DNA from: Thermophilibacter provencensis | GTDB lineage: Bacteria > Actinomycetota > Coriobacteriia > Coriobacteriales > Atopobiaceae | Direction: 5' to 3' | DNA length: 64,000 nucleotides | Assembly: GCF_900128445.1 (NCBI RefSeq) | Contig: NZ_LT671417.1 | Coordinates: forward strand, 1,722,769 to 1,786,768 | Shown here: positions 1-64,000 of the stretch, piece by piece | How positions within the stretch are numbered: the stretch's first letter is position 1 | How the letters are laid out: each line of letters starts with the position of its first letter | Position numbers and translations under genes: made by a program | The notes under the pieces: model-generated | Database searches by the model: none | What the model was told of the DNA's origin: nothing | What the model saw: only the letters and a program-made list of their open reading frames with translations

Positions 1-2
1 AT

Positions 3-227
3 CTCGTCTGCGAGGCAAACTTCCCTCAGGCCATCGAGGGCGTCCGCGAAACGCCCCTGCCCTCCGAGCTCTCTCCCGAGCGCCCGCTTCCCCCGCAGGC
101 GGCGGGGTCGCTCGTCCGCGCTTCGCTCGGCTGCGACGGCGGGCCCAGGTCGCACGCCTGCTGCGACGTCGAGCTCCTGGGCGGCGTCGTCAGGGGGTGG
201 GCGTCCTTCCAGCGAGACCTCACGCTC
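3..227 (+). CDS. In-frame coding stretch upstream of ribF (partial, 5' end outside window)
   Basis: The reading frame of ribF stays open from position 3 to the putative GTG start at 228, with G or C at nearly every third position, so this stretch looks translated. The peptide contains two Cys-rich spots and ends in [14 protein letters not shown] do not recognise it. It may be the C-terminus of the gene before ribF (often truB or a DHH phosphoesterase in this neighbourhood) running into ribF without a stop, or a long N-terminal extension of RibF itself. The window edge prevents a decision. Confidence 0.4.
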
Positions 228-1280
228 GTGCCCCCCGAGCGTGGCGAAGACTCGCGCCTCATGCGACGCTTCTCGCCCGGTCGCGACCGCTTCGTGTGCG
301 CCATCGGCGCCTTCGACGGCCTCCATCGCGGCCACCGCGCCCTCATCGCGCGCGCCCGCGCCGAGGCCGACGCCCGCGGCGCGCGCCTCATGGTCGTGAC
401 CTTCACGCCGGACCCGGCGCGCGTTCTGGGAGGGGAGGGCGCCCCGCGCGACCTCCTGCTCGCCGGCGAGCGGCCGTCCCTCATCCAGCGGAGCTGGGAC
501 GTGGACGCCGTGCTCGTGGTCGACTTCACCCCCGAGGTCGCCGCGCTGCCCTACGAGCGCTTCGTCCGCGACGTGCTGGGTGCCTACTGCGACGTGTCTG
601 CCCTCGTCGTGGGGGAGGACTTCCGCCTGGGCGCGGGCGGCCTCGGCACCGTCGAGGCCCTGCGCGCGCTTGGCGAGAAGGACGGGTTCGACGTGACGGG
701 CGCGCCCCTCATGCGTGACGGAGGCGCCCCGATAACCGCCACCCGCATCCGCGACCTCCTCTCCGAGGGGAGGGTCGAGGAGGCGGCAAGCCTGCTCGGC
801 CGCTGCCACCGCGTCTACGGCTCCGTCGAGCACGGGCGCGGCGAGGGCACGGGGTTCGGTTTCCCCACGGCAAACGTGCGCGTCGAGGAGGGGCTCGCGC
901 TGCCCGCCGAGGGCGTCTACGCCGGCTTCGTGAGCGTTGATGCGGCGTCGGGGGAGCCCGAGCGCCGCGCCTACCCGGCCGCGATCAACGTGGGCAAGCC
1001 GAGGTCCTTCTCGCCCGGCGAGGAGGGGGAGAGCTTCCTCGAGGCCACGCTTCTGGGCTTTGGGGGCGACCTCTACGGCCGGGGCGTCTGCGTGACCTTC
1101 GTGCGCTGGCTGCGCGCGCCGCGGCGGTTTGACTCGGTGGGGGAGCTCGAGCGCACCGTCCTCTCCAACGTGGACTGGGTGCGCCGAACCCTTGGCGGGG
1201 AGGGCATCGTGCTGCAGCGCGTGCCCGACTTCTCGCTCGCCGAGCTGGTCGCCCGCTCGAGGGGGGAGGCGTCGTCGTGA
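228..1280 (+). CDS. ribF: Bifunctional riboflavin kinase / FAD synthetase RibF
   Basis: RibF converts riboflavin to FMN and then to FAD in the cytoplasm. The N-terminal adenylyltransferase domain is marked by [10 protein letters not shown] at about residues 27-36. The C-terminal flavokinase domain is marked by [10 protein letters not shown] near residue 209, followed by EGVYAGF. The start is uncertain: GTG at 228 is the first start in this window and ATG at 261 is also possible, but the frame is open to the window edge. Measured from the conserved GAFDG block the protein has the usual length of about 310 residues. The TGA stop overlaps the GTG start of dnaG (GTGA), which suggests translational coupling. 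Confidence 0.9.
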
Positions 1281-3118
1281 TCACGGACGAGGACAAGGAG
1301 CGCGTCCGCCAGGCCACCGACTTCGTGCAGCTCGTGGCCGAGACCGTCGAGCTGCGACAGCGCGGACAGGAGTTCTGGGGGTGCTGCCCCTTTCACGGCG
1401 AGAAGAGCCCGTCTTTCAAGGTGAACCCGGCGACGGGCCTCTGGCACTGCTTCGGCTGCGGGGACGGCGGCGACGTCTTCTCCTACGTGCAGCGCCGCGA
1501 GAACCTCGACTTCCCCGACGCCATCCGCTACCTCGCGGACCGGGCCGGGATCGAGCTCCAGGAGGAGCGGGGCGGCCGGCGCGGCCCCAGGAAGACCCGC
1601 CTCATGGAGGCGCTCGGCGCGGCCGAGGAGTACTACCACACGATGCTCATGCGGGGCAGGGGCGCGGGGCCGGACGAGGCGAGGCGCTACTTCGCGGGCC
1701 GCGGCTTCGGCTCGGCCGTCTGCCGCCGCTGGGGGCTTGGCTTCGCTCCGGGCCGCGGGCAGCTCGTGGCGCAGCTGCGCGCCAAGGGCTTCACGTCCGC
1801 CGAGCTGATCGCGGCAGACCTCGCCCAGGAGCGCTCGGGGCGCGTCATGGACCGCTTCTACGACCGCGTGATGTTCCCCATCCACGACGAGCAGGGGCGC
1901 ACCATCGCCTTCGGCGGCCGCGTCATCGGGCCCAAGCGCGACAACGTGGCCAAGTACGTCAACACGCGCGACACGGCCGCCTTCAACAAGGGCAAGCACC
2001 TCTTCGCCTACGACCGTGCCAAGGAGACGATGGCCGCCACCGGCGAGGCCATCGTCTGCGAGGGCTACACCGACGTCATCGCCATGCACGAGGCCGGCTT
2101 CACCAACGCCGTGGCCGCGCTCGGCACGGCCTTTCGCCTGGACCACGTGCGGCTCATGGAGCGCCAGCGCGTGAGCAGGATCGTCTGCATGTTCGACGGG
2201 GACGCCGCGGGGCAGCGCGCCGCCGAGCGCGCGGTGCGCTACATCGACAAGACCTCGGCGGCGCTGCTGTGCGTGGTGCTGCCGGACAACCAGGACCCGA
2301 TGGAGTTCCTCTCCGCCCACGGGGCCGACGCGCTCCGCCCCATCCTGGCCGCCGCGCGCCCGCTCATGGACTTCGTCTTCGAGAAGCGCCTGGCGGGTCT
2401 CGACCTCTCCGCGCCGGGGCTGCGCGTCCGCGCCCTCGCGGACATGGCCCAGCTCCTGGCGCCGCTCAAGCACTCCGTCCTTCTCGACGAGTACGCCACG
2501 CGGCTCGCGGACACCCTCGGCATGGACGTCGCCGAGACCAAGCGCGCGATTCGCGAGGCCAAGGTCGCGGAGGCCGAGGAGGACCGCCCCCCGGCGCGCG
2601 CGGCGGCACGCAGGCCGTCCCGGGCCCAGGCCGGCGCGGCGGGGTATCGCGCCCTATCCGCCGACGACCGCATGCAGGTCGCGGCCGAGCGCGAGCTGCT
2701 CGGTGCCATGGCGCAGCGCCCGGAGGCCTTGAGGCCCTATGCCGAGCGCATAGCCGCCCTCTCGTGGTCCGACGCCCGCCACGAGGCGATGGCGTGGGCG
2801 ATGCTCTCGACGCCGGAGGGGACGAGCCCCGCCGCGGCGGTCGCGGCGGCGAGCTCCGTCGTCCCCGAGGCCCCCTCGATCCTCTCAGGCGGGCGCGTGA
2901 TGGGCGACGACGAGCTCTCGGACGCCGAGAAGCTCGACTTCATCGTAGACACCGCCGAGCTCTGCTCGTGCCGGAGGCGGATTCGCCAGATACGTGCGGC
3001 GCTCAGCTCCTCGTCGCGCCCCGACGAGGAGTCGCAGGCGCTCTTCCGCGAGGCTACCGAGCTTCAGCGTCGGGTGAACGAGTTGGTCAGGACACTATCC
3101 TCGGTATCGTCCGAGTAG
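1277..3118 (+). CDS. dnaG: DNA primase DnaG
   Basis: This primase makes the RNA primers for replication and acts with the replicative helicase. The 613-residue product has the usual domain order. A CHC2 zinc-binding module comes first (CCPFH at about 36-40 and CFGCGDGGD at about 58-66). The TOPRIM core follows ([13 protein letters not shown] near 262 and the metal-binding [11 protein letters not shown] near 305), then a helicase-interacting C-terminal region. The start is GTG at 1277, overlapping the ribF stop. Together with rpoD immediately downstream this is the conserved dnaG-rpoD pair of the macromolecular-synthesis operon. Confidence 0.96.
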
Positions 3119-3126
3119 GTTTCGGG

Positions 3127-3132
3127 TATAAT
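3127..3132 (+). promoter_or_regulatory. Candidate -10 box for rpoD
   Basis: A perfect TATAAT preceded by GGG lies 31 bases before the rpoD GTG start, just after the dnaG stop. No convincing -35 hexamer is visible at 16-18 bp spacing. If real it would let rpoD be transcribed independently of dnaG. Confidence 0.45.
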
Positions 3133-3162
3133 CTCGAAGTTCATGCGTCGAAGGGGAGATAC

Positions 3163-4518
<1,356 letters not shown>

Positions 4519-4539
4519 CCGTCCTTCTCGCCCCGCCCT

Positions 4540-4570
4540 GCGGCCCCGCACCCCCACGGTGCGGGGCCGC
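4540..4570 (+). terminator. Hairpin terminator after rpoD
   Basis: A perfect 13-bp stem (GCGGCCCCGCACC, loop CCCAC, then its complement) starts 21 bases after the rpoD stop. It is followed by TTCTCG rather than a pure T tract. Confidence 0.7.
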
Positions 4571-4705
4571 TTCTCGTGAGGGGCAAGAACGCCGAGCATG
4601 CCCCTGCGCACGGTCTCTGCCCCTCTCGGCCCTAATCCGTGCATGTGGGCATGCTCGCCCGCGCCCGAGGTTGCTCTGCGGCGGGGCGCCGGGCTGGGCA
4701 TCCCG

Positions 4706-4918
4706 CAGCGGCGTTGCGAAATCAGGGGTCGTGGCAATTCTCGGGTCCGCGGCGTTGCCGCTTTGGGGGTCATGGCAACCGGGCCGGAGCGCCAACAGGG
4801 CGTTCTTCTCGCTCTGCTGCGGAATCCGGGGTCGTGGCAGGCCAATTGCTGCCACGACCCAGGATTCCGCAGCGCCTCTGTCGACAGGACTGCCACGACC
4901 CTCAAAACGGCAACGCGG
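4706..4918. repeat. Nested palindromic array of five GGGTCGTGGCA units
   Basis: Five copies of a motif of about 28 bp ending in GGGTCRTGGCA occur in this rpoD-tRNA gap. Three are direct (4706-4736, 4749-4777, 4816-4840) and two are inverted (4849-4873, 4891-4918). The third and fourth copies form a 25-bp inverted repeat with one mismatch and an 8-base loop. The second and fifth copies also match each other in inverted orientation (GCGTTGCCG-TTTGAGGGTC type), so the whole array can fold into a nested cruciform. No gene is visible in 4571-4991, and the short open frames here are by-products of GC content. Confidence 0.8.
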
Positions 4919-4991
4919 GGGAGGGGGCGGGCGAGAAGGACGTCGCGCCCTGGCGCCACCGCCCCTCGCAAAAGAAATCTGAGATTTCCCC

Positions 4992-5019
4992 TTGCGTCCG
5001 GTTTCGGAATCTGTATACT
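4992..5019 (+). promoter_or_regulatory. Promoter of tRNA-Asn
   Basis: TTGCGT (4992-4997) and TATACT (5014-5019) are separated by 16 bp and lie 30 bases before the tRNA. The region is locally less GC-rich than its surroundings. Confidence 0.6.
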
Positions 5020-5048
5020 CTTCTCTTGTGCGAACGCGCACACCACAT

Positions 5049-5123
5049 TCCCCGGTGGCGCAGTGGTAGCGCAGCTGACTGTTAATCAGCGTGTCGTAGG
5101 TTCGAATCCTACCCGGGGAGCCA
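5049..5123 (+). tRNA. tRNA-Asn (anticodon GTT)
   Basis: A complete cloverleaf can be drawn. The acceptor stem is TCCCCGG/CCGGGGA, with a D arm GCGC-AGTGGTA-GCGC. The anticodon stem GCTGA/TCAGC carries the loop CTGTTAA (GTT at 5081-5083). The T arm is GTAGG-TTCGAAT-CCTAC, followed by G and an encoded CCA end. The gene stands alone with its own promoter and terminator. Confidence 0.97.
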
Positions 5124-5133
5124 GTACATGCGA

Positions 5134-5160
5134 GGGCCGGCAGACGATGCCGGCCCTTTT
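5134..5160 (+). terminator. Rho-independent terminator of tRNA-Asn
   Basis: A 9-bp stem GGGCCGGCA/TGCCGGCCC with loop GACGA is followed by TTTT, 10 bases after the tRNA. Confidence 0.85.
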
Positions 5161-5254
5161 CCTATGGCTCCGCTAACCTCTGCCGTTTCTATGACTCCCG
5201 ACGCCCTGTGTTAGGATTTCAACGCAACAGCCCATCCGCATGCCGGGAGGAACC

Positions 5255-6079
5255 GTGAGCCACACCATCGAGGCGGCCGACAGGGCCGCGCACGTCACCG
5301 GCGCGCTCGCCAAGGACCGCTTCATCCTGCAGCAGCTCGTGACCAAGGACTTCAAGCTGAGGTACCGCCGCTCGGTCCTCGGCGTCATCTGGAGCGTCCT
5401 CAACCCGCTGCTCATGATGATGATCATGAGCTTCGTCTTCTCGTACTTCCTGCGCGGCTCCAACGTGGAGAACTACCCCCTCTACCTCATCGTCGGCAAC
5501 ATCACGTTCTCGCTCATGAGCGAGGCCACGAACGGCGGCCTGACGTCCATCATCAGCGCCGCCCCGCTGCTCAAGAAGGTCAAGGTCGACCGCTGGGTGT
5601 TCCCGGTCCAGAAGGTCTTCTCCGCGATGATGAACTTCGGGTTCTCGCTCATCGCCGTCGTCGTGGTCATGCTGTTCTTCCAGGTCATGCCCACCTGGCA
5701 CATCGTCTGGATGATCCCGGCGCTCTTCCTGCTCATGCTCTTCTGCATTGGCATCAGCCTGCTCATCGGCGCCGCCGCGGTCTTCTTCCGCGACATGATC
5801 CACCTCTGGAGCGTCGCCCTCACGGCCTGGACCTACCTCACGCCCATCTTCTGGGACCTCTCCCTGCTCACCAACGCCGGCGCCCCCCAGATCGTGGTGT
5901 GGGTCGTCAAGGCGAACCCCATGTACAACTACCTCGAGATGATGCGCTGCGCCATCGTGTACCAGTCGAGTCCCACCACGACGGTGCTCCTGCTCGCGGT
6001 ATTCTGGGCGCTGCTCATGCTCGTCATCGGCTACTTCGTCTTCCGCAAGACCGAGCACAAGTTCATCCTCTTCATCTAG
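5255..6079 (+). CDS. ABC-2 type polysaccharide/teichoic acid export permease
   Basis: This is the transmembrane subunit of a two-gene ABC exporter of the TagG/Wzm type, which moves lipid-linked glycopolymers across the cytoplasmic membrane. The protein has about six hydrophobic segments. It starts with the family's typical interface region (LVTKDFKLRYRRSVLGVIWS) before the first membrane span and has the late LTPIFWDLS and NPMYNYLEMMR motifs. I prefer GTG at 5255, which follows GGGAGG (5245-5250) by 4 bases. An in-frame ATG at 5240 would overlap that ribosome binding site. The ATPase gene starts 12 bases after the stop. Confidence 0.85.
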   Translation: MSHTIEAADRAAHVTGALAKDRFILQQLVTKDFKLRYRRSVLGVIWSVLNPLLMMMIMSFVFSYFLRGSNVENYPLYLIVGNITFSLMSEATNGGLTSIISAAPLLKKVKVDRWVFPVQKVFSAMMNFGFSLIAVVVVMLFFQVMPTWHIVWMIPALFLLMLFCIGISLLIGAAAVFFRDMIHLWSVALTAWTYLTPIFWDLSLLTNAGAPQIVVWVVKANPMYNYLEMMRCAIVYQSSPTTTVLLLAVFWALLMLVIGYFVFRKTEHKFILFI

Positions 6080-6091
6080 GGCGGTATCCCC

Positions 6092-6847
6092 ATGGCTGAC
6101 ACCACCGGCTCCGAGTACGCGATCGAGGTCAACGACGTCTCGATGATCTTCAACATCGCGAGCGAGCAGCTCAACAACCTCAAGGAGTACTTCATCAAGA
6201 TCATGAGGCACGAGCTCTTCTTCAAGGAGTTCCGCGCGCTCGACCACGTGAGCTTCAAGGTGCGCCGCGGCGAGGTCGTCGGCCTCGTGGGCACCAACGG
6301 CTCCGGCAAGTCCACGATGCTCAAGTGCATCGCCGGCGTGCTCGAGCCCTCGGAGGGCTCGATCGTCGTGCGCGGCAACATCGCCCCGCTCATCGAGCTC
6401 GGAGCGGGCTTCGACCCCGAGCTCACCGCCCGGGAGAACATCTACCTCAACGGGTCGCTGCTCGGCTACTCCCGCGAGTTCGTCGACGAGCACCTCCAGG
6501 AGATCATCGACTTCGCCGAGCTCCAGGACTTCATGGACATGCCGCTCAAGAACTACTCCTCCGGCATGGTGGCGCGCATCGCCTTCGCCATCGCCACGGT
6601 GACCGAGCCGGACCTCCTCATCGTCGACGAGACGCTCTCCGTCGGCGACGTCTTCTTCCAGGAGAAGTGCGAGCGCCGCATCCAGAGCTTCATCGACTCG
6701 GGCAACGTCACGGTGCTCTTCGTGTCCCACTCCATGAAGCAGGTGGAGCGCATCTGCGAGCGCGCGATCTGGATCGAGAAGGGCGTCCAGCGGATGGACG
6801 GCCCCGTCGAGGAGGTCGTCGAGGCGTACGAGCGGCAGTTCGGGTAG
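6092..6847 (+). CDS. ABC-type polysaccharide/teichoic acid export ATPase (TagH/Wzt-like)
   Basis: This is the ATP-hydrolysing subunit for the permease before it. It has a Walker A motif GTNGSGKST at about residues 69-77, a signature SSGMVARIAFA near 156 and a Walker B motif LLIVDETLSVGD near 176. The export-family ENIYLNGSLLG motif lies between them, and the switch His is in VSHSMKQ. At 251 residues it lacks the C-terminal carbohydrate-binding domain found in some Wzt proteins, so it is the short form. The substrate is not shown by context; no glycosyltransferases are adjacent. Confidence 0.88.
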   Translation: MADTTGSEYAIEVNDVSMIFNIASEQLNNLKEYFIKIMRHELFFKEFRALDHVSFKVRRGEVVGLVGTNGSGKSTMLKCIAGVLEPSEGSIVVRGNIAPLIELGAGFDPELTARENIYLNGSLLGYSREFVDEHLQEIIDFAELQDFMDMPLKNYSSGMVARIAFAIATVTEPDLLIVDETLSVGDVFFQEKCERRIQSFIDSGNVTVLFVSHSMKQVERICERAIWIEKGVQRMDGPVEEVVEAYERQFG

Positions 6848-6886
6848 GAGGCCCGCGCGGCAGTGTCCCGGCGCGGCCGAATGGTG

Positions 6887-7003
6887 TACACTGTGGGGGA
6901 TTCTTTAAGCCGGTGCGAGACGCCAGCAAGGTCAGGTCCTCCCGGGGACGCTCTCATAGCCTTATCTCGACGCTCGTGCCGGCATACGGCAGGGCGTCTT
7001 TTT
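6887..7003 (+). promoter_or_regulatory. Pyr operon promoter and PyrR-type transcription attenuator
   Basis: A -10-like TACACT (6887-6892) is followed by a leader. The leader contains TTCTTTAAG and GCGAGACGCCAGCAAGG (6915-6931), which resembles a PyrR binding loop (GAGGCTGGCAAGG type). Downstream, GACGC...GCCG-GCATA-CGGC...GCGTC followed by TTTTT (6969-7003) forms a terminator ending 17 bases before pyrR. GACGCC at 6919 could pair with GGGCGTC at 6992-6998 as the alternative antiterminator. PyrR bound to UMP would favour the terminator. The reading is from sequence pairing plus established PyrR biology in other bacteria. Confidence 0.65.
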
Positions 7004-7019
7004 GTGAGAAGGGAGTCCC

Positions 7020-7571
<552 letters not shown>

Positions 7572-7590
7572 CACAGGAGGTGCCAACCAC

Positions 7591-8526
7591 ATGCTGTCCG
7601 TCAAGCACCTGATCGACACGACGAGCCTCACCGCGGACGACATCACACAGATCCTCGACACGGCCCGCTCGTTCTCCGAGGTCAACAAGCGCGCGATCAA
7701 GAAGGTCCCCGCGCTGCGCGGCCGCACGATCGTGAACCTCTTCCTCGAGCCGTCCACGCGCACCAAGAGCTCCTTCGAGCTCGCCGAGAAGCGCCTCTCG
7801 GCAGACTCCCTCTCCATGGGCGGCGCCACGAGCTCCGTCGTGAAGGGCGAGAGCCTCGCCGACACCATCGAGACCATCGACGCCATGAACGTCGACATGT
7901 TCATCTGCCGCGCGAAGCTCGCCGGCACGCCGCAGAAGATCACCGAGCACACCGACGCCATCGTCATCAACGCCGGCGACGGCAAGCACCAGCACCCCAC
8001 GCAGGCGATGCTCGACCTCTACACCATCCGCGAGAACTTCGGCCACCTCGACGGCCTCAAGGTCGCCATCGTCGGCGACCTCTCCCACAGCCGCGTGTGC
8101 GGCAGCCTCGTGCCCGCGCTCAAGACCATGGGCGCCGAGGTCACGCTCGTCGGCCCGCCCACCTTCCAGGTGGACGACCCCGACTACTACGGCGTCCCGC
8201 AGACCGCCGACCTCGACGCCGTCATCCCCGAGATGGACGTCGTCTACATGCTGCGCGTCCAGCTCGAGCGAATGGAGGGCGCGGCCATCCCGTCCCGCCG
8301 CGAGTACAACCGCCTCTGGGGCCTCGACATGGCCCGCGTGGACAGGATGAAGCCCGAGGCCATCATCTGCCACCCCGGCCCCATGAACCGCGGCATGGAG
8401 ATCAACGCCGACGTGGCCGACTGCGCGCGCTCGCGCATCCTCGACCAGGTGAACGCCGGCGTCCTCACGCGCATGGCCGAGATGTACCTGCTTCTGGGAG
8501 GAGAGAACAATGGCGTATCTGCTTAA
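7591..8526 (+). CDS. pyrB: Aspartate carbamoyltransferase catalytic subunit
   Basis: This enzyme condenses carbamoyl phosphate with aspartate in the second step of UMP synthesis. The 311-residue chain has the carbamoyl-phosphate signature FLEPSTRTKSSFE (about 51-63), HPTQAMLDLYTI (about 132-143), the IVGDLSHSRV loop and CHPGPMNRG near the C-terminus. No pyrI regulatory subunit is present, so feedback control probably acts through PyrR. The end overlaps the pyrC start by 17 bases. Confidence 0.96.
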   Translation: MLSVKHLIDTTSLTADDITQILDTARSFSEVNKRAIKKVPALRGRTIVNLFLEPSTRTKSSFELAEKRLSADSLSMGGATSSVVKGESLADTIETIDAMNVDMFICRAKLAGTPQKITEHTDAIVINAGDGKHQHPTQAMLDLYTIRENFGHLDGLKVAIVGDLSHSRVCGSLVPALKTMGAEVTLVGPPTFQVDDPDYYGVPQTADLDAVIPEMDVVYMLRVQLERMEGAAIPSRREYNRLWGLDMARVDRMKPEAIICHPGPMNRGMEINADVADCARSRILDQVNAGVLTRMAEMYLLLGGENNGVSA

Positions 8527-9823
8527 GGGTGCCCACGTCGTCGACCCGCAGGTGGGCCTCGACGACGTCCGTGACGTGCTCATCGACGGCGACAGGATCG
8601 CCGCGGTGGGGGAGGGCCTGGACGCTCCCGAGGGCGCCGAGGTCATCGACGCCGCCGGCAAGTACCTCGTCCCCGGCCTCGTGGACATGCACGTGCACTT
8701 CCGCGACCCCGGCTTCGAGTACAAGGAGACCATCGAGACCGGTGCCCGCGCGGCCACCCACGGCGGCTTCACCGACGTGGCCACGATGCCCAACACCGAC
8801 CCGGTGACCGACAACGGCGCCGAGGTCCGCTACCAGATCGACCGCTCCCGCCACGCCGGCCTCTGCCACATCCGCCCGATCGGCGCGCTCACGGTGGGCG
8901 AGAGGGGCGAGACGCTCGCGGAGATCGGCGACATGGTCATGGAGGGCGCGGTCGCCTTCTCCGACGACGGCCACGGCGTCCAGAGCGCCGGCATGATGCG
9001 TACCTGCATGGAGTACGTCTCCCAGTTCGACAAGGTCGTCTCCGCGCACTGCGAGGTCGAGTCGCTCACCACGCACGGCGTCATCAACGAGGGCCGCGCC
9101 TCCACGCGCCTCGGCATGTTCGGCTGGCCCGCGCTCGGCGAGGAGCTTGAGATCTACCGCGACATCGAGCTCTGCCGCATGACCGGCTGCGCCCTGCACA
9201 TCGCCCACATCTCCACCGAGAAGGGCCTCGAGCTCGTCCGCGCCGCCAAGGCCGAGGGCCTGCCAGTGACCTGCGAGGTCACCCCGCACCACCTGTTCCT
9301 CTGCGAGGACGACATCACCGACGCCTACGACACCAACCTCAAGATGAACCCGCCGCTGCGCACCGCCGCGGACGCGGCGGCTCTCCGCGAGGGCATCCTC
9401 GACGGCTCGATCGACTGCATCGTGACCGACCACGCCCCGCATGCCCCGCACGAGAAGGACTGCGAGTGGGAGATCGCCTTCTTCGGCATCGTGGGCCTGG
9501 AGACGTCGCTGCCGCTCATGCTCACCAACCTCGTGCTGCCGGGGAAGATGAGCTGGTCGCGCCTCGTCGAGGTCATGGCCGTGAACCCGCGCCGCTGCCT
9601 GCGCCTGCCGGAGATTCGCGTGGAGGCCGGAAGCACCGCCGACCTCACGCTCATCGACCCCGCGGTCGAGGTCACGGTCACCGAGGACTGGCTCCAGAGC
9701 CGCTCCAAGAACTCGGCGTGGCTCGGGGCAACCCTCACGGGCGCCGCGTGCGACGTCTTCGTCGCCGGACGCCACACGCTCACGGGCGGCGAGGTCACGC
9801 CGGTCAAGCGGGTCCTGCGATGA
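8510..9823 (+). CDS. pyrC: Dihydroorotase
   Basis: This metal-dependent amidohydrolase cyclises carbamoyl aspartate to dihydroorotate. The 437-residue protein has DMHVHFRDPGFEYKETI, with the HxH metal ligands near residues 62-64. It also has the ATMPNTDP motif, the CHIRPIGALT block, and ITDHAPH-type sequence (CIVTDHAPHAPHEK) near 305. It belongs to the long class I type. The start overlaps pyrB. The TGA stop is embedded in the ATG of pyrK (ATGA). Confidence 0.95.
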   Translation: MAYLLKGAHVVDPQVGLDDVRDVLIDGDRIAAVGEGLDAPEGAEVIDAAGKYLVPGLVDMHVHFRDPGFEYKETIETGARAATHGGFTDVATMPNTDPVTDNGAEVRYQIDRSRHAGLCHIRPIGALTVGERGETLAEIGDMVMEGAVAFSDDGHGVQSAGMMRTCMEYVSQFDKVVSAHCEVESLTTHGVINEGRASTRLGMFGWPALGEELEIYRDIELCRMTGCALHIAHISTEKGLELVRAAKAEGLPVTCEVTPHHLFLCEDDITDAYDTNLKMNPPLRTAADAAALREGILDGSIDCIVTDHAPHAPHEKDCEWEIAFFGIVGLETSLPLMLTNLVLPGKMSWSRLVEVMAVNPRRCLRLPEIRVEAGSTADLTLIDPAVEVTVTEDWLQSRSKNSAWLGATLTGAACDVFVAGRHTLTGGEVTPVKRVLR

Positions 9824-10608
9824 GCGCCGGGCTTGGCGTCCACGACTTCACCGTCGTCACAAACGAGCGCGTCGCGGACGGTCTCATGCGCATCGTCTTC
9901 TCCGCGCCCGAGCTCGCCTCCGCGCTCGCCCCGGGCCAGTTCGTGAACGTCCACGTGCCCGGCGACGCGAGCCAGATCCTGCGCGTCCCGCTGTCCTTCA
10001 GCTGCGCGGATGCCGCGGCCGGAACCGTGGAGATCGTCTACGCCGTCGTGGGCGACGGCACGCGCCGCCTCTCAGGGATGGCGGCGGGGGAGACCTCCAC
10101 GGCCGTCGGGCCCTGCGGAAACCCCTGGCCGGCCGTCGAGGGCGCCCGTCGCGCCTGCGTCGTGGCCGGTGGCGTGGGCGTGACGCCCATCGTCGCGTGC
10201 GCCCGCATGCTCGCCGCGTCGGGCGTGGCCTTCGACGCCGTCGTGGGCGCGCAGACCTCGGGCAGGCTTTGGGGCGCGGACGCGCTCGAGGGCCTCGGTG
10301 CCGGCACCGTTGCCGTGACCACCGACGACGGAACCGCTGGCCGGCGCGGATTTACCACCGACGCCCTCGCCGACCTTCTCGCCGAGAAGGACTACGACGT
10401 CGTCTACACCTGTGGCCCCGAGGTCATGATGGCGGGCGTCGCGCGCCTCTGCCGCGAGGCCGGCGTGGCCTGCCGCGTCTCCATGGAGCGGATGATGTGC
10501 TGCGGTTTTGGCGCGTGCGGCACCTGCAACGTGGCCATGGCCGACGGCACCTACAAGTCCTGCTGCAAGGACGGCCCCGTCTTCGACGCAGAGGAGGTGG
10601 CGTGGTAA
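9820..10608 (+). CDS. pyrK: Dihydroorotate dehydrogenase B electron transfer subunit PyrK
   Basis: PyrK is the FAD and [2Fe-2S] subunit that passes electrons from dihydroorotate oxidation in PyrD to NAD+. The start ATG 9820 overlaps the pyrC stop and gives 262 residues. Visible are the FAD-binding RVPLSFS-type motif, the nucleotide-binding VVAGGVGVTPIVA loop and a C-terminal cysteine cluster MMCCGFGACGTCNVA...CCKDGPVF that ligates the iron-sulfur centre. Its position before pyrD is the standard one in NAD-dependent class 1B systems. Confidence 0.95.
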   Translation: MSAGLGVHDFTVVTNERVADGLMRIVFSAPELASALAPGQFVNVHVPGDASQILRVPLSFSCADAAAGTVEIVYAVVGDGTRRLSGMAAGETSTAVGPCGNPWPAVEGARRACVVAGGVGVTPIVACARMLAASGVAFDAVVGAQTSGRLWGADALEGLGAGTVAVTTDDGTAGRRGFTTDALADLLAEKDYDVVYTCGPEVMMAGVARLCREAGVACRVSMERMMCCGFGACGTCNVAMADGTYKSCCKDGPVFDAEEVAW

Positions 10609-11552
10609 TGGCCGAGAAGAACATGGCCGAGAAGAACGCGAGCATGGCCGTCGACCTCGGCGGCGTGCGCATGCAGAACCCCGTCAACACCGCCTCGGGC
10701 ACCTTCGCCTTCGGCTCGGTCTTTGAGGACTTCTTCGACGTCTCCCGCCTGGGCGCGATCACCCTCAAGGGCTGCTCGGCCGAGCCGTGGCCAGGCAACC
10801 CGGCGCCGCGCATGTGCGAGGTGCCGTGCGGCATGATGAACACCGTGGGCCTCGCGAACCCCGGCGTGCGCGGGATGGTGGAGCAGTACGGCGAGTACCT
10901 CGCCGGGCTCGAGCGCCGCGGCTGCCGCGTCATCGTGCAGGCGGCCGGGCACGCGGTCGAGGAGTACGTCGCCGCGGTCGAGCTCATCGAGGAGCTCTGC
11001 CCGTGGGCGAGCGGCGTGGAGATGAACATCTCCTGCCCCAACATCGCCCGCGGCGGCGTCCTCGTGGGCGGCACGCCCGAGAGCGCCGCCGAGGTCGTGC
11101 GCGCGGTGCGCCCGCGCGTTCACCGGCCGCTCCTCGTCAAGATGGCGCCCGTCCGCGTGCCCGAGGTCGCGCGCGCCTGCGAGGCCGAGGGCGCGGACGC
11201 CCTCTCGCTCATCAACACGATCAACGGCATGTCCATCGACGTGCGCACCCGCAGAAGCCGCCTCTCCAAGCCCACGGGGGGCGTCTCCGGCCCCGCCATC
11301 CACGCCATCGCCGTGCGGATGGTCTGGGAGGCGGCGCAGGCCGTCAAGATCCCCATCAACGGTATGGGCGGCATCGCCACGTGGCAGGACGCCGCCGAGA
11401 TGATCCTCGCCGGCGCCACCTCGGTCACCGTGGGCACCGCCAACTTCTACGACCCCTCCTGCGCCGCCCGCATCGTGGAGGGCCTCGCCTCCTGGGCGGC
11501 CGAGCAGGGCGTCTCGGACATCAACGAGCTGATTGGAGCCTTCGAATGCTGA
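10608..11552 (+). CDS. pyrD: Dihydroorotate dehydrogenase B catalytic subunit PyrD
   Basis: This FMN enzyme oxidises dihydroorotate to orotate with PyrK as partner. The class 1B catalytic Cys lies in MNISCPNI. The FMN-binding regions NTASGTFAFG, LVKMAPV and NGMGGIATWQDA are visible. The ATG at 10608 overlaps the pyrK stop (TAATG) and gives 314 residues. The first 30 bases are an exact tandem duplication of ATGGCCGAGAAGAAC, so MAEKN is read twice and ATG 10623 is an equally good start. ATG 10644 would give the more usual N-terminus MAVDLGGV. Confidence 0.95.
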   Translation: MAEKNMAEKNASMAVDLGGVRMQNPVNTASGTFAFGSVFEDFFDVSRLGAITLKGCSAEPWPGNPAPRMCEVPCGMMNTVGLANPGVRGMVEQYGEYLAGLERRGCRVIVQAAGHAVEEYVAAVELIEELCPWASGVEMNISCPNIARGGVLVGGTPESAAEVVRAVRPRVHRPLLVKMAPVRVPEVARACEAEGADALSLINTINGMSIDVRTRRSRLSKPTGGVSGPAIHAIAVRMVWEAAQAVKIPINGMGGIATWQDAAEMILAGATSVTVGTANFYDPSCAARIVEGLASWAAEQGVSDINELIGAFEC

Positions 11553-12268
11553 CGTACGAACAGGCAAGCGACAAGATCATCATCGCTCTGGACTGCTCCA
11601 AGGAGCGAGCCTTCGAGCTCGCGGAGCTGCTCGCCGGCAAGGCCACGTGGGTCAAGGTGGGCATGACGCTCTTCTACGCGGAGGGCCCCGCCATCGTGGA
11701 CGCCATGCGCGAGCGAGGGCTGCGCGTCTTCCTCGACCTCAAGGTCCACGACATCCCGTTCCAGGTGCAGGGCGCCGTCCGCGCCGCCTCGCTCACGGGC
11801 GCGGACATCCTCTCCATCCACGGCCTCGGCAGCTCCGCGATGATCGCCGCGGCGCGCAAGGGCGCCGAGGAGGCGGCTGAGCAGCGCGGCGGCGACCGCA
11901 CGCGCCTCGTCGCCATCTCCGTGCTCACGAGCATGGACCAGGCGGCGCTCTCCGAGATCGGCGTGGAGTCGCCGGTCGCCGAGGAGGTCGCGCGCCTCGC
12001 GAGCCTCGCCTACGGCTCCGGCGCGGACGGCATCGTCTGCTCGCCGCAGGAGGCCGCCGAGATGCGCGCGCTTCTCGGCCCAGACGCCCTCATCGTCACG
12101 CCCGGCGTTCGCCCCGCGGGCGCCGAGGTGGGGGACCAGAAGCGCATCGCCACGCCGGCCGCCGCGATCGAGGCCGGCGCGTCCAAGCTCGTCATCGGCC
12201 GCCCGATCACGGGCGCCGACGACCCCGTCGCCACCTTCGACGCCATCTGCGCCGAGCTCATGGCGTAG
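11546..12268 (+). CDS. pyrF: Orotidine 5'-phosphate decarboxylase
   Basis: PyrF decarboxylates OMP to UMP, the last step of the pathway. The 240-residue protein has the lysine-aspartate catalytic motif DLKVHDIPFQV (about 66-76), IIIALD at the first beta strand, TPGVRP near 189 and the phosphate-binding VIGRPITGADDP. The start at ATG 11546 overlaps the pyrD stop by 7 bases. It is the last gene of the operon. pyrE and carAB are not in the window. A weak hairpin GCGACG/CGTCGC follows at 12311-12330. Confidence 0.95.
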   Translation: MLTYEQASDKIIIALDCSKERAFELAELLAGKATWVKVGMTLFYAEGPAIVDAMRERGLRVFLDLKVHDIPFQVQGAVRAASLTGADILSIHGLGSSAMIAAARKGAEEAAEQRGGDRTRLVAISVLTSMDQAALSEIGVESPVAEEVARLASLAYGSGADGIVCSPQEAAEMRALLGPDALIVTPGVRPAGAEVGDQKRIATPAAAIEAGASKLVIGRPITGADDPVATFDAICAELMA

Positions 12269-12373
12269 GCGGCCGCGATGTCCTGAGCTGCGCTTTTGTT
12301 GAGCCTGATCGCGACGGCCCGTGGCGTCGCCGTGATGGTTTGCCCCTTGACCTGCACCTTTGGTGAAGAAGGG

Positions 12374-12402
12374 TTGCAAAAGCGGAGCTAAATGGGCACA
12401 CT
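12374..12402 (+). promoter_or_regulatory. Candidate promoter of mihF
   Basis: TTGCAA (12374-12379) and CACACT (12397-12402) are 17 bp apart and lie 62 bases before the mihF start. The rest of the gap after pyrF (12269-12373) shows only a weak hairpin. Confidence 0.35.
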
Positions 12403-12464
12403 AGATTCTTGCGAAGCCGTCAGGCAGGGCCCTGCGGCTCACCGGATTGAAATGGAGGAACACC

Positions 12465-12773
12465 ATGGCTCTACCCCAGCTTACCGACGAGCAGCGCAAG
12501 GCCGCTCTCGAGAAGGCCGCCCAGGCTCGTCACGAGCGCGCGGAGCTCCGCGAGAAGATCAAGAGCGGCAAGGTCGCCCTCGAGGACGTCCTCGACTCCG
12601 ACGACCCCATCGCCAGCCGTATGAAGGTCTCCACCCTCATCGAGTCGCTCCCCGGCTACGGCAAGGCCAAGGCCTCCAAGATCATGGACGAGCTCGGCAT
12701 CTCCGCCACCCGTCGCGTCAAGGGCCTCGGCGCCCGCCAGCGCGAGCAGCTCGTCGAGGCTCTCTCCAAGTAG
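12465..12773 (+). CDS. mihF: Actinobacterial integration host factor
   Basis: This is a small nucleoid-associated DNA-binding protein of the actinobacterial IHF type, unrelated in sequence to the HU-like IHF of enterobacteria. I start it at ATG 12465 behind GGAGG (12454-12458), giving 102 residues beginning MALPQLTDEQR. The C-terminal half has the helix-two-turn-helix region with LIESLPGYGKAKASKIM and ISATRRVKGLGARQREQL, as in mycobacterial mIHF. The order mihF-gmk-rpoZ is conserved in actinobacteria and supports the call. gmk begins directly after the stop. Confidence 0.92.
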   Translation: MALPQLTDEQRKAALEKAAQARHERAELREKIKSGKVALEDVLDSDDPIASRMKVSTLIESLPGYGKAKASKIMDELGISATRRVKGLGARQREQLVEALSK

Positions 12774-13379
12774 GTGGCGAGAAGAGCTCGGCTCTTCGTC
12801 GTATCCGGACCGTCAGGCGTGGGCAAGGGAACGCTCGTCTCGCTCCTTCGCGAGAGGCTCCCGCGCCTGGGCCTGACGGTCTCTGCAACGACGAGGGAGC
12901 CACGACCCGGCGAGAAGGACGGCGTCTCCTACCACTTCCTCGATGACGACGAGTTCGAGCGTCGCGTCGAGGCGGGCGAGTTCCTCGAGTGGGCGTGGGT
13001 GCACGGGCACCGCTACGGCACGCTGAGGAGCGAGGCCGACCGCCTGCTCTCCGAGGGCCGCTCGGTGGTCCTGGAGATTGACGTGCAGGGCGGCATGAGC
13101 GTGCGCGCGGCCCATCCCGACGCCGTGCTCGTCTTCATCGAGCCCCCCAGCATGGAAGAGCTCGAGCGGCGCCTGCGCGGCCGCGGGACCGAGGACGAGG
13201 CGTCCGTCGAGCGCCGCCTCGCCAACGCCCGCAGCGAGATGGAGCGCGCCGGAGAGTACGACGCGCGCGTCGTCAACGACGACCTCGAGCGCGCCGTGCG
13301 CGAGCTCGCCAGTGTTATTGAACGCTTTGAGACTAACGGAGGTCCCACGAACGATGTCTGTGACCAAGCCCGAGATTGA
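12774..13379 (+). CDS. gmk: Guanylate kinase
   Basis: Gmk phosphorylates GMP to GDP. The start is GTG at 12774, touching the mihF TAG. The P-loop SGPSGVGKGT lies at about residues 11-20, and the guanylate-kinase signature region TTREPRPGEKDGVSYHF (about 40-56) binds GMP. EFLEWAWVHGHRYGT follows. At 201 residues it has normal length. The 3' end overlaps the rpoZ start by 26 bases, so the last residues after the VNDDLERAV block are non-conserved. Confidence 0.95.
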   Translation: MARRARLFVVSGPSGVGKGTLVSLLRERLPRLGLTVSATTREPRPGEKDGVSYHFLDDDEFERRVEAGEFLEWAWVHGHRYGTLRSEADRLLSEGRSVVLEIDVQGGMSVRAAHPDAVLVFIEPPSMEELERRLRGRGTEDEASVERRLANARSEMERAGEYDARVVNDDLERAVRELASVIERFETNGGPTNDVCDQARD

Positions 13380-13638
13380 CGCCCTGCTCGATAAGACCGA
13401 GCACAACCCCTTCCTGCTCTGCTCGATCGCGTCCAAGCGCGCCTGCGACATCAACAACATGGTGCGCGGCCAGCACCTGCGCGTGACCGCCATCCAGGAC
13501 TTCGACGACATCACGACCGTCGTCTCGGGCAAGGACCCCGTGTCCGTTGCCATGAAGGAGATCGAGGACGGCACCCTGAGCTTCGTCAAGGAGGACTTCG
13601 ACGAGGACATCAGGGGCGCCAACACGATCGCACTGTAG
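13354..13638 (+). CDS. rpoZ: RNA polymerase omega subunit
   Basis: Omega assists folding and assembly of the beta' subunit. The 94-residue product begins MSVTKPEIDALLD and carries the conserved region NPFLLCSIASKRACDINNM. The start ATG 13354 lies 10 bases after GGAGG (13339-13343) and inside the end of gmk. The position after gmk is the standard one. Confidence 0.88.
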   Translation: MSVTKPEIDALLDKTEHNPFLLCSIASKRACDINNMVRGQHLRVTAIQDFDDITTVVSGKDPVSVAMKEIEDGTLSFVKEDFDEDIRGANTIAL

Positions 13639-13645
13639 GCGCTCC

Positions 13646-14893
13646 ATGACGGAGAGACTCTGCCTCGTCCACTATCACGAGATCGGCCTCAAGGGGAAGA
13701 ACCGCTCGACCTTCGAGAACCAGCTCGTCACGAATCTCCACCGCGCGCTCAGGGCCTTCGAGCCCTCCAAGATCGCGCGCGTGTCCGGCCATCTCGTGGT
13801 CGAGGTGGCGGACGGGCGTGCGAGCGAGGAGCTGGCCGCCGCCATCCGGCGCGTGCCGGGCGTCGCGCGCGTCTCGCTCGCCTACAAGTGCGGCCTTGAC
13901 GAGGGCGAGTACGTCGCTGCCGCCATCCGCGCCCTCGGCGAGGCGGGGGAGTTCGGGAGCTTCAAGGTCCATGCCCGCAGGTCGTCGACGACCTACGGGC
14001 TGCACAGCCTTGAGATGAACCGCCTCGTCGGGGCCGCCCTCTGCGAGGCGTTCCCCGACAAGAAGGTCGACGTCCACAACCCCGACGTCACGGTCGTCGT
14101 CCACGTGGTCCAGGGCAGCACCTACGTCTACGCCGCGTCGGCGCCGGGCATAGGCGGACTTCCCGTGGGCACCGCCGGCAAGGTCGTCACGCTGCTCTCG
14201 AGCGGGTTCGACTCGCCCGTGGCCACCTGGATGGTGGGGCGGCGCGGCGCCACCTGCATCCCCGTGCACTTCTCGGGGCGGCCCATGACCTCCGACACGA
14301 GCGAGTGGCTCTGCCAGGACGTCGTCGAGGCGCTCGCGCCCTCCGGCATCGTCGGCCGCCTCTACGTGGTCCCGTTCGGCGAGCGCCAGCGCGAGATCTC
14401 GCTCGCCGTGCCCCAGGGCCTCAGGATCATCATGTACCGTCGCGTCATGATGCAGGTCGCCGAGCGCATCGCCCGCCTCGAGGGCGCCAAGGCGCTCGTC
14501 ACCGGCGAGTCCCTCGGCCAGGTCGCCTCCCAGACGCTCGAGAACATCGCCGCCGTGAACGAGGCCGTCACCATGCCGGTGCTCCGCCCGCTCATCGGCT
14601 CCGACAAGCAGGAGATTATCGCCCGCTCGCACGAGATTGGCACCTATGACATCTCGTGCCAGACGGCGCCCGACTGCTGCACGCTCTTCATGCCGCGCCG
14701 GCCCGAGACGCACGCCCGCCTCGAGCAGGTCCTCGAGGCATGGGAGTCCTTCGACCACGAGGCCATGGTCGAGGACCTCGTGAGGTGCGTCGAGTGGCGC
14801 GACTTCACCCAGTGCCCCTCGTATCACGCGCCCAGGGGAGGCCTCCGGGAGCATCATGTCGAGCTCTCCCCCTGGATGGGCGGCGAGCGGTAG
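13646..14893 (+). CDS. thiI: tRNA uracil 4-sulfurtransferase ThiI
   Basis: ThiI makes 4-thiouridine at position 8 of tRNA and can supply sulfur for thiamine thiazole. The 415-residue product has an N-terminal ferredoxin-like and THUMP RNA-binding region (about 1-165). The adenylating PP-loop domain follows, with LLSSGFDSPVATWMVGRRG (about 181-199) and the later VTGESLGQVASQTLENI. The sequence ends without the C-terminal rhodanese domain of the E. coli enzyme, so it is the short form that relies on a separate sulfur carrier. It starts 7 bases after rpoZ. Confidence 0.93.
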   Translation: MTERLCLVHYHEIGLKGKNRSTFENQLVTNLHRALRAFEPSKIARVSGHLVVEVADGRASEELAAAIRRVPGVARVSLAYKCGLDEGEYVAAAIRALGEAGEFGSFKVHARRSSTTYGLHSLEMNRLVGAALCEAFPDKKVDVHNPDVTVVVHVVQGSTYVYAASAPGIGGLPVGTAGKVVTLLSSGFDSPVATWMVGRRGATCIPVHFSGRPMTSDTSEWLCQDVVEALAPSGIVGRLYVVPFGERQREISLAVPQGLRIIMYRRVMMQVAERIARLEGAKALVTGESLGQVASQTLENIAAVNEAVTMPVLRPLIGSDKQEIIARSHEIGTYDISCQTAPDCCTLFMPRRPETHARLEQVLEAWESFDHEAMVEDLVRCVEWRDFTQCPSYHAPRGGLREHHVELSPWMGGER

Positions 14894-14946
14894 CGCCCGT
14901 CTCGCGAGCGGAGCCCCCGAGGGGGCACCTCATATCAAACTCTGTA

Positions 14947-14979
14947 GCGGCGCGTCCCGGCTGAGCTGGGGCGCGCCGC
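14947..14979 (+). terminator. Hairpin after thiI
   Basis: A 12-bp stem (GCGGCGCGTCCC paired with GGGGCGCGCCGC, one G-T pair) with a 9-base loop lies 53 bases after thiI. No T tract follows. The rest of the gap up to comEA shows nothing else. Confidence 0.45.
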
Positions 14980-15090
14980 CCTCCTGTCAGCGGCGCGTCC
15001 GCTTCGTGGCAGCGAGCCGGCGAGAATCCCCGCGTTCTCGGCCCGTGGGCGCCCCCGGTGGGGCACGCTGGGTGCGGGAGGCGATGCGGA

Positions 15091-15795
15091 ATGGCTCAGA
15101 GAAGGTCGTCGGCGCCGCTTGGGAGGCTGGCGCGCAGGTACGGGGTCGTGGGGCGGCGCGCGGCAGCGGCGGCGCTCGTGCTCGCGCTGCTCGTCGCGGG
15201 GGCCGCGGCCGCGGCCGGGATGGCGGCGACGGGCGGCGTCGAGGTCGTGCGGGAGGAGGGTCCCGCCGCCCCGGCGTCGGGGGGCTCGGCCGAGCCGGGA
15301 GCCGAGGGGGAGGCGCGCGGCGACGGCGACGAGGCGGCGGGGGAGGGCGAGGAGGTGGCCGAGGGGGTCGTGGTGGTGCACGTCGACGGCGCGGTCGGCG
15401 CGCCGGGGGTCTACGCGCTCGGGGGAGAGCCGCGCGTGAACGACGCCATCGTCGCCGCGGGAGGGCTCGCGGAGGGCGCGGACACCTCCGGGATCAACCT
15501 CGCGGCCCGGCTCTCTGACGGGGAGAAGGTCCACGTGCCGCTCGTCGGGGAGGCGCCCCAGGCGGGCGCGGAGCCCGCATCCGACGCGCCCGGGGGGTCG
15601 GACGGCCCCGTGAACCTCAACACCGCCACCGTCGAGGAGCTCGACGAGCTCCCCGGCGTCGGGGAGGCCACGGCGCTCGCGATCGTAGAGGACCGCGAGA
15701 GGAACGGGCCCTTCTCCTCGCCCGAGGACCTCATGCGGGTCTCGGGGATAGGGGAGAAGAAGTTCGAGAAGCTCGAGGGGCTCGTCTGTGTCTGA
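15091..15795 (+). CDS. comEA: Competence protein ComEA (membrane-anchored DNA-binding protein)
   Basis: ComEA binds double-stranded DNA outside the membrane and hands it to the ComEC channel. I start it at ATG 15091 behind GGGAGG (15076-15081), giving 234 residues. There is one N-terminal membrane segment (about 25-45, AAAALVLALLVAGAAAAAG), then an acidic Gly/Glu-rich linker. An SLBB domain follows (VHVDGAVGAPGVYALG and further). The C-terminal tandem helix-hairpin-helix module is VNLNTATVEELDELPGVGEA and ...GPFSSPEDLMRVSGIGEKKF. It overlaps comEC by 8 bases. Confidence 0.93.
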   Translation: MAQRRSSAPLGRLARRYGVVGRRAAAAALVLALLVAGAAAAAGMAATGGVEVVREEGPAAPASGGSAEPGAEGEARGDGDEAAGEGEEVAEGVVVVHVDGAVGAPGVYALGGEPRVNDAIVAAGGLAEGADTSGINLAARLSDGEKVHVPLVGEAPQAGAEPASDAPGGSDGPVNLNTATVEELDELPGVGEATALAIVEDRERNGPFSSPEDLMRVSGIGEKKFEKLEGLVCV

Positions 15796-18127
15796 GCGCC
15801 TCGCGCCGCCGCCGCGCCCGGCGCTTCCCCACGCGTTCTGGGCCCTGCTCGCCGCGCTCGGAGCCATGCGCGCCGCCCTCGCCCTCGCGCCGCCCTCCCT
15901 CGCCCTCGCCGCGGGGTCGGCGCTCGCCGGCGCCGCCGCGGCGGCGCTCGCGGCCGTCGGGCGGCGGCGTGGGCCGAGGCTGCTGCCGCTCGTCGCCGTG
16001 CTCCTCGCCGCGCTTTCGGCCTCGGGCCTCGCCTGCGCGGCGGAGCTCTCCCGTCAGGAGGCCCTCGCGGGGGCGCTCTCCTCGAGCCCCGTCTCCACGT
16101 GGGAGCTCAGGCTCGCGGGCGACATGTCCCGCGGCGCGAGCGCGTGGCGCGGCAGGGCCGTCGCCTCGCGCGAGGGCGCGGCCTCGGGCGAGGTCTGGCT
16201 GCTCTCCGAGGAGCCGCTCGGGCGGGAGTCTGCGGTCCGGTGCGTCGGGCGCTTCTCGCCGAACGGGGACGACGACTGGGGCGCGTCCTCGCGCGCCCAG
16301 GGGATCGCGGGAACCGTGCGCGTGGTCCGCACCCTTGCCGTCGAGCCCCCGAGCGGCGTCGCCGGGGCGGTCCTGGGGCTTCGCGAGGAGGTGCTCTCGA
16401 GCTTCGACGCGGGCTCCTCGGACGCCCGGGCGCTCCTTGCGGGCAGCGTTTGCGGGTCGATGGCGGCGATCTCCGAGCGCGGGCTCGACGACGCGTTCGC
16501 GCGCTGCGGCGTCTCGCACCTCGTCGCCGTCTCGGGAGGGCACCTCGTGCTCGTCTGCGCGCTCGTCGCGGTCCCGGTCGGGCGCTCGCGCCTCGGCCCG
16601 CCCGGGCGCGCCGCCGTCCTTCTCGCCCTCACGGCGCTCTTCGTCGCGTTCTGCGGGGCCCCTCCCTCGGCCGTGCGGTCCTGGGCCATGTCGCTCGTGG
16701 CATCCGCCTCGCGCCTCGCGGGAAGGCGCGCTCACCCCCTGTCGTCCGCGAGCCTGGTGTCGCTCGCGATGGCGCTCGCCGATCCCGGCGTGACGGGGCA
16801 GCTTGGGTACCTGCTCTCGGTCTCCTGCGTCTGTGGCATCTGCGCGCTCGGCGGCTACGCGCGCCACCTCGTGCGCGCCCTTCTCCCCGCGCCGCGCCCG
16901 CCCTCCGCGACGGCCCCGCTGCCGGCGCGGGCGCTCTCTCGCCTTGCGGGCGACGCCATGGACGCCCTCGCGCTCACGCTCGTCTCGCAGGCGGTCACGA
17001 TGCCGCTCACCTGCGCCGCGTTCTCCCAGCTCTCGCTCGTGGCGCCGCTTGCCAACGTGCTCCTGGCGCCGCTCTTCTCGCCGTTTCTGGGGGCGGGGCT
17101 CGTCGCCGCGTGCCTCGCCTGGGCGCCCCCGCTGCAGGCGCCCGCGCTCCTTGCCGCCGATGCGCTCGGGGGCGTCGTGGCGCGGCTCGTCGACGCGCTC
17201 GGGGGGCTCCCGCTCGCCAGCGTGGCGGTGAGCGTCGACGAGGGCCCCGCGCTCGCCGTCATGCTCGGGGCGTGCGGGGCCCTGCTCGTCTGGTGGCCGC
17301 CCGTCTCGCGCCGCGGGCTCGCCGCCGCGCTCGGGCTCGTCTCTGCCCTCGGCCTCGCCTGGCTGCTGCGCTGGCGCCTGCTCGCCCCGGCGCGCGTCGT
17401 GGTCATGGACGTGGGGCAGGGCGACGCCATCCTCGTCACGGACGGCGCGTCATCGCTGCTCGTGGACACCGGCCCCGGCGACGCCGCCGTGGCGGCGCTC
17501 GCGCGCTCCAACGTCACGCACCTTGACGCCGTCCTGCTCACGCACCTGCACGACGACCACGCCGGCGGCCTCGAGGGCGTGCTCGGCGCCGTCTCGGTCG
17601 GAAGCGTCATCGTGGGCGAGGGGGTCGACGTGGGCCTGGCGGCGGACGGCCTGCCGGTGGAGCGGGTCGGCTACGGGGACGCCGTCTCCGTCGGCCGCTT
17701 CTCGCTCGAGGTGGTCTCGCCCCTCGAGCCGGCCGACGGGTCCGGCAACGAGGGCTCGCTCGAGCTCCTGCTCTCCTTCGACGACGGGGGGAGGAGCCTC
17801 ACGGCGCTTCTTGCCGCCGACGCCGAGGAGCCCGAGACCTCGGCGGCCGTCGCGCGCGGGGACGTGGGAGACGTCGACCTCCTCAAGGTTGGCCACCACG
17901 GGTCCGCCGCGTCCATCGGCGTCGAGACCGCCGCGGCGCTGGACCCCGAGGTGAGCGTCGCGAGCGCGGGGGAGGGCAACCCCTACGGGCACCCCGACCC
18001 GGCCTGCGCGGAGGCGCTCGAGCGGGCGGGGTCGCTCTTCCTGTGCACCATCGAGCGCGGGGACGTGACGGTCGAGCCGGGGGAGTCCGGGCCGGTCGTC
18101 ACCTGCCAGAGGGGAGGCGTGCCGTGA
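15788..18127 (+). CDS. comEC: DNA internalisation channel protein ComEC/Rec2
   Basis: ComEC forms the membrane channel through which single-stranded DNA enters during transformation. The 779-residue product has an N-terminal hydrophobic and DUF4131-like region. The Competence domain follows, with the conserved stretch HLVAVSGGHLVLV (about 240-252) and many membrane spans to about residue 530. The C-terminal metallo-beta-lactamase-type domain has DVGQGDAILV and LLTHLHDDHAGGLEGVL. The start is GTG 15788, inside the end of comEA. With comEA and holA this is the usual comEA-comEC-holA order. No type IV pilus genes are in the window. Confidence 0.93.
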   Translation: MSERLAPPPRPALPHAFWALLAALGAMRAALALAPPSLALAAGSALAGAAAAALAAVGRRRGPRLLPLVAVLLAALSASGLACAAELSRQEALAGALSSSPVSTWELRLAGDMSRGASAWRGRAVASREGAASGEVWLLSEEPLGRESAVRCVGRFSPNGDDDWGASSRAQGIAGTVRVVRTLAVEPPSGVAGAVLGLREEVLSSFDAGSSDARALLAGSVCGSMAAISERGLDDAFARCGVSHLVAVSGGHLVLVCALVAVPVGRSRLGPPGRAAVLLALTALFVAFCGAPPSAVRSWAMSLVASASRLAGRRAHPLSSASLVSLAMALADPGVTGQLGYLLSVSCVCGICALGGYARHLVRALLPAPRPPSATAPLPARALSRLAGDAMDALALTLVSQAVTMPLTCAAFSQLSLVAPLANVLLAPLFSPFLGAGLVAACLAWAPPLQAPALLAADALGGVVARLVDALGGLPLASVAVSVDEGPALAVMLGACGALLVWWPPVSRRGLAAALGLVSALGLAWLLRWRLLAPARVVVMDVGQGDAILVTDGASSLLVDTGPGDAAVAALARSNVTHLDAVLLTHLHDDHAGGLEGVLGAVSVGSVIVGEGVDVGLAADGLPVERVGYGDAVSVGRFSLEVVSPLEPADGSGNEGSLELLLSFDDGGRSLTALLAADAEEPETSAAVARGDVGDVDLLKVGHHGSAASIGVETAAALDPEVSVASAGEGNPYGHPDPACAEALERAGSLFLCTIERGDVTVEPGESGPVVTCQRGGVP

Positions 18128-18281
18128 GTGCTACACTGGGGCCGCAATCGTGGCCCAAGGGGGCGCGGGGCGTCGAGGCGCGCTGCCCGTCCGGGAGGTC
18201 GGGAACGCCGCCGGGCCCGCTCGCGTCTCCCACGCGTTTCAGGACTACGCGCGGCCGCCCCGGCCGCGAGGGGAGGAGAAG

Positions 18282-19244
18282 ATGGCAGACAAGCCCGCGC
18301 TTCTGGCGGCCTATCTCATCGTGGGCCCGGACGAGCTCAAGCGCAAGCAGGCGCTCGCCCGCCTCAAGGCGCGCGTGGACGGGCCCTTCGCGGCCTTCAA
18401 CCTTGAGGAGCTCGTCGCATCGGGGGACCTCGAGCCGGTGAGCGTGCTCGCCTCGCTCAACACGCTGCCGATGGGCGGAGACCGCCGCGTCGTCGTCATC
18501 GAGAACGCGGAGAAGCTGCCCAAGCCCGTCTCCGAGGCCATCGTCGGGTACCTCGACAACCCCAACCCGAGCTGCACCCTCGCGCTCGTGGCCGCGACGC
18601 TCGCCAAGACCACGCGCCTCTACAAGGCCGTCGCCAAGGTGGGCCCCCGCACGGTAATCGACTGCGCCGCCAAGAAGGGGCGCGACCTGCCCCCCTACGT
18701 GCAGAAGCTCGCGGCCGCCCACGGCGTCTCCATCGCGGCCGACGCGGCGCGCGAGCTCGTGGCGCGCGTCGGAGAGTCCACGACGATGCTCGACACGCAG
18801 GTCGCGACCCTCGCGGCGCTGCTCGGCGGCTCGGGGACGATCACCGCCCCCTTCGTCGAGTCCAACGTCGCCCGCGTGGCCGAGGTCAAGCCCTGGGAGT
18901 TTCTCGACCGGCTCTCCGCGCGGGACGCCCACCGCGCCCTCGCGCTCTACCGCCTGCTGGACGGCTCCGCGCTCGGGCTGCTCTCGCTCGTGGCGGGGCG
19001 CCTGCGCGAGCTCGTCTGCGCCCGCTCGCTCGCGGCGCGCGGGCAGGCCCACGCGCTGGCCTCGGAGCTCAAGAAGCAGGACTGGCAGGTGAGAAACCAC
19101 GGGAGGTGGGCGCGCGCCTTCGCCGACGGCGAGCTGGAGCGCCTGCTCGGCGCCTGTGCCGAGGCCGAGCGCGCGCTCAAGAGCGGCGCGGAGGCGGACG
19201 AGGTCATGTGCGCCCTCATCGCGCGCGTCTGCGGAGCGGCCTGA
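18282..19244 (+). CDS. holA: DNA polymerase III delta subunit
   Basis: The delta subunit opens the sliding clamp as part of the clamp loader. I start it at ATG 18282 behind GGGGAGGAGAAG, giving 320 residues. Family features are the N-terminal LIVGPDELKRKQALARLK, the VVVIENAEKLPK block and the C-terminal collar with KPWEFLDRLSARDAHRALALY and VRNHGRWARAF. The preceding 154-base gap after comEC holds a weak TACACT -10-like box at 18132 but no clear -35. Confidence 0.9.
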   Translation: MADKPALLAAYLIVGPDELKRKQALARLKARVDGPFAAFNLEELVASGDLEPVSVLASLNTLPMGGDRRVVVIENAEKLPKPVSEAIVGYLDNPNPSCTLALVAATLAKTTRLYKAVAKVGPRTVIDCAAKKGRDLPPYVQKLAAAHGVSIAADAARELVARVGESTTMLDTQVATLAALLGGSGTITAPFVESNVARVAEVKPWEFLDRLSARDAHRALALYRLLDGSALGLLSLVAGRLRELVCARSLAARGQAHALASELKKQDWQVRNHGRWARAFADGELERLLGACAEAERALKSGAEADEVMCALIARVCGAA

Positions 19245-19390
19245 CTCCGCGGGGCGAGAAGGGCGCCGCCCGGAGGCGTCGCGAGACCCCCGCACACCGA
19301 CTCCGCGGGGCCGAGGCGACAGAGCGTCGCCCGGAGGCGTCGCCAGACCCCCGCACGCCGACTCCGCGGGGCCTTCGCGACGTCCCTTCT
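19243..19390. repeat. Tandem repeat at the holA 3' end
   Basis: Two and a half copies of a 56-61 bp unit start at 19243, 19299 and 19360 with GACTCCGCGGGGC. They contain GCCCGGAGGCGTCGC and AGACCCCCGCAC. The first copy overlaps the holA stop codon. Each unit can form a GC-rich hairpin (CCGCGGGG/CCCCCGC). The array lies between convergent holA and the GntR regulator and may act as a bidirectional terminator. Confidence 0.7.
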
Positions 19391-19402
19391 CGTTGCGGGG
19401 CG

Positions 19403-20080
19403 CTAGCCCTCCGTGAAGTACTCCGGGTGGGAGACCGAGATGGGGTGGTAGTCGATGTGCGCCTTGCGCAGGTGGCGCGAGGTGAGGTAGGAGGCCTCGT
19501 TCGTGTCGTGCGCGGCGATGGCGTCGCGGATCTTGTGGTGCTGGTCCATGACGACGTCCCACTCGACGCCCGAGGTCAGCACCGCGAGCCAGCGGAAGCG
19601 CTCGTAGTGGACGTTGCCCATGTTGAGCCAGTCCCAGAGCGGCGCGCGGTCGGCGATGATGAAGAAGGTCTCGTGCATGAGGTTGTCCGACTCGAAGAAC
19701 GCGAGCTCGTCGGCGGCCACGACGGCCTTCTCCTGCTGAGCGATGATGGCGTCGATGCCGGCGATGTCAGCCTTCGTGGCCTTGGCGCAGCACTCGATGA
19801 CGACCTGCCGCTCGAGGCACTCGCGGGCGAAGCGCGCGTCCTCGCACGCGCGCATGTCGATCTTCGAGACGTAGGTCCCGCTCTGGGGCACCGTGCTCAC
19901 GAGCCCCTGCTGCTGGAGGAGCACGAGCGCCTCGCGAACGGGGGTGCGGCCGAGGCCGAGCTCCTCGCACAGGCGCTTGGGGACGAGGCGCTCCCCGGGC
20001 TTGTAGCGCGAGAACACGAACGCGCGCCGCAGGGCCTCGTAGGCCTGGGTCTGCAGGGTGGGGGTGTCCTTCTCGTGCAT
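19403..20080 (-). CDS. GntR-family regulator, FCD (FadR-type) subfamily; probable regulator of hexuronate genes
   Basis: This is a DNA-binding transcription factor of 225 residues. The N-terminal winged helix-turn-helix spans about 10-75, with PKRLCEELGLGRTPVREAL as recognition region and QSGTYVSKID as wing. The C-terminal all-helical FCD domain carries candidate metal/ligand residues in DNLMHETFF and in the later HHKIRDAI and RHLRKAH motifs. It is transcribed away from uxuB, the usual arrangement for a local repressor. The ligand is probably a pathway intermediate such as fructuronate or mannonate. Its probable operator is the AACTGATATATCAGTT-like palindrome found six times in this window. 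It might instead control only the uxu genes. Confidence 0.85.
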   Translation of the reverse strand: MHEKDTPTLQTQAYEALRRAFVFSRYKPGERLVPKRLCEELGLGRTPVREALVLLQQQGLVSTVPQSGTYVSKIDMRACEDARFARECLERQVVIECCAKATKADIAGIDAIIAQQEKAVVAADELAFFESDNLMHETFFIIADRAPLWDWLNMGNVHYERFRWLAVLTSGVEWDVVMDQHHKIRDAIAAHDTNEASYLTSRHLRKAHIDYHPISVSHPEYFTEG

Positions 20081-20271
20081 GCTCGTCCTTCTCGCCTCTC
20101 TCTGGCCTGCCGCTAACGTCTTATTTTACGGGCTGGAGCACCGTCTCGCCGCCCCGATTCGCGACCGCGACGCAATCTGCAGACCGCGTGGACACTCAAA
20201 GCTAAATACCGACCGCTGGCGGATTCCCGGTAAAACCTCGCGGCATCGCGGTTGAGTTGAAGGCGCGCTCA

Positions 20272-20287
20272 AACTAATATATCAGTT
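20272..20287. promoter_or_regulatory. GntR-type operator upstream of uxuB
   Basis: AACTAATATATCAGTT differs at one base from the perfect palindrome AACTGATATATCAGTT seen elsewhere in the window. It lies 72 bases before uxuB, in the divergent gap with the GntR gene. The remaining sequence of the gap shows no other strong signal. Confidence 0.7.
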
Positions 20288-20359
20288 CAAGGGGGAACCA
20301 ACGGGTCCCGTGCGGCGGGCTGAGCCCAGCGCCGGCGGGCGAGAAGGACGGAGGAGCAG

Positions 20360-21973
20360 ATGGCTACACTCAAGAACTGGCAGGAGAGCCGCGAGGAGCT
20401 TGAGGGCAAGGGGGTGCGCCTGCCCCAGTGCGACGTCGACGCCCTGTGCAAGGCGGGCGCCGACCAGCCGGTGTGGATGCACTTCGGCGGCGGCAACCTC
20501 TATCGCGCCTTCCACGCCCAGATCGCCCAGGACCTCGCCGACAAGGGCCTGCTGACCCGCGGCGTCGTCGTCGCGGAGACCTTCCGCCCGTTCACGATCG
20601 ACGAGGTCTACGCCCCCTACGACAACAACATCCTGCAGGTCGTCATGAACGCGGACGGCACGCTCGACGAGCGGGTGCTCGCGGTCACGGCCGGCGCGAT
20701 CTTCGCGAACGCCGACCGCCCGACCGACTACGCCCTCGCGCGCCGCTACTTCGAGAGCCCCGACCTCCAGCTCGTCACCTTCACCATCACCGAGAAGGGC
20801 TACGGCCTCACCGACGCCTCCGGCAAGCTGCTGCCCTACGTCGCGGCCGAGATCGAGGCCGGCCCCGCGCACGCCGCGAGCTCGATGGGCATCGTCTGCG
20901 CGCTGCTCGTCGACCGCTTCGAGGCGGGCGCGGCGCCCATCGCCATGGTCTCCACCGACAACTTCTCGCAGAACGGCCGCCGCTTCCAGGAGGCCATCCT
21001 CACGATCGCCCGCGGGTGGCTCGAGCACGGCCACGTCACGCAGGACTTCGTGGACTACGTCTCCGACGAGTCGCGCGTGAGCTTCCCCTGGTCGATGATC
21101 GACCGCATCACCCCCAACCCCTCGCCCGAGACCGAGGCCGCCCTCAGGGAGCAGGGCTGGGAGGACCTCGACCTCATCAAGACGTCCGGGCCTACCTTCG
21201 CCGGCTTCGCCAACACCGAGGCGGCCCACTACCTCGTCATCGAGGACTCGTTCCCCAACGGCCGTCCCGCGCTCGAGGAGGGCGGCGTGATCATGTGCGA
21301 CCGCGAGACCGCCGAGCGCGCCGACACCATGAAGGTCACCGCCTGCCTGAACCCGCTGCACACCTGCCTCGCCGTCTACGGGTGCCTGCTCGGCTACACG
21401 CGCATCTGGCAGGAGATGGAGAATCCCGACCTGGTGGCGCTCATCAGGAGGCTCGGCTACGACGAGGACCTTCCCGTCGTCGTGGACCCCAAGGTCATCG
21501 ACCCCAAGACCTTCATCGACGAGCTGCTCGCCGAGCGCCTTCCCAACAAGAGCCTGCCGGACGCCCCGCAGCGCATCGCGGCCGACACCTCGCAGAAGGT
21601 GCCCATCCGCTACGGCCACACCCTGAACGCCTACCTCGAGGCGGGGCGCGACGTCTCCGGCCTCGTCGCCATCCCCCTCGCGATCGCGGGGTGGCTGCGC
21701 TACCTGCTCGCCGTCGACGACAAGGGGGAGGCCTTCGAGCCGAGCCCCGACCCGCTGCTCGCCGACCTCAGGGCCCAGCTCGCCGGCATCTCGCTCGGCG
21801 AGACCGACCCCGCCAAGATTCACGAGGCGGTCAGCCCCATCCTGTCCAACGCCGAGATCTTCTCGCTCGACCTCTACGAGGCCGGCCTCGGCGAGAAGAT
21901 CGAGGGCATGTTCGCGGAGCTCAACGCCGGGCCCGGCGCCGTCGCCGAGACCGTCGGAAAGTACGTCCGCTAG
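20360..21973 (+). CDS. uxuB: Mannitol dehydrogenase family protein, probable D-fructuronate (mannonate) oxidoreductase
   Basis: The enzyme reduces D-fructuronate to D-mannonate with NADH, the second step of glucuronate breakdown. The 537-residue polyol-dehydrogenase-family protein has the nucleotide-binding region near FGGGNLYRAFHAQ (about 35-47). It also has the family blocks STDNFSQNGRRFQ, VSFPWSMIDRITPNPS and KVTACLNPLHTCLAVYG, whose Lys is the catalytic residue in the family. The start ATG 20360 lies behind GGAGGAGC. The neighbours uxuA and uxaC make fructuronate the likely substrate; a related polyol remains possible on sequence alone. Confidence 0.88.
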   Translation: MATLKNWQESREELEGKGVRLPQCDVDALCKAGADQPVWMHFGGGNLYRAFHAQIAQDLADKGLLTRGVVVAETFRPFTIDEVYAPYDNNILQVVMNADGTLDERVLAVTAGAIFANADRPTDYALARRYFESPDLQLVTFTITEKGYGLTDASGKLLPYVAAEIEAGPAHAASSMGIVCALLVDRFEAGAAPIAMVSTDNFSQNGRRFQEAILTIARGWLEHGHVTQDFVDYVSDESRVSFPWSMIDRITPNPSPETEAALREQGWEDLDLIKTSGPTFAGFANTEAAHYLVIEDSFPNGRPALEEGGVIMCDRETAERADTMKVTACLNPLHTCLAVYGCLLGYTRIWQEMENPDLVALIRRLGYDEDLPVVVDPKVIDPKTFIDELLAERLPNKSLPDAPQRIAADTSQKVPIRYGHTLNAYLEAGRDVSGLVAIPLAIAGWLRYLLAVDDKGEAFEPSPDPLLADLRAQLAGISLGETDPAKIHEAVSPILSNAEIFSLDLYEAGLGEKIEGMFAELNAGPGAVAETVGKYVR

Positions 21974-22018
21974 GCAAGCGTAGGACCGGGCGCGCGCCCG
22001 GAGAGAGAGGAGAGGGAC

Positions 22019-23101
22019 ATGGAGCTCACCTTCCGCTGGTACGGTCCCAACGAGGAGAAGATCACGCTCGAGCAGATCAGCCAGATCCCCGGCTGCAAGG
22101 GCATCGTCGGCACGCTCTTCGACATCCCCGCGGGCGAGGTCTGGCCGCGCGAGCGCATCCACGAGCTGCGCGAGATGGTCGAGGCCCACGGGCTCACGCT
22201 CAGGGTCATCGAGTCGGTGAACGTCTCCGACGACATCAAGATCGGCACCGAGAAGCGCGACGAGCACATCGAGAACTACAAGGAGACGATCCGCAACCTC
22301 GCCGCCGAGGGCGTCAAGGTCATCTGCTACAACTTCATGCCTGTCTTCGACTGGGTGAAGTCCGACCTCGACTACGTCCTGCCCGACGGCTCGCGCACGC
22401 TCGCCTTCGTCAAGGCGAACATCCCCGACGACCCGCAGGTCATCATCGACCGCGTGGCCAGCGGCTCGGGCGACTTCACGCTGCCCGGCTGGGAGCCCGA
22501 GCGCCTGGCGCAGGTGCGGGCCCTCCTCGACGCCTACCGCGACATCGATGACGACAAGCTGCGCGAGAACCTCGTCTACTTCCTCGAGGCCATCATGCCC
22601 ACCTGCGAGGAGTGCGACGTCAAGATGGCCATCCACCCGGACGACCCGCCCTACTCGCTCTTCGGCCTGCCCCGCATCATCAAGAACCGCGAGGACCTCG
22701 ACTGGCTCTGCACCACGGTGGACACGCCCTACAACGGCATCACCCTGTGCTGCGGCTCGATCGCCGAGGAGCCCGGGAACGACATCTACGACATCCTCGC
22801 CGAGTTCACGCGCCGCGGCCGCATCCACTTCGTCCACATGCGCAACATCAAGTACATCTCCCCGGACGAGCCCGGCAACAAGGACTTCTACGAGGCGCCG
22901 CACCCCAGCCCCTGCGGCTCGCTCGACATGTACAAGATGATGAGGGCCCTGCACGACAACGGCTTCGAGGGCTACATGAGGCCCGACCACGGCCGCATGA
23001 TCTGGGGCGAGACGGGCCGCCCGGGCTACGGCCTCTACGACCGCGCGCTCGGCATCGCCTACATCAACGGAATGTGGGAGGCAATCGAGAAGGGCGCGTA
23101 G
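22019..23101 (+). CDS. uxuA: Mannonate dehydratase
   Basis: UxuA removes water from D-mannonate to give 2-keto-3-deoxygluconate. It is a metal-dependent TIM-barrel enzyme. The 360-residue product begins MELTFRWYGPNEEKITLEQI, the typical start of the family. It has CYNFMPVFDW, MAIHPDDPP, LCCGSIAEEPGND, HFVHMRNIK and MRPDHGRMIWGE, which contain the Cys and His metal ligands. It starts 45 bases after uxuB behind GAGAGGAGAGGG, so the two genes form one transcript. Confidence 0.96.
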   Translation: MELTFRWYGPNEEKITLEQISQIPGCKGIVGTLFDIPAGEVWPRERIHELREMVEAHGLTLRVIESVNVSDDIKIGTEKRDEHIENYKETIRNLAAEGVKVICYNFMPVFDWVKSDLDYVLPDGSRTLAFVKANIPDDPQVIIDRVASGSGDFTLPGWEPERLAQVRALLDAYRDIDDDKLRENLVYFLEAIMPTCEECDVKMAIHPDDPPYSLFGLPRIIKNREDLDWLCTTVDTPYNGITLCCGSIAEEPGNDIYDILAEFTRRGRIHFVHMRNIKYISPDEPGNKDFYEAPHPSPCGSLDMYKMMRALHDNGFEGYMRPDHGRMIWGETGRPGYGLYDRALGIAYINGMWEAIEKGA

Positions 23102-23110
23102 GTCCTCTCG

Positions 23111-23190
23111 GCCCCGCCGCCGCATATGTCCCGCGCTCAGACAGCTTTGCTTCGCAAAGAACTCGCGCGGGACATATGCGGCGGCGGGGC
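23111..23190. repeat. Perfect 25-bp inverted repeat between uxuA and uxaC
   Basis: The arms 23111-23135 and 23166-23190 are perfect reverse complements (core GCCGCCGCATATGTCCCGCG) separated by 30 bases. The loop itself contains a small inverted repeat, CTTTGCTTCGCAAAG. It lies 9 bases after uxuA inside the presumed operon and has no T tract, so it may stabilise the mRNA or be an intergenic repeat element rather than a terminator. Confidence 0.85.
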
Positions 23191-23267
23191 TGGTGGCTCA
23201 CGCGCCCTTCTCGGTTGCTCCCGCGCGATTCCCACCCTCTGGGTTCTGGGCGAAAGGGGATTCTTCC

Positions 23268-24683
23268 ATGCTTCTGAATGACGACTTCCTGCTGAACACC
23301 GAGTGGGCGCGGAGGCTCTTCCACGACCACGCGGAGAAGATGCCGATCATCGACTATCACTGCCACCTCGACCCGAGGCAGATCTACGAGGACGTGCACT
23401 TCTCGGACCTCGCCCAGCTCTGGCTCTACGACAACGGCGCCGGCGACCACTACAAGTGGCGCCTCATGCGCGCCAACGGGACGCCCGAGCGCCTCATCAC
23501 CGGGGACGGGGAGCCCTACGAGAAGTTCCTCGCCTACGTGGACACCATCGAGCGCGCGCCCGGCAACCCGCTCTACGAGTGGAGCCACCTGGAGCTGCGC
23601 CGCGCCTTCGGGATCGACCTCACGATTTGCCGCGCCAACGCCGACGAGATCTGGCGCCGCGCGGGCGAGCGCATCGCCGCGGCCGACTTCTCCGCCAAGG
23701 GCCTCATCCGTGCCTTCGACGTCCGCTGCGTCTGCACCACCGACGACCCGGCGAGCGACCTCGCCTGGCACAAGCTGCTCGCCGCCGAGGAGGCCGAGAA
23801 CGGCTTCAAGGTCCTGCCGACCTTCCGCCCCGACGGCCTCATGGGCATCGACAGGCCCGACTTCGCCGCCTACCTCGCGCGCCTCGCGCAGGTCTCCGGC
23901 GTGGACGTCACCGACTGGGAGAGCCTGAAGGCCGCCGCCGCCCAGCGCGTCGACTACTTCCACGAGGTCGGCGGGCGCCTCGCGGACCACGGCATGAACT
24001 CGTTCTTCTACGCCGGCGCCACCGAGGACGAGGTGGCCGGCATCGTGGCGCGCGCCCTTGCGGGCGAGGCTCCGAGCAAGGCCGAGGTCGACGCCTACCA
24101 GAGCGCGCTCACGCTCTTCCTCATGGGCGAGTACGAGCGCCACGGCTGGACGCTCCAGCTGCACGCCAACGTCTTCCGCAACGCCAACTCCCGCGGCTTC
24201 GCCGCGCTCGGCGCCGACGCCGGCTTCGACTCCGCCGGTGACCAGCCCGGCCTCGTGGGCCAGCTCGCCCTGCTCCTCGATGCCGCCAACAGCGCCGACG
24301 CCCTGCCCAAGACGATCATCTACACGCTCGACGAGTCCCAGTACATGGGCATCGCCACGCTCATCCAGTCCTTCCAGGGCGGCTGCCGCCAGCGCCTGCA
24401 GCTCGGCTGCGCCTGGTGGTTCTTCGACCACTTCGCCGGCATGAAGAGCCAGCTCACGATGTACGCTCAGGAGAGCCTGCTCGCCAACTTCACCGGCATG
24501 CTCACGGACTCCCGGAGCTTCCTCAGCTATCCGCGCCACGAGTACTTCCGCCGCGTCCTCTGCCACACCGTCGGCGAGTGGGTGGAGATGGGCCGGCTCC
24601 CCGAGGACGAGGCCTACCTCGGAGGCCTCGTCGAGGACATCTGCTACAACAACGCGCACGACTACTTCGGCTTCTTCGAGTAG
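23268..24683 (+). CDS. uxaC: Glucuronate isomerase
   Basis: UxaC interconverts D-glucuronate and D-fructuronate (and galacturonate with tagaturonate), the entry step of hexuronate catabolism. I start it at ATG 23268, giving 471 residues. The N-terminal metal site IIDYHCHLDPRQI (about 27-39) marks the amidohydrolase fold, followed by YKWRLMRANG and CTTDDPASDL. The end has QRLQLGCAWWFFDHFAGM and DSRSFLSYPRHEYFRRVLC. All are characteristic of the family. No strong ribosome binding site is visible (CGAAAGGGGATTCTTCC). It is the third gene of the uxuB-uxuA-uxaC unit. Confidence 0.96.
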   Translation: MLLNDDFLLNTEWARRLFHDHAEKMPIIDYHCHLDPRQIYEDVHFSDLAQLWLYDNGAGDHYKWRLMRANGTPERLITGDGEPYEKFLAYVDTIERAPGNPLYEWSHLELRRAFGIDLTICRANADEIWRRAGERIAAADFSAKGLIRAFDVRCVCTTDDPASDLAWHKLLAAEEAENGFKVLPTFRPDGLMGIDRPDFAAYLARLAQVSGVDVTDWESLKAAAAQRVDYFHEVGGRLADHGMNSFFYAGATEDEVAGIVARALAGEAPSKAEVDAYQSALTLFLMGEYERHGWTLQLHANVFRNANSRGFAALGADAGFDSAGDQPGLVGQLALLLDAANSADALPKTIIYTLDESQYMGIATLIQSFQGGCRQRLQLGCAWWFFDHFAGMKSQLTMYAQESLLANFTGMLTDSRSFLSYPRHEYFRRVLCHTVGEWVEMGRLPEDEAYLGGLVEDICYNNAHDYFGFFE

Positions 24684-24707
24684 GGGCGCCCGGCGCCCGC
24701 CCGTCGC

Positions 24708-24757
24708 CGCCGCCGGGGCCCCGCAGATTCGCCTTTGCGGGGCCCCGGCGGCGTTTC
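24708..24757 (+). terminator. Terminator after uxaC
   Basis: A perfect 18-bp stem (24708-24725 and 24736-24753, core GCCGGGGCCCCGCA) with a 10-base loop is followed by TTTCC, 25 bases after the uxaC stop. Confidence 0.85.
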
Positions 24758-24858
24758 CTGCCCGGGAGCTGACGGCCCCTGCCGCCCGTCGAATTGCGGC
24801 GCCGCTCGCTGGACCGTCGCGGCGGGGGCGGCGCCCAGCGGATAAACTACTCTCATTA

Positions 24859-24870
24859 GTGATATATCAC
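24859..24870. promoter_or_regulatory. GntR-type operator upstream of kdgK
   Basis: The palindrome GTGATATATCAC lies 17 bases before the kdgK start. It shares the TGATATATCA core with the operators of the other sugar genes. TAAACT at 24843-24848 could be the -10 element. Confidence 0.65.
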
Positions 24871-24886
24871 AGGGCAAGGAGAAACC

Positions 24887-25927
24887 ATGGCAGTTGATGT
24901 GACGGGCCGCAGAAAGGTCCTTGCGCTCGGCGAGATCATGTGCCGCCTCTCCGTGGGCGGCGGGGTTCGCCTGGCGGACGCCGCGTCCTTCGACGCGCAC
25001 TATGGCGGGGCGGAGGCCAACGTCGCCATCTCGCTCGCCAACTTCGGTCACGACGCCGCCTTCGCCACGAAGGTGCCGGAGAACCCGCTCGGCGATGCGG
25101 TGGTGCGCCACCTCCGCAGGAACGGCGTCGACGCCTCCCAGGTGCTGCGCGGCGGCGCGCGCCTCGGCACCTACTACCTCGAGATCGGTGCCGCAAACCG
25201 AGGGTCGGTGGCCGTCTACGACCGTGCCGGCTCCTCGTTCGCGACGATGGCGTCCTGCGAGTGGGACGTCGACGAGCTCCTCTCGGGCGTGGGGCTCTTC
25301 CACGTGACGGGCATCTGCCCGGCGCTCTCCGCGTCCTGGCGCGCGCTCACGCTCGAGCTCGTTCGCGCCGCCGCGGAGCGCGGCATCCCCGTGAGCTACG
25401 ACGTCAACTTCCGCGGCAAGCTCTGGACGTGGGACGAGTGCATGGACGCCTTCCGCGACGTGCTCCCGCACGTCACCTACCTCGCCGCGAGCTGGGGTGA
25501 CGTCCAGAGCGCCCTCGGCCTCGAGCGCACGCCCTGGAGCGAGGGGGCCATGGTCGCGGCCTACGACGCCCTCGTCGCCGCCCATCCGGGCGTCCGCGCC
25601 ATCTACTGCACGCGGCGCGTCGCGCACTCGAGCAGCTCGAACGACCTCACCGGCTACCTCTACACGGCCGACGGCACGGGCGCCGCGGGATCGCTCGCGC
25701 GCTCCCGCACCTGGCACGTGGAGCCCATCGTCGACCGCGTGGGCGGTGGCGACGCCTTCGCCGGCGGCGTGCTCCACGGGCTTCTCGCCGAGATGGCGCC
25801 TGCCGACGCCATCGAGTTCGCGGCCGCGGCGAGCGTGCTCAAGCACAGCGTGGCGGGCGACGCCAACCGCTTCACGGCCGCCGAGGTCACCGACTTCATG
25901 GCCAGCGGCGCCGACGTCAAGCGCTAG
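24887..25927 (+). CDS. kdgK: 2-keto-3-deoxygluconate kinase (PfkB/ribokinase family)
   Basis: The kinase phosphorylates 2-keto-3-deoxygluconate (KDG) to KDPG. The 346-residue sugar-kinase-fold protein has the N-terminal VLALGEIMCRLS, the PfkB first motif around YGGAEANVAISLANFG (about 44-59) and the C-terminal ATP/anion-hole motif DRVGGGDAFAGGVLHGLL (about 284-301), whose Asp is the catalytic base. Substrate assignment rests on context: it lies between uxaC and a KDPG aldolase and has its own copy of the operator. AAGGAG precedes the ATG. Confidence 0.87.
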   Translation: MAVDVTGRRKVLALGEIMCRLSVGGGVRLADAASFDAHYGGAEANVAISLANFGHDAAFATKVPENPLGDAVVRHLRRNGVDASQVLRGGARLGTYYLEIGAANRGSVAVYDRAGSSFATMASCEWDVDELLSGVGLFHVTGICPALSASWRALTLELVRAAAERGIPVSYDVNFRGKLWTWDECMDAFRDVLPHVTYLAASWGDVQSALGLERTPWSEGAMVAAYDALVAAHPGVRAIYCTRRVAHSSSSNDLTGYLYTADGTGAAGSLARSRTWHVEPIVDRVGGGDAFAGGVLHGLLAEMAPADAIEFAAAASVLKHSVAGDANRFTAAEVTDFMASGADVKR

Positions 25928-25930
25928 CCT

Positions 25931-26010
25931 GCGAATTGGGGACAGTCCCCAATTCGCAGATATGATTGATATCAAACTGTTGTGCAAATTGGGGACTGTC
26001 CCCAATTCGC
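25931..26010. repeat. Pair of REP-like palindromes (AATTGGGGACNGTCCCCAATT)
   Basis: Two 27-28 base palindromes occupy the kdgK-eda gap. One is at 25931-25957 (GCGAATTGGGGAC, A, GTCCCCAATTCGC) and one at 25984-26010 with T in the centre and one arm mismatch (GCAAATT). They are 26 bases apart, each can fold alone, and they are each other's reverse complement, so the pair could form a REPIN-like double hairpin. GGGGACAGTCCCC-type palindromes are, to my knowledge, common in genomes with IS200-like RAYT transposases; none is in the window. Confidence 0.85.
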
Positions 26011-26028
26011 AGGCGTGAGGGGGAGCCC

Positions 26029-26670
26029 ATGTACATGGACAGCTACTACGAGAAGGTCGAGAGGCTCGCGATCATCCCGGTCGTCGTCCTGGACGACGCC
26101 GCCGACGCCAGGCCGCTCGCCGACGCGCTCGTCGCCGGCGGGATGCCCTCGGCCGAGGTGACGTTCCGCACGGCCGCCGCGGCCGACTCCATCCGCGCCA
26201 TGCGCGACGCGCACCCGGACATGGCGGTGGGCGCGGGCACCGTGCTCTCCGTCGATCAGGTCGACCAGGCCGTCGAGGCGGGCGCCGAGTTCATCGTGAG
26301 CCCGGGCTTCGACGAGGAGGTTGTCCGCCACTGCATGGAGCGCGAGCTCCCGGTCTTCCCGGCCTGCGTCACTCCCACCGAGGTCATCGCCGCCCGCAAG
26401 CTCGGCATCCACGTGACCAAGTTCTTCCCGGCAGCGCAGTACGGCGGCCTCTCCACCATCAACGCGCTCGCCGCGCCCTTCGTGGGGCACCGCTTCATGC
26501 CGACGGGCGGCGTCTCGCCGGCCAACGTGGCTGAGTTCCTCGCGAGCCCTCACGTGATCGCCTGCGGCGGCACCTGGATGGTCAAGGCCAACCTCATCAA
26601 GGAGGGACGCTTCGACGAGGTCGAGCGACTCTGCCGCGAGGCCATGGGCATCGTGGCCACGGTGCGGTAG
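26029..26670 (+). CDS. eda: 2-keto-3-deoxy-6-phosphogluconate (KDPG) aldolase
   Basis: The class I aldolase splits KDPG into pyruvate and glyceraldehyde-3-phosphate, completing glucuronate degradation. I start at ATG 26029 behind GAGGGGGA, giving 213 residues; ATG 26035 is an alternative. The catalytic Glu lies in PSAEVTFRT, GAGTVLS and SPGFDEEV follow, and the Schiff-base Lys lies in VTKFFPAAQYGG. MPTGGVSP binds the phosphate. The REP pair separates it from kdgK, and it probably shares the kdgK transcript. Confidence 0.93.
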   Translation: MYMDSYYEKVERLAIIPVVVLDDAADARPLADALVAGGMPSAEVTFRTAAAADSIRAMRDAHPDMAVGAGTVLSVDQVDQAVEAGAEFIVSPGFDEEVVRHCMERELPVFPACVTPTEVIAARKLGIHVTKFFPAAQYGGLSTINALAAPFVGHRFMPTGGVSPANVAEFLASPHVIACGGTWMVKANLIKEGRFDEVERLCREAMGIVATVR

Positions 26671-26734
26671 CGCCGCGCGCCCTTCTCGCCACGCGTCGCG
26701 CCCCCAGGCGCCGGCGCGCCACACAACGCAGCGA

Positions 26735-26784
26735 CTCGGCCATCCGCCGCAAGGGGTAGGCTCGCCCGCAGGCGGGTGGCCGAG
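26735..26784. repeat. Imperfect 14-bp inverted repeat after eda
   Basis: CTCGGCCATCCGCC (26735-26748) pairs with GGCGGGTGGCCGAG (26771-26784) with one mismatch and a 22-base loop. There is no T tract. It lies in the 297-base gap between eda and the GH2 gene, which holds no gene; the operator is at its right end. Confidence 0.5.
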
Positions 26785-26907
26785 CTTCCGTGCGATGGGG
26801 GGGCGGCCTGCGGGCGGGCTCCGGGACACGGCGCCCCGCCCTCCGCTGGGACGGGAAATGCGGCCGGTCAGGGGGCGCGCCGACGCCATGGCCCCGTTAT
26901 GCGCTAG

Positions 26908-26921
26908 ACTGATATATCAGT
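26908..26921. promoter_or_regulatory. GntR-type operator upstream of the GH2 glycosidase
   Basis: ACTGATATATCAGT is a perfect 14-bp palindrome 46 bases before the GH2 start. The TAGACT immediately overlapping its left edge could be a -10 box, as TAAACT is at the sites at 34676 and 38848. Confidence 0.75.
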
Positions 26922-26967
26922 TGGAAGTGCCGTACTGGAGCGGCGGGGAGCCGAGGAAAGAGGGAGC

Positions 26968-28932
26968 ATGCGCACGTATACGAACCTGAACGCGGGCTGG
27001 ACCTTCACCAAGCCGGGGGACGCCCCGATCACGGTGGACGTCCCGCACACCTGGAACAACCTTGACGGCCAGGACGGTGGCAACGACTACTGGCGCGGGA
27101 CCTGCGCCTACGAGCGCCGCTTCACGGTCCCGGCGTTCGACCCCAAGAGGCAGGTCGTCTACCTCGAGTTCGAGGGCGTCAACGCCACGGCGGACGTCGA
27201 GGTCAACGGCATCGCGTGCTGCCATCATGACGGCGGCTACTCCACCTTCCGCACCAACGTCACCGAGCTCGTGAAGCCCGGCGACAACGGCCTGCTCGTC
27301 CACGTTGACAACTCCAAGAACGACCGCGTCTACCCCCAGAAGGCCGACTTCACCTTCTACGGCGGCATCTACCGCGACGTCAAGCTCCTCGTGGCCGACG
27401 CCACGCACTTCTCGCTCGACTACCACGGCGGCCCCGGCATCGCCGTCACGCCCAAGATCTCCGACGGCGAGAAGGACGCGGACGTGCGCGTGCAGACTTG
27501 GGTTGACGGCCCTGACGCCGCCTCCGCCGAGGTCCGCGTGACCCTCGTCGACGCCTCCGGCGCCACGGTGGGGACCGCGACCGGCACCGACGTCACCGTG
27601 GCGCTGCCCGACGCGCATCGCTGGGACGGCCTCGACGACCCGTACCTCTACACCGCGAAGGCGCAGCTCGTGGTCGCCGGCTCCGTGGTCGACGAGGTCT
27701 CCTGCCGCTTCGGCGTGCGCAGCTTCTCCTACGACGCCAAGGGCGGCTTCTTCCTCAACGGCCGCAGCTACCCGCTGCGCGGCGTGTGCCGCCACCAGGA
27801 CCGCAAGGCCCTCGGCAACGCCCTCACGGAGAAGGAGCACCGCGAGGACATGGCCCTCGTCCGCGAGATCGGCGCCAACACGCTGCGCCTCGCGCACTAC
27901 CAGCAGGCCCAGTTCTTCTATGACCTCTGCGACGAGGCCGGCATCGTGGTGTGGGCGGAGATCCCCTACATCTCAGAGCACATGCCCAACGGCCGCGAGA
28001 ACACCATCTCGCAGATGACCGAGCTCATCACCCAGAGCTACAACCACCCCTCGATCGTGTGCTGGGGCGTCTCCAACGAGATCACCATCTCCACCAAGGA
28101 CAAGGCGGACATGCTTGACAACCACCGCGTCCTCGACGAGCTCTGCCACAAGCTCGACCCCACCCGCTTCACCACGCTTGCCTGCTACGCCATGTGCGGG
28201 CCCTTCAACAAGTCCGCCTTCGTGACCGACGTCGTGAGCTGGAACCTCTACCTCGGCTGGTACGTGCCGGGCCTCTTCCTGAACGACCTCTGGTTCGGCT
28301 TCTTCCACCTCGTGCACCCCAACCGCGTCATCGGCATGTCCGAGTACGGCTGCGAGGCCATGCCCAACCTCCACTCCTCGCGGCCGCGCCGCAACGACCA
28401 CACCGAGGAGTACCAGTGCGTCTATCACGAGTACATGCTCAAGTTCTTCGCCAAGCACCCGTACCTGTGGGCAACGCACGTCTGGAACATGTTCGACTTC
28501 GCCGCCGACGCGCGCGACCAGGGCGGCGAGCCCGGCATGAACCACAAGGGCCTTATCACCTTCGACCGAAAGACCAAGAAGGACTCCTTCTACATCTACA
28601 AGGCCTGGTGGAGCAGCGAGCCCTTCGTGCACCTGTGCGGCAAGCGCTACGTCGACCGCGCCGAGGAGGCCACGAGCGTCAAGGTCTACTCCAACCAGAA
28701 GGAGGTCACGCTCTTCGTCAACGGCTCCAAGCTGGAGACCCGTCGCGAGGACCCCAAGAACCCGCACGTCTTCACGTTCTTCCTCCCGCTCAAGAAGGGC
28801 GAGAACAGCATCGAGGTCACGTCCGGCCAGCTCTCCGACTCCGGCACTATCCGCCGCGTCGACACGCCCAACCCCGACTACGTGCTCCAGAAGAAGAGCA
28901 CCCAGAAGTCCAACTGGGCGGACAACGAGTAG
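26968..28932 (+). CDS. Glycoside hydrolase family 2 protein, probable beta-glucuronidase (beta-galactosidase not excluded)
   Basis: The enzyme should remove a terminal sugar from beta-glycosides in the cytoplasm; no signal peptide is present. The 654-residue GH2 protein has a sugar-binding jelly-roll domain (about 1-170), an immunoglobulin-like domain and the TIM barrel with LRGVCRHQDRKALG. The acid/base Glu lies in WGVSNEITIS (about 371) and the nucleophile in GMSEYGCEAMP (about 459). After this comes a small C-terminal beta domain. NHKG at about 525-528, before LITFDRKTKKD, gives the N-x-K arrangement used by glucuronidases to bind the carboxylate, but some other GH2 enzymes share it. The glucuronate pathway next door favours glucuronidase. 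Confidence 0.8.
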   Translation: MRTYTNLNAGWTFTKPGDAPITVDVPHTWNNLDGQDGGNDYWRGTCAYERRFTVPAFDPKRQVVYLEFEGVNATADVEVNGIACCHHDGGYSTFRTNVTELVKPGDNGLLVHVDNSKNDRVYPQKADFTFYGGIYRDVKLLVADATHFSLDYHGGPGIAVTPKISDGEKDADVRVQTWVDGPDAASAEVRVTLVDASGATVGTATGTDVTVALPDAHRWDGLDDPYLYTAKAQLVVAGSVVDEVSCRFGVRSFSYDAKGGFFLNGRSYPLRGVCRHQDRKALGNALTEKEHREDMALVREIGANTLRLAHYQQAQFFYDLCDEAGIVVWAEIPYISEHMPNGRENTISQMTELITQSYNHPSIVCWGVSNEITISTKDKADMLDNHRVLDELCHKLDPTRFTTLACYAMCGPFNKSAFVTDVVSWNLYLGWYVPGLFLNDLWFGFFHLVHPNRVIGMSEYGCEAMPNLHSSRPRRNDHTEEYQCVYHEYMLKFFAKHPYLWATHVWNMFDFAADARDQGGEPGMNHKGLITFDRKTKKDSFYIYKAWWSSEPFVHLCGKRYVDRAEEATSVKVYSNQKEVTLFVNGSKLETRREDPKNPHVFTFFLPLKKGENSIEVTSGQLSDSGTIRRVDTPNPDYVLQKKSTQKSNWADNE

Positions 28933-28956
28933 CCCACCCCCGTCCATCCTTCCCGG

Positions 28957-28989
28957 CAACGCCCCGGCGCCGCGCGCGTCGGGGCGTTG
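28957..28989 (+). terminator. Terminator-like hairpin after GH2 gene
   Basis: A 10-bp stem CAACGCCCCG/CGGGGCGTTG with a 13-base loop lies 25 bases after the stop and is followed by TCGTTCTTCTCG. Three copies of TTCTCGCC (28996-29027) follow immediately. Confidence 0.6.
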
Positions 28990-29034
28990 TCGTTCTTCTC
29001 GCCGTTCTTCTCGCCAGCCCTTCTCGCCTTGCCC

Positions 29035-29210
29035 CTCCGGGTACGTACACCTCCTCTCCGGGTACGTACACGCCGTGGGGGCCGTAGGCGCTGTCCCCCT
29101 GAAGAACCCGCAGGTAGAGGGTGTTCGAGAAGAACATCAAGTCGTGAACCTCGTACGTACCCGGAGGCGGGGTGTGCGTACCCGGAGGCGGGGTGTACGT
29201 ACCCGGAGGA
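29035..29210. repeat. GTACGTAC composite palindromic element, copy 1
   Basis: Two direct CTCCGGGTACGTACAC units (29035-29050, 29056-29071) are followed by a core. The core contains GAAGAACCCGCAGGTAGA (29101-29118) and CGAGAAGAACATCAAG (29126-29141). Three inverted units GTACGTACCCGGAG follow (29153-29166, 29172-29187 with one change, 29193-29208). The whole can fold as a long stem of nested repeats with a conserved core. Copies 2 and 3 are at 30453 and 34412. The remainder of the gap to 29481 shows no gene I can support. Confidence 0.85.
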
Positions 29211-29481
29211 GGGCCTGCTCGCCCGGGGGCGCGGCTCCTGCGAGAGGGTGCGCCGCGCCGCGCCGGAGGGAGGGCCTGCTCGCCCGGGGCGCGGCTGGGC
29301 GGAGAGGCATCTGGAGAAGCCGTGGCGCCGGATGTCGTCGGGCGAATCTCCCCAAATAAGAAACCGTTGCGCACCGTGGGCCATGAGCTGCGATGGCATG
29401 CATCTCGGAGGGGCCTTCTTGCAAGGGGCGTCAGCGTCGTGCGCGCTTGGTGCAAGGGGCCGGGAAGCGTCCCTCGCTAGC

Positions 29482-30444
29482 ATGGGCGCCATGATTACCG
29501 TATGTGACATATCGGCACTTGCGCGCTGGGGAGAGGTCGGCCTAGCGCAGCGGCTGGGGGAGCCATGCCCCGAGCCGCCGGACAAGGCATGGTCCCTCGC
29601 CTCGGCGGCTGCCCTCGAGAAAATCGACCTGCGCGGCGCACGCATCGAGGCAACGGAGGCACGTCCCCTCCACATCCTCGTGAGCGGGGAGGCCAGCAGG
29701 GTGAGGACGCCCGTGGTGCGCTGCCACATCTGGTCGACCGCGCTTCCCCCGGATGCGCTCTGCCAGCTCACCGACGAGGTCCTTCTTGCCTCGCCGGCCT
29801 TCTGCCTGCAGCAGATGGCCGCTCGCTCGAGCCTCGCGCGGGCGGTCGCGGTGGGTACCGAGATATGCGGGAGGTACGCGCGCTCCCCGCGGGCCAAGGA
29901 CGGCTTCCACCGCAGGCCGCCGCTCATGACGCCCGACGAGCTCGTCCGGCGCTTTGCAGACGCCCGCGGCTACGGGACGCGGCGGGCGCGCGAGGCCGTG
30001 GCATTTGTCGTGACCGACTCGCGCTCTCCCATGGAGACGGTCGTCGTCCTCCTGTTCACACTGCCCGTCGAGGTGGGCGGCTGCGGGCTGCCCGCGCCGC
30101 GGCTCAACGCCGTCGTGGAGATCACCGCCTCGCTGCAGCTTGCCCTTGGGAAGCCCTATCTCGTGGTCGACCTCTGCTGGGAGGAGCTCGGGATCATCCT
30201 CGAGTACGAGAGCTACCTCTTCCATCGCACCAGGCAGCAGATCGACTCCGACAGCGCGCGCAACGAGGGGCTCCGGGACCTCGGGTGGATGGTCCGCTCC
30301 GTGACGGAGGGGATGCTCGCGGACCCGCAGATGCGCCGTGAGCTCGTCGAGAGGGTTGCCGCCCGCGCCGGAATCCGCCTGCCGAGGGACGAGGGCTACT
30401 GGCTGCGCCAGGAGGCGCTCGTGCGGGAGCTGCTCACCCTCTAG
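29482..30444 (+). CDS. AbiEi/DUF559-like protein with PD-(D/E)XK-type C-terminus, function unknown
   Basis: I do not know the function. The product has about 320 residues from ATG 29482 (ATG 29491 also possible, no clear ribosome binding site). An N-terminal region has PLHILVSGEASRVRTP and VLLASPAFCLQQMA, like type IV antitoxin AbiEi-like proteins. The C-terminal region has SPMETVVVLLFTLP, YLVVDLCWEELGIILEYESYLFH and DSARNEGLRDLGWMVRSVT. The spaced Glu, Asp and Glu-x-Glu match the core of DUF559/Vsr-type nucleases, so a nuclease or DNA-binding role is plausible. It is bracketed by two same-orientation copies of the GTACGTAC element and stands apart from the sugar genes, so it looks like an inserted module. 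The open frame extends upstream through copy 1 of the repeat, which I reject as coding. Confidence 0.7.
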   Translation: MGAMITVCDISALARWGEVGLAQRLGEPCPEPPDKAWSLASAAALEKIDLRGARIEATEARPLHILVSGEASRVRTPVVRCHIWSTALPPDALCQLTDEVLLASPAFCLQQMAARSSLARAVAVGTEICGRYARSPRAKDGFHRRPPLMTPDELVRRFADARGYGTRRAREAVAFVVTDSRSPMETVVVLLFTLPVEVGGCGLPAPRLNAVVEITASLQLALGKPYLVVDLCWEELGIILEYESYLFHRTRQQIDSDSARNEGLRDLGWMVRSVTEGMLADPQMRRELVERVAARAGIRLPRDEGYWLRQEALVRELLTL

Positions 30445-30452
30445 CGTTTCCT

Positions 30453-30606
30453 CTCCGGGTACGTACACGCCCCTTCCGGGTACGTACACGCAACGGGGCT
30501 CACGAACCCCTCCCTCTGAAGAATCCGCAGGTAGAAGGCAGGGCGAGAAGAACATCAAGCCGTGAACATCGTACGTACCCGGAGAGGGGTGTACGTACCC
30601 GGAGGA
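30453..30606. repeat. GTACGTAC composite palindromic element, copy 2
   Basis: The element has units CTCCGGGTACGTACAC (30453-30468) and TTCCGGGTACGTACAC (30474-30489). Its core is GAAGAATCCGCAGGTAGA (30518-30535) plus CGAGAAGAACATCAAG (30544-30559). The inverted units are GTACGTACCCGGAG (30571-30584) and GTGTACGTACCCGGAG (30589-30604). It has the same orientation as copy 1 and begins 9 bases after the stop of the AbiEi/DUF559-like gene. Confidence 0.85.
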
Positions 30607-30627
30607 GAGGCGAGAAGGTTTTCGCTT

Positions 30628-31197
30628 TTATTCGCGCTCTTTCATGAGGGGGACGCTCATGTCTGTCCCGCTCGCTCCGAGGGTGATGGCCCGCTCGGCG
30701 AGGGCGTCGGCGGGCTCGTCCATGCCGCGCGCCACCCAGAAGTGGAGAAGTGAGATTGCGCCGCCGAGCACAAAGGCGCTCCGTTCCTCCGTGATGTTCA
30801 GGCGGCTGCTGTGCTCGAAGGCGATGACGCGGCGCTGGAGTTCGGTGCGGAAGCAGGCGAAGAATGTGATGAGCCCCTCCGCGTCGCTGACGGCGAGAAG
30901 TACGTCGCGGTTCTTCTCCATGTGGCGGAAGACCTCCCGCACGAACTGCTCGAGCGTGAGGTCTCGCATGCCGCCTCCGCCTCCTGCCGCCCGCATGCCG
31001 TCCAGCATGAGTACGGCAAGGTGGTGCAGTATGTCGACGGTGCCCGAAAAGTAGTGGTAGAAGGTGGGGCGGGAGACCCCGGCGCGGCGCGTGACGTCTG
31101 AGACCGTTACCTCGTCCGCGTTCTTCTTGCAAAGGAGGTCGAGGTAGGCGAGGGTGATGTCACGCCTCGTCGCGTTGTCGTCCAGCGAGCACAGCAT
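30628..31197 (-). CDS. TetR/AcrR-family transcriptional regulator
   Basis: This is a 189-residue DNA-binding repressor-type protein. I start at the ATG at 31197, which follows GGAG by 7 bases; a start 21 bases upstream at 31218 is also open. The N-terminal helix-turn-helix is DEVTVSDVTRRAGVSRPTFYHYF (about 28-50), the hallmark of the family. The C-terminal ligand domain is divergent, with GAISLLHFWVARGM near its end. It is divergent from the first GH3 gene and probably acts on that promoter and its own. A TTTACA-CT-TGTAAA palindrome at 31283 is a candidate site. The ligand is unknown. Confidence 0.85.
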   Translation of the reverse strand: MLCSLDDNATRRDITLAYLDLLCKKNADEVTVSDVTRRAGVSRPTFYHYFSGTVDILHHLAVLMLDGMRAAGGGGGMRDLTLEQFVREVFRHMEKNRDVLLAVSDAEGLITFFACFRTELQRRVIAFEHSSRLNITEERSAFVLGGAISLLHFWVARGMDEPADALAERAITLGASGTDMSVPLMKERE

Positions 31198-31282
31198 TCT
31201 CGTCTCCGTCCTCCCCACGCTGACTCATGGGCCAATCATATCGCAGCAGGCCACTTGACTCTCGTAGATGACCGCTCGCGAC

Positions 31283-31296
31283 TTTACACTTGTAAA
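31283..31296. promoter_or_regulatory. Candidate TetR operator between tetR and GH3 gene
   Basis: A perfect 14-base palindrome, TTTACACTTGTAAA, lies in the divergent gap, 86 bases before the tetR start and 62 bases before the GH3 start. It is distinct from the TGATATATCA operator family. Confidence 0.45.
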
Positions 31297-31325
31297 CTCC
31301 TCACTGCTCCGCCATCCTTAAAGAC

Positions 31326-31341
31326 ATCTGATATGTCAGTT
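31326..31341. promoter_or_regulatory. Degenerate GntR-type operator upstream of first GH3 gene
   Basis: ATCTGATATGTCAGTT matches the consensus AACTGATATATCAGTT at 14 of 16 positions and lies 17 bases before the ATG, next to the ribosome binding site AAGGAG. Confidence 0.55.
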
Positions 31342-31358
31342 TGCGGGGAAGGAGAAGA

Positions 31359-34310
31359 ATGGAAGACAAGAAGCCCCATGGGCCAAAGAAGCCGAGAGTC
31401 GCACTTTGGGCAGCCGTGAGCGCGGTTCTGGTGGTGCTTACTGTCGCCGGCGCCGTGGGCACGTATGTGGCGTTTGGTTCGACGCAGGCGATAAACATCG
31501 CTCTGCAGATTGACACTTACAAGACAGAGAACGAGAACCCTGACGCGCAGTACTTCACAAGCGAGTTCGACAGCGTCGAGGAGGTCGAGGCCAACGGGCA
31601 GGCTGTGGCCGAGGAGGTCGCGGGCGAGGGCATCGTTCTTCTGCGCAACAACAACGACGCCCTTCCGCTCTCCGCAGGCGACGCCGTCTCCACGTTCAGC
31701 CACAGCTCCACCGCCATCGGGACGTGCGGCACGGGTTCTGCGGACATCGATACGAGCAAGGCCCCCACATTGTGCGCGGCGCTCGAGGAGGTCGGACTCT
31801 CGGTTAACCCCACGCTGTGGGACTTCTATGAGACCGGGGCGGGCTCCGAGTACCCTAGCCAGCCGAGCAAGGGCATGAACGGCCTCGAGGGAGGCCGCTC
31901 CGCCTATCATGTGAACGAGGTTCCGGCCGACGTCTACACCGATGACGTCCGCTCCTCGTTCGAGGCCTACGGCGACGTTGCGCTGGTCACGATCAAGCGC
32001 GTCTCCGGCGAGATGTTCGATATGCCCAACGACGGCTTCGTCGACGGCACGGATTCGCTGGACCTCACGCAGCAGGAGCGTGACATGTTCCAGATGATCG
32101 AGGACGCCGGCTTCGACAAGGTCGTCGTGCTCATCAACTCCACCAACGCCTTCGACTGCTCGTTCCTCGACGAGTATGACGTGGACGCGGCGCTCTGGAT
32201 CGGCTACACCGGAACCTGGGGCCTCAACGCGGTCGCCGACATCCTCGTGGGCAACGTGAACCCCTCGGGTGGCCTGGTGGACACCTATACCTACGACAAC
32301 TCCACCGCTCCCGCGATGGTCGACTTCTACACCAACCAGTGGGCCAACGTCGACCAGGAGGACCAGCAGACCTGGTACAACCTCCAGCTTGACGGCAACC
32401 AGTACTACACCGTCTACCAGGAGGGCATTTACGTCGGCTACCGCTACTACGAGACGCGCTACGAGGATGTTGTCCTGGGGACCGCGGGCGTGGGCGACTA
32501 CGACTACGCGAGCACGGTCGCGTATCCCTTCGGCCATGGCCTCAGCTATACCGACTTTGCCTGGAGCGACTACCAGATGACCTACGATCAGGCCACGGAC
32601 GCCTTTGACGTTTCCGTGACCGTGACCAACGCGGGCGACGCTGCCGGCAAGGACATCGTGCAGGTTTATTTCCAGAGCCCCTACACGGACTACGACCGCG
32701 AGCAGGGCATCGAGAAGGCCTCCGTGGAGCTGGCCGGCTTCGCCAAGACCAAGCTTCTCGAGCCCGGCGAGTCGCAGACCGTCAACGTGTCCGTGGACCG
32801 CTCGGAGCTTGCGGCCTACGACCGCAACGGCGCCGGCACCTACGTGCTCGACGCCGGGACGTACTACCTCGCTGCGGGCCAGGATGCCCATGCGGCGCTC
32901 AACAACATCCTCGCCTCCAAGGGGCGCACCGTGGCCGACGGCATGACCGCCGAGGGCGATGCCGCGTTCGTGGCCACCTACGAGAACCCCGCGCTCGATG
33001 CCGAGGCGTTCTCCGTCTCCGAGACCACCGGAGCCGCCATCGAGAACCAGTTTGACACCGCCGAGCTCTCCAACTACGGCACCGACGTGACGTATCTCTC
33101 CCGCTCCGACTGGACGGGGACCTGGCCGCGCGAGATGGAGGGCATCACCGCCACGGACCAGATGCTCAAGGAGATTAACCTCTACCAGACGCATGAGGTC
33201 TCCACTGATGGCGAGATGCCCGTGACCGGTGCCGACAACGGTCTTACGCTCGCCATGATGATCGGCAGGGACTACGATGACCCGCAGTGGGACGAGCTTC
33301 TCGACCAGCTGACCGTGAGCGAGATGGCTACCCTCATCGGCGAGGGCTATCACAACACCGCACTCATCGCCTCGGTCTCCAAGCCCGCCACCGTGGACGA
33401 CAATGGGCCCCAGGGCTTCACGCAGACGCTCACCGGCGTGGCGGTCTCCCGCACGGCCTATCCCGATGCCAACATCATGGCGGCCACCTACAACGTCGAG
33501 CTCATGGGGCGGCTTGGCGAGGCCCTTGGCGAGGACATGCTCTCCCTCGGCGCCTCCGGTCTCTACGGCCCCAACATGAACTGCCACCGCACCGCCTATT
33601 CCGGCCGTAATTTCGAGTATTACTCCGAGGACCCGTTCCTCTCCGGCACCATCGCCGCCGCTGAGGTCGCCGGCATCCAGTCCAAGGGCGCCTACGTCTA
33701 CATCAAGCACTTCGCGCTCAACGACGCCGAGACCAACTGCCGCTGCCTGTCCACCTTCGCCAACGAGCAGGCGATCCGCGAGGTCTACCTCGAGCCGTTC
33801 CGCAAGGCTATCGAGGACGGCGGAGCGCACAACGTAATGAACTCGTTCGCTCGGGTGGGCACTACGTGGACCGGCGCCCACGAGGGCCTCATGACCAACG
33901 TGCTGCGCGGCGAGTGGGGCATGGACGGCTTTGCCATCACCGACTTCTCGGGCAACTCCGCCTTCGCGGCCTATGGCATCAAGCTCCGCTCCTTTGACGT
34001 GGCGCATGGCGTGCTCGCCGGCACGGATATGTGGGACTCCTCCGCAACCCAGTGGACAGACGACCTCAACCAGCTCTACGCCGAGGACCCGAGCATCGTC
34101 TCCGCGATGCGCGAGTCGAGCCACCGCATCCTCTACACCGTCGCCAACTCGAGCGCCATGAACGGCATCGACGCCGACACGCGCATCGTCGAGGTCACCC
34201 CGTGGTGGCAGATCGCGCTTCCCGCCCTCGTCGTCGTGATTCTCGTCCTGGCCGTCCTCTCCATCGCGCGCCTGGTCAAGGGCGTCAAGATGAAGAAGGC
34301 CATGAAGTAG
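31359..34310 (+). CDS. Membrane-anchored glycoside hydrolase family 3 protein with permuted domain order
   Basis: This is a beta-glycosidase, probably beta-glucosidase-like, acting outside the membrane. The 983-residue product has an N-terminal membrane segment (about 18-42). The GH3 C-terminal alpha/beta sandwich domain comes first (EGIVLLRNNNDALPL near 90, WIGYTGTWGLNAVADIL, YPFGHGLSYTDF near 389). An Fn3-like domain follows (VTVTNAGDAAGKDIVQVY). The TIM barrel, normally first, comes last (NFEYYSEDPFLSG near 752, IKHFALNDAE, and the nucleophile Asp in GFAITDFSG near 861). A second membrane segment lies at about 948-972. This reversed order is known from ruminal GH3 enzymes. Start ATG 31359 follows AAGGAG. 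Confidence 0.88.
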   Translation: MEDKKPHGPKKPRVALWAAVSAVLVVLTVAGAVGTYVAFGSTQAINIALQIDTYKTENENPDAQYFTSEFDSVEEVEANGQAVAEEVAGEGIVLLRNNNDALPLSAGDAVSTFSHSSTAIGTCGTGSADIDTSKAPTLCAALEEVGLSVNPTLWDFYETGAGSEYPSQPSKGMNGLEGGRSAYHVNEVPADVYTDDVRSSFEAYGDVALVTIKRVSGEMFDMPNDGFVDGTDSLDLTQQERDMFQMIEDAGFDKVVVLINSTNAFDCSFLDEYDVDAALWIGYTGTWGLNAVADILVGNVNPSGGLVDTYTYDNSTAPAMVDFYTNQWANVDQEDQQTWYNLQLDGNQYYTVYQEGIYVGYRYYETRYEDVVLGTAGVGDYDYASTVAYPFGHGLSYTDFAWSDYQMTYDQATDAFDVSVTVTNAGDAAGKDIVQVYFQSPYTDYDREQGIEKASVELAGFAKTKLLEPGESQTVNVSVDRSELAAYDRNGAGTYVLDAGTYYLAAGQDAHAALNNILASKGRTVADGMTAEGDAAFVATYENPALDAEAFSVSETTGAAIENQFDTAELSNYGTDVTYLSRSDWTGTWPREMEGITATDQMLKEINLYQTHEVSTDGEMPVTGADNGLTLAMMIGRDYDDPQWDELLDQLTVSEMATLIGEGYHNTALIASVSKPATVDDNGPQGFTQTLTGVAVSRTAYPDANIMAATYNVELMGRLGEALGEDMLSLGASGLYGPNMNCHRTAYSGRNFEYYSEDPFLSGTIAAAEVAGIQSKGAYVYIKHFALNDAETNCRCLSTFANEQAIREVYLEPFRKAIEDGGAHNVMNSFARVGTTWTGAHEGLMTNVLRGEWGMDGFAITDFSGNSAFAAYGIKLRSFDVAHGVLAGTDMWDSSATQWTDDLNQLYAEDPSIVSAMRESSHRILYTVANSSAMNGIDADTRIVEVTPWWQIALPALVVVILVLAVLSIARLVKGVKMKKAMK

Positions 34311-34339
34311 CCCCCCAGCGTGCGTGCGCTTTGCGGGAC

Positions 34340-34371
34340 GGGGTCGCGCCTTCGGGCGCGACCCCATTTTT
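34340..34371 (+). terminator. Terminator after first GH3 gene
   Basis: An 11-bp stem GGGGTCGCGCC/GGCGCGACCCC with a TTCG loop is followed by ATTTTT, 30 bases after the stop. Confidence 0.92.
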
Positions 34372-34411
34372 GGTGACTTCCCGCCCTCGGCGCCGCATCG
34401 CTCTGGTGCCC

Positions 34412-34568
34412 CTCCGGGTACGTACACGCCCCTTCCGGGTACGTACGAGATTCATGTTTTGATGTTCTTCTCGATAGATTATCTACCTGCGGATTTTCTC
34501 TGAGAGGCATGGCGTGTGGATGCCGGCGCGTGTACGTACCCGGGAGAGGGGCGTACGCACCCGGAGGA
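34412..34568. repeat. GTACGTAC composite palindromic element, copy 3 (core inverted)
   Basis: The outer units are CTCCGGGTACGTACAC (34412-34427) and TTCCGGGTACGTACGA (34433-34448) on the left, and GTGTACGTACCCGGGA (34530-34545) and GCGTACGCACCCGGAG (34551-34566) on the right. The core between them is the reverse complement of copies 1 and 2: TTGATGTTCTTCTCG at 34459-34473 and TCTACCTGCGGATT at 34482-34495. It occupies the gap between the two GH3 genes. No gene is visible in 34372-34675. Confidence 0.85.
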
Positions 34569-34675
34569 GGGCGCCTCGGTGTCGGCCGAGCCCCGCCACC
34601 TACCGCAGGGCGGGAAGAACCGTCCGCTGGCGGGTTGCGAAGACTATTTTCCGCCCTTGCGGTCGTTTTGTGGTT

Positions 34676-34693
34676 AAACTGATATATCAGTTT
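34676..34693. promoter_or_regulatory. GntR-type operator upstream of second GH3 gene
   Basis: AAACTGATATATCAGTTT is a perfect 18-bp palindrome, the best copy in the window. It overlaps a TAAACT -10-like sequence (34675-34680). The start codon lies 131 bases downstream, leaving a long purine-rich leader. Confidence 0.8.
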
Positions 34694-34824
34694 CCAGCCG
34701 CCCCGTGGAGGGAGGGGGAATTCCCGTACGGGACGCGGAGCGCACGCATTGCGAACGCACGCAGAGAAAGGAAGGGAAGGTACATGCACGACGTAAGGGA
34801 AAGCGCACAGAGGGGGGATCTCTC

Positions 34825-37800
34825 ATGAGCAACGAAGCTCGTCCCAAGACGCTGGTGACACGTCGCGGCCTGTTCGGCCTCGGCGCGCTCGGCGCCTCCG
34901 TCGCCGTGGGCGCGGGTGGCGTCATGGAGCAGTTCGCCTCCACGCTCGACACCAACCTCGGCACCCAGAGCGAGAAGCTCACGTCCGAGAGCACGGAGAA
35001 CGAGCCCCTTTACGAGGCGTTCAAGCCCTCCGACGAGGTTCTGAACGAGGACGGCACGGGCAACTCCCACGCCCTCATCCAGAAGGCCATCGACCTCAAC
35101 CGCAAGCAGGCGGCCGAGGGCGCGGTCCTGCTGAAGAACAGCTCCGAGGAGGGGCGCGGCCTGCCGATCGCCGAGGGCTCCAACGTGACCCTGCTCGGCA
35201 TCAGGTCCCACATGCCCATGCTCGGCTCGAGCTTCGGCCTCAAGCTCTTCGGCCCCTGCATCACGCTCGAGCAGGCGCTCACGCAGAGCAAGACCGACTT
35301 CGCCAACACCATCACCACCAACGTCGACCGCAGCACGGGCGCGATCGCCCCGACCATCTCCGCCTGGTCGGGCGACGAGTTCGACTTCGACGGCGCCGGA
35401 TTCAACGTCAACCCCACGATGGTCGACGCCTATGAGGCGCTGGGAGAGTCCTTCCCGCACGCCACGTGCGAGATGACGGTCACCGAGTACGACCCGAAGG
35501 AGCCCGGCGTCGCCGACATCGAGGGCGTCAACGGCGACTTCCGCTCGAGCTTCGCCGAGTATGGCGACGCCGCGATCGTGGTCATCTCCCGCCCGTCCGC
35601 TGAGTCGATCGACTACCTGCCCGGCAGCGTCGTGGCCGGCCTCGGCGTCGACGAGCCGCTTCAGCTCACCGACAACGAGCGCGCCGCGATCGACCTCGCC
35701 AAGGAGTGCTCCGGCAACGTCGTGGTGGTCCTCAACACCGCCAACGCCGTCGAGATCAAGGACCTCGCGGACGACCCGGACGTCTCCGCCATCCTGTGGA
35801 TCGGCTTCCCGGGCTGCTACGGCATGCTCGGCGTCGCCGACGTGCTGAGCGGCAAGGTGAGCCCCTCGGGCGCCCTCACGGACACCTACGCCACGCACAA
35901 CATGAGCGCCCCCGCCATGCAGAACATGGGCGACTACCACTACGCCAACTCCGACGTCCTCACCCGCAAGGGCGGCATGTTCGGCGACCTGTCCTCGAAC
36001 TACCTCATCGAGTGCGAGGGCATCTACGTCGGGTACAAGTACTACGAGACCCGCTACTTCGACCAGGTCATGGGCCTGGGCAACGCGACCTCGGCCGCAG
36101 GCGCCACCGCGGGCGACACGTGGAACTACGCCGACGAGATGGTCTACCCGTTCGGCTACGGCCTCTCCTACACCACCTTCAGCCAGGAGCCGGTCGGCGA
36201 GCCCGAGCTCGAGCTGACCACGCTCGACAACGGCGCCACCACCGCCTACGTGACCTTCAACGTCAACGTCACCAACACCGGCGACACGGCGGGCAAGTCC
36301 ATCGTCGAGATCTGGGGCCAGGCCCCCTACACCGCGGGCGGCGTGGAGAAGTCCGCGATCCAGCTCCTCAACTTCGAGAAGACCGACGAGCTCGAGCCCG
36401 GCGCCTCCCAGCAGGTCTCCGTGAAGGTCGACCTCCAGTACATCGCGAGCTGGGACAGCTCCCACGAGAACGAGGACGGCACCGAGGGCACCTACGTCAT
36501 CGACCCGGGCACCTATTACTTCGCGCTCGGCAACGGCGCGCACGAGGCCGTGAACAACGTCCTTCTCGCCCAGGGCGTCGACGCCTCCCGACTGGCCGGC
36601 ACCGGCGACGCCGCCAAGGTCTGGACCATGGCCATCACCGACGCCGAGGTGCCCCGCACCGCGCTCTCGATCTCCAAGAACGGCGCGCAGGTCTCCAACC
36701 ACCTCGAGACGGCCGACTGGAACTACTTCCAGCCCGGCGAGGTCACCTACCTCTCCCGCTCCGACTGGGAGGGCACCTGGCCTGTCGAGTACGCCGACAT
36801 GACGCTCGAGAACGAGCAGCTCATCGACTACCTCAACGGCCATTACTACGACGTCAAGACCGACGACGACCTCTCCGGCATCACCTGGGGCGCCGACTCC
36901 GACCTCATGATCTGGGACATGGCCGGCAAGACCTATGACGACCCCGCCTGGAACGAGCTGCTCGACAAGATGACCCTCGAGGAGGCGCTCTACCTCGCCA
37001 CCTTCGGCGGCCCCTCCATCCCCGGCGTCGAGTCGATCGGCCTGCAGGAGCACTACCTCACCGAGAACGCCGGCAACGGCATCGTCATCGCCCTCAACGC
37101 CACGCAGGACTCCAACGCCCCGTGGACCATCGGCGCTGACGACCCCAACGGCGCCTGGAACGGCGCGGTCTTCGGCAACGCGCCCCTGACCGCCGCCTCG
37201 TTCAACAACTCCCTCTACTTCGAGATGGGCCAGTTCATGGGCGAGGAGTCGCTGTTCACCGGCATCGCGATGCTCTGGGGCCCGGGCCTCAACATCCACC
37301 GTCAGCAGTACAACGGCCGCAACGGCGAGTACTACTCCGAGGACCCCGTGCTCTGCGGCAACACCGCCATGGAGTACTCGATGGGCGCCCTCGAGTACGG
37401 CCTCATCGCGTCGCCGAAGCACTTCGCCTTCAACGACCAGGAGACCAACCGCTCCGGCGTGGCGCCGTACATGACCGAGCAGCAGGCCCGCGAGGGCGAG
37501 CTGCGCGGCTGGCAGATCGCCTTCGAGGCCACCGACTACGACACCGAGGACCGCAACGCCAACATGACGGGCCTCATGACGTCGTTCTCCAAGATCGGCC
37601 CGATCGAGTGCACCTGCTCCACCGGCCTCATGACCGACATCCTCAAGAACGAGTGGGGCTTCCGCGGCTACGCTGTCACGGACATCTACGACGACACCGA
37701 CCTCTGGGCGGCCGTCCTGGTCTCCGGCACCACCTGCTTCGACACCCGCGGCATCTCCGGCTTCTATGACTCCACCACGCTCGAGAACTGCTCGACCTTC

Positions 37801-38070
37801 GCCAACCAGATCGACGGCGTCTCCATCGGCGTGGACAAGGTCAAGGGCGACGCCACGGTTCAGAAGGCCGTCAAGGAGTCCGCGCACATGATCCTGTACG
37901 CAATGACCCAGTCCAACCTCACCAACCGCTACAACAGCACCACGCACATGGAGCCGCAGTTCACCTGGTGGCGCGGCGCGTACATCGGGGCTGCCGCCGC
38001 GTTCGGCCTGCTCGCCGTCGGCGCCGCCGCCTCTGCGGCCATGAGCTCCAAGAAGAGTAAGGAGGCGTAG
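34825..38070 (+). CDS. Exported, membrane-anchored glycoside hydrolase family 3 protein with permuted domain order
   Basis: This second GH3 beta-glycosidase is a distant paralogue of the gene at 31359 with the same reversed layout. I start at ATG 34825, giving 1081 residues. A twin-arginine-like N-terminus (TRRGLFGLGALGASVAVGAGG, about 12-32) suggests Tat export. The sandwich domain follows (EGAVLLKNSS near 99, ILWIGFPGCYGMLGVADVL, YPFGYGLSYTTF near 442), then Fn3-like VNVTNTGDTAGKSIVEIW. The TIM barrel is last (GEYYSEDPVLCG near 834, SPKHFAFNDQETNR, and the probable nucleophile Asp in GYAVTDIYDD near 952). A C-terminal membrane helix lies at about 1054-1074. The small membrane gene follows 4 bases later, so both are probably cotranscribed. 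Confidence 0.87.
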   Translation: MSNEARPKTLVTRRGLFGLGALGASVAVGAGGVMEQFASTLDTNLGTQSEKLTSESTENEPLYEAFKPSDEVLNEDGTGNSHALIQKAIDLNRKQAAEGAVLLKNSSEEGRGLPIAEGSNVTLLGIRSHMPMLGSSFGLKLFGPCITLEQALTQSKTDFANTITTNVDRSTGAIAPTISAWSGDEFDFDGAGFNVNPTMVDAYEALGESFPHATCEMTVTEYDPKEPGVADIEGVNGDFRSSFAEYGDAAIVVISRPSAESIDYLPGSVVAGLGVDEPLQLTDNERAAIDLAKECSGNVVVVLNTANAVEIKDLADDPDVSAILWIGFPGCYGMLGVADVLSGKVSPSGALTDTYATHNMSAPAMQNMGDYHYANSDVLTRKGGMFGDLSSNYLIECEGIYVGYKYYETRYFDQVMGLGNATSAAGATAGDTWNYADEMVYPFGYGLSYTTFSQEPVGEPELELTTLDNGATTAYVTFNVNVTNTGDTAGKSIVEIWGQAPYTAGGVEKSAIQLLNFEKTDELEPGASQQVSVKVDLQYIASWDSSHENEDGTEGTYVIDPGTYYFALGNGAHEAVNNVLLAQGVDASRLAGTGDAAKVWTMAITDAEVPRTALSISKNGAQVSNHLETADWNYFQPGEVTYLSRSDWEGTWPVEYADMTLENEQLIDYLNGHYYDVKTDDDLSGITWGADSDLMIWDMAGKTYDDPAWNELLDKMTLEEALYLATFGGPSIPGVESIGLQEHYLTENAGNGIVIALNATQDSNAPWTIGADDPNGAWNGAVFGNAPLTAASFNNSLYFEMGQFMGEESLFTGIAMLWGPGLNIHRQQYNGRNGEYYSEDPVLCGNTAMEYSMGALEYGLIASPKHFAFNDQETNRSGVAPYMTEQQAREGELRGWQIAFEATDYDTEDRNANMTGLMTSFSKIGPIECTCSTGLMTDILKNEWGFRGYAVTDIYDDTDLWAAVLVSGTTCFDTRGISGFYDSTTLENCSTFANQIDGVSIGVDKVKGDATVQKAVKESAHMILYAMTQSNLTNRYNSTTHMEPQFTWWRGAYIGAAAAFGLLAVGAAASAAMSSKKSKEA

Positions 38071-38074
38071 GGGG

Positions 38075-38524
38075 ATGTCCACCACTACCGCTAAGAAGGG
38101 GATCGGCTTCTTCATCGAGGCCGTCGCCCTGGTGCTCGCCGTCGTCGGCATCGTCGCCATGGTCGTGAGCGGCAGCATGGGCGTTGGCTACGAGTTCCCC
38201 AACATGCCCGTCTACCTCGCCCTCTCGGTCGTCGCGATCGCGCTCGTCGTGGTCTCGATGATGCTCGACGCCAAGAGCGCCGACAAGGGCCCCGGCATCG
38301 TGTCCCTGCTCGCCCTGGGCGTCGCCATCTTCATCCTGGCGTATGCCGGAATCCAGGTCGTCGCGTCCCGAGCCCTCAACATCTCGGCGATCTTCTCCTG
38401 GAACTCGGGCGACACCACCGGCTGGAGCATGTTCTATGCGGCCGCGGCCTCCGCGGGCTGCATGGTGGTCTCTGCCGTGCTGCTCACCGTGGCCGGCTTC
38501 ATGCCCACCTTCAAGCGTCGCTAG
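38075..38524 (+). CDS. Small four-span membrane protein, function unknown
   Basis: The 149-residue product has four hydrophobic segments (about 10-32, 45-63, 74-97 and 118-141) and a basic C-terminus, TFKRR. I do not recognise a family. It starts 4 bases after the second GH3 gene behind GGAGG (38061-38065), so it is likely translated with it. It may assist anchoring or assembly of the GH3 enzymes or serve in uptake; this is inference from position only. Confidence 0.75.
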   Translation: MSTTTAKKGIGFFIEAVALVLAVVGIVAMVVSGSMGVGYEFPNMPVYLALSVVAIALVVVSMMLDAKSADKGPGIVSLLALGVAIFILAYAGIQVVASRALNISAIFSWNSGDTTGWSMFYAAAASAGCMVVSAVLLTVAGFMPTFKRR

Positions 38525-38566
38525 CGTCTTCATGGCCGGCGCCAGTCGCCGGCCGGCAGACGCCCT

Positions 38567-38604
38567 GGGCCCCGCGGGTGCTTCTCGCCCGCGGGGCCCT
38601 TTTT
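38567..38604 (+). terminator. Rho-independent terminator of the GH3-membrane protein unit
   Basis: A 12-bp stem GGGCCCCGCGGG/CCCGCGGGGCCC with a 9-base loop (which is TGCTTCTCG) is followed by TTTTT, 42 bases after the stop. Confidence 0.93.
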
Positions 38605-38649
38605 GGAGCGCCGCGCGCTACCGTTCTTCTCGGCTCGCGGCCGCCCGAT

Positions 38650-38732
38650 GCGCAAAGTACAGAAGTTTCCCTATTCCTACGGCATTTCGCCTGATGTCCG
38701 CGTGGGAGGGCCAAAGCTTCTGTACATTGCGC
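38650..38732. repeat. Long inverted repeat upstream of the symporter gene
   Basis: GCGCAAAGTACAGAAG (38650-38665) and CTTCTGTACATTGCGC (38717-38732) are inverted with one mismatch. The loop carries a further small pairing (TTCCCT with GGGAGG). The intergenic region 38605-38911 holds no gene; the operator is at 38848. Confidence 0.65.
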
Positions 38733-38847
38733 CCGCGCGTGGCGCCGCCCGCGTGCCGGCGCGCCCGGCCCGAACCACCCACGCCGCCGTTTGCGCCGCT
38801 CGCGGAAGAGCCCCGATTCTGGGGAACCCGGCGCCCTGTTCGCGCTA

Positions 38848-38863
38848 AACTGATATATCAGTT
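38848..38863. promoter_or_regulatory. GntR-type operator upstream of the GPH symporter
   Basis: A perfect 16-bp palindrome, AACTGATATATCAGTT, overlaps TAAACT (38845-38850), 48 bases before the start codon. Confidence 0.8.
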
Positions 38864-38911
38864 AGAGGGGCGAGAAGCCCCAAAGAAGGGCCGCAACATA
38901 GGGGAGAGTGT

Positions 38912-40516
38912 ATGGCAGAGAAGACTGCTCAGGCGCCGCAGCACCACGGTGCGGGCGCGACAAACCGGGCGAAGATGTACCAGCTCGTCCTGTTCCCGTT
39001 CAACAACGGCGCGACGAACGTGTACTACGTCCTGCTCATGAACTACATCGCGTACTACGCCAACGGCGTCCTGGGCCTGCTCCTGGCCTTCGCCACCACG
39101 ATGGTCACGGTCACGCGCATCTTCGACGCCGTGATTGACCCGTTCATCGGCGTCTTCATCGACCGCACGGAGACCAAGATCGGCAAGTTCCGCCCGTTCA
39201 TCATCCTCGGCAACGTGGTCATGGCCGTCTCGTCGCTTCTGCTCTTCTACGGCACGCGCCTCATCCCCGCCGACATGGAGCTGCTGCGGTACGTGGGCTA
39301 TACCCTCTGCTACATGCTTCTCATGGTCGGCTACGCCATGCAGACCTCCTGCACGCGCTCCGGCCAGACCTGCCTCACCAACGACCCCAACCAGCGTCCG
39401 ACGTTCACGATGTTCAACACCATCGCCTCGCTCGTGGGCATGGGCGTGACCATGGCCACCGCCTCCATCGTGGGCGGCCAGGTCGGCTTTGGCACCGAGG
39501 CCTTCTTCAACTTCCTCATCCCGCTTGTCATCATCCTCTCCGCCGCCCTCACCGCGCTCGCCGTCATCGGTATCGCCGGCAAGGACCGCAAGGAGTACTG
39601 GGGCTTCGGCGAGTCTGAGGGCGAGAAGACCCAGCTCAAGGTCAAGGACTACATCGAGATCGTCAAGGGCAACAAGGAGCTCCAGCGCCTCATGGTCGCG
39701 GCCTCCGGCACCAAGTTCGCCTTCGCCGTCGCCACCAACACCACGGTCGGCGTCCTGCTCTATGCCTGCATGATGGGCGACTACAACCAGTTCTACCTGC
39801 CCATGTACGTGATGGGCTACGTGTTCTCCGCCCCGTTCTTCATCGGCGGCCTGCGCATCAGCCAGAAGTTCGGCCAGAAGAAGACGCTCGTCACCTTCAC
39901 CTCGGTCGCTCTCATCTGCTACATCGGCGTCGTCGTGCTGCTTGGCATGTGGAACCCCAACGATCCGGCGTTTGGCCTCTCGCTCTGGAGCACCGAGGGC
40001 GGCTTCCACCTCACGCTCAACGCGTACACCCTCATCTTTATCGTGCTCTACGGCCTGGGCTACGGCGCGTACTACTCCACCGCGGACATGGCCATCCCGA
40101 TGGTCGCCGACGTCTCCGACTACGAGATGTTCCGCTCCGGCAACTATGCGCCCGGCGTCGTGGGCACGCTCTTCTCGTTCGTTGACAAGCTCGTGAGCTC
40201 GCTTTCCACGACCGTCGTCGGCATCGCCATCACCGCAGTGGGCCTCGCCACGCTGCCTGACACCGACACCCCCTACATGGAGGGCATGAACGCGCTCACG
40301 ATCGTCCTCTTCTGCATCATCCCCATCGTCGCGTGGATCCTCACCCTCATCGCCATGAAGGGCTACAAGCTCACCGGTCCGCGCATGAAGGAGATCCAGG
40401 CCGTCAACGCCTGCCGCAAGGACGCCATCGCCGACGGCATGACCGTCGAGAAGGCCCTCAAGACCTACAAGGACGTCGAGGACATCCCCGCGGAGTACAA
40501 GGCCTCGCTCTCGTAG
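38912..40516 (+). CDS. Glycoside-pentoside-hexuronide (GPH) family cation symporter, probable beta-glycoside/glucuronide importer
   Basis: This is a secondary transporter in the cytoplasmic membrane that imports sugars with a cation. The 534-residue product has about twelve hydrophobic segments and the N-terminal family pattern NYIAYYANGVLG, then TRIFDAVIDPFIGVFIDRTETKIGKFRPFI (GPH loop 2-3). The later motif YGAYYSTADMAIPMVADVSDYEM is also typical. The C-terminal tail carries no PTS EIIA domain. Its operator is the same as that of the GH2 and uxu genes, so a glucuronide is the likely substrate; beta-glucosides or xylosides are possible. Confidence 0.87.
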   Translation: MAEKTAQAPQHHGAGATNRAKMYQLVLFPFNNGATNVYYVLLMNYIAYYANGVLGLLLAFATTMVTVTRIFDAVIDPFIGVFIDRTETKIGKFRPFIILGNVVMAVSSLLLFYGTRLIPADMELLRYVGYTLCYMLLMVGYAMQTSCTRSGQTCLTNDPNQRPTFTMFNTIASLVGMGVTMATASIVGGQVGFGTEAFFNFLIPLVIILSAALTALAVIGIAGKDRKEYWGFGESEGEKTQLKVKDYIEIVKGNKELQRLMVAASGTKFAFAVATNTTVGVLLYACMMGDYNQFYLPMYVMGYVFSAPFFIGGLRISQKFGQKKTLVTFTSVALICYIGVVVLLGMWNPNDPAFGLSLWSTEGGFHLTLNAYTLIFIVLYGLGYGAYYSTADMAIPMVADVSDYEMFRSGNYAPGVVGTLFSFVDKLVSSLSTTVVGIAITAVGLATLPDTDTPYMEGMNALTIVLFCIIPIVAWILTLIAMKGYKLTGPRMKEIQAVNACRKDAIADGMTVEKALKTYKDVEDIPAEYKASLS

Positions 40517-40562
40517 CGCGCCGGCGCGTCAGCGCCACCCAGATAGCGCTTCCTCCTTTTAG

Positions 40563-40595
40563 GGGTGCCCGGTCACTGCCATGCGCCGGGCACCC
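40563..40595 (+). terminator. Terminator-like hairpin after the symporter
   Basis: A 10-bp stem GGGTGCCCGG/CCGGGCACCC with a 13-base loop lies 46 bases after the stop. TCCTCG follows instead of a T tract; the T-rich CCTTTT precedes the stem. Confidence 0.6.
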
Positions 40596-40684
40596 TCCTC
40601 GTGTCGCGGGGGTGTCGATGCGAACGGCGTCCGGCATGGTGCCCCGCGCCCTCCGCGCCGCGCCTCACTCCCGTCCCCTCGCGG

Positions 40685-40752
40685 CCGAGTGACTCGTTTC
40701 GGACTGATGAGGCTCCTCTGGAGCATTCGTCCGGCCAAAACCCGTCACTCGG
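40685..40752. repeat. GAGTGAC hairpin element, copy 1
   Basis: The left arm CCGAGTGACTCGTTTCGG (40685-40702) and right arm CCGGCCAAAACCCGTCACTCGG (40731-40752) pair over CCGAGTGAC and further partial matches. TGAGGC is in the loop. It lies just beyond the 3' end of the AbiEi-like gene. Copy 2 at 42023 has the same orientation; a degenerate copy is at 46674. Confidence 0.8.
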
Positions 40753-40779
40753 CGCAACAGGGGTGCGGATGCGCTCGCC

Positions 40780-41829
40780 TCATGCTAGCCCGTACGCCTC
40801 CACCGGAACGAGGTCGTGGGTGGGGCCGTCCGGAATGGTGACGAGGGGCTCGTGGTCGCGTGGCACGCCGAACGTCTCAAGCAGGCGGTTGAACTCGTAC
40901 AGGTCTCCGACCTCCTCTGGGGAGAAACGGATGATTTTCGGGCGGTCGATGGTGATGCGGGACTCTCGCCGGCGCTCGCGTCGCAGTGCCATGAGTGGGC
41001 TCCTGCCGTTCATCTCCGGGTTCCACACCTTCTCGCCCCCGTCGAGCTCCCCGATGATGACGGTCCCGTCGGGGAGTACCCACATGAAATCGACGCGAAG
41101 AACGCGCCTCGGGCTCAGGGGGTCGTGCACGGGGACCTGAAGGTCGGGCATCTGGTACCCCAGCTGGTACATGGTCGCGCGGGCGATGGACTCCATGCCG
41201 TTCTCGGGTCGCGGGTCGGCGAACGACGCCGTCATCTTCGCCTGCTTGAAGCCACGGTATCGCGGCCCCATTGAGCTGACGTACGCGACGAGCGCGTCCC
41301 CGCTTAGCCCGCCCTTGCGAAGGGCGGAGTCGGCGATCGCGAGTCCCTCGGGAAAGCTATGCCGTCGCATGCAGTCGAAGACCGTTCGCTCCAGCGTGGT
41401 TGCGGACACGCCGGACACCGTGACGGAGACCTCGTTGCGCGCATGAGCCGCTGCGATCCTGCCCCCGTGATAGCGGCGCGCGCCGCTCGACGTGACAACC
41501 TGCAGCGGCTCATGGAGGCGGTTTGACACGCTGAGGCCGTGCGCGACAGCGGCCGAGGTGCCACAGAAGACCCAGTCCGGATGAAGCTCGCCGAGGGCGC
41601 GCATCATGAAGAGCGTCCGCTCGGTTTGGCCGAGCGTGCGCCAAGCCTCTGCCCGCGCATACAGCCGGGGGAGTGGGGAGACAAGCTCGCCCGACTCCAC
41701 GCGGCGCTCAAGCGCGCGATGGAGCCTCCCCGGATACGACTCGAGGCACGCGCCCCGCCGCTCCGCCTCCCGCATGAAGACGTCGATCTCATGGTCCACG
41801 CTTTGCCACACGACCCCTCCCCTCAGCAT
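40780..41829 (-). CDS. AbiEi-like (type IV antitoxin-like) protein with PD-(D/E)XK-type C-terminus, function unknown
   Basis: I do not know the function. From the ATG at 41829 the product has 349 residues. That start lacks a ribosome binding site; GTG at 41811 or 41799, near GGGGAGGGG, may be the true start. An N-terminal winged-helix-like part (ESGELVSPLPRLYARAE) resembles AbiEi DNA-binding domains. Then come FCGTSAAVAHGLSV, PLQVVTSSGARR and TTLERTVFDCMRR. The C-terminal part has NGMESIARATMYQLGY and RVLRVDFMWVLPDGTVIIGE followed by LDGGEK, giving Glu, Asp, Glu-x-Asp and Lys as in PD-(D/E)XK nucleases. No AbiEii-type toxin lies beside it. It is bracketed by two copies of the GAGTGAC hairpin. 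Confidence 0.72.
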   Translation of the reverse strand: MLRGGVVWQSVDHEIDVFMREAERRGACLESYPGRLHRALERRVESGELVSPLPRLYARAEAWRTLGQTERTLFMMRALGELHPDWVFCGTSAAVAHGLSVSNRLHEPLQVVTSSGARRYHGGRIAAAHARNEVSVTVSGVSATTLERTVFDCMRRHSFPEGLAIADSALRKGGLSGDALVAYVSSMGPRYRGFKQAKMTASFADPRPENGMESIARATMYQLGYQMPDLQVPVHDPLSPRRVLRVDFMWVLPDGTVIIGELDGGEKVWNPEMNGRSPLMALRRERRRESRITIDRPKIIRFSPEEVGDLYEFNRLLETFGVPRDHEPLVTIPDGPTHDLVPVEAYGLA

Positions 41830-42022
41830 TTGAGGCGATGATAGGGGAGCGTCGGCCCTAGCTGTCTTCCCGGCCTCTGCCGCGCCGCTGACGCCGCAGG
41901 TAGGAGGAGGTGCGGGTGCTGGGGCGACTTCGTGGGCGGCGCGCCCGGGGCGGCGGGCGGCGCTGCGCGCCAAAGGGCCGCCCGCGACGTATCGTTATCC
42001 TCGCTTTCGGACTCGCCGTCGC

Positions 42023-42090
42023 GTGAGTGACGGATTTCGGCCGTTTGAGGCATCCGAAGGGGTCCCGTCCGTCCAAAACCCGTCACTCGG
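42023..42090. repeat. GAGTGAC hairpin element, copy 2
   Basis: GTGAGTGACGGATTTCGG (42023-42040) faces CCGTCCGTCCAAAACCCGTCACTCGG (42065-42090; first 20 bases CCGTCCGTCCAAAACCCGTC). The loop has TTGAGGC as in copy 1. It lies upstream of the AbiEi-like gene. The rest of 41830-42140 is GC-rich with no gene I can support. Confidence 0.8.
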
Positions 42091-42140
42091 GCAGGGCTTC
42101 GGGCGAGAAGGACCGCCGGCCCGCAGGCCCTCTCGGCACG

Positions 42141-42174
42141 AAAAAGCGGACCCGGGCAGCACCCCGGGTCCGCT
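42141..42174 (-). terminator. Rho-independent terminator of rpsT
   Basis: Read on the minus strand, AGCGGACCCGGG/CCCGGGTCCGCT with a 6-base loop is followed by TTTT, 22 bases after the rpsT stop. Confidence 0.92.
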
Positions 42175-42195
42175 CTCGCATCTATGAGGCAGAAG

Positions 42196-42459
42196 CTACT
42201 TGAGGGTGTTCACGAGCTTCTGGACGCCGCTCTTGCGCTGAGCGGCCTGGTTCTTGTGGATGATGCCCTTGGAAGCGGCCTTGTCGAGCAGGCGGCCGGC
42301 CTTGTTGGCGGCGTCCTGCGCGGCCTCGACGTCCTTGGCCTCCACGGCAGCGCGGACCTTCTTGACGGCGGTCTTGAGCTCGGAGCGGACCGCGCGGTTG
42401 CGCTGACGCGCCTTCTCAGCGGTGATGATGCGCTTCTTCTGAGACTTGATGTTAGCCAC
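42196..42459 (-). CDS. rpsT: 30S ribosomal protein S20
   Basis: S20 binds 16S rRNA in the body of the small subunit. The 87-residue, Lys/Arg/Ala-rich product begins MANIKSQKKRIITAEKARQR and has KAAQ/KGIIHKNQAAQRKSG near the end, as in the family. GGAAAG-type sequence (AAAGGAACTGCACGTGG on the minus strand) precedes the ATG. It is divergent from lepA, the common arrangement in Gram-positive bacteria. Confidence 0.96.
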   Translation of the reverse strand: MANIKSQKKRIITAEKARQRNRAVRSELKTAVKKVRAAVEAKDVEAAQDAANKAGRLLDKAASKGIIHKNQAAQRKSGVQKLVNTLK

Positions 42460-42567
42460 GTGCAGTTCCTTTCGGTTCCCAATAATCTGAGGCCTCTGTG
42501 CTGAGACACGGCGAGGTCAACTCAGTGAATATAGCATATTGCCCTGGAGTTCGCTATCATTCTCCTC

Positions 42568-44375
<1,808 letters not shown>

Positions 44376-44379
<4 letters not shown>

Positions 44380-45389
44380 GCGAAGCCATGACGGCCGCCG
44401 AGGTCCTGGCATCCCACGCCCCCGCCGCCGGCCTCGCCCCCGCGCCCTCCCCCTGGGACGGCGAGCTCGCGGGGAGGCTCCTCATGGCGCCGATGGCGGG
44501 CGTCTCCGACGCGGCGTACCGCCTCATGGCGCGCGCGGGCGGCGCGGCGCTGGCCTACTCCGAGATGGTCTCGTGCGCGGGGCTCCACTACGGCGAGAAG
44601 AGCTGGGAGCTCGTGGACCCCGACCCGGCCGAGCCGGAGGTCGCGGTGCAGCTCTTCGGCTCCAGGCCCGAGCTCTTCCGCGAGTCCGCGGAGCGCGTGG
44701 CGGCGCGCCTGGGCGAGAGGCTCGCGCTCATCGACGTCAACATGGCGTGCCCCGTGCCCAAGGTGACCAAGAAGGGCGAGGGCTCGGCGCTGCTGGAGGA
44801 CCCCGGGCTCGCCGCGAGGATCGTGCGCGCGTGCCGGGAGGGCGCCCCGGGCGTGCGCGTGACGGTGAAGATCCGCCGCGGCCGCTACGCGGGCCAGGAG
44901 GTCGCGCCCGAGTTCGCGCGCGCGATGGAGGCCGCGGGGGCCGCCGCGGTGGCCGTGCACGGCCGCTTTGCCACGCAGATGTACCACGGCGAGGCCGACT
45001 GGGGCGCCGTGCGGCGCGTCGTGGACGCCGTGGGCATCCCCGTCATAGCCTCCGGGGACATCCTCTCGCACGACGCCGCGCTGCGCGCGCTCGCGGAGAC
45101 CGGCGCGACGGCCGTGATGGTCGCCCGCGGGACCTACGGCAACCCGTGGGTCTTCTCGGGCCACGAGCCGAGCGCCGCCGAGAAGGTCGCCGCCTTCGAG
45201 TGCCACGTGCGCCTGCTCGAGGTCACGGGCGCCCACCTCAAGCGCGCCCGCAGCCTCGCGGGCTGGTACTTCAAGGGCATGCCCGACGCCGCGCGCTGGA
45301 GAAGCGCCGCCATGGGCTGCGTCACGGCGGAGGAGTTCCTCGCCGTAGCCGCCGACGTCCGCGCCCACCTGACAAAGGTGCCGGGGTAG
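44376..45389 (+). CDS. dus: tRNA-dihydrouridine synthase
   Basis: This flavoenzyme reduces uridine to dihydrouridine in the tRNA D-loop. The start GTG 44376 overlaps the lepA stop and gives 337 residues. The N-terminal FMN motif [15 protein letters not shown] lies at about 36-50, the catalytic Cys in [20 protein letters not shown], and the FMN phosphate site in [14 protein letters not shown] and VIASGDI. The C-terminal helical domain is recognisable by [11 protein letters not shown]. It is closest to the DusB type, though which uridine it modifies cannot be read from the sequence. Confidence 0.93.
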
Positions 45390-45432
45390 TCCGTCAGGAA
45401 ATCCGCCCGTGCCGCGCGATCTTGGAGGCCCC

Positions 45433-46656
45433 ATGGTCTCGGCCCTCTACCTGCACATACCCTTCTGCGCGCGCAAGTGCGCGTACTGCGACTTTCCCTC
45501 GTGGGCCACGCCCGCGGCAGACCCGCTCATGGCCGCGTACGCCCGCGCCCTTGAGGCGCAGCTCGCCGAGGCGGCCGCGCTCGGGCTCGTCGAGGGCTGC
45601 GAGACGGCCTACGTGGGCGGCGGCACCCCAACGCTTCTGGGCGAGAAGGACCTGGGCTCGCTCGTCTCCGCCGTCCGCTCCGCGGCGCCGGGGATAACGG
45701 AGCTCAGCTGCGAGGCGAACCCGGACTCCCTCGCGGACGGCGTCATCGACGCCCTACGCGCGGCGGGGGCCACGCGCCTCTCCGTTGGCGTCCAGAGCCT
45801 CGACGACGGCGAGCTCGCCGAGCTGGGCCGCCTGCACGACGCCGCGTGCGCGCGGGACCGCGTGGCGGCGGCCGTGGGGTCAGGGCTTGACGTCTCGGTG
45901 GACCTCATGTGCGCGACGCCGGGCCAGACGGACGGGGGCTGGCACAGGACGCTCGAGGGCGCGCTCGCCCTCGGCGTGGGCCACGTGAGCGTCTACCCGC
46001 TCCAGATCGAGGAGGGGACGGCGCTCGACCGTCGCTACGCGGACGACCCGTGCCCCTGGAACTCCGATGAGGTTCAGGCGGCCCGCATGAGTGACGCTCA
46101 AGCGATGCTTGAGGGTTCCGGCCTTGCCCGCTATGAGGTCGCAAGCTATGCCGCCGCAGGTAAAAGGTGCCGTCACAACATGGCCTACTGGACGGGAGCA
46201 TCCTATCTCGGCCTTGGGACCGGAGCCTCAAGCATGCTCAGCCTCAATGGCTACCTGAGACTTTGTGACGCGGCGCCGCAGCTGCCGAAGCCGCCTGAGG
46301 GGACCGTGCGGGCGCGCCTCACCGTCACGACGGGCCGCCGCGCGCTGGCGGCGGACCCGCGGCTGGCGGCGCTCTCCGCGTCGCTTGAGTTCCTGACGGG
46401 GGCGCAGGCCGCGGCCGAGGACCTCATGCTCGGGGCGCGCCTCGTGGACGGGCTGGACCCCGCACTCGTCTCGCGCGCCCGCGGCCTCTTCGGGGCGCGC
46501 CTCGACGACACGCTGGCAGACCTCCTCTCCCGCGGCCTTCTTGCCGAGAGGGGCGGTCGCCTCGCGCCCACAAAGAGCGGCTGGCTCCTCGGCAACGAGC
46601 TTTACGGCGCCCTCTGGGACCTCGCCCGGGGGGAGGTTGCCACCGCGAGCTGCTAG
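45433..46656 (+). CDS. hemW: Radical SAM protein HemW (coproporphyrinogen III oxidase-like; heme chaperone family)
   Basis: The protein belongs to the HemN/HemW radical SAM family. HemW proteins act as heme chaperones rather than oxidases. I start it at ATG 45433 behind GGAGG, giving 407 residues. The [4Fe-4S] motif HIPFCARKCAYCDF (Cys 12, 16 and 19) has the three-Cys spacing of HemW and lacks the fourth Cys found in HemN. YVGGGTPTLL, CEANPDSL and RLSVGVQSLDD are typical, and the C-terminal domain is winged-helix-like. It follows dus by 43 bases. Confidence 0.9.
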   Translation: MVSALYLHIPFCARKCAYCDFPSWATPAADPLMAAYARALEAQLAEAAALGLVEGCETAYVGGGTPTLLGEKDLGSLVSAVRSAAPGITELSCEANPDSLADGVIDALRAAGATRLSVGVQSLDDGELAELGRLHDAACARDRVAAAVGSGLDVSVDLMCATPGQTDGGWHRTLEGALALGVGHVSVYPLQIEEGTALDRRYADDPCPWNSDEVQAARMSDAQAMLEGSGLARYEVASYAAAGKRCRHNMAYWTGASYLGLGTGASSMLSLNGYLRLCDAAPQLPKPPEGTVRARLTVTTGRRALAADPRLAALSASLEFLTGAQAAAEDLMLGARLVDGLDPALVSRARGLFGARLDDTLADLLSRGLLAERGGRLAPTKSGWLLGNELYGALWDLARGEVATASC

Positions 46657-46673
46657 GGCCCGTTCGCCCGCCC

Positions 46674-46740
46674 GCCGAGCGACGGAAACCGACCAAACAC
46701 CCCCTCTTAATTCGTCCCGTCGGGCTGAAACGGGTCACTC
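46674..46740. repeat. GAGTGAC hairpin element, degenerate copy 3
   Basis: GCCGAGCGACGGAAACCGAC (46674-46693) faces CCGTCGGGCTGAAACGGGTCACTC (ending 46740). The end motifs GAGYGACGG and GGGTCACTC match copies 1 and 2, with a diverged interior. It lies 17 bases after hemW. Confidence 0.55.
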
Positions 46741-47453
46741 ATACCGTGGAGCGCCCTCCCGCTCGCACCCTCCCATACCACAAGTCTTCAGTTAGCCGAA
46801 TGTAATATATGTGTCGTGAAATTGGGGGAGGGGGTATCCGCTCAACCAAGGTGTGATAGCATCGACTCCGTGCTTTTCAGATTATGGGAGGGGGTCTGAT
46901 GTATATGCTTCTAAAATATAGCTGTCTACCTGCTAAAACATCAGACACCACGTCGCTCTCACAAGTATCAAGTTGTAAAATGATAACGGGGGGTATGTTT
47001 TCCCATAACGACCTAGGCCTACCGGAGGCACGAACCGACAATCCAACCTGTCCCCACCTCAATCCGTCGAGGTGGGGCGAGCGCCTCGCGACCTCCCGCG
47101 CGTCCCGCGGCGCCCTCGAGTGCGGCGTCCACCGCGTAGGGCCCGAGGCGGTGAGCAAGGCCTAGACGCATGACCCCCCCGCAGCTTCCTGTGCACGGCC
47201 CACGGCCCCTCCGCGGGCGATGCACAGCAAGCTGACGTCCCGGCTCGTATCCCGGGACGCGCTCGCTGCTACATACCCCGGACCATGGCGCGGTGCATCA
47301 GGCGGGCGCCGGTGGCCCGGGGGAGTGAAGAGACTCGCGGTGCCGCTGACGGGCGGCATGGCCGAAGGCGTGGGCGGCCCGCCCGCGCCATGGCCGCGCG
47401 CGTCTCTTTTTTCATGTCCGAACGAGGGAGAGCCCGGGGAGGTGACGGGGAGC
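46741..47453 (+). promoter_or_regulatory. Long AT-richer leader of the LoaP polysaccharide operon
   Basis: No gene is convincing in this stretch of about 710 bases. Base composition falls sharply at about 46780-47010 (TAATATAT at 46802, possible promoter material). There is an inverted repeat GTCTGATGT/ACATCAGAC (46894-46902, 46938-46946). A strong hairpin CCCCACCTC/GAGGTGGGG (47052-47060, 47069-47077) follows, then a CGTCCCGG/CCGGGACG hairpin at about 47237-47260. LoaP proteins are known to need a structured RNA in the leader of their own operon, so one of these hairpins is a candidate for that signal. Confidence 0.45.
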
Positions 47454-48056
47454 ATGTGGTACGTGGTGCAGGTGACAGGCGGGACCGAGGAGCGCATGGC
47501 GGAGCTCATCCAGAGCGTGGTCGCGCCGGGCGTGCTGGAGGAGTGCTTCCTCCCGCGCTACCAGACTGAGATCAAGGTGCGCGGGGAGTTCCGCCCCGTG
47601 GAGAAGCCCCTCCTCACGGGGTACCTCTTCGCCGTCACGGACGACCCCGGCCGCCTGTCGCGCGACCTCGTCAGGCTCCCGGAGTTCGCCCGCGTCCTCA
47701 AGGTGGGCGGCGCCTACGCCCCGCTCTCGCGCGAGGAGGAGGCCTGGCTCGGCGCCTTCACCGAGCCGGGGCGCCGCTGCGTCCCCATGAGCTACGGCGT
47801 GGTGGCGGGCGAGAAAATCGTGGTCACCGAGGGGCCCCTCAAGGGGCACGAGGCCATGATCGCCGAGGTCGACCGCAGGCGCAGCGTTGCGTACCTGCGC
47901 TTTGAGATCTGCGGCCGCGAGGTGACCACCCGCGTGGGCCTAGGGCTCGTGGCACGCCTGCCCGAGACCGCCCGCGCGGAGGCGGAGCGCGTGGTGTCGG
48001 AGCGGCGCACACGCGCGAGGGCGAGAAGAAGCACCGTGGAAGGAACCTGCAAGTAA
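47454..48056 (+). CDS. loaP: Specialised NusG paralogue LoaP, antitermination factor of the polysaccharide operon
   Basis: LoaP binds RNA polymerase at a leader RNA signal and lets it read through terminators of a long biosynthetic operon. The 200-residue product from ATG 47454 begins MWYVVQVTGGTEERMAELIQ, the NusG N-terminal domain. It continues with LLTGYLFAVTDD and a C-terminal KOW domain (GEKIVVTEGPLKGHEAMI, about 123-140). The C-terminus is basic. A gene like this at the head of a glycosyltransferase operon is typical of LoaP rather than of housekeeping NusG. It is followed immediately by the sugar transferase remnant. Confidence 0.85.
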   Translation: MWYVVQVTGGTEERMAELIQSVVAPGVLEECFLPRYQTEIKVRGEFRPVEKPLLTGYLFAVTDDPGRLSRDLVRLPEFARVLKVGGAYAPLSREEEAWLGAFTEPGRRCVPMSYGVVAGEKIVVTEGPLKGHEAMIAEVDRRRSVAYLRFEICGREVTTRVGLGLVARLPETARAEAERVVSERRTRARARRSTVEGTCK

Positions 48057-48743
48057 ATGGATAGGAACGAACTTGTCGTGACCCAGTGCGGAGGCTACGC
48101 GCTTGAGCGGGTCGAGGGCGTGGCGGCGGGGCTCGACCCCGAGGCGGCCCGCGCTGCCGGGCGGCTGAGGACGGGACGGTGGGCCTACCGCGCCGTCAAG
48201 CGCGCGTTCGACGTCTGCTTCAGCGCGTGCGTGCTCGTGTGCCTCTCGTGGCTCTTCCTCATCGTGGCCATTGCCATCAAGCTGGATGACCCGGAGGGCC
48301 CGGTCATCTTCTCGCAGGCCCGCGTCGGGCGCGACGGCCGGGAGTTCCGCATGTACAAGTTCCGCAGCATGTGCGCGGACGCCGAGAGCCGCCTCGCGGA
48401 GCTGGCGGGGAGAAACGAGAAGGACGGACCGGTCTTCAAGATGGCGGACGACCCGCGCGTCACGCGCGTGGGCAGGTTCCTGCGCAAAACGCGCCTGACT
48501 CCGGTAATAATAGGGACACCGGGCGACGGGGAGCCGACCAAATCCTTATCGCATCTAGAAAATTCCTCGCTTGACCTGCAAAAATGCGAGCGTCGCCCGG
48601 GAACTTCCTTGGGTGCACACCACCATTATACCAGCCTGCAATTCTTGTCTTTTACCGTTTTCGGGGGCCCTGAGGGCGCCTCGGGACGGTCTCTCTGCGC
48701 CTTTGCGCAGACCCCTTTCGCATCCGTCGGAACGGCGGCATAA
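48057..48743 (+). pseudogene. Truncated undecaprenyl-phosphate sugar phosphotransferase (remnant)
   Basis: The first 145 or so residues match the bacterial sugar transferase family that starts polysaccharide repeat units on undecaprenyl phosphate. They include a membrane segment (CFSACVLVCLSWLFLIVAIAI), GPVIFSQARVGRDGREF, MYKFRSMCADAE and DDPRVTRVGRFLRKTRL. At about 48497 the similarity stops before the conserved S-x-DELPQ motif and catalytic end. The frame then runs through unrelated lower-GC sequence to 48743. That sequence contains an inverted CCGGGCGACG/CGTCGCCCGG (48519, 48592). The product would be inactive. The next gene is an intact member of the same family. Confidence 0.8.
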
Positions 48744-49532
48744 ATGATGAACAACGTTACGGACAGAGCAGCGAAGGCGGCGGCTGCGGCGGGAGCCGAT
48801 GCCCTCTTCCCCGTGGAGGTATCCCTCGGGGAGGCGAGTACGGAAGGTTGGGAGAGGACGCCAAAACTAGGGACGGATGCATTTGCCGAGCAGTGCAGGA
48901 GCTTGGATCGCAGGCCGCCACTGTACCGCTTCGCGAAGAGGCTGTTCGACCTTGTGTTCAGCGCCTGCGTGATTGTCGTCGGTTTTATACCCGGCTTAGT
49001 CCTCTCTCTGGCGATCGTAGCGGATACGAAGGGCTCGCCTATCTACTCTCAAGCCCGTATTGGCCGCGGGGGGCGGACCTTCCGCATCTACAAGTTCCGC
49101 ACCATGGTCGTCGATTCTGACGACGTCGAAAAGTATCTTGACGAGGCGCAGCTTGCCGAATGGCGTCGTGAGCGCAAAGTCGATAACGACCCGCGTATCA
49201 CGCCCCTCGGAAGGAAGTTGCGCCGATTGAGCCTCGACGAGGTTCCGAACTTCCTGAACGTGCTCAAGGGCGACATGAGCGTCATCGGCCCGCGCGCCGT
49301 CTCGCGCGAGGAGATCGGGTGGTTCGGGGACGACGCCGGGACCGTGCTCTCCGTCCCCGCGGGGATCACGGGGCTGTGGCAGGCGACGCAGAGGAACGAC
49401 GCCACGTTCGAGAGCGGGGAGCGCCAGCGCATCGAGCTCGAGTACGCGAGGAACGCCGGCTTCGCGATGGACGCGCGCTGCTTCGTCGGCACGTTCGGCG
49501 CGATGTTCGGCAAGAGGAGGTCGGGACGATGA
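48744..49532 (+). CDS. Undecaprenyl-phosphate sugar phosphotransferase (initiating glycosyltransferase)
   Basis: It transfers a sugar-1-phosphate from a nucleotide sugar to undecaprenyl phosphate, the first committed step of repeat-unit assembly at the inner membrane. The 262-residue product has one N-terminal membrane hairpin (LVFSACVIVVGFIPGLVLSLAI, about 71-92). The catalytic domain follows, with SPIYSQARIGRGGRTFRIYK, FRTMVVDSDDVEK, DPRITPLGRKLRRLSLDEVP and NVLKGDMSVIGPRAVSREEI, ending with PAGITGLWQ. It is the short PglC/WcaJ-C-terminal type. It overlaps the next gene by 4 bases. The sugar is unknown. Confidence 0.92.
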   Translation: MMNNVTDRAAKAAAAAGADALFPVEVSLGEASTEGWERTPKLGTDAFAEQCRSLDRRPPLYRFAKRLFDLVFSACVIVVGFIPGLVLSLAIVADTKGSPIYSQARIGRGGRTFRIYKFRTMVVDSDDVEKYLDEAQLAEWRRERKVDNDPRITPLGRKLRRLSLDEVPNFLNVLKGDMSVIGPRAVSREEIGWFGDDAGTVLSVPAGITGLWQATQRNDATFESGERQRIELEYARNAGFAMDARCFVGTFGAMFGKRRSGR

Positions 49533-50644
49533 TCCGCGTCGCCCAGGTCATGGGGTTCATGGACGGTGGCGGGGTCGAGCAGGTAGTCATGAACTACTAC
49601 CGCCACATCGACCGCTCCCGCCTTCAGTTCGACTTCCTCGTCTGCGAGGGGTCGGGCATGGTGCCCTGTAACGAGATTGAGTCGATGGGTGGCCGCATCT
49701 ACATGGTCCCGCCGTACAGAGAGCTTCCACGCTACTTGCGAGAGATAGAACGCCTGTTCCGCTCCGAGCGCTGGCCTATCGTCCACAGTCACGTGAATGC
49801 CCTGTCCGTATTCCCACTGCGCGCCGCCAAGCGCGCCGGGGTGCCCGTGCGCATCGCGCACAGCCACTCCAGTTCCGGCGGAGGCGAGGGGGAGGCTGCC
49901 CGTGACGTGCTCAAATCAATTCTTCGCCGATTCTCTGACGTCTACCCGACGCACCGTTTCGCCTGCGGCGAGCGTGCCGGGAGATGGCTGTTCCGAGACG
50001 CGTCCTTCGAGGTCGTTCCCAATGCGGTTGACCTCTCCGAGTTTCGTCCGGACGCGCGTGACGGACTCTCCATGCGCGCAGATCTCGGGATTCCCGAAGA
50101 CACGTTCGTCGTGGGCCACATAGGGCGGATGGTTCCCCAAAAGAACCATCGAAGGCTCCTCAAAGTATTCGCCTCTGTACTCGAACTGGAATCAAACGCG
50201 CTTCTTGTGCTCGCCGGTGACGGAGTGCTCATGGGCGAGATGCGCTCCGAGGCGGAACGGCTCGGAATCTCGGGGCGCGTGCTTTTCCTCGGGCAAAGTC
50301 CGGACGCTGCGCGGCTCTACCGGGCGTTCGACGTCTTTTGCCTGCCGAGCGTCTACGAGGGCTTCCCGGTCGTGGCCGTGGAGTGCCAGGCGTCTGGAAC
50401 TCCCATCTTGGCGTCCGATGCCGTGAGCCCCGAGGTCGCCGTGACCCCGCTCATGGAGTTCGAGGCGCTTGAGGCGGACGACGGAGCCTGGGCGCACCGC
50501 CTCCTCGGGATGCGCGGCAGGAGCCTTGCCGAAGGCGAGCTGGAGGGGCTTGCCGCCTACGACATAGGCACGGCGGCTGGCAGGCTGCTGGATAAGTACC
50601 TTTCGCTCGCGAAGGGAGTCGAGATGAGGGAGGAGGGCCAGTGA
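49529..50644 (+). CDS. Glycosyltransferase family 4 (GT-B fold), first of two paralogues
   Basis: A retaining cytoplasmic glycosyltransferase adds a sugar to the lipid-linked repeat unit. Start ATG 49529 overlaps the previous stop (ATGA), giving 371 residues. It begins RVAQVMGFMDGGGVEQVVMN. The acceptor domain has RIAHSHSS, and the donor domain has VGHIGRMVPQKNH and the E-x7-E region LPSVYEGFPVVAVECQASG. It is closely similar in layout to the next gene, suggesting tandem duplication with divergence. Donor sugar unknown. Confidence 0.9.
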   Translation: MIRVAQVMGFMDGGGVEQVVMNYYRHIDRSRLQFDFLVCEGSGMVPCNEIESMGGRIYMVPPYRELPRYLREIERLFRSERWPIVHSHVNALSVFPLRAAKRAGVPVRIAHSHSSSGGGEGEAARDVLKSILRRFSDVYPTHRFACGERAGRWLFRDASFEVVPNAVDLSEFRPDARDGLSMRADLGIPEDTFVVGHIGRMVPQKNHRRLLKVFASVLELESNALLVLAGDGVLMGEMRSEAERLGISGRVLFLGQSPDAARLYRAFDVFCLPSVYEGFPVVAVECQASGTPILASDAVSPEVAVTPLMEFEALEADDGAWAHRLLGMRGRSLAEGELEGLAAYDIGTAAGRLLDKYLSLAKGVEMREEGQ

Positions 50645-51750
50645 TGACGGATCCGATTCGGGTGCTCCAGGTGCTCACCAACCTCGATCGTGGCGGCATG
50701 GAGACGATGACCATGAACTTTTACCGTCACATCGACCGCGAGCGCGTGCAGTTCGATTTCCTGCTCCACCGCAGCATGGAGGGGGACTACGAGGAAGAGG
50801 CCCGCTCCCTCGGTGCGAACGTGTACCGCGTCCCCCGCCAGAACCCCCTCAACCCCGGGTACTGGCGTGCCCTCGACAGTTTCTTCTTCGAGCATCCCTA
50901 CAAGGTTGTTCACGCGCAGCTCGACTGCATGAGCGCCCTTCCGCTCGCCGTGGCGAAGCGCCACGGGGTTCCCGTGAGGATCGCCCACTCCCACAACAGT
51001 CGCCAGGACCATGACATCAAATATCCGATGAAGATGGTCTGCAAGCGCTTTATCTGCCGCGAGGCGACGGACTTGTTCGCTTGTGGCGTAGACGCAGGCA
51101 GGTGGATGTTCGGGACCGATGAGTTCAAAGTGGTGCGGAACGCCATAGACGTGGATGCCTACGCGTTCGATGCGGAACGACGCAGGCGCGTGCGCCGCGA
51201 GCTCTGTGTTGGAGATGGTGCCTTGACCATCGGACACGTGGGGAGGTTCGTTTCCGCCAAGAATCACACATTCATCCTTGATGTCTTTGTCGAGACTCTC
51301 AAGCTGCGTCCGGACGCCGTTCTTGTCCTCGTAGGCGACGGGGAGCTGCGGGCAGAAATGGAGCGTAAAGCCGAAAAGCTCGGCATTTCCGATAACGTGC
51401 ATTTCCTGGGAGTGCGCTCAGATGTGGCTGTTCTTATGCAGGCTATGGACGCTTTCCTTATGCCGTCTGTCTATGAAGGTCTGCCTCTCGTACTCGTGGA
51501 GGCTCAGGCGGCAGGTTTGCCGTGCGTGATTTCTGATTCCATTCCGAGCGACTGTGATTTGAAGGGGTCGAGGATGGTCAGGCTGCCGCTCTCGGCATCC
51601 GTGGTGCAGTGGGCTGACGCCCTAATCAGTGCCTTTGGTGCAACTCAACGTGTCGATGGCGCCGGCATCGTCAAAAGAGCGGGGTTCGACATATGCGAGA
51701 CGGCGGGTTGGCTGGAATCGTTCTACCTGATGCGGACGGGGGGTGCGTAA
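50641..51750 (+). CDS. Glycosyltransferase family 4 (GT-B fold), second paralogue
   Basis: This is a 369-residue retaining glycosyltransferase. It begins RVLQVLTNLDRGGMETMTMN and shares with its upstream neighbour FYRHIDRERVQFDFLLH, VPVRIAHSHNS, IGHVGRFVSAKNH and MPSVYEGLPLVLVEAQAAG. It overlaps the previous gene by 4 bases. Codon usage is less GC-biased than in the housekeeping genes, as through much of 49.5-55.3 kb. Confidence 0.9.
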   Translation: MMTDPIRVLQVLTNLDRGGMETMTMNFYRHIDRERVQFDFLLHRSMEGDYEEEARSLGANVYRVPRQNPLNPGYWRALDSFFFEHPYKVVHAQLDCMSALPLAVAKRHGVPVRIAHSHNSRQDHDIKYPMKMVCKRFICREATDLFACGVDAGRWMFGTDEFKVVRNAIDVDAYAFDAERRRRVRRELCVGDGALTIGHVGRFVSAKNHTFILDVFVETLKLRPDAVLVLVGDGELRAEMERKAEKLGISDNVHFLGVRSDVAVLMQAMDAFLMPSVYEGLPLVLVEAQAAGLPCVISDSIPSDCDLKGSRMVRLPLSASVVQWADALISAFGATQRVDGAGIVKRAGFDICETAGWLESFYLMRTGGA

Positions 51751-52782
51751 GTGAACGCAGAGCCGCTTGTCAGCATAGTAATCCCCACGCTCGACGCTGC
51801 TTCCGTCATTCGATGCAGCGTTGCCTCGGCTCTTCGACAGTCCCGTTCGAACATCGAAGTGGTCGTCGTCGACAACGGGTCAAGCGACCGTACGCGCGAC
51901 GTCGTGCGTGAGTTTTCGCGCGGAGACAGTCGCGTGCGGCTTGTCGATTCTGGCCGCACCGGCGTCTCACATGCCCGAAACGTCGGGATTGCGGAGGCGA
52001 GAGGCGACTATATAGCGTTTTGCGACGCCGACGACGAGATGGAGAACGACGCCATCTCCAGTCTTCTTGGCTACGCGCAAGATGCGGATATCGTTGCGGG
52101 CGGCATGTCCTTCGATATCGTTGATGCGGAAAGGAGAACCGTCTCGTCTTCTGTGCGCCGGGTCGTATCCCCCGCCAGCGCGCGAGGGAAGGAGTTGGGC
52201 GCCTACTTCGAGGGTCTCTGGACCAGCAACTATCTACAAAGCTGCTGTTCAAAGCTATTTTCGCTCGATTTTCTTCGCCGAAGCGGCATGCGGTTCGACG
52301 AGAGGCTCAGCTCGTATGAGGACCTATCGTTTGTTCTGGACTGCCTATCGCATGATGCTCGTTTCATGGCAGTTCCCGACATCTGCTACCACTATCTCCG
52401 CTCCACTTCTGAGACGAATTCGACGCGCTACAAGCCGGACATGACCGACCAAATGGAAAACGTCGCCGAGCGTGTTGTAACGTTCTATAGGACGGTGCTT
52501 GAGAGGGGCGGTGACGCCTCATGCTCCGAGCATATCGTGCAGCTTCTTGTGGTTGCGGTCAACAATGCGCAGAACACGCCCGGAGGTGGAAAAGCTATTC
52601 GCGCGGCTATGGCCGACTTGTTTGCGCGCCGCGTCTTCGCGGAGGCTACTTCTACAGCTACGACCTATCCCAACAGGTACTCGAAGCTTGTCTGCTCTCT
52701 TGCCTCACGACGATGTTACAGTGCCGTCGAGTTTCTCGCGTGGATCCGCAACCGGGTTAGGAGCGTGCGCGTTGCTTCCTGA
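51751..52782 (+). CDS. Glycosyltransferase family 2 (GT-A fold)
   Basis: This is an inverting glycosyltransferase of the repeat-unit pathway. The start GTG 51751 touches the previous stop and gives 343 residues. The N-terminal GT-A domain has VSIVIPTLDAASVIRCSVAS, VVVDNGSSDRT, GVSHARNVGIAEARGDYIAF and the metal-binding DADD (about 93-96). The C-terminal half carries the ScsKLFSLDFLRRSGMRFDE-type region seen in capsule and glycolipid enzymes. The last 11 bases overlap the polymerase start. Confidence 0.9.
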   Translation: MNAEPLVSIVIPTLDAASVIRCSVASALRQSRSNIEVVVVDNGSSDRTRDVVREFSRGDSRVRLVDSGRTGVSHARNVGIAEARGDYIAFCDADDEMENDAISSLLGYAQDADIVAGGMSFDIVDAERRTVSSSVRRVVSPASARGKELGAYFEGLWTSNYLQSCCSKLFSLDFLRRSGMRFDERLSSYEDLSFVLDCLSHDARFMAVPDICYHYLRSTSETNSTRYKPDMTDQMENVAERVVTFYRTVLERGGDASCSEHIVQLLVVAVNNAQNTPGGGKAIRAAMADLFARRVFAEATSTATTYPNRYSKLVCSLASRRCYSAVEFLAWIRNRVRSVRVAS

Positions 52783-54172
52783 ATCAAGATTGACCGGGTT
52801 CCCTAAAGAGCCTCGTTCTACCTTCGCGAAGGTGCTGGCTTCATTTTTGCTTGGTCTTTCGGTCTCTACGGGTGTGGTCTACCTTTTCATTGTCGGCAAC
52901 ACACCGGTGTACATTGGGTACTGCGTCGCGATCGTCGTAGTCGCATGCCTCCTCCTTTGCCGCTCCTGCGAACTTGTCGAAGCTGTGGCTGCAATCGACA
53001 AAAGCATCTTGGCATTTTGCGGAATAGCCGCACTATCGCTTGTCCCCTCGCTCGCCTATGCCTTGTCCGGCGATCTGGGGGCAGACGCCCCCGAAACGGT
53101 TATCAAGGGGCTTGTGGTTCTTGCCGCCGGCGTAGTCGTCTACATTGCAGCGGTTTCACTGCGTGAGCAAAGGAGGTCAATTCTCGCCGGCGTTTCAGTC
53201 GGAATCTTGATTAATTTTATCTTCTCGTTGGCGGCACAAGCTTCTTTTGAGGCTGGGACCGTTTTCTCGCTCATAACGCTATTTCCTCAGGATGCATTTG
53301 TCGTTCCCCTACAGTGGGGGGTTGCTGAGCCGGTGGGCAGCCATGCGATATACACCTTCAGGGCGCAGGGGCTCTTTCTTGAGGCGTCGCACCTAATGGT
53401 GTTTCTGATCGCATGGGGGCTTTTGAGCGCGATTTCGGTTAAGCATGCGTTCGCCAAGGCCGCCCTGCTAGTCGGCGTGGTCTACGTTTCGGCGCAGGCC
53501 CTCTCGCCCAACGTCGCGGTTCTCTTGTTGGAAGCCGCTCTGTTTCTTGCGGTGAGCAGGGTGGCCAAGAAAGAGAGGTGCGGGTCCGATCGGGAGAAAC
53601 GCCTTTCCCATGCAACCATTGTGGCGATTTTTGCACTGCTGTTCGCCGCAATTCTTTCCACCTTGATGTTCGGTGATACCATATCTGGACTATTTGCAAA
53701 CATCGTCGCTTCTCTCGGGGACCTCGATGTCGCATCTTCCACGGACACGGGTACGGCGGCGAGGCTCGATTCGATGTTGACGGCCCTCTCGATTCTGCCC
53801 AGCTATCCCCTCGGTGCAGGCTGGAATACCGAGAGCGTCGTCCTCACGGAGAGCCTCGGCAGCTCTACGTTTGCTTCACACAGCTTCGCGTTGCGTCTGC
53901 TCCTCGAGGTGGGGCCGTTGGGCCTGCTTGCGTACTGCTGGGCTGTATGGAGGCACGCGGTGGAAGCATACCGCGTATCCAAGCAGGGCAGGTTGGTGGC
54001 GATTGCTGTCATCTGCATGGCGATTGCCCAGTTCATGAACGGGATCACGCTACTGCCGTACGTGTGGCTGCTCTTTGGGTTCGCCAAGGGAATCGGGATG
54101 GAACACACTGAGGCAGAGGGGCGGCGGGTGGAGTCCCGCCTGCGTGGGCGAACAACGCTTTCAGAAAGGTGA
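52772..54172 (+). CDS. Probable O-antigen/repeat-unit polymerase (Wzy-like membrane protein)
   Basis: Wzy-type proteins join repeat units on the outer face of the cytoplasmic membrane. I place the start at TTG 52772 because AGGAG (52759-52763) lies 8 bases before it, giving 466 residues; longer versions would overlap the GT2 gene entirely. There are about ten to twelve hydrophobic segments. The large loop near the C-terminal third has GTAARLDSMLTALSILPSYPLGAGWNTE, similar to the Wzy_C/O-antigen ligase pattern. Sequence identity in this class is low, so the call rests on topology and position. Confidence 0.78.
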   Translation: MLPESRLTGFPKEPRSTFAKVLASFLLGLSVSTGVVYLFIVGNTPVYIGYCVAIVVVACLLLCRSCELVEAVAAIDKSILAFCGIAALSLVPSLAYALSGDLGADAPETVIKGLVVLAAGVVVYIAAVSLREQRRSILAGVSVGILINFIFSLAAQASFEAGTVFSLITLFPQDAFVVPLQWGVAEPVGSHAIYTFRAQGLFLEASHLMVFLIAWGLLSAISVKHAFAKAALLVGVVYVSAQALSPNVAVLLLEAALFLAVSRVAKKERCGSDREKRLSHATIVAIFALLFAAILSTLMFGDTISGLFANIVASLGDLDVASSTDTGTAARLDSMLTALSILPSYPLGAGWNTESVVLTESLGSSTFASHSFALRLLLEVGPLGLLAYCWAVWRHAVEAYRVSKQGRLVAIAVICMAIAQFMNGITLLPYVWLLFGFAKGIGMEHTEAEGRRVESRLRGRTTLSER

Positions 54173-54177
54173 CGCTG

Positions 54178-55296
54178 ATGAACGAGACGACTATGAACCG
54201 AGGGCGCATCGGTATCCTCACCTTCCTGCATACGCTGAACTACGGGGCTGTGCTCCAGGCATACGCGCTGGAGAGGGTGTTGTGTGACGCGGGCTTCGAC
54301 GCAGTGCAGATTGACTACAGGAACCCGAAGGTGGAGGCGTTTGAGTACAAGCGGGATGTTTCGCTGAAGGGGCACCTGGCCAACATCGTGCGCAGGCCCA
54401 TGCTCAGTAAGAAGGAGGAGGCCTTCGAATCATTCCGTCGAGAGCATATCCGTTCGACGGCGCCCCTGTCGCGCGACGGGTTGCCCCTGGTGTGCGAAGC
54501 CTTCGATCGAATCGTCGTCGGTAGCGACCAGGTGTGGAACGGCAACGTGACGGGGTTCGACAGCTCCTACTTCCTCGATTTTATCGGAGCTCCGGAGAGG
54601 AAGGCGACGTACGCTGTGAGCATCGGGCAGGACGATATTCCCGTGGCGCCCGGCGTGGACTACACTCGCCTCATTGGAGATTTTCCGCTCGTGCTTGTAC
54701 GGGAGAAGACGGCTGCGGACACGCTCAGGCGCATTTGTCCCGGCAGCAAGGTTGAGGTCGTGCTCGACCCGACCCTCCTGCTTGGTGGGGACGAGTGGCG
54801 CAGGCTCTCCGATGCGCGCCCTGTTAGGCCGAACGGCGGCTACGTCTTCGTATATGCCGTTGGGGAGACGAGGAACTCCGTCGCAGCAGCGATGGAGGTT
54901 GCAAAGAGAAGGAATCTCGATGTCGTCGTCTTGCAGCAGAACGGTTTCCTGCCGATACGAGGGGCCGTCAACCTGTTTTCCATATCTCCGACGGCCTTCC
55001 TCTCCTATATCGCGAACGCCGAGTTCGTCGTCACCTCGTCGTTCCACGGAACGTGTTTCGCCATCCAGTTCGAGCGGGATTTTCTCGTTTCTTATTCAAC
55101 GGGAGGGACCAAGCGCAACTCGCGTATGGCTGACCTCCTCGCATTGCTTGAGCTTTCCGATAGAGTTTTGGAGGGAAGCGTCAACGAGGCTCCTGTTTCA
55201 GACTGGTCAAGCGTTCGGAGGAAGATTGAAGAATCTGGCAGGCGCTCCATAAGACTCTTGCTTGAATCCCTTAATTTGAATGCGGTGAGTTCTTGA
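54178..55296 (+). CDS. Polysaccharide pyruvyl transferase family protein
   Basis: Enzymes of this family transfer pyruvate from phosphoenolpyruvate to a sugar of a surface polymer. The product of about 372 residues begins with RIGILTFLHTLNYGAVLQAYAL. It has VVGSDQVWNG, CPGSKVEVVLDPTLLL and the late ISPTAFLSYIANAEFVVTSS with FHGTCFAI, the conserved HG motif. ATG 54178 follows AAAGG by 9 bases; GTG 54169, overlapping the previous stop, is an alternative. It lies between the polymerase and flippase genes. Confidence 0.88.
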   Translation: MNETTMNRGRIGILTFLHTLNYGAVLQAYALERVLCDAGFDAVQIDYRNPKVEAFEYKRDVSLKGHLANIVRRPMLSKKEEAFESFRREHIRSTAPLSRDGLPLVCEAFDRIVVGSDQVWNGNVTGFDSSYFLDFIGAPERKATYAVSIGQDDIPVAPGVDYTRLIGDFPLVLVREKTAADTLRRICPGSKVEVVLDPTLLLGGDEWRRLSDARPVRPNGGYVFVYAVGETRNSVAAAMEVAKRRNLDVVVLQQNGFLPIRGAVNLFSISPTAFLSYIANAEFVVTSSFHGTCFAIQFERDFLVSYSTGGTKRNSRMADLLALLELSDRVLEGSVNEAPVSDWSSVRRKIEESGRRSIRLLLESLNLNAVSS

Positions 55297-55298
55297 GC

Positions 55299-56840
55299 AT
55301 GGTGCCGTCAATTAAGAGAGAAGGACAGGGTCGATCCACGGCTTTCATGAGCAACGTATTGAGCTCGCTGCTCCTGCAGGTCGTGAACATCGTCGTTGGT
55401 TTCATCGTGCCGCACGCCCTCATCGGCACCTACGGCTCGGGGGTAAACGGCCTTGTTACCTCGCTTACGCAGTTCGTGAGTTACGTGCAGCTCGTCGAGG
55501 CGGGAATCTCGTCCGCTGCCGTATTCCAACTCTATGCCCCCCTCGCCCGGGGCGACGACGAGGGGGCGAGCCGCGTGGTGTCGGCCGCTCGTCTCTTCTA
55601 CTACAAGTCCGGCGTGGCGTTCACGGCGCTCATGCTCGCACTGGCGTGCCTGTACCCGGTCTTCGTCCAAGTCCAGGGGGTCTCCTCGCCCGAGGTCTTC
55701 GTGCTGGTGCTCGCGCTCGGCGCTACGGGCTTCCTCGACTTCTTCACGCTCGCCAAGTACAGGGCGCTGCTCACGGCGACGCAGCGCAACTGGGTCATCC
55801 AGCTCGCGTCGATCGCCTACAAGGTGCTCTACACCGCGGTCGTGCTCGTCGGCACCTTCGCGGGGGTTTCGGTCGTAACGCTGTTCGTCATCGCGATTCT
55901 GCCCATCGTCATCAGGACGGTCATCCTGGTCGTCTACGCAAGGACGAACTATCCGGAGATCGACTTCTCCGCCGACGCCGAGGGCGTCAGGCTCGACCAG
56001 CGCTGGGACGCGTTCTTCCTGCAGGTGCTCGGTGCGGTGCAGTCCGGCGCGCCGACCATCATCGCGACGTTCGTGCTGGGCGACCTCTCGCTCGTGAGCG
56101 TGTTCTCCGTCTACATGCTCGTGGCTAACGGCCTGCAGAATGCGATCAACTCGCTCAGCCAGGGGACGCAGGCATCATTCGGGGATGTGATCGCACGCGG
56201 GCAGAGCGGCGTGCTCAAGCGCTCCTTCCGGGAGTTCCAGGCGCTCACCTACGGTGTTACGGGCGTCACCTGCGGCGTAGGCATCGCCCTTATCGTCCCG
56301 TTCGTGCGCCTCTACACCGCCGACATCGCGGACGTGGACTACATCTATCCGCTAATGGGGGTGCTCAGCATGGCGAACGTGCTGCTCTATCACCTCAAGA
56401 CCCCGCAGGGGCTGCTTGTCATCTCTGCCGGCAGGTACCGCGACACCAGGGTCCAGACGACGCTGCAGACCGTCATCCTGCTTGTCGGCTCCATCGCCCT
56501 CGGCGCGGCCTTCGGCATGCCCGGCATCCTTGCGGGCATGCTCCTGTCAAATCTCTATCGCGATATCGACTTAATGTTCTACATCCCGCGTGAGGTCACA
56601 AAGACTGCACCGAGTGAGACCCTCAAGTTCATGGTGCTTGCGGTGACGGTCTGCGCGCTCGTCGCCGCGCCGTACTTGGTTGTTCAGCCGCCGTGCGCGG
56701 GGTGGCCCGAGTGGGCGCTCTCGGCGTTTCTCCTGGCGCTTTGGGGCGGGTTGCTCACCGTTGCGCTCTACCGCGCGTTCGCCCGGGAGCAGCTGTCGGG
56801 TCTGCTCTCGCGCGCCAAGCGGCTCGTGCGCGCGAGATAG
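55299..56840 (+). CDS. Polysaccharide flippase (Wzx/MATE-like, MOP superfamily)
   Basis: Wzx-type flippases move the lipid-linked repeat unit across the membrane. The 513-residue product has about twelve to fourteen hydrophobic segments. The N-terminal pattern is SLLLQVVNIVVGFIVPHALIGTYGSGVNGLVTS, with AGISSAAVFQLYAPLARGD following. GC content returns to the high genome level from about 55.4 kb. I take ATG 55299; a TTG at 55293 overlaps the previous stop. Confidence 0.88.
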   Translation: MVPSIKREGQGRSTAFMSNVLSSLLLQVVNIVVGFIVPHALIGTYGSGVNGLVTSLTQFVSYVQLVEAGISSAAVFQLYAPLARGDDEGASRVVSAARLFYYKSGVAFTALMLALACLYPVFVQVQGVSSPEVFVLVLALGATGFLDFFTLAKYRALLTATQRNWVIQLASIAYKVLYTAVVLVGTFAGVSVVTLFVIAILPIVIRTVILVVYARTNYPEIDFSADAEGVRLDQRWDAFFLQVLGAVQSGAPTIIATFVLGDLSLVSVFSVYMLVANGLQNAINSLSQGTQASFGDVIARGQSGVLKRSFREFQALTYGVTGVTCGVGIALIVPFVRLYTADIADVDYIYPLMGVLSMANVLLYHLKTPQGLLVISAGRYRDTRVQTTLQTVILLVGSIALGAAFGMPGILAGMLLSNLYRDIDLMFYIPREVTKTAPSETLKFMVLAVTVCALVAAPYLVVQPPCAGWPEWALSAFLLALWGGLLTVALYRAFAREQLSGLLSRAKRLVRAR

Positions 56841-56849
56841 GGGGATACC

Positions 56850-57914
56850 TTGCTCTACACCTGCGACCTGGTCTGCTGGGGTGCCGCGTCCCCGGCCGCC
56901 TTCCAGTCCTTCCTGTCCATGCTGGAGCGCCGCTCGGGGAGGCGCGTCACCACATACGCGCACCGCGGGGCCGGGATGCGCTCGCACGGTTCCGAGATCG
57001 CGACCTACGCGGACGGCTCGAGGGAGTCCGGGACGACGTCGACGCTCGCGTGGCGGCGCATCTGGTACGACCGCCTCTGCCGAGAGTCCTGCTACCGGTG
57101 CGGGCACCACTCGACCGAGCACCCCGGCGACATCATCATCGGCGACTGGTGGGGGCTGAGGCGCTTCATGCCCGAGCTCGATGATCCCTGGGGCGTGTCG
57201 TGCGCCGTCGCCAGTACGTCGCGCGGCCTGGCGCTGCTGCGCGACTCGTCCGGCGCGCTCGAGCTCGCGGCTACGCCGATTGCCGACGTCGCGAACCCCG
57301 CGCAGCCCATGCTCGAGCATCCGCCCGAGCGAAAGGGGCGCGACGCCTTCTGGCCGGAGCTCTACGCGCACGGCTTCGAGGCGGCCTGCCGCTCCGTGGG
57401 CGCGCTTGGTCCGGAGCGGGCGGCGAAGGACCTCGTCAAGAAGGTCGCGGCTGCGTTCAGGGGACACCCCGCGAAGGATCCCGACGGATCGTCCGTGAAC
57501 AGTGCGTGGGAGGGGGCTCCCAAGGTGGACTTCGATGAGCTGGAGGCGCGCGGCGAGTACCCCGTCGCGTTCGCCGCGAGGAACCGCGACGACGGCGTGC
57601 GCCGCCGGAGCTCCTCGGGCGGCGTGTACCACGCGCTCGCATCGCACGTGATAGAAGACTTGGGCGGCGTGGTCTACGGCTGCGCCTTCGACGGGGACCT
57701 GCGGGCTGTGCACATCCGCTGCGAGACCGTGGCGGAGGCCGAACGCTGCATGGGGTCCAAGTACTCGCAGAGCGACATGGGGGACTCGATCAGAAGGGTT
57801 CGCGAGGACCTGGACTCCGGACGCACCGTCCTCTTCACCGGGACGCCCTGCCAGGTGGCGGCTGTTCGCGCGGCATGCGCGAACCTTGAGGGGGGGTATC
57901 CTCATGACCGCTGA
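56850..57914 (+). pseudogene. Fused remnants of two F420-hydrogenase-beta-like (polysaccharide pyruvyl transferase-associated) proteins
   Basis: The open frame joins two partial domains. Residues about 1-200 are the C-terminal half of a FrhB-like protein (LYTCDLVCWGAASPAAFQSF, CYRCGHHSTEHPGDIIIGDWWG), without the ferredoxin and N-terminal half that should precede it. Residues about 230-350 are the N-terminal half of a second copy (RRRSSSGGVYHALASHVIED, MGSKYSQSDMG, LFTGTPCQVAAVRAA). The frame then stops at 57914 because a run of seven G (57890-57896) shifts it. With six G it would continue as NLEGGILMTADIICHGVPSP. FrhB-like proteins with [4Fe-4S] centres are common in coriobacterial and clostridial polysaccharide clusters. 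Confidence 0.75.
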
Positions 57915-58528
57915 TATCATATGCCACGGCGTGCCGTCCCCGGGGGTGTTCCAGGGGTGGCTCGCCGAGCTGGAGCGCGCCCGCGGTGCAAGGGTGATTC
58001 GCTACGAGCACCGACCGAAGTCCATGGGCTGGGGGCACTTCGAGCGCGTCACGTGGGAGGGCGGCCATGCTGAGCAGGGCACGCGCCTCTCCGAGGCGTG
58101 GAAGCGCCTGTTCTACGGCAACCGGATGCTGCGCCCCTCGTGCTGCCGCTGCCCCTACACCGTGGCGGAGGGCCGCCCCGGCGACCTCACCATAGCCGAC
58201 TCCTGGGGCGTTGGGGCCACGCCGCACGCGCGGGGGGACGACGGGGCCCTCGGCGTGTCGCTCGTGCTCGCCAACGGCCCGGCGGGACTGCGCGCCCTAT
58301 CGGCGCTCGACGTCGAGTGCGAGCCCGCGACGATGGGCGAGGCGCTGCCCCGGGAACCCCATGCTGGAGCGCCCGTCGACCTTCGAGGGCGACCGCGACG
58401 AGCCCTGGCGCGAGCTCTACGGAGGCGGTCTGCTCGCCATGGTCAAGGGCGAGCGCTACCTGGTCTCGCCCGCCCGCGCCCTAGTGTCGCGCGCCAAACG
58501 AGCCGTCAAGCGGGTTCTCGAGAGGTGA
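57897..58528 (+). pseudogene. C-terminal half of the second FrhB-like protein, frameshifted
   Basis: After the G7 tract the protein resumes as ILMTADIICHGVPSPGVFQG and continues through SCCRCPYTVAEGRPGDLTIA to about 58347. There a CCCC run (58348-58351) where CCC is expected moves it to another frame. That frame carries the natural ending PMLERPSTFEGDRDEPWREL...SRAKRAVKRVLER to 58528. The two single-base insertions leave no intact product. They may be real decay, phase variation at the G tract, or sequencing errors in homopolymers. Confidence 0.7.
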
Positions 58529-58532
58529 TCGG

Positions 58533-58919
58533 ATGAGTGGGAACTTCACGCCGCGCGGGGGCTTCACGCCGCCGGACAACGCCCCGTACCGCTACCGAGA
58601 CGGCTCCCAAGTCGATGCGTCCCCCGGCTACCACCCGCACGCCTCGACGCGCTTCCGGAACTGGGGGGCGGAGGTACCGCCCGCCGTCGCCAAGCGCGAC
58701 CTGCCCGAGCTCTACCGCGACCGCTCGGAGTGCTGCGGCTGCACCGCCTGCGCCGCCGTCTGCCCGCGCGACGCGATAACGATGGAGCCTGACGAGGAGG
58801 GATTCGCCTACCCGGTGGTGGACGCCGCTTTCTGTGTTCGATGCGGTCAGTGTGAGAATAGTTGCGTTTTTAAAACTGCCATCGTAGGCCGTTGGACACC
58901 TGAGGAAAAGGTTTACTAG
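58533..58919 (+). pseudogene. N-terminal ferredoxin part of a third FrhB-like protein, truncated
   Basis: Residues about 1-110 form the start of a FrhB-like protein, with a bacterial 2x[4Fe-4S] ferredoxin domain: CCGCTACAAVCPRDAI and CVRCGQCENSCV. Directly after this, at about 58865, the expected catalytic domain is missing. The frame ends after a few unrelated residues (TAIVGRWTPEEKVY), and base composition drops at the same point. This marks a junction where foreign or rearranged DNA begins. Confidence 0.72.
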
Positions 58920-59179
58920 TTCGCTCGAATCGATGGCTTACGAACCCATGCGAATCTAACGTCGCTTTGCATTGTGTTGACAGTGTAGGGCGCACTCCAG
59001 TGGTGAAAGGCAGTCCATGCAATGAAGTCGCGTAAGGTCGTCGAGTTAGAGATGCTCGAGGTGACATCGGAGCTCGACACCATGAAGCTGTAAGAGAGCG
59101 CGAGAGTATTCCATGATGACTGTTCGGAGCCCTTTCGCTCGTGCGAGGCTCCCGCGCATGCGAGCATCGATGGCGCATT
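58920..59179. other. Degraded region without a supportable gene
   Basis: This is AT-richer, stop-rich sequence between the truncated ferredoxin gene and the transposase remnant. No open frame here looks coded. It may be the decayed 5' part of the insertion sequence. Confidence 0.5.
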
Positions 59180-59340
59180 TGTACCGGTAGCGTCATCGAG
59201 CCGCTGAACCGCGAGATTCGCAGGCTGCCGCGCATGCTCGGCGCCATTCTCGACGGCGAGTTTGCGCTAATGCTCGTCACCTTGGGTCCTCAGGTACGTT
59301 GCGGAGAGTGAGCGGGTTCGAATTGCTGATTGGATGTGGC
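59180..59340 (+). mobile_element. Remnant of an IS256/mutator-family transposase (C-terminal part)
   Basis: Translation from 59180 gives GSVIEPLNREIRRLPRMLGA followed by DGEFALMLVT. This fits the conserved end of IS256-family transposases (pattern LNREIRRRTRVVG.FPDG..ALMLV). A frameshift after 59280 moves to LRYVAESERVRIADW, which continues the same family pattern (LRYVAESEWGSRRY). The catalytic Asp residues and the rest of the gene are gone, so the element is dead. No terminal repeats could be defined. Confidence 0.65.
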
Positions 59341-59465
59341 GCTGCTCGACGATTGGCCGGGCTGGGTGGCGCTCCTTGGGACTTTCGGTAGGCGCGCGAG
59401 AATAGTGGCGGTATCAGAGGTCGCTGGGCGGCACCGGCATGTCCGCCAAGAAAGCATATTATTAG

Positions 59466-59609
59466 CATCGCCGATTTGCGGAAGCGGTGCCGCGCCTCCG
59501 CAGGCTCTCAAAGACCGACTATGATCGGGCGGCGAAAGAAGCGCGGGTGCGGCTTATCTCAGCAAAGATTATCGGATCCGACGGTAAGCTTGCCAAACCC
59601 TACAAGTGA
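59466..59609 (+). pseudogene. Short C-terminal fragment upstream of the ART-like gene, possible antitoxin remnant
   Basis: An open frame of 47 codons without a start codon encodes RFAEAVPRLRRLSKTDYDRA and ends ISAKIIGSDGKLAKPYK. It stops 10 bases before the next gene in the same direction, the spacing expected for a partner gene. I do not recognise it. An N-terminally truncated antitoxin-like partner is possible. Confidence 0.3.
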
Positions 59610-59619
59610 GTGACGTCGG

Positions 59620-60325
59620 ATGTATTCCAGGCTTCCCAGTCTTGTTATTGGTTTTCATGGATGCGACCTCTCGACATTTCGGGAGGTTGTTTGCGGTGGC
59701 GGGACTTTGAACCCTAGCGTCAACGACTACGATTGGCTCGGAAGCGGAATCTACTTCTGGGAGCAGAATTACGAGCGTGCCCTACAGTGGGCGAAAGAGC
59801 AGGCTACTCGCGGGAGAATTAAGACTCCTGCGGTCATTGGCGCGATAATCGATCTGGGCTACTGTCTCAATTTGACCGATAGTCACTACATTGGGCTCCT
59901 TAAGAATGAATACAAAATATTGAAGGAGGAGTTCGAATTCCTCGAGATTGAGACGCCACGGAATCTTGGAAAGATAGATGACCATCTCTTGCGGAAGCTC
60001 GACTGCGCGGTGATCGAGCGCCTCCACGACAGAATGGAGCGCCGCAGGAGGGAGGGGAGAGCTGAGGGCGTCGAACCATTTGACTCCGCTCGAGGCCTTT
60101 TTTCAGAGGGAGAGAATCTATCCTGGCGCTGGCATCCGCGAGAAGACGCATGTGCAGATTTGCGTTAGGAATCCCAATTGCATCAAGGGGTACTTCTCGC
60201 TGCGCCAGGCCTGTGACGAATGGCACATGCCATATGAAGGGACGTGTGGCTATTGGAAGGATGCCTCTTGCTTGCACGTCGTTATTTTGCCGGACCGTCT
60301 CGTTATTCTCGAGTTGCCTTATTAG
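59620..60325 (+). pseudogene. ADP-ribosyltransferase-fold toxin-like protein, frameshifted
   Basis: The first frame (59620 to about 60100) encodes IGFHGCDLSTFREVVCGGG, NDYDWLGSGIYFWEQNYERALQWA and PAVIGAIIDLGYCLNL. The His in GFHG and the Tyr-rich YDWLGSGIYFWE suggest the H-Y-x triad of PARP-like ADP-ribosyltransferase folds. At a run of six T (60098-60103) the frame breaks. With five T it would continue as QRERIYPGAGIREKTHVQIC and RNPNCIKGYFS in the frame that runs to 60325. The second segment is the conserved end of the same family, so one gene has been split. A toxin role is inferred from fold and island context. Confidence 0.65.
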
Positions 60326-60427
60326 AGCGTGACACGGAAATACCGGGATAATTTTGGCCTTCCCGTCCTTTCTCGCAAGCTTGACAAGCATAAGGTGGAC
60401 AACAACTTGACGTCAGCGCAGCTGGTG

Positions 60428-62686
60428 TTATCGGGTTCGATACAGCGTGTTGCGCAGCTTTCGCAGCAGAGGGATGCCCGGGTGAGACCTTCTCATGCCA
60501 TCTTCGGCCTTCTCGAGCATACCGAGCGCCTTGAGGGTGTCCACGTGATCTGCTCCAAGAAACTCGGCCCTCTCCTCATAGGTGCTCCGAGCAAGCTCGC
60601 ATGCCTCGCGGTACCTCTTTGTGTTGATGTAGAGCCAGCTAAGCCCGTACTGCGCACCGAGTCGAGCAGTCCTGATTTGCCCCTGCTCCACGGCGTTCCT
60701 CCCGTTCGCCCTTTCCTCGAGGCCTCTCAGTCCTTCTATCGTCTTCTTGTACCGACTCTCAGACTCACGTGCCTCCCCGCGCACGCCCGCTTTCATGAGG
60801 TTCTGCAAGGTGCCCGCCTGGAGCCACTCGGCGCGGTAATATCTGGCGCAGTCCCTTGTGAACATGGGGATGATGAGCTTGTCCTGGAGCTCTTTCCTCA
60901 CGCGCAGCGCCTCCCTGAGGTCATCTCGCGCATTGAGGTACTCCCGTCTTCTTATGAAGTGGAGTGCGAGCGCCCACGGCCCTCTGAGCTTATGGGTTTT
61001 TGACGACCCCGTTTGGTCGATGGCACCGAGCAGTTTCGTTAGAATTGGGCGGCTGTCGGCATCCTCGGTCTTGTCCTTGCCGGAGTTATCCAAGGCGGTG
61101 GGGTAGTTGCTGCAATACCTGATGGCATCGAAGACCCTGCGTGAGTCCTTCTCGTTGTGTGAGAGCTTATATCGGGCGATTGCCTTCTGCCCCTCTTTGA
61201 TGAAGTAGCCGTATGCCTCCCGTGACATCAACATGCCCTTCTCAGCGTTGTGCAGGGCGGGGAAGGGCCGCTGGTAGGCGAGACCGAGCGAGTTGGTTGC
61301 CCTCATTTTCTGCTCGAGGATTCCGGAGAGGTCAAGGTTGGTGTCCTCGCGCTCAGCTATGATGAGGTCCGCGCGACGTCGCGCGTCCTCGGAGAGCGAA
61401 ATGTCAACCCCATGCCAGCGCCAGTCGTTCAGTCTCAGCGAGCGCTGCGTACACGTTGCTCCAAACTCAACGATGACGTTGAGCAGAAGGACCATTCTCT
61501 CCACGTCACCCTGAGTGACGATGCTGAGATTGTCGAGCGCCCCGCTGTCTCGCACTACTGCCCAGAGGTAGATGATGAGGTCGAAGGCCTCCTGCTCCCG
61601 ATCCTCGTGCCTGAGTTCCACCGCTCTCTCTATGCCGGATTTCAGGGAGTCGTATGGAAGGTTCGTTGGAGTGGCCGATTCCGGGGCTATCTCTAGGTTC
61701 TCGGGAGGGCGGGAGGGCCGAATGCGGCGCCCTGCCAGTGGGCCACCTTTTCTCGGATCAATGAGGGGATTGCTGCTTGCGTCGAGCTCCTCGACGCCAT
61801 CTGGGATGGTGAGCTTGGAGATCGCGTTCCCCGAGCAGTCGAGTGATCTCAGGTCACGCATCCGTGAGAGGTCAAGCGTGGATACAGGGAGCATGCCCAT
61901 GCGTGAGTCTTTGTCGACATTGCGAAAAACGCCTCTGAAGACGAGGGTCTCAAGCGTGCCAAGGCTCTCGATGTGTCTAGGGTCGACAGATGTTCCCGAG
62001 CAGTTGAGGAAACGCACGGGCGAGTCGGTGAGGTCGAGCTTGCTGAGAGATTCGCACTCCGAGCAGTTAACCTCTACGAGGTTTCGGCAGTTTGTGGCAG
62101 ACAGTCTTGTGAGCTCCTTTAGCCCCATCACGTTGCGGCTCTCGATGGAGGCGCCCTTGCAGATGAGCTCCTGAAGCCGCGCGAAGACCCCCACCCCTTC
62201 GAGGGATGCGATGGGATACTCGGTGACCTCGATTCGCGTGATCTGGGTCAGCTCCTCCGCGGTGAACCCGAGGGGCGGGACGCGTGGGTCATCTCTGAAC
62301 AGCTCCCGGTGCCTGCTTCTGAGGTAGGCACGGAAGTTCGGGTCTGGGAAGTCATCGAACAGGACCTCTTCCCTGCGGCGACGCGAGCTCTCTGTTGTGA
62401 TGAGCTTCAACTGGACATATGCCCCCCAAAGTCCGACTATAGCGACGAGCGCCGAGATGGAGTCGAGGCCAAACTGCACCAGAGCCAGCGCTAGGCTCGC
62501 GCTCGCTTCCTCCGTTATTCCGAGCGGCCCCGCTATGAATTCTCCCGCTGCCCCCAGCAGGGAGGCAATGATGGTGCTGCGAAACACAACTAGGATGGAG
62601 AAGATACAGACGATGAGAATCGAACGAATCATGAATTCGGCCCGATCTTCTCGCGGGTTTTGGGTAACGAAAAAATTGTATATCAA
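60428..62686 (-). CDS. Membrane protein with leucine-rich-like and TPR-like repeats, function unknown
   Basis: I do not recognise the family. The 752-residue product has one or two N-terminal membrane segments (SILIVCIFSILVVFRSTIIASLLGAAG and LDSISALVAIVGLWGAYVQLKLI, about 22-100). A leucine-rich-repeat-like stretch follows (about 160-310), with units such as LTRLSATNCRNLVEVNCSEC, LSKLDLTDSPVRFLNCSG and LRSLDCSGNAISKLTI. A helical region comes next, and the C-terminal TPR-like repeats include YGLSWLYINTKRYREACELA and DHVDTLKALGMLEKA, as in tetratricopeptide proteins. The GC content is below the genome level. Repeat domains plus a membrane anchor next to toxin-type genes suggest sensing or defence. 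ATG at 62632 is an alternative start. Confidence 0.7.
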   Translation of the reverse strand: MIYNFFVTQNPREDRAEFMIRSILIVCIFSILVVFRSTIIASLLGAAGEFIAGPLGITEEASASLALALVQFGLDSISALVAIVGLWGAYVQLKLITTESSRRRREEVLFDDFPDPNFRAYLRSRHRELFRDDPRVPPLGFTAEELTQITRIEVTEYPIASLEGVGVFARLQELICKGASIESRNVMGLKELTRLSATNCRNLVEVNCSECESLSKLDLTDSPVRFLNCSGTSVDPRHIESLGTLETLVFRGVFRNVDKDSRMGMLPVSTLDLSRMRDLRSLDCSGNAISKLTIPDGVEELDASSNPLIDPRKGGPLAGRRIRPSRPPENLEIAPESATPTNLPYDSLKSGIERAVELRHEDREQEAFDLIIYLWAVVRDSGALDNLSIVTQGDVERMVLLLNVIVEFGATCTQRSLRLNDWRWHGVDISLSEDARRRADLIIAEREDTNLDLSGILEQKMRATNSLGLAYQRPFPALHNAEKGMLMSREAYGYFIKEGQKAIARYKLSHNEKDSRRVFDAIRYCSNYPTALDNSGKDKTEDADSRPILTKLLGAIDQTGSSKTHKLRGPWALALHFIRRREYLNARDDLREALRVRKELQDKLIIPMFTRDCARYYRAEWLQAGTLQNLMKAGVRGEARESESRYKKTIEGLRGLEERANGRNAVEQGQIRTARLGAQYGLSWLYINTKRYREACELARSTYEERAEFLGADHVDTLKALGMLEKAEDGMRRSHPGIPLLRKLRNTLYRTR

Positions 62687-62789
62687 CAGTTAACTTGATT
62701 CCAGCGTGCAACTGTGCTGGGGGTGTGTATGGGACCTGTAGTGGGGACTCCTCTGGCGTAGAAGCGCTCTCGGATGGGGAAAGAAATAG

Positions 62790-63167
62790 GTATGTGCGCT
62801 GACAAAGGAGCTTAAGCGGCTAGGATATGAGGTCTTCTACGGTGGAGTCGACGTTAAGCACATGAGCGAGCTCGGTAAGGCCACCCGCATTCCTCCCGAG
62901 AACTTCGAGGCTCTCAAGCACTCCGAGTACGTGGTCCTTCTATATCCAAAGTTGTTGGCCACGAGCTCTCTCATCGAGATTGGATATGCACTTGCGCTTG
63001 GAAAGGAGATTGTGATCTTTGCAAAGGAGGGTGAGCGGATGCCCTTGGTTCTGTCTGGGCTGAGCGTCCCGCTTCCCAAAGTCAGGAAGTATGTCGTGCC
63101 GAGCATGAAGGAAGCGGCGAAGATGGTGAGGGAGAACGGCTCTTTCGTCTTGGAGGGTGGGGCGTAA
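62790..63167 (+). pseudogene. N-terminally truncated nucleoside 2-deoxyribosyltransferase-like protein
   Basis: The frame from 62790 reads LTKELKRLGYEVFYGGVDV, then KHSEYVVLLYPKLLATSSLI and EIGYALALGKEIVIFAKEGE. The conserved catalytic-region pattern (E-x-G-x-A...GK) is that of nucleoside deoxyribosyltransferase-like and related TIR-like nucleotide-processing domains. The usual first strand and glycine-rich loop are missing and a stop lies directly upstream, so the gene is truncated. The only ATG in frame is at 62862, which would remove still more of the domain. Confidence 0.6.
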
Positions 63168-63253
63168 GACCGAAAAACAAACATATGTTCTAATCCAAAT
63201 GGACAGATGCTGGTAATTGAGATACCATGAGCGTCGAGGAAGGAGGGCCTATT

Positions 63254-63787
63254 ATGTGTAGGGCAATAGATGTCGCATCATATATTTTGAACGAGAGAGG
63301 GCGTCTGAGCGGGTATCAGCTTCAGAAGCTGCTGTATTACTGCCAGGCATGGTGCCTCGTCACGCAGGATAGGCCACTTTTTCCTGAGGTGATTCGCGCC
63401 TGGGAACATGGCCCTGTGGTGTATGAGGTGGCTCGTGCGCATCGTGGCCGCAGGTCCGTCGTTGCGAGAGATATCGAGGGGAACCCGTTGGCCCTTTCGG
63501 CCGAAGACCAGGTGCTGGTTGACGCCGTCTTGGAGTCCTACTCTGTGTTGAGTGGAGACGAACTTGAGGCGCTGTCACACAGCGAGCGCCCGTGGAGGGA
63601 GTCTTATAACGGTCAGACGGGGATTGCCTCCAACGCTATTCCCAACGAGCTCATCAAGTCGTACTACTCTGATTTGATGTGCGGCGATAGCCATACCGCG
63701 GAGAGCCATCATGTTCCGAGGTTTCCCGTCTCTCCCAAGATTGTGGTGAGCGACGATGACTTTAGCTGGCTCGAGTCCATCCTCTGA
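63254..63787 (+). CDS. Panacea/SocA-domain (DUF4065) antitoxin-like protein
   Basis: Panacea-domain proteins neutralise many unrelated toxins, and SocA is the ClpXP adaptor-type founder. The product has 177 residues from ATG 63254, which follows AAGGAGG; ATG 63227 is open upstream but lacks a ribosome binding site. The family pattern LSGYQLQKLLYYCQAWCLV followed by RPLFPEVIRAWEHGPVVYEV lies at about 18-60, and LEALSHSERPWRESYNGQ near 110 is typical. The next gene, a GNAT toxin, starts near or inside its 3' end, so the two form a probable toxin-antitoxin pair. Confidence 0.85.
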   Translation: MCRAIDVASYILNERGRLSGYQLQKLLYYCQAWCLVTQDRPLFPEVIRAWEHGPVVYEVARAHRGRRSVVARDIEGNPLALSAEDQVLVDAVLESYSVLSGDELEALSHSERPWRESYNGQTGIASNAIPNELIKSYYSDLMCGDSHTAESHHVPRFPVSPKIVVSDDDFSWLESIL

Positions 63788-64000
63788 GGGCGATTTGGTG
63801 AGCTGGCCATGGGACAAGATAGTCGCCGTTGAGCAAATTGAAGAGACGCTCGTCTCTGGTTTTTCGTGTGGCGACGAAGCGATGGACGATTGGTTTCTGA
63901 ACAAGGCTCTGAACTGGTGCTACCTTGGTTTCTGTCAGGTGCATGTGGCAGTCGACGAGAGCGGGGTGGTGGGATTCTTCTCGTTATCACCGACTCAGAT
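63756..64000 (+). CDS. GNAT-family acetyltransferase, TacT-like toxin (partial, cut by window end)
   Basis: The frame is open to the window edge and encodes LVSGFSCGDEAMDDWFLNKA and VHVAVDESGVVGFFSLSPTQ. This is the N-terminal part of GNAT toxins that acetylate aminoacyl-tRNA (pattern F-x-CG...LD-x-WL...A...V..D...VVG-x-x-L). Possible starts are ATG 63756, overlapping the antitoxin gene by 32 bases, or TTG 63795/GTG 63798 just after its stop. Usually such toxins pair with a ribbon-helix-helix DUF1778 antitoxin; here the upstream neighbour is a Panacea protein. Confidence 0.7.
   Translation, partial: MTLAGSSPSSEGDLVSWPWDKIVAVEQIEETLVSGFSCGDEAMDDWFLNKALNWCYLGFCQVHVAVDESGVVGFFSLSPTQ

Follow-up and report, generated by a model that had tools for sequence, protein, structure and literature searches.

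A gene lying between two copies of the same repeat raises the question of whether gene and repeat form one system, and what the encoded protein would do to the repeat. The question is posed here by P0001, a nuclease-like gene of Thermophilibacter provencensis, found in the window (the whole stretch of 64,000 nucleotides that was analysed). Two composite elements in the same orientation (29034-29209 and 30452-30605) frame the gene, and direct units, a core and inverted units are present in both copies, as had been noticed from the sequence alone. The features are as follows.

29034..29209, + strand: element 1, with two direct CCGGGTACGTAC units, a core (CTGAAGAACCCGCAGGTAGA..CGAGAAGAACATCAAG) and three inverted units, one reading GTGCGTAC
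29491..30444, + strand: P0001, 317 aa, with an AbiEi-like middle part (by profile relation to the P0002 family) and a C-terminal Vsr/I-Bth0305I-like (MTES_1575/DUF559) nuclease domain
30452..30605, + strand: element 2, oriented as element 1 and starting 7 nt past the P0001 stop codon
34412..34567, - strand: element 3, core reversed
40686..40752, no strand assigned: downstream copy of the P0002-type element, GAGTGAC..CCAAAACCCGTCACTCG
40783..41829, - strand: P0002, 349 aa, AbiEi-like, nuclease-like, with conserved D247, E261, D263 and K267 and its own repeat on both sides
42022..42090, no strand assigned: upstream copy of the P0002-type element, sharing a repeat with 40686..40752

The Elements in the Window

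The general architecture of the elements is direct CCGGGTACGTACAC units, a core (CTGAAGAAYCCGCAGGTAGA...CGAGAAGAACATCAAG) and inverted GTACGTACCCGG units. Elements 1 and 2 are 80% identical over 164 columns, and element 2 folds as single-strand DNA with a z of -6.3. Shuffling predicts 0.19 copies of GTACGTAC in the window, and 11 are present. No Rfam family matched at the gathering score between positions 28000 and 43000. The tags of REP ends, GTAG or CGTC, were not apparent by eye at the ends of CCGGGTACGTAC, GAGGGTATGTAC and other units.

P0001 has a GH2 enzyme gene on one side and a TetR regulator gene on the other. In this genome (G000), the interval separating elements 2 and 3 contains a TetR gene and a GH3 gene (30628-34310 of the window); this TetR gene is absent from the homologous stretches read in G014 (L078) and G029 (L233). 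Judged by eye from its right flank, element 3 corresponds to the downstream element of the G014 cassette. Relocation of the neighbouring GH3 gene was considered and rejected, the GH3 of G000 and the further-downstream GH3 of G014 being only 51% identical.

A 9-mer, GGCGAGAAG, was observed separately. It has 331 copies on both strands of an 864-kb sample of G000, about 17-fold over-represented, and 34 copies in the window against 1.43 expected. NNC follows in 94-95% of the copies. Of the 234 copies in genes, 109 are on the same strand as the gene and 125 on the opposite strand, which is no marked preference; 97 copies are intergenic. We liken the 9-mer to DNA uptake sequences or Chi, and the repeat elements contain part of it within their core. 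Further palindromes, recognized by eye, share the GTACGTAC-family core with other ends (TTTGTAGTGTAC..CTACCAGCG); another set, also read by eye, has the core CCCAGTTGGCA in common and different ends. These families come from L173 (G000) and L181 (G015), both 3' of hisS, and from other intergenic sites of the G000 sample.

P0001 Is a Nuclease-Like Protein

The start codon of P0001, first placed at 29482, is more likely at 29491, where a Met is conserved in the alignment A1 of 25 relatives. Domain searches found no transposase domain in P0001. The protein itself had no match in Pfam at the curated cut-off, nor in NCBIfam or PADLOC at E ≤ 1. Among the 25 A1 members at E ≤ 0.1, PF18741 (MTES_1575) matched 20 (best 9.5e-7) and DUF559 matched 10 (best 1.5e-5), and in the profile search none matched a Y1 family. 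The sequence-only reading of P0001 as a nuclease-fold protein other than a Y1 transposase is upheld. The acidic nuclease pattern that it described is real: no A1 member departs from E182, D227, E238, S241 or H245, which belong to a larger set of invariant positions; the D/E at position 240 varies.

The AlphaFold2 model of P0001 has a pLDDT of 87.7 and a pTM of 0.87. Re-alignment with VIA-align placed model residues 179-294 onto the catalytic domain of I-Bth0305I (PDB 3r3p) with Z 9.5 and 2.8 Å over 94 residues. When PDB sequences were searched with the family profile, this same chain ranked first, though with an E-value of only 0.02. The C-terminal domain, taken from the predicted model and not from a solved structure, was aligned with Vsr at Z 7.5; this value alone would not carry the nuclease assignment because models that lack a clear match often reach a Z of 7-8 by chance arrangement. 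Foldseek gave the P0001 modelled domain an E-value of 0.15 and a probability of 0.96 for the Vsr-like catalytic fold, and found no PDB match for the model at E ≤ 0.001. Three lines of evidence therefore carry the assignment together, namely the re-alignment by VIA, the invariance of the residues named above and the matches of the profiles; by these, the C-terminal domain of P0001 is predicted to have a Vsr-like catalytic fold.

The chain of I-Bth0305I is one that we take to belong to the EDxHD group of homing endonucleases. P0001 resembles EDxHD/Vsr homing endonucleases in its predicted catalytic fold, with the weak profile match noted above. It differs in its extra AbiEi-like part, in its multi-paralogue family and in the dispersed non-coding copies of its element. 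The name EDxHD is used for this group in PMC12350094.

The families of P0001 and P0002 are related to each other in the hhalign comparison (probability 95, E 2e-8, 213 columns). MTES_1575/DUF559 and AbiEi-type proteins are the nearest known types, A1 members matching PF18741 and DUF559, and P0002 matching AbiEi models of PADLOC (best 3.3e-5). Two assignments were rejected. One is an AbiE type IV toxin-antitoxin system, as no AbiEii nucleotidyltransferase gene accompanies P0001, which is flanked by the GH2 and TetR genes. The other is a phage origin, relatives of A1 not being found in viral contigs.

Bracketing by an Own Repeat Recurs across the Family

Relatives of P0001 are present in all 31 genomes of the genus (Atopobiaceae), which belong to gut bacteria, at 7-19 per genome (E ≤ 0.001); G000 has 13 such genes (15 entries, two being second pieces). 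In the whole class, 119 genomes from 68 genera were covered, and the family was found in 59 of these genomes and 27 of these genera (E ≤ 1e-10); 58 of the 59 genomes belong to the same order. Among 22 named orthologue loci, 20 are from Olsenella, Thermophilibacter and other Atopobiaceae, and the other two are distant partial matches.

For the family comparison, 60 regions were taken from among the matches listed for P0001. The upstream flank of each gene was compared with its downstream flank, and a gene was counted as bracketed when they shared a repeat at E ≤ 1e-6. Members with less than 400 bp of sequence upstream or less than 300 bp downstream were dropped, as were duplicates. With start codons corrected, 47 of 80 family members were bracketed, against 5 of 240 swapped flank pairs; at the looser E ≤ 0.01, the numbers were 59/80 and 50/240. 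In a second test, family genes and other genes were taken from the same gene caller with starts uncorrected; genes had to be at least 100 aa long and at least 400 bp away from either end of the locus. Here, a bracket was found for 34 of 70 genes of the family, against 11 of 424 others (E ≤ 1e-6; Fisher p 1e-23). By eye, nine of the 11 bracketed controls are P0001-type repeats inside loci retrieved for a P0001 orthologue, one is P0002, and one reflects similar coding sequence. The framing of a nuclease-fold, non-Y1 protein by its own repeat is thus a recurrent feature of the family and not a peculiarity of this locus.

The sequence-only reading had also reported a second, different repeat pair at 40.7-42.1 kb. 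This pair was recovered: the repeats at 40686-40752 and 42022-42090 bracket P0002, with E-values of 1.6e-7 and 2.2e-7 in two comparisons. The P0002 family was found in 29 of 31 genomes. Its members are bracketed in 21 of 30 cases, against 7 of 150 swapped flank pairs (E ≤ 1e-6), and in 22 of 30 at E ≤ 1e-4. Many of these brackets hold inverted repeats, which differ from gene to gene.

Bracketing is uneven among the paralogues. A bracket is present around all 21 intact P0001 orthologues (19 genomes), with E ≤ 1e-6 for 20 of them and 1.1e-4 for the remaining one, and this clade has a full element on each flank, downstream of the gene included. A broken orthologue in G005 (54% identical, with an internal stop) has no shared flank repeat. 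In contrast to the intact close orthologues, several paralogue subfamilies lack a bracket, so that homologues without flanking repeats, which had been named as evidence against the pairing, do occur at this wider range; at E ≤ 1e-6, 33 of the 80 members are unbracketed. The paralogue groups without a bracket are L066, L098, L112 and L135; L061, L065 and L116; L067, L117 and L124; and L121 and L126. They are possibly settled, domesticated members. Class-wide, 24 of 30 loci were used, the other six being P0001 orthologues of the genus; six of the 24 were bracketed and 18 were not at E ≤ 1e-4 (23 of the 24 are outside the genus).

Repeat Copies Follow the Gene Lineage

The units of the orthologues vary by lineage around a related core, and include CCGGGTACGTAC, GAGGGTATGTAC, AGGGTACGTAC, CGTTGTGTACAC, GGTTATGCGCA and others. 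Three genomes with CCGGGTACGTAC in the cassette (in G012, on one flank only) have 25, 35 and 14 copies of it, against 0-3 in 16 genomes whose orthologues bear other units. Likewise, four genomes having GAGGGTATGTAC as their own unit contain 59-103 copies, against 0-5 in 15 others with orthologues. For both units, repeat copies track the gene lineage: own-unit genomes are rich and other-unit genomes poor.

The related expectation that copy number falls where the gene is missing was borne out in part. Among 12 genomes without an intact orthologue, eight have 0-3 copies of CCGGGTACGTAC or GAGGGTATGTAC. The other four carry 12-22 units each, to which extent repeats do abound without the gene: G029 has 22 CCGGGTACGTAC, and G001, G008 and G018 have 22, 13 and 12 GAGGGTATGTAC. 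Gene loss would explain the units in these four genomes; G018 retains a fragment of the P0001 orthologue.

The genome-wide search for copies in G000 (2.63 Mb) located 13 places marked by the unit, either exact or with one mismatch in the 13-mer. All 12 of the places examined lie between called genes, most of them far from any such nuclease gene. Bracketed paralogues show similar dispersal. In a sample of about 33% of G000, 6 of 10 bracketed genes had dispersed matches to their own element, at 3, 4, 3, 7, 2 and 1 places (the single place being a 28-nt match); the P0002 element had four dispersed matches in this sample. Reversed element queries gave no dispersed matches in the same sample. The count set aside four unbracketed genes (L065, L066, L067 and L074). 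The units of the bracketed paralogues mostly differ, and therefore several such systems appear to exist side by side in one genome.

One alternative is that some transposase moves the palindromes, so that the nuclease genes only happen to lie between a pair of them. The persistence of elements in the four genomes without an intact orthologue is consistent with it. The scarcity of bracketed control genes given above, with nine of 11 cases being P0001-type repeats in P0001-orthologue loci, argues against it. None of the 17 scanned genes (22 called) around nine solo places of G000 matched a transposase family at E ≤ 1e-5; they encode ordinary enzymes, regulators or unnamed proteins. A crude motif scan for a Y1 driver over about one-third of G000, run without a positive control, was also empty. 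Passive hitchhiking is considered very improbable.

The intergenic position of the elements, and the strong folding of one of them, could also be read in another way. AbiEi domains are transcriptional repressors that bind inverted repeats. The elements might then be operators or terminators of AbiEi-like genes, regulators or defence nucleases, and be spread by other agency or by selection, the protein itself not moving them; the PADLOC matches of P0002 point in the same direction. Operators would not account well for the full element downstream of the gene in the P0001 clade, or for intergenic copies that mostly lie far from any such gene. The occurrence of cassettes at different loci and of solo elements, described below, also speaks against this explanation, which is considered improbable.

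Cassettes, Solo Elements and Flanking Pairs

P0001 orthologues occupy at least five loci: between GH2 and GH3 genes, beside hisS, a third locus, between aroB and aroA, and others. The locus is constant within clades and differs between clades. At the third locus in G002 (L086), the orthologue is inverted relative to the conserved neighbours, together with its flanking elements, as if flipped in place.

Alleles with the cassette, with a solo element and with neither were sought following the sequence-only reading, and they exist. Between aroB and aroA, 30 loci were read (G001, without the aroA locus, was left out): six have the cassette, two a solo element, one another sequence, and in 21 no element was seen. 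At the hisS locus, four of 30 have the cassette, one a solo element and one another paralogue; the core-motif search found no such element in the other 24, some of which carry other palindromes. At the locus of the window itself, the close relative G029 carries a lone element in the place that element-gene-element occupies in G014; in G000 a TetR-GH3 block is present in addition, with elements 2 and 3 as its boundaries.

Five dispersed positions are common to G000, G014 and G029, which indicates that element turnover is slow. PMC8049555 likewise gives very low replication rates for REPINs. A clean insertion polymorphism with both boundaries was sought at two places and none was obtained; at the first, G000 keeps a remnant of an element of a different family, and the second matched on one side only. 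The GGGTTATGGCAG-family element is complete in L219 (G014), is also present in G029, and is a remnant in G000 (C3 2595510-2595533). The flanks of the paralogue L069 belong to the GGGTTATGGCAG family.

Flanking pairs were compared within and between species. In the aro clade, identity within pairs is 0.87-0.98 (all five pairs used), against 0.72-0.86 between species for the same flank (all 20 values). A sixth aro-clade pair, that of G023, stands outside this comparison and is only 74% identical over 84 nt. In the hisS-locus clade, identities within pairs (0.88-0.93) and between species (0.82-0.94) overlap, and for G007/G020 they are 0.89-0.90 within and 0.86 between. Pairs of G023, G016, G002, G025 and G000/G014, and the second copies of G004 and G015, were left out. 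The aro-clade pattern is what conversion would leave, and it is likely, judging from these identities, that the flanking pairs of this clade undergo conversion.

The likeness of flanking pairs in the aro clade would also be compatible with homing. The nuclease would cut solo elements at fixed intergenic sites, and repair from the cassette-bearing chromosome would spread the gene between strains site by site, solo dispersal being a by-product of ectopic repair. The closest fold match of P0001 is a homing endonuclease domain, that of I-Bth0305I, and junctions are common to solo and cassette alleles. In the tree, where three genomes with a short locus were represented without the second protein, each aroB-aroA solo is sister to a cassette-bearing species (branch supports not printed); because of this grouping, the solos look like losses and not like pre-insertion targets. 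A homing gene by definition interrupts its own site. EDxHD/Vsr homing endonucleases are associated with an intron, an intein or an interrupted site, whereas P0001 is a free-standing intergenic gene with both elements intact beside it. Homing of this type is regarded as unlikely, though less so than the two alternatives above.

A Putative REPIN-Like System with a Dedicated Endonuclease

The preferred interpretation is that the gene and its two elements constitute one cassette of a REPIN-like repeat system with a dedicated Vsr/EDxHD-like endonuclease, to which a probability of roughly 0.6 is given. A REPtron-like partnership fits because of the bracketing, the lineage-matched abundance, the different loci, the solos and the likely conversion taken together. 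In such a system, the N-terminal, AbiEi-like part of the protein would bind the terminal unit of about 12 bp, and the C-terminal domain would nick or cut at the elements. A hydrolytic Vsr-like nuclease would have to act via host recombination. Host recombination or repair could then copy the element into other intergenic sites, and may homogenise element copies by conversion. In some cases the complete cassette would be carried elsewhere, and in others deletion of the gene from between the elements would leave a solo.

REPtrons (REP/REPIN with RAYT/TnpA-REP) are the closest known systems. According to PMC8049555, PMC8266576 and PMC3733652, they share with the present case a gene framed by its own palindromic repeats, dispersed intergenic cognate copies, a higher abundance of repeats in genomes with the gene, and several gene-repeat pairs per genome. 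They differ in the enzyme, which is an HUH Y1 transposase in REPtrons and a Vsr/PD-(D/E)XK-like protein here. PMC8266576 states that evidence for tnpA-REP mobility is lacking, while here the orthologous gene and its repeats are found at different loci by lineage. TIRtrons and MITE-like repeats also have terminal inverted units and dispersed non-autonomous copies, as TIRtrons are described in PMC3733652; by the same source, TIRtrons encode tyrosine transposases, in which they differ from the present case. In the searches of open-access papers, nothing was found that links MTES_1575/DUF559 or AbiEi-type proteins to repeats, nor any description of a DUF559- or AbiEi-type gene framed by a repeat of its own.

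By organisation alone, the system would be a variant of the REPtron kind. It would be a categorically new kind because the enzyme lacks the defining feature of REPtrons and the chemistry would differ. It is tentatively proposed, at somewhat less than even odds, that there is a class of REPIN-like elements mobilised by a Vsr-like PD-(D/E)XK endonuclease and not by an HUH or DDE transposase. Many Coriobacteriales paralogues would each have a private co-evolving palindromic repeat, and nuclease-initiated recombination, not transposition chemistry, would amplify the repeats and move the gene.

Some bacterial palindromic repeats have no known mobiliser, and CGTC REPs are apparently without a dedicated transposase, according to PMC3733652. 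If a hydrolytic Vsr-like nuclease is the mobiliser, repeat amplification needs no transposase chemistry. The 7-19 relatives in each genome, many with their own unit, are natural swaps with which the co-evolution of nuclease and site can be tested.
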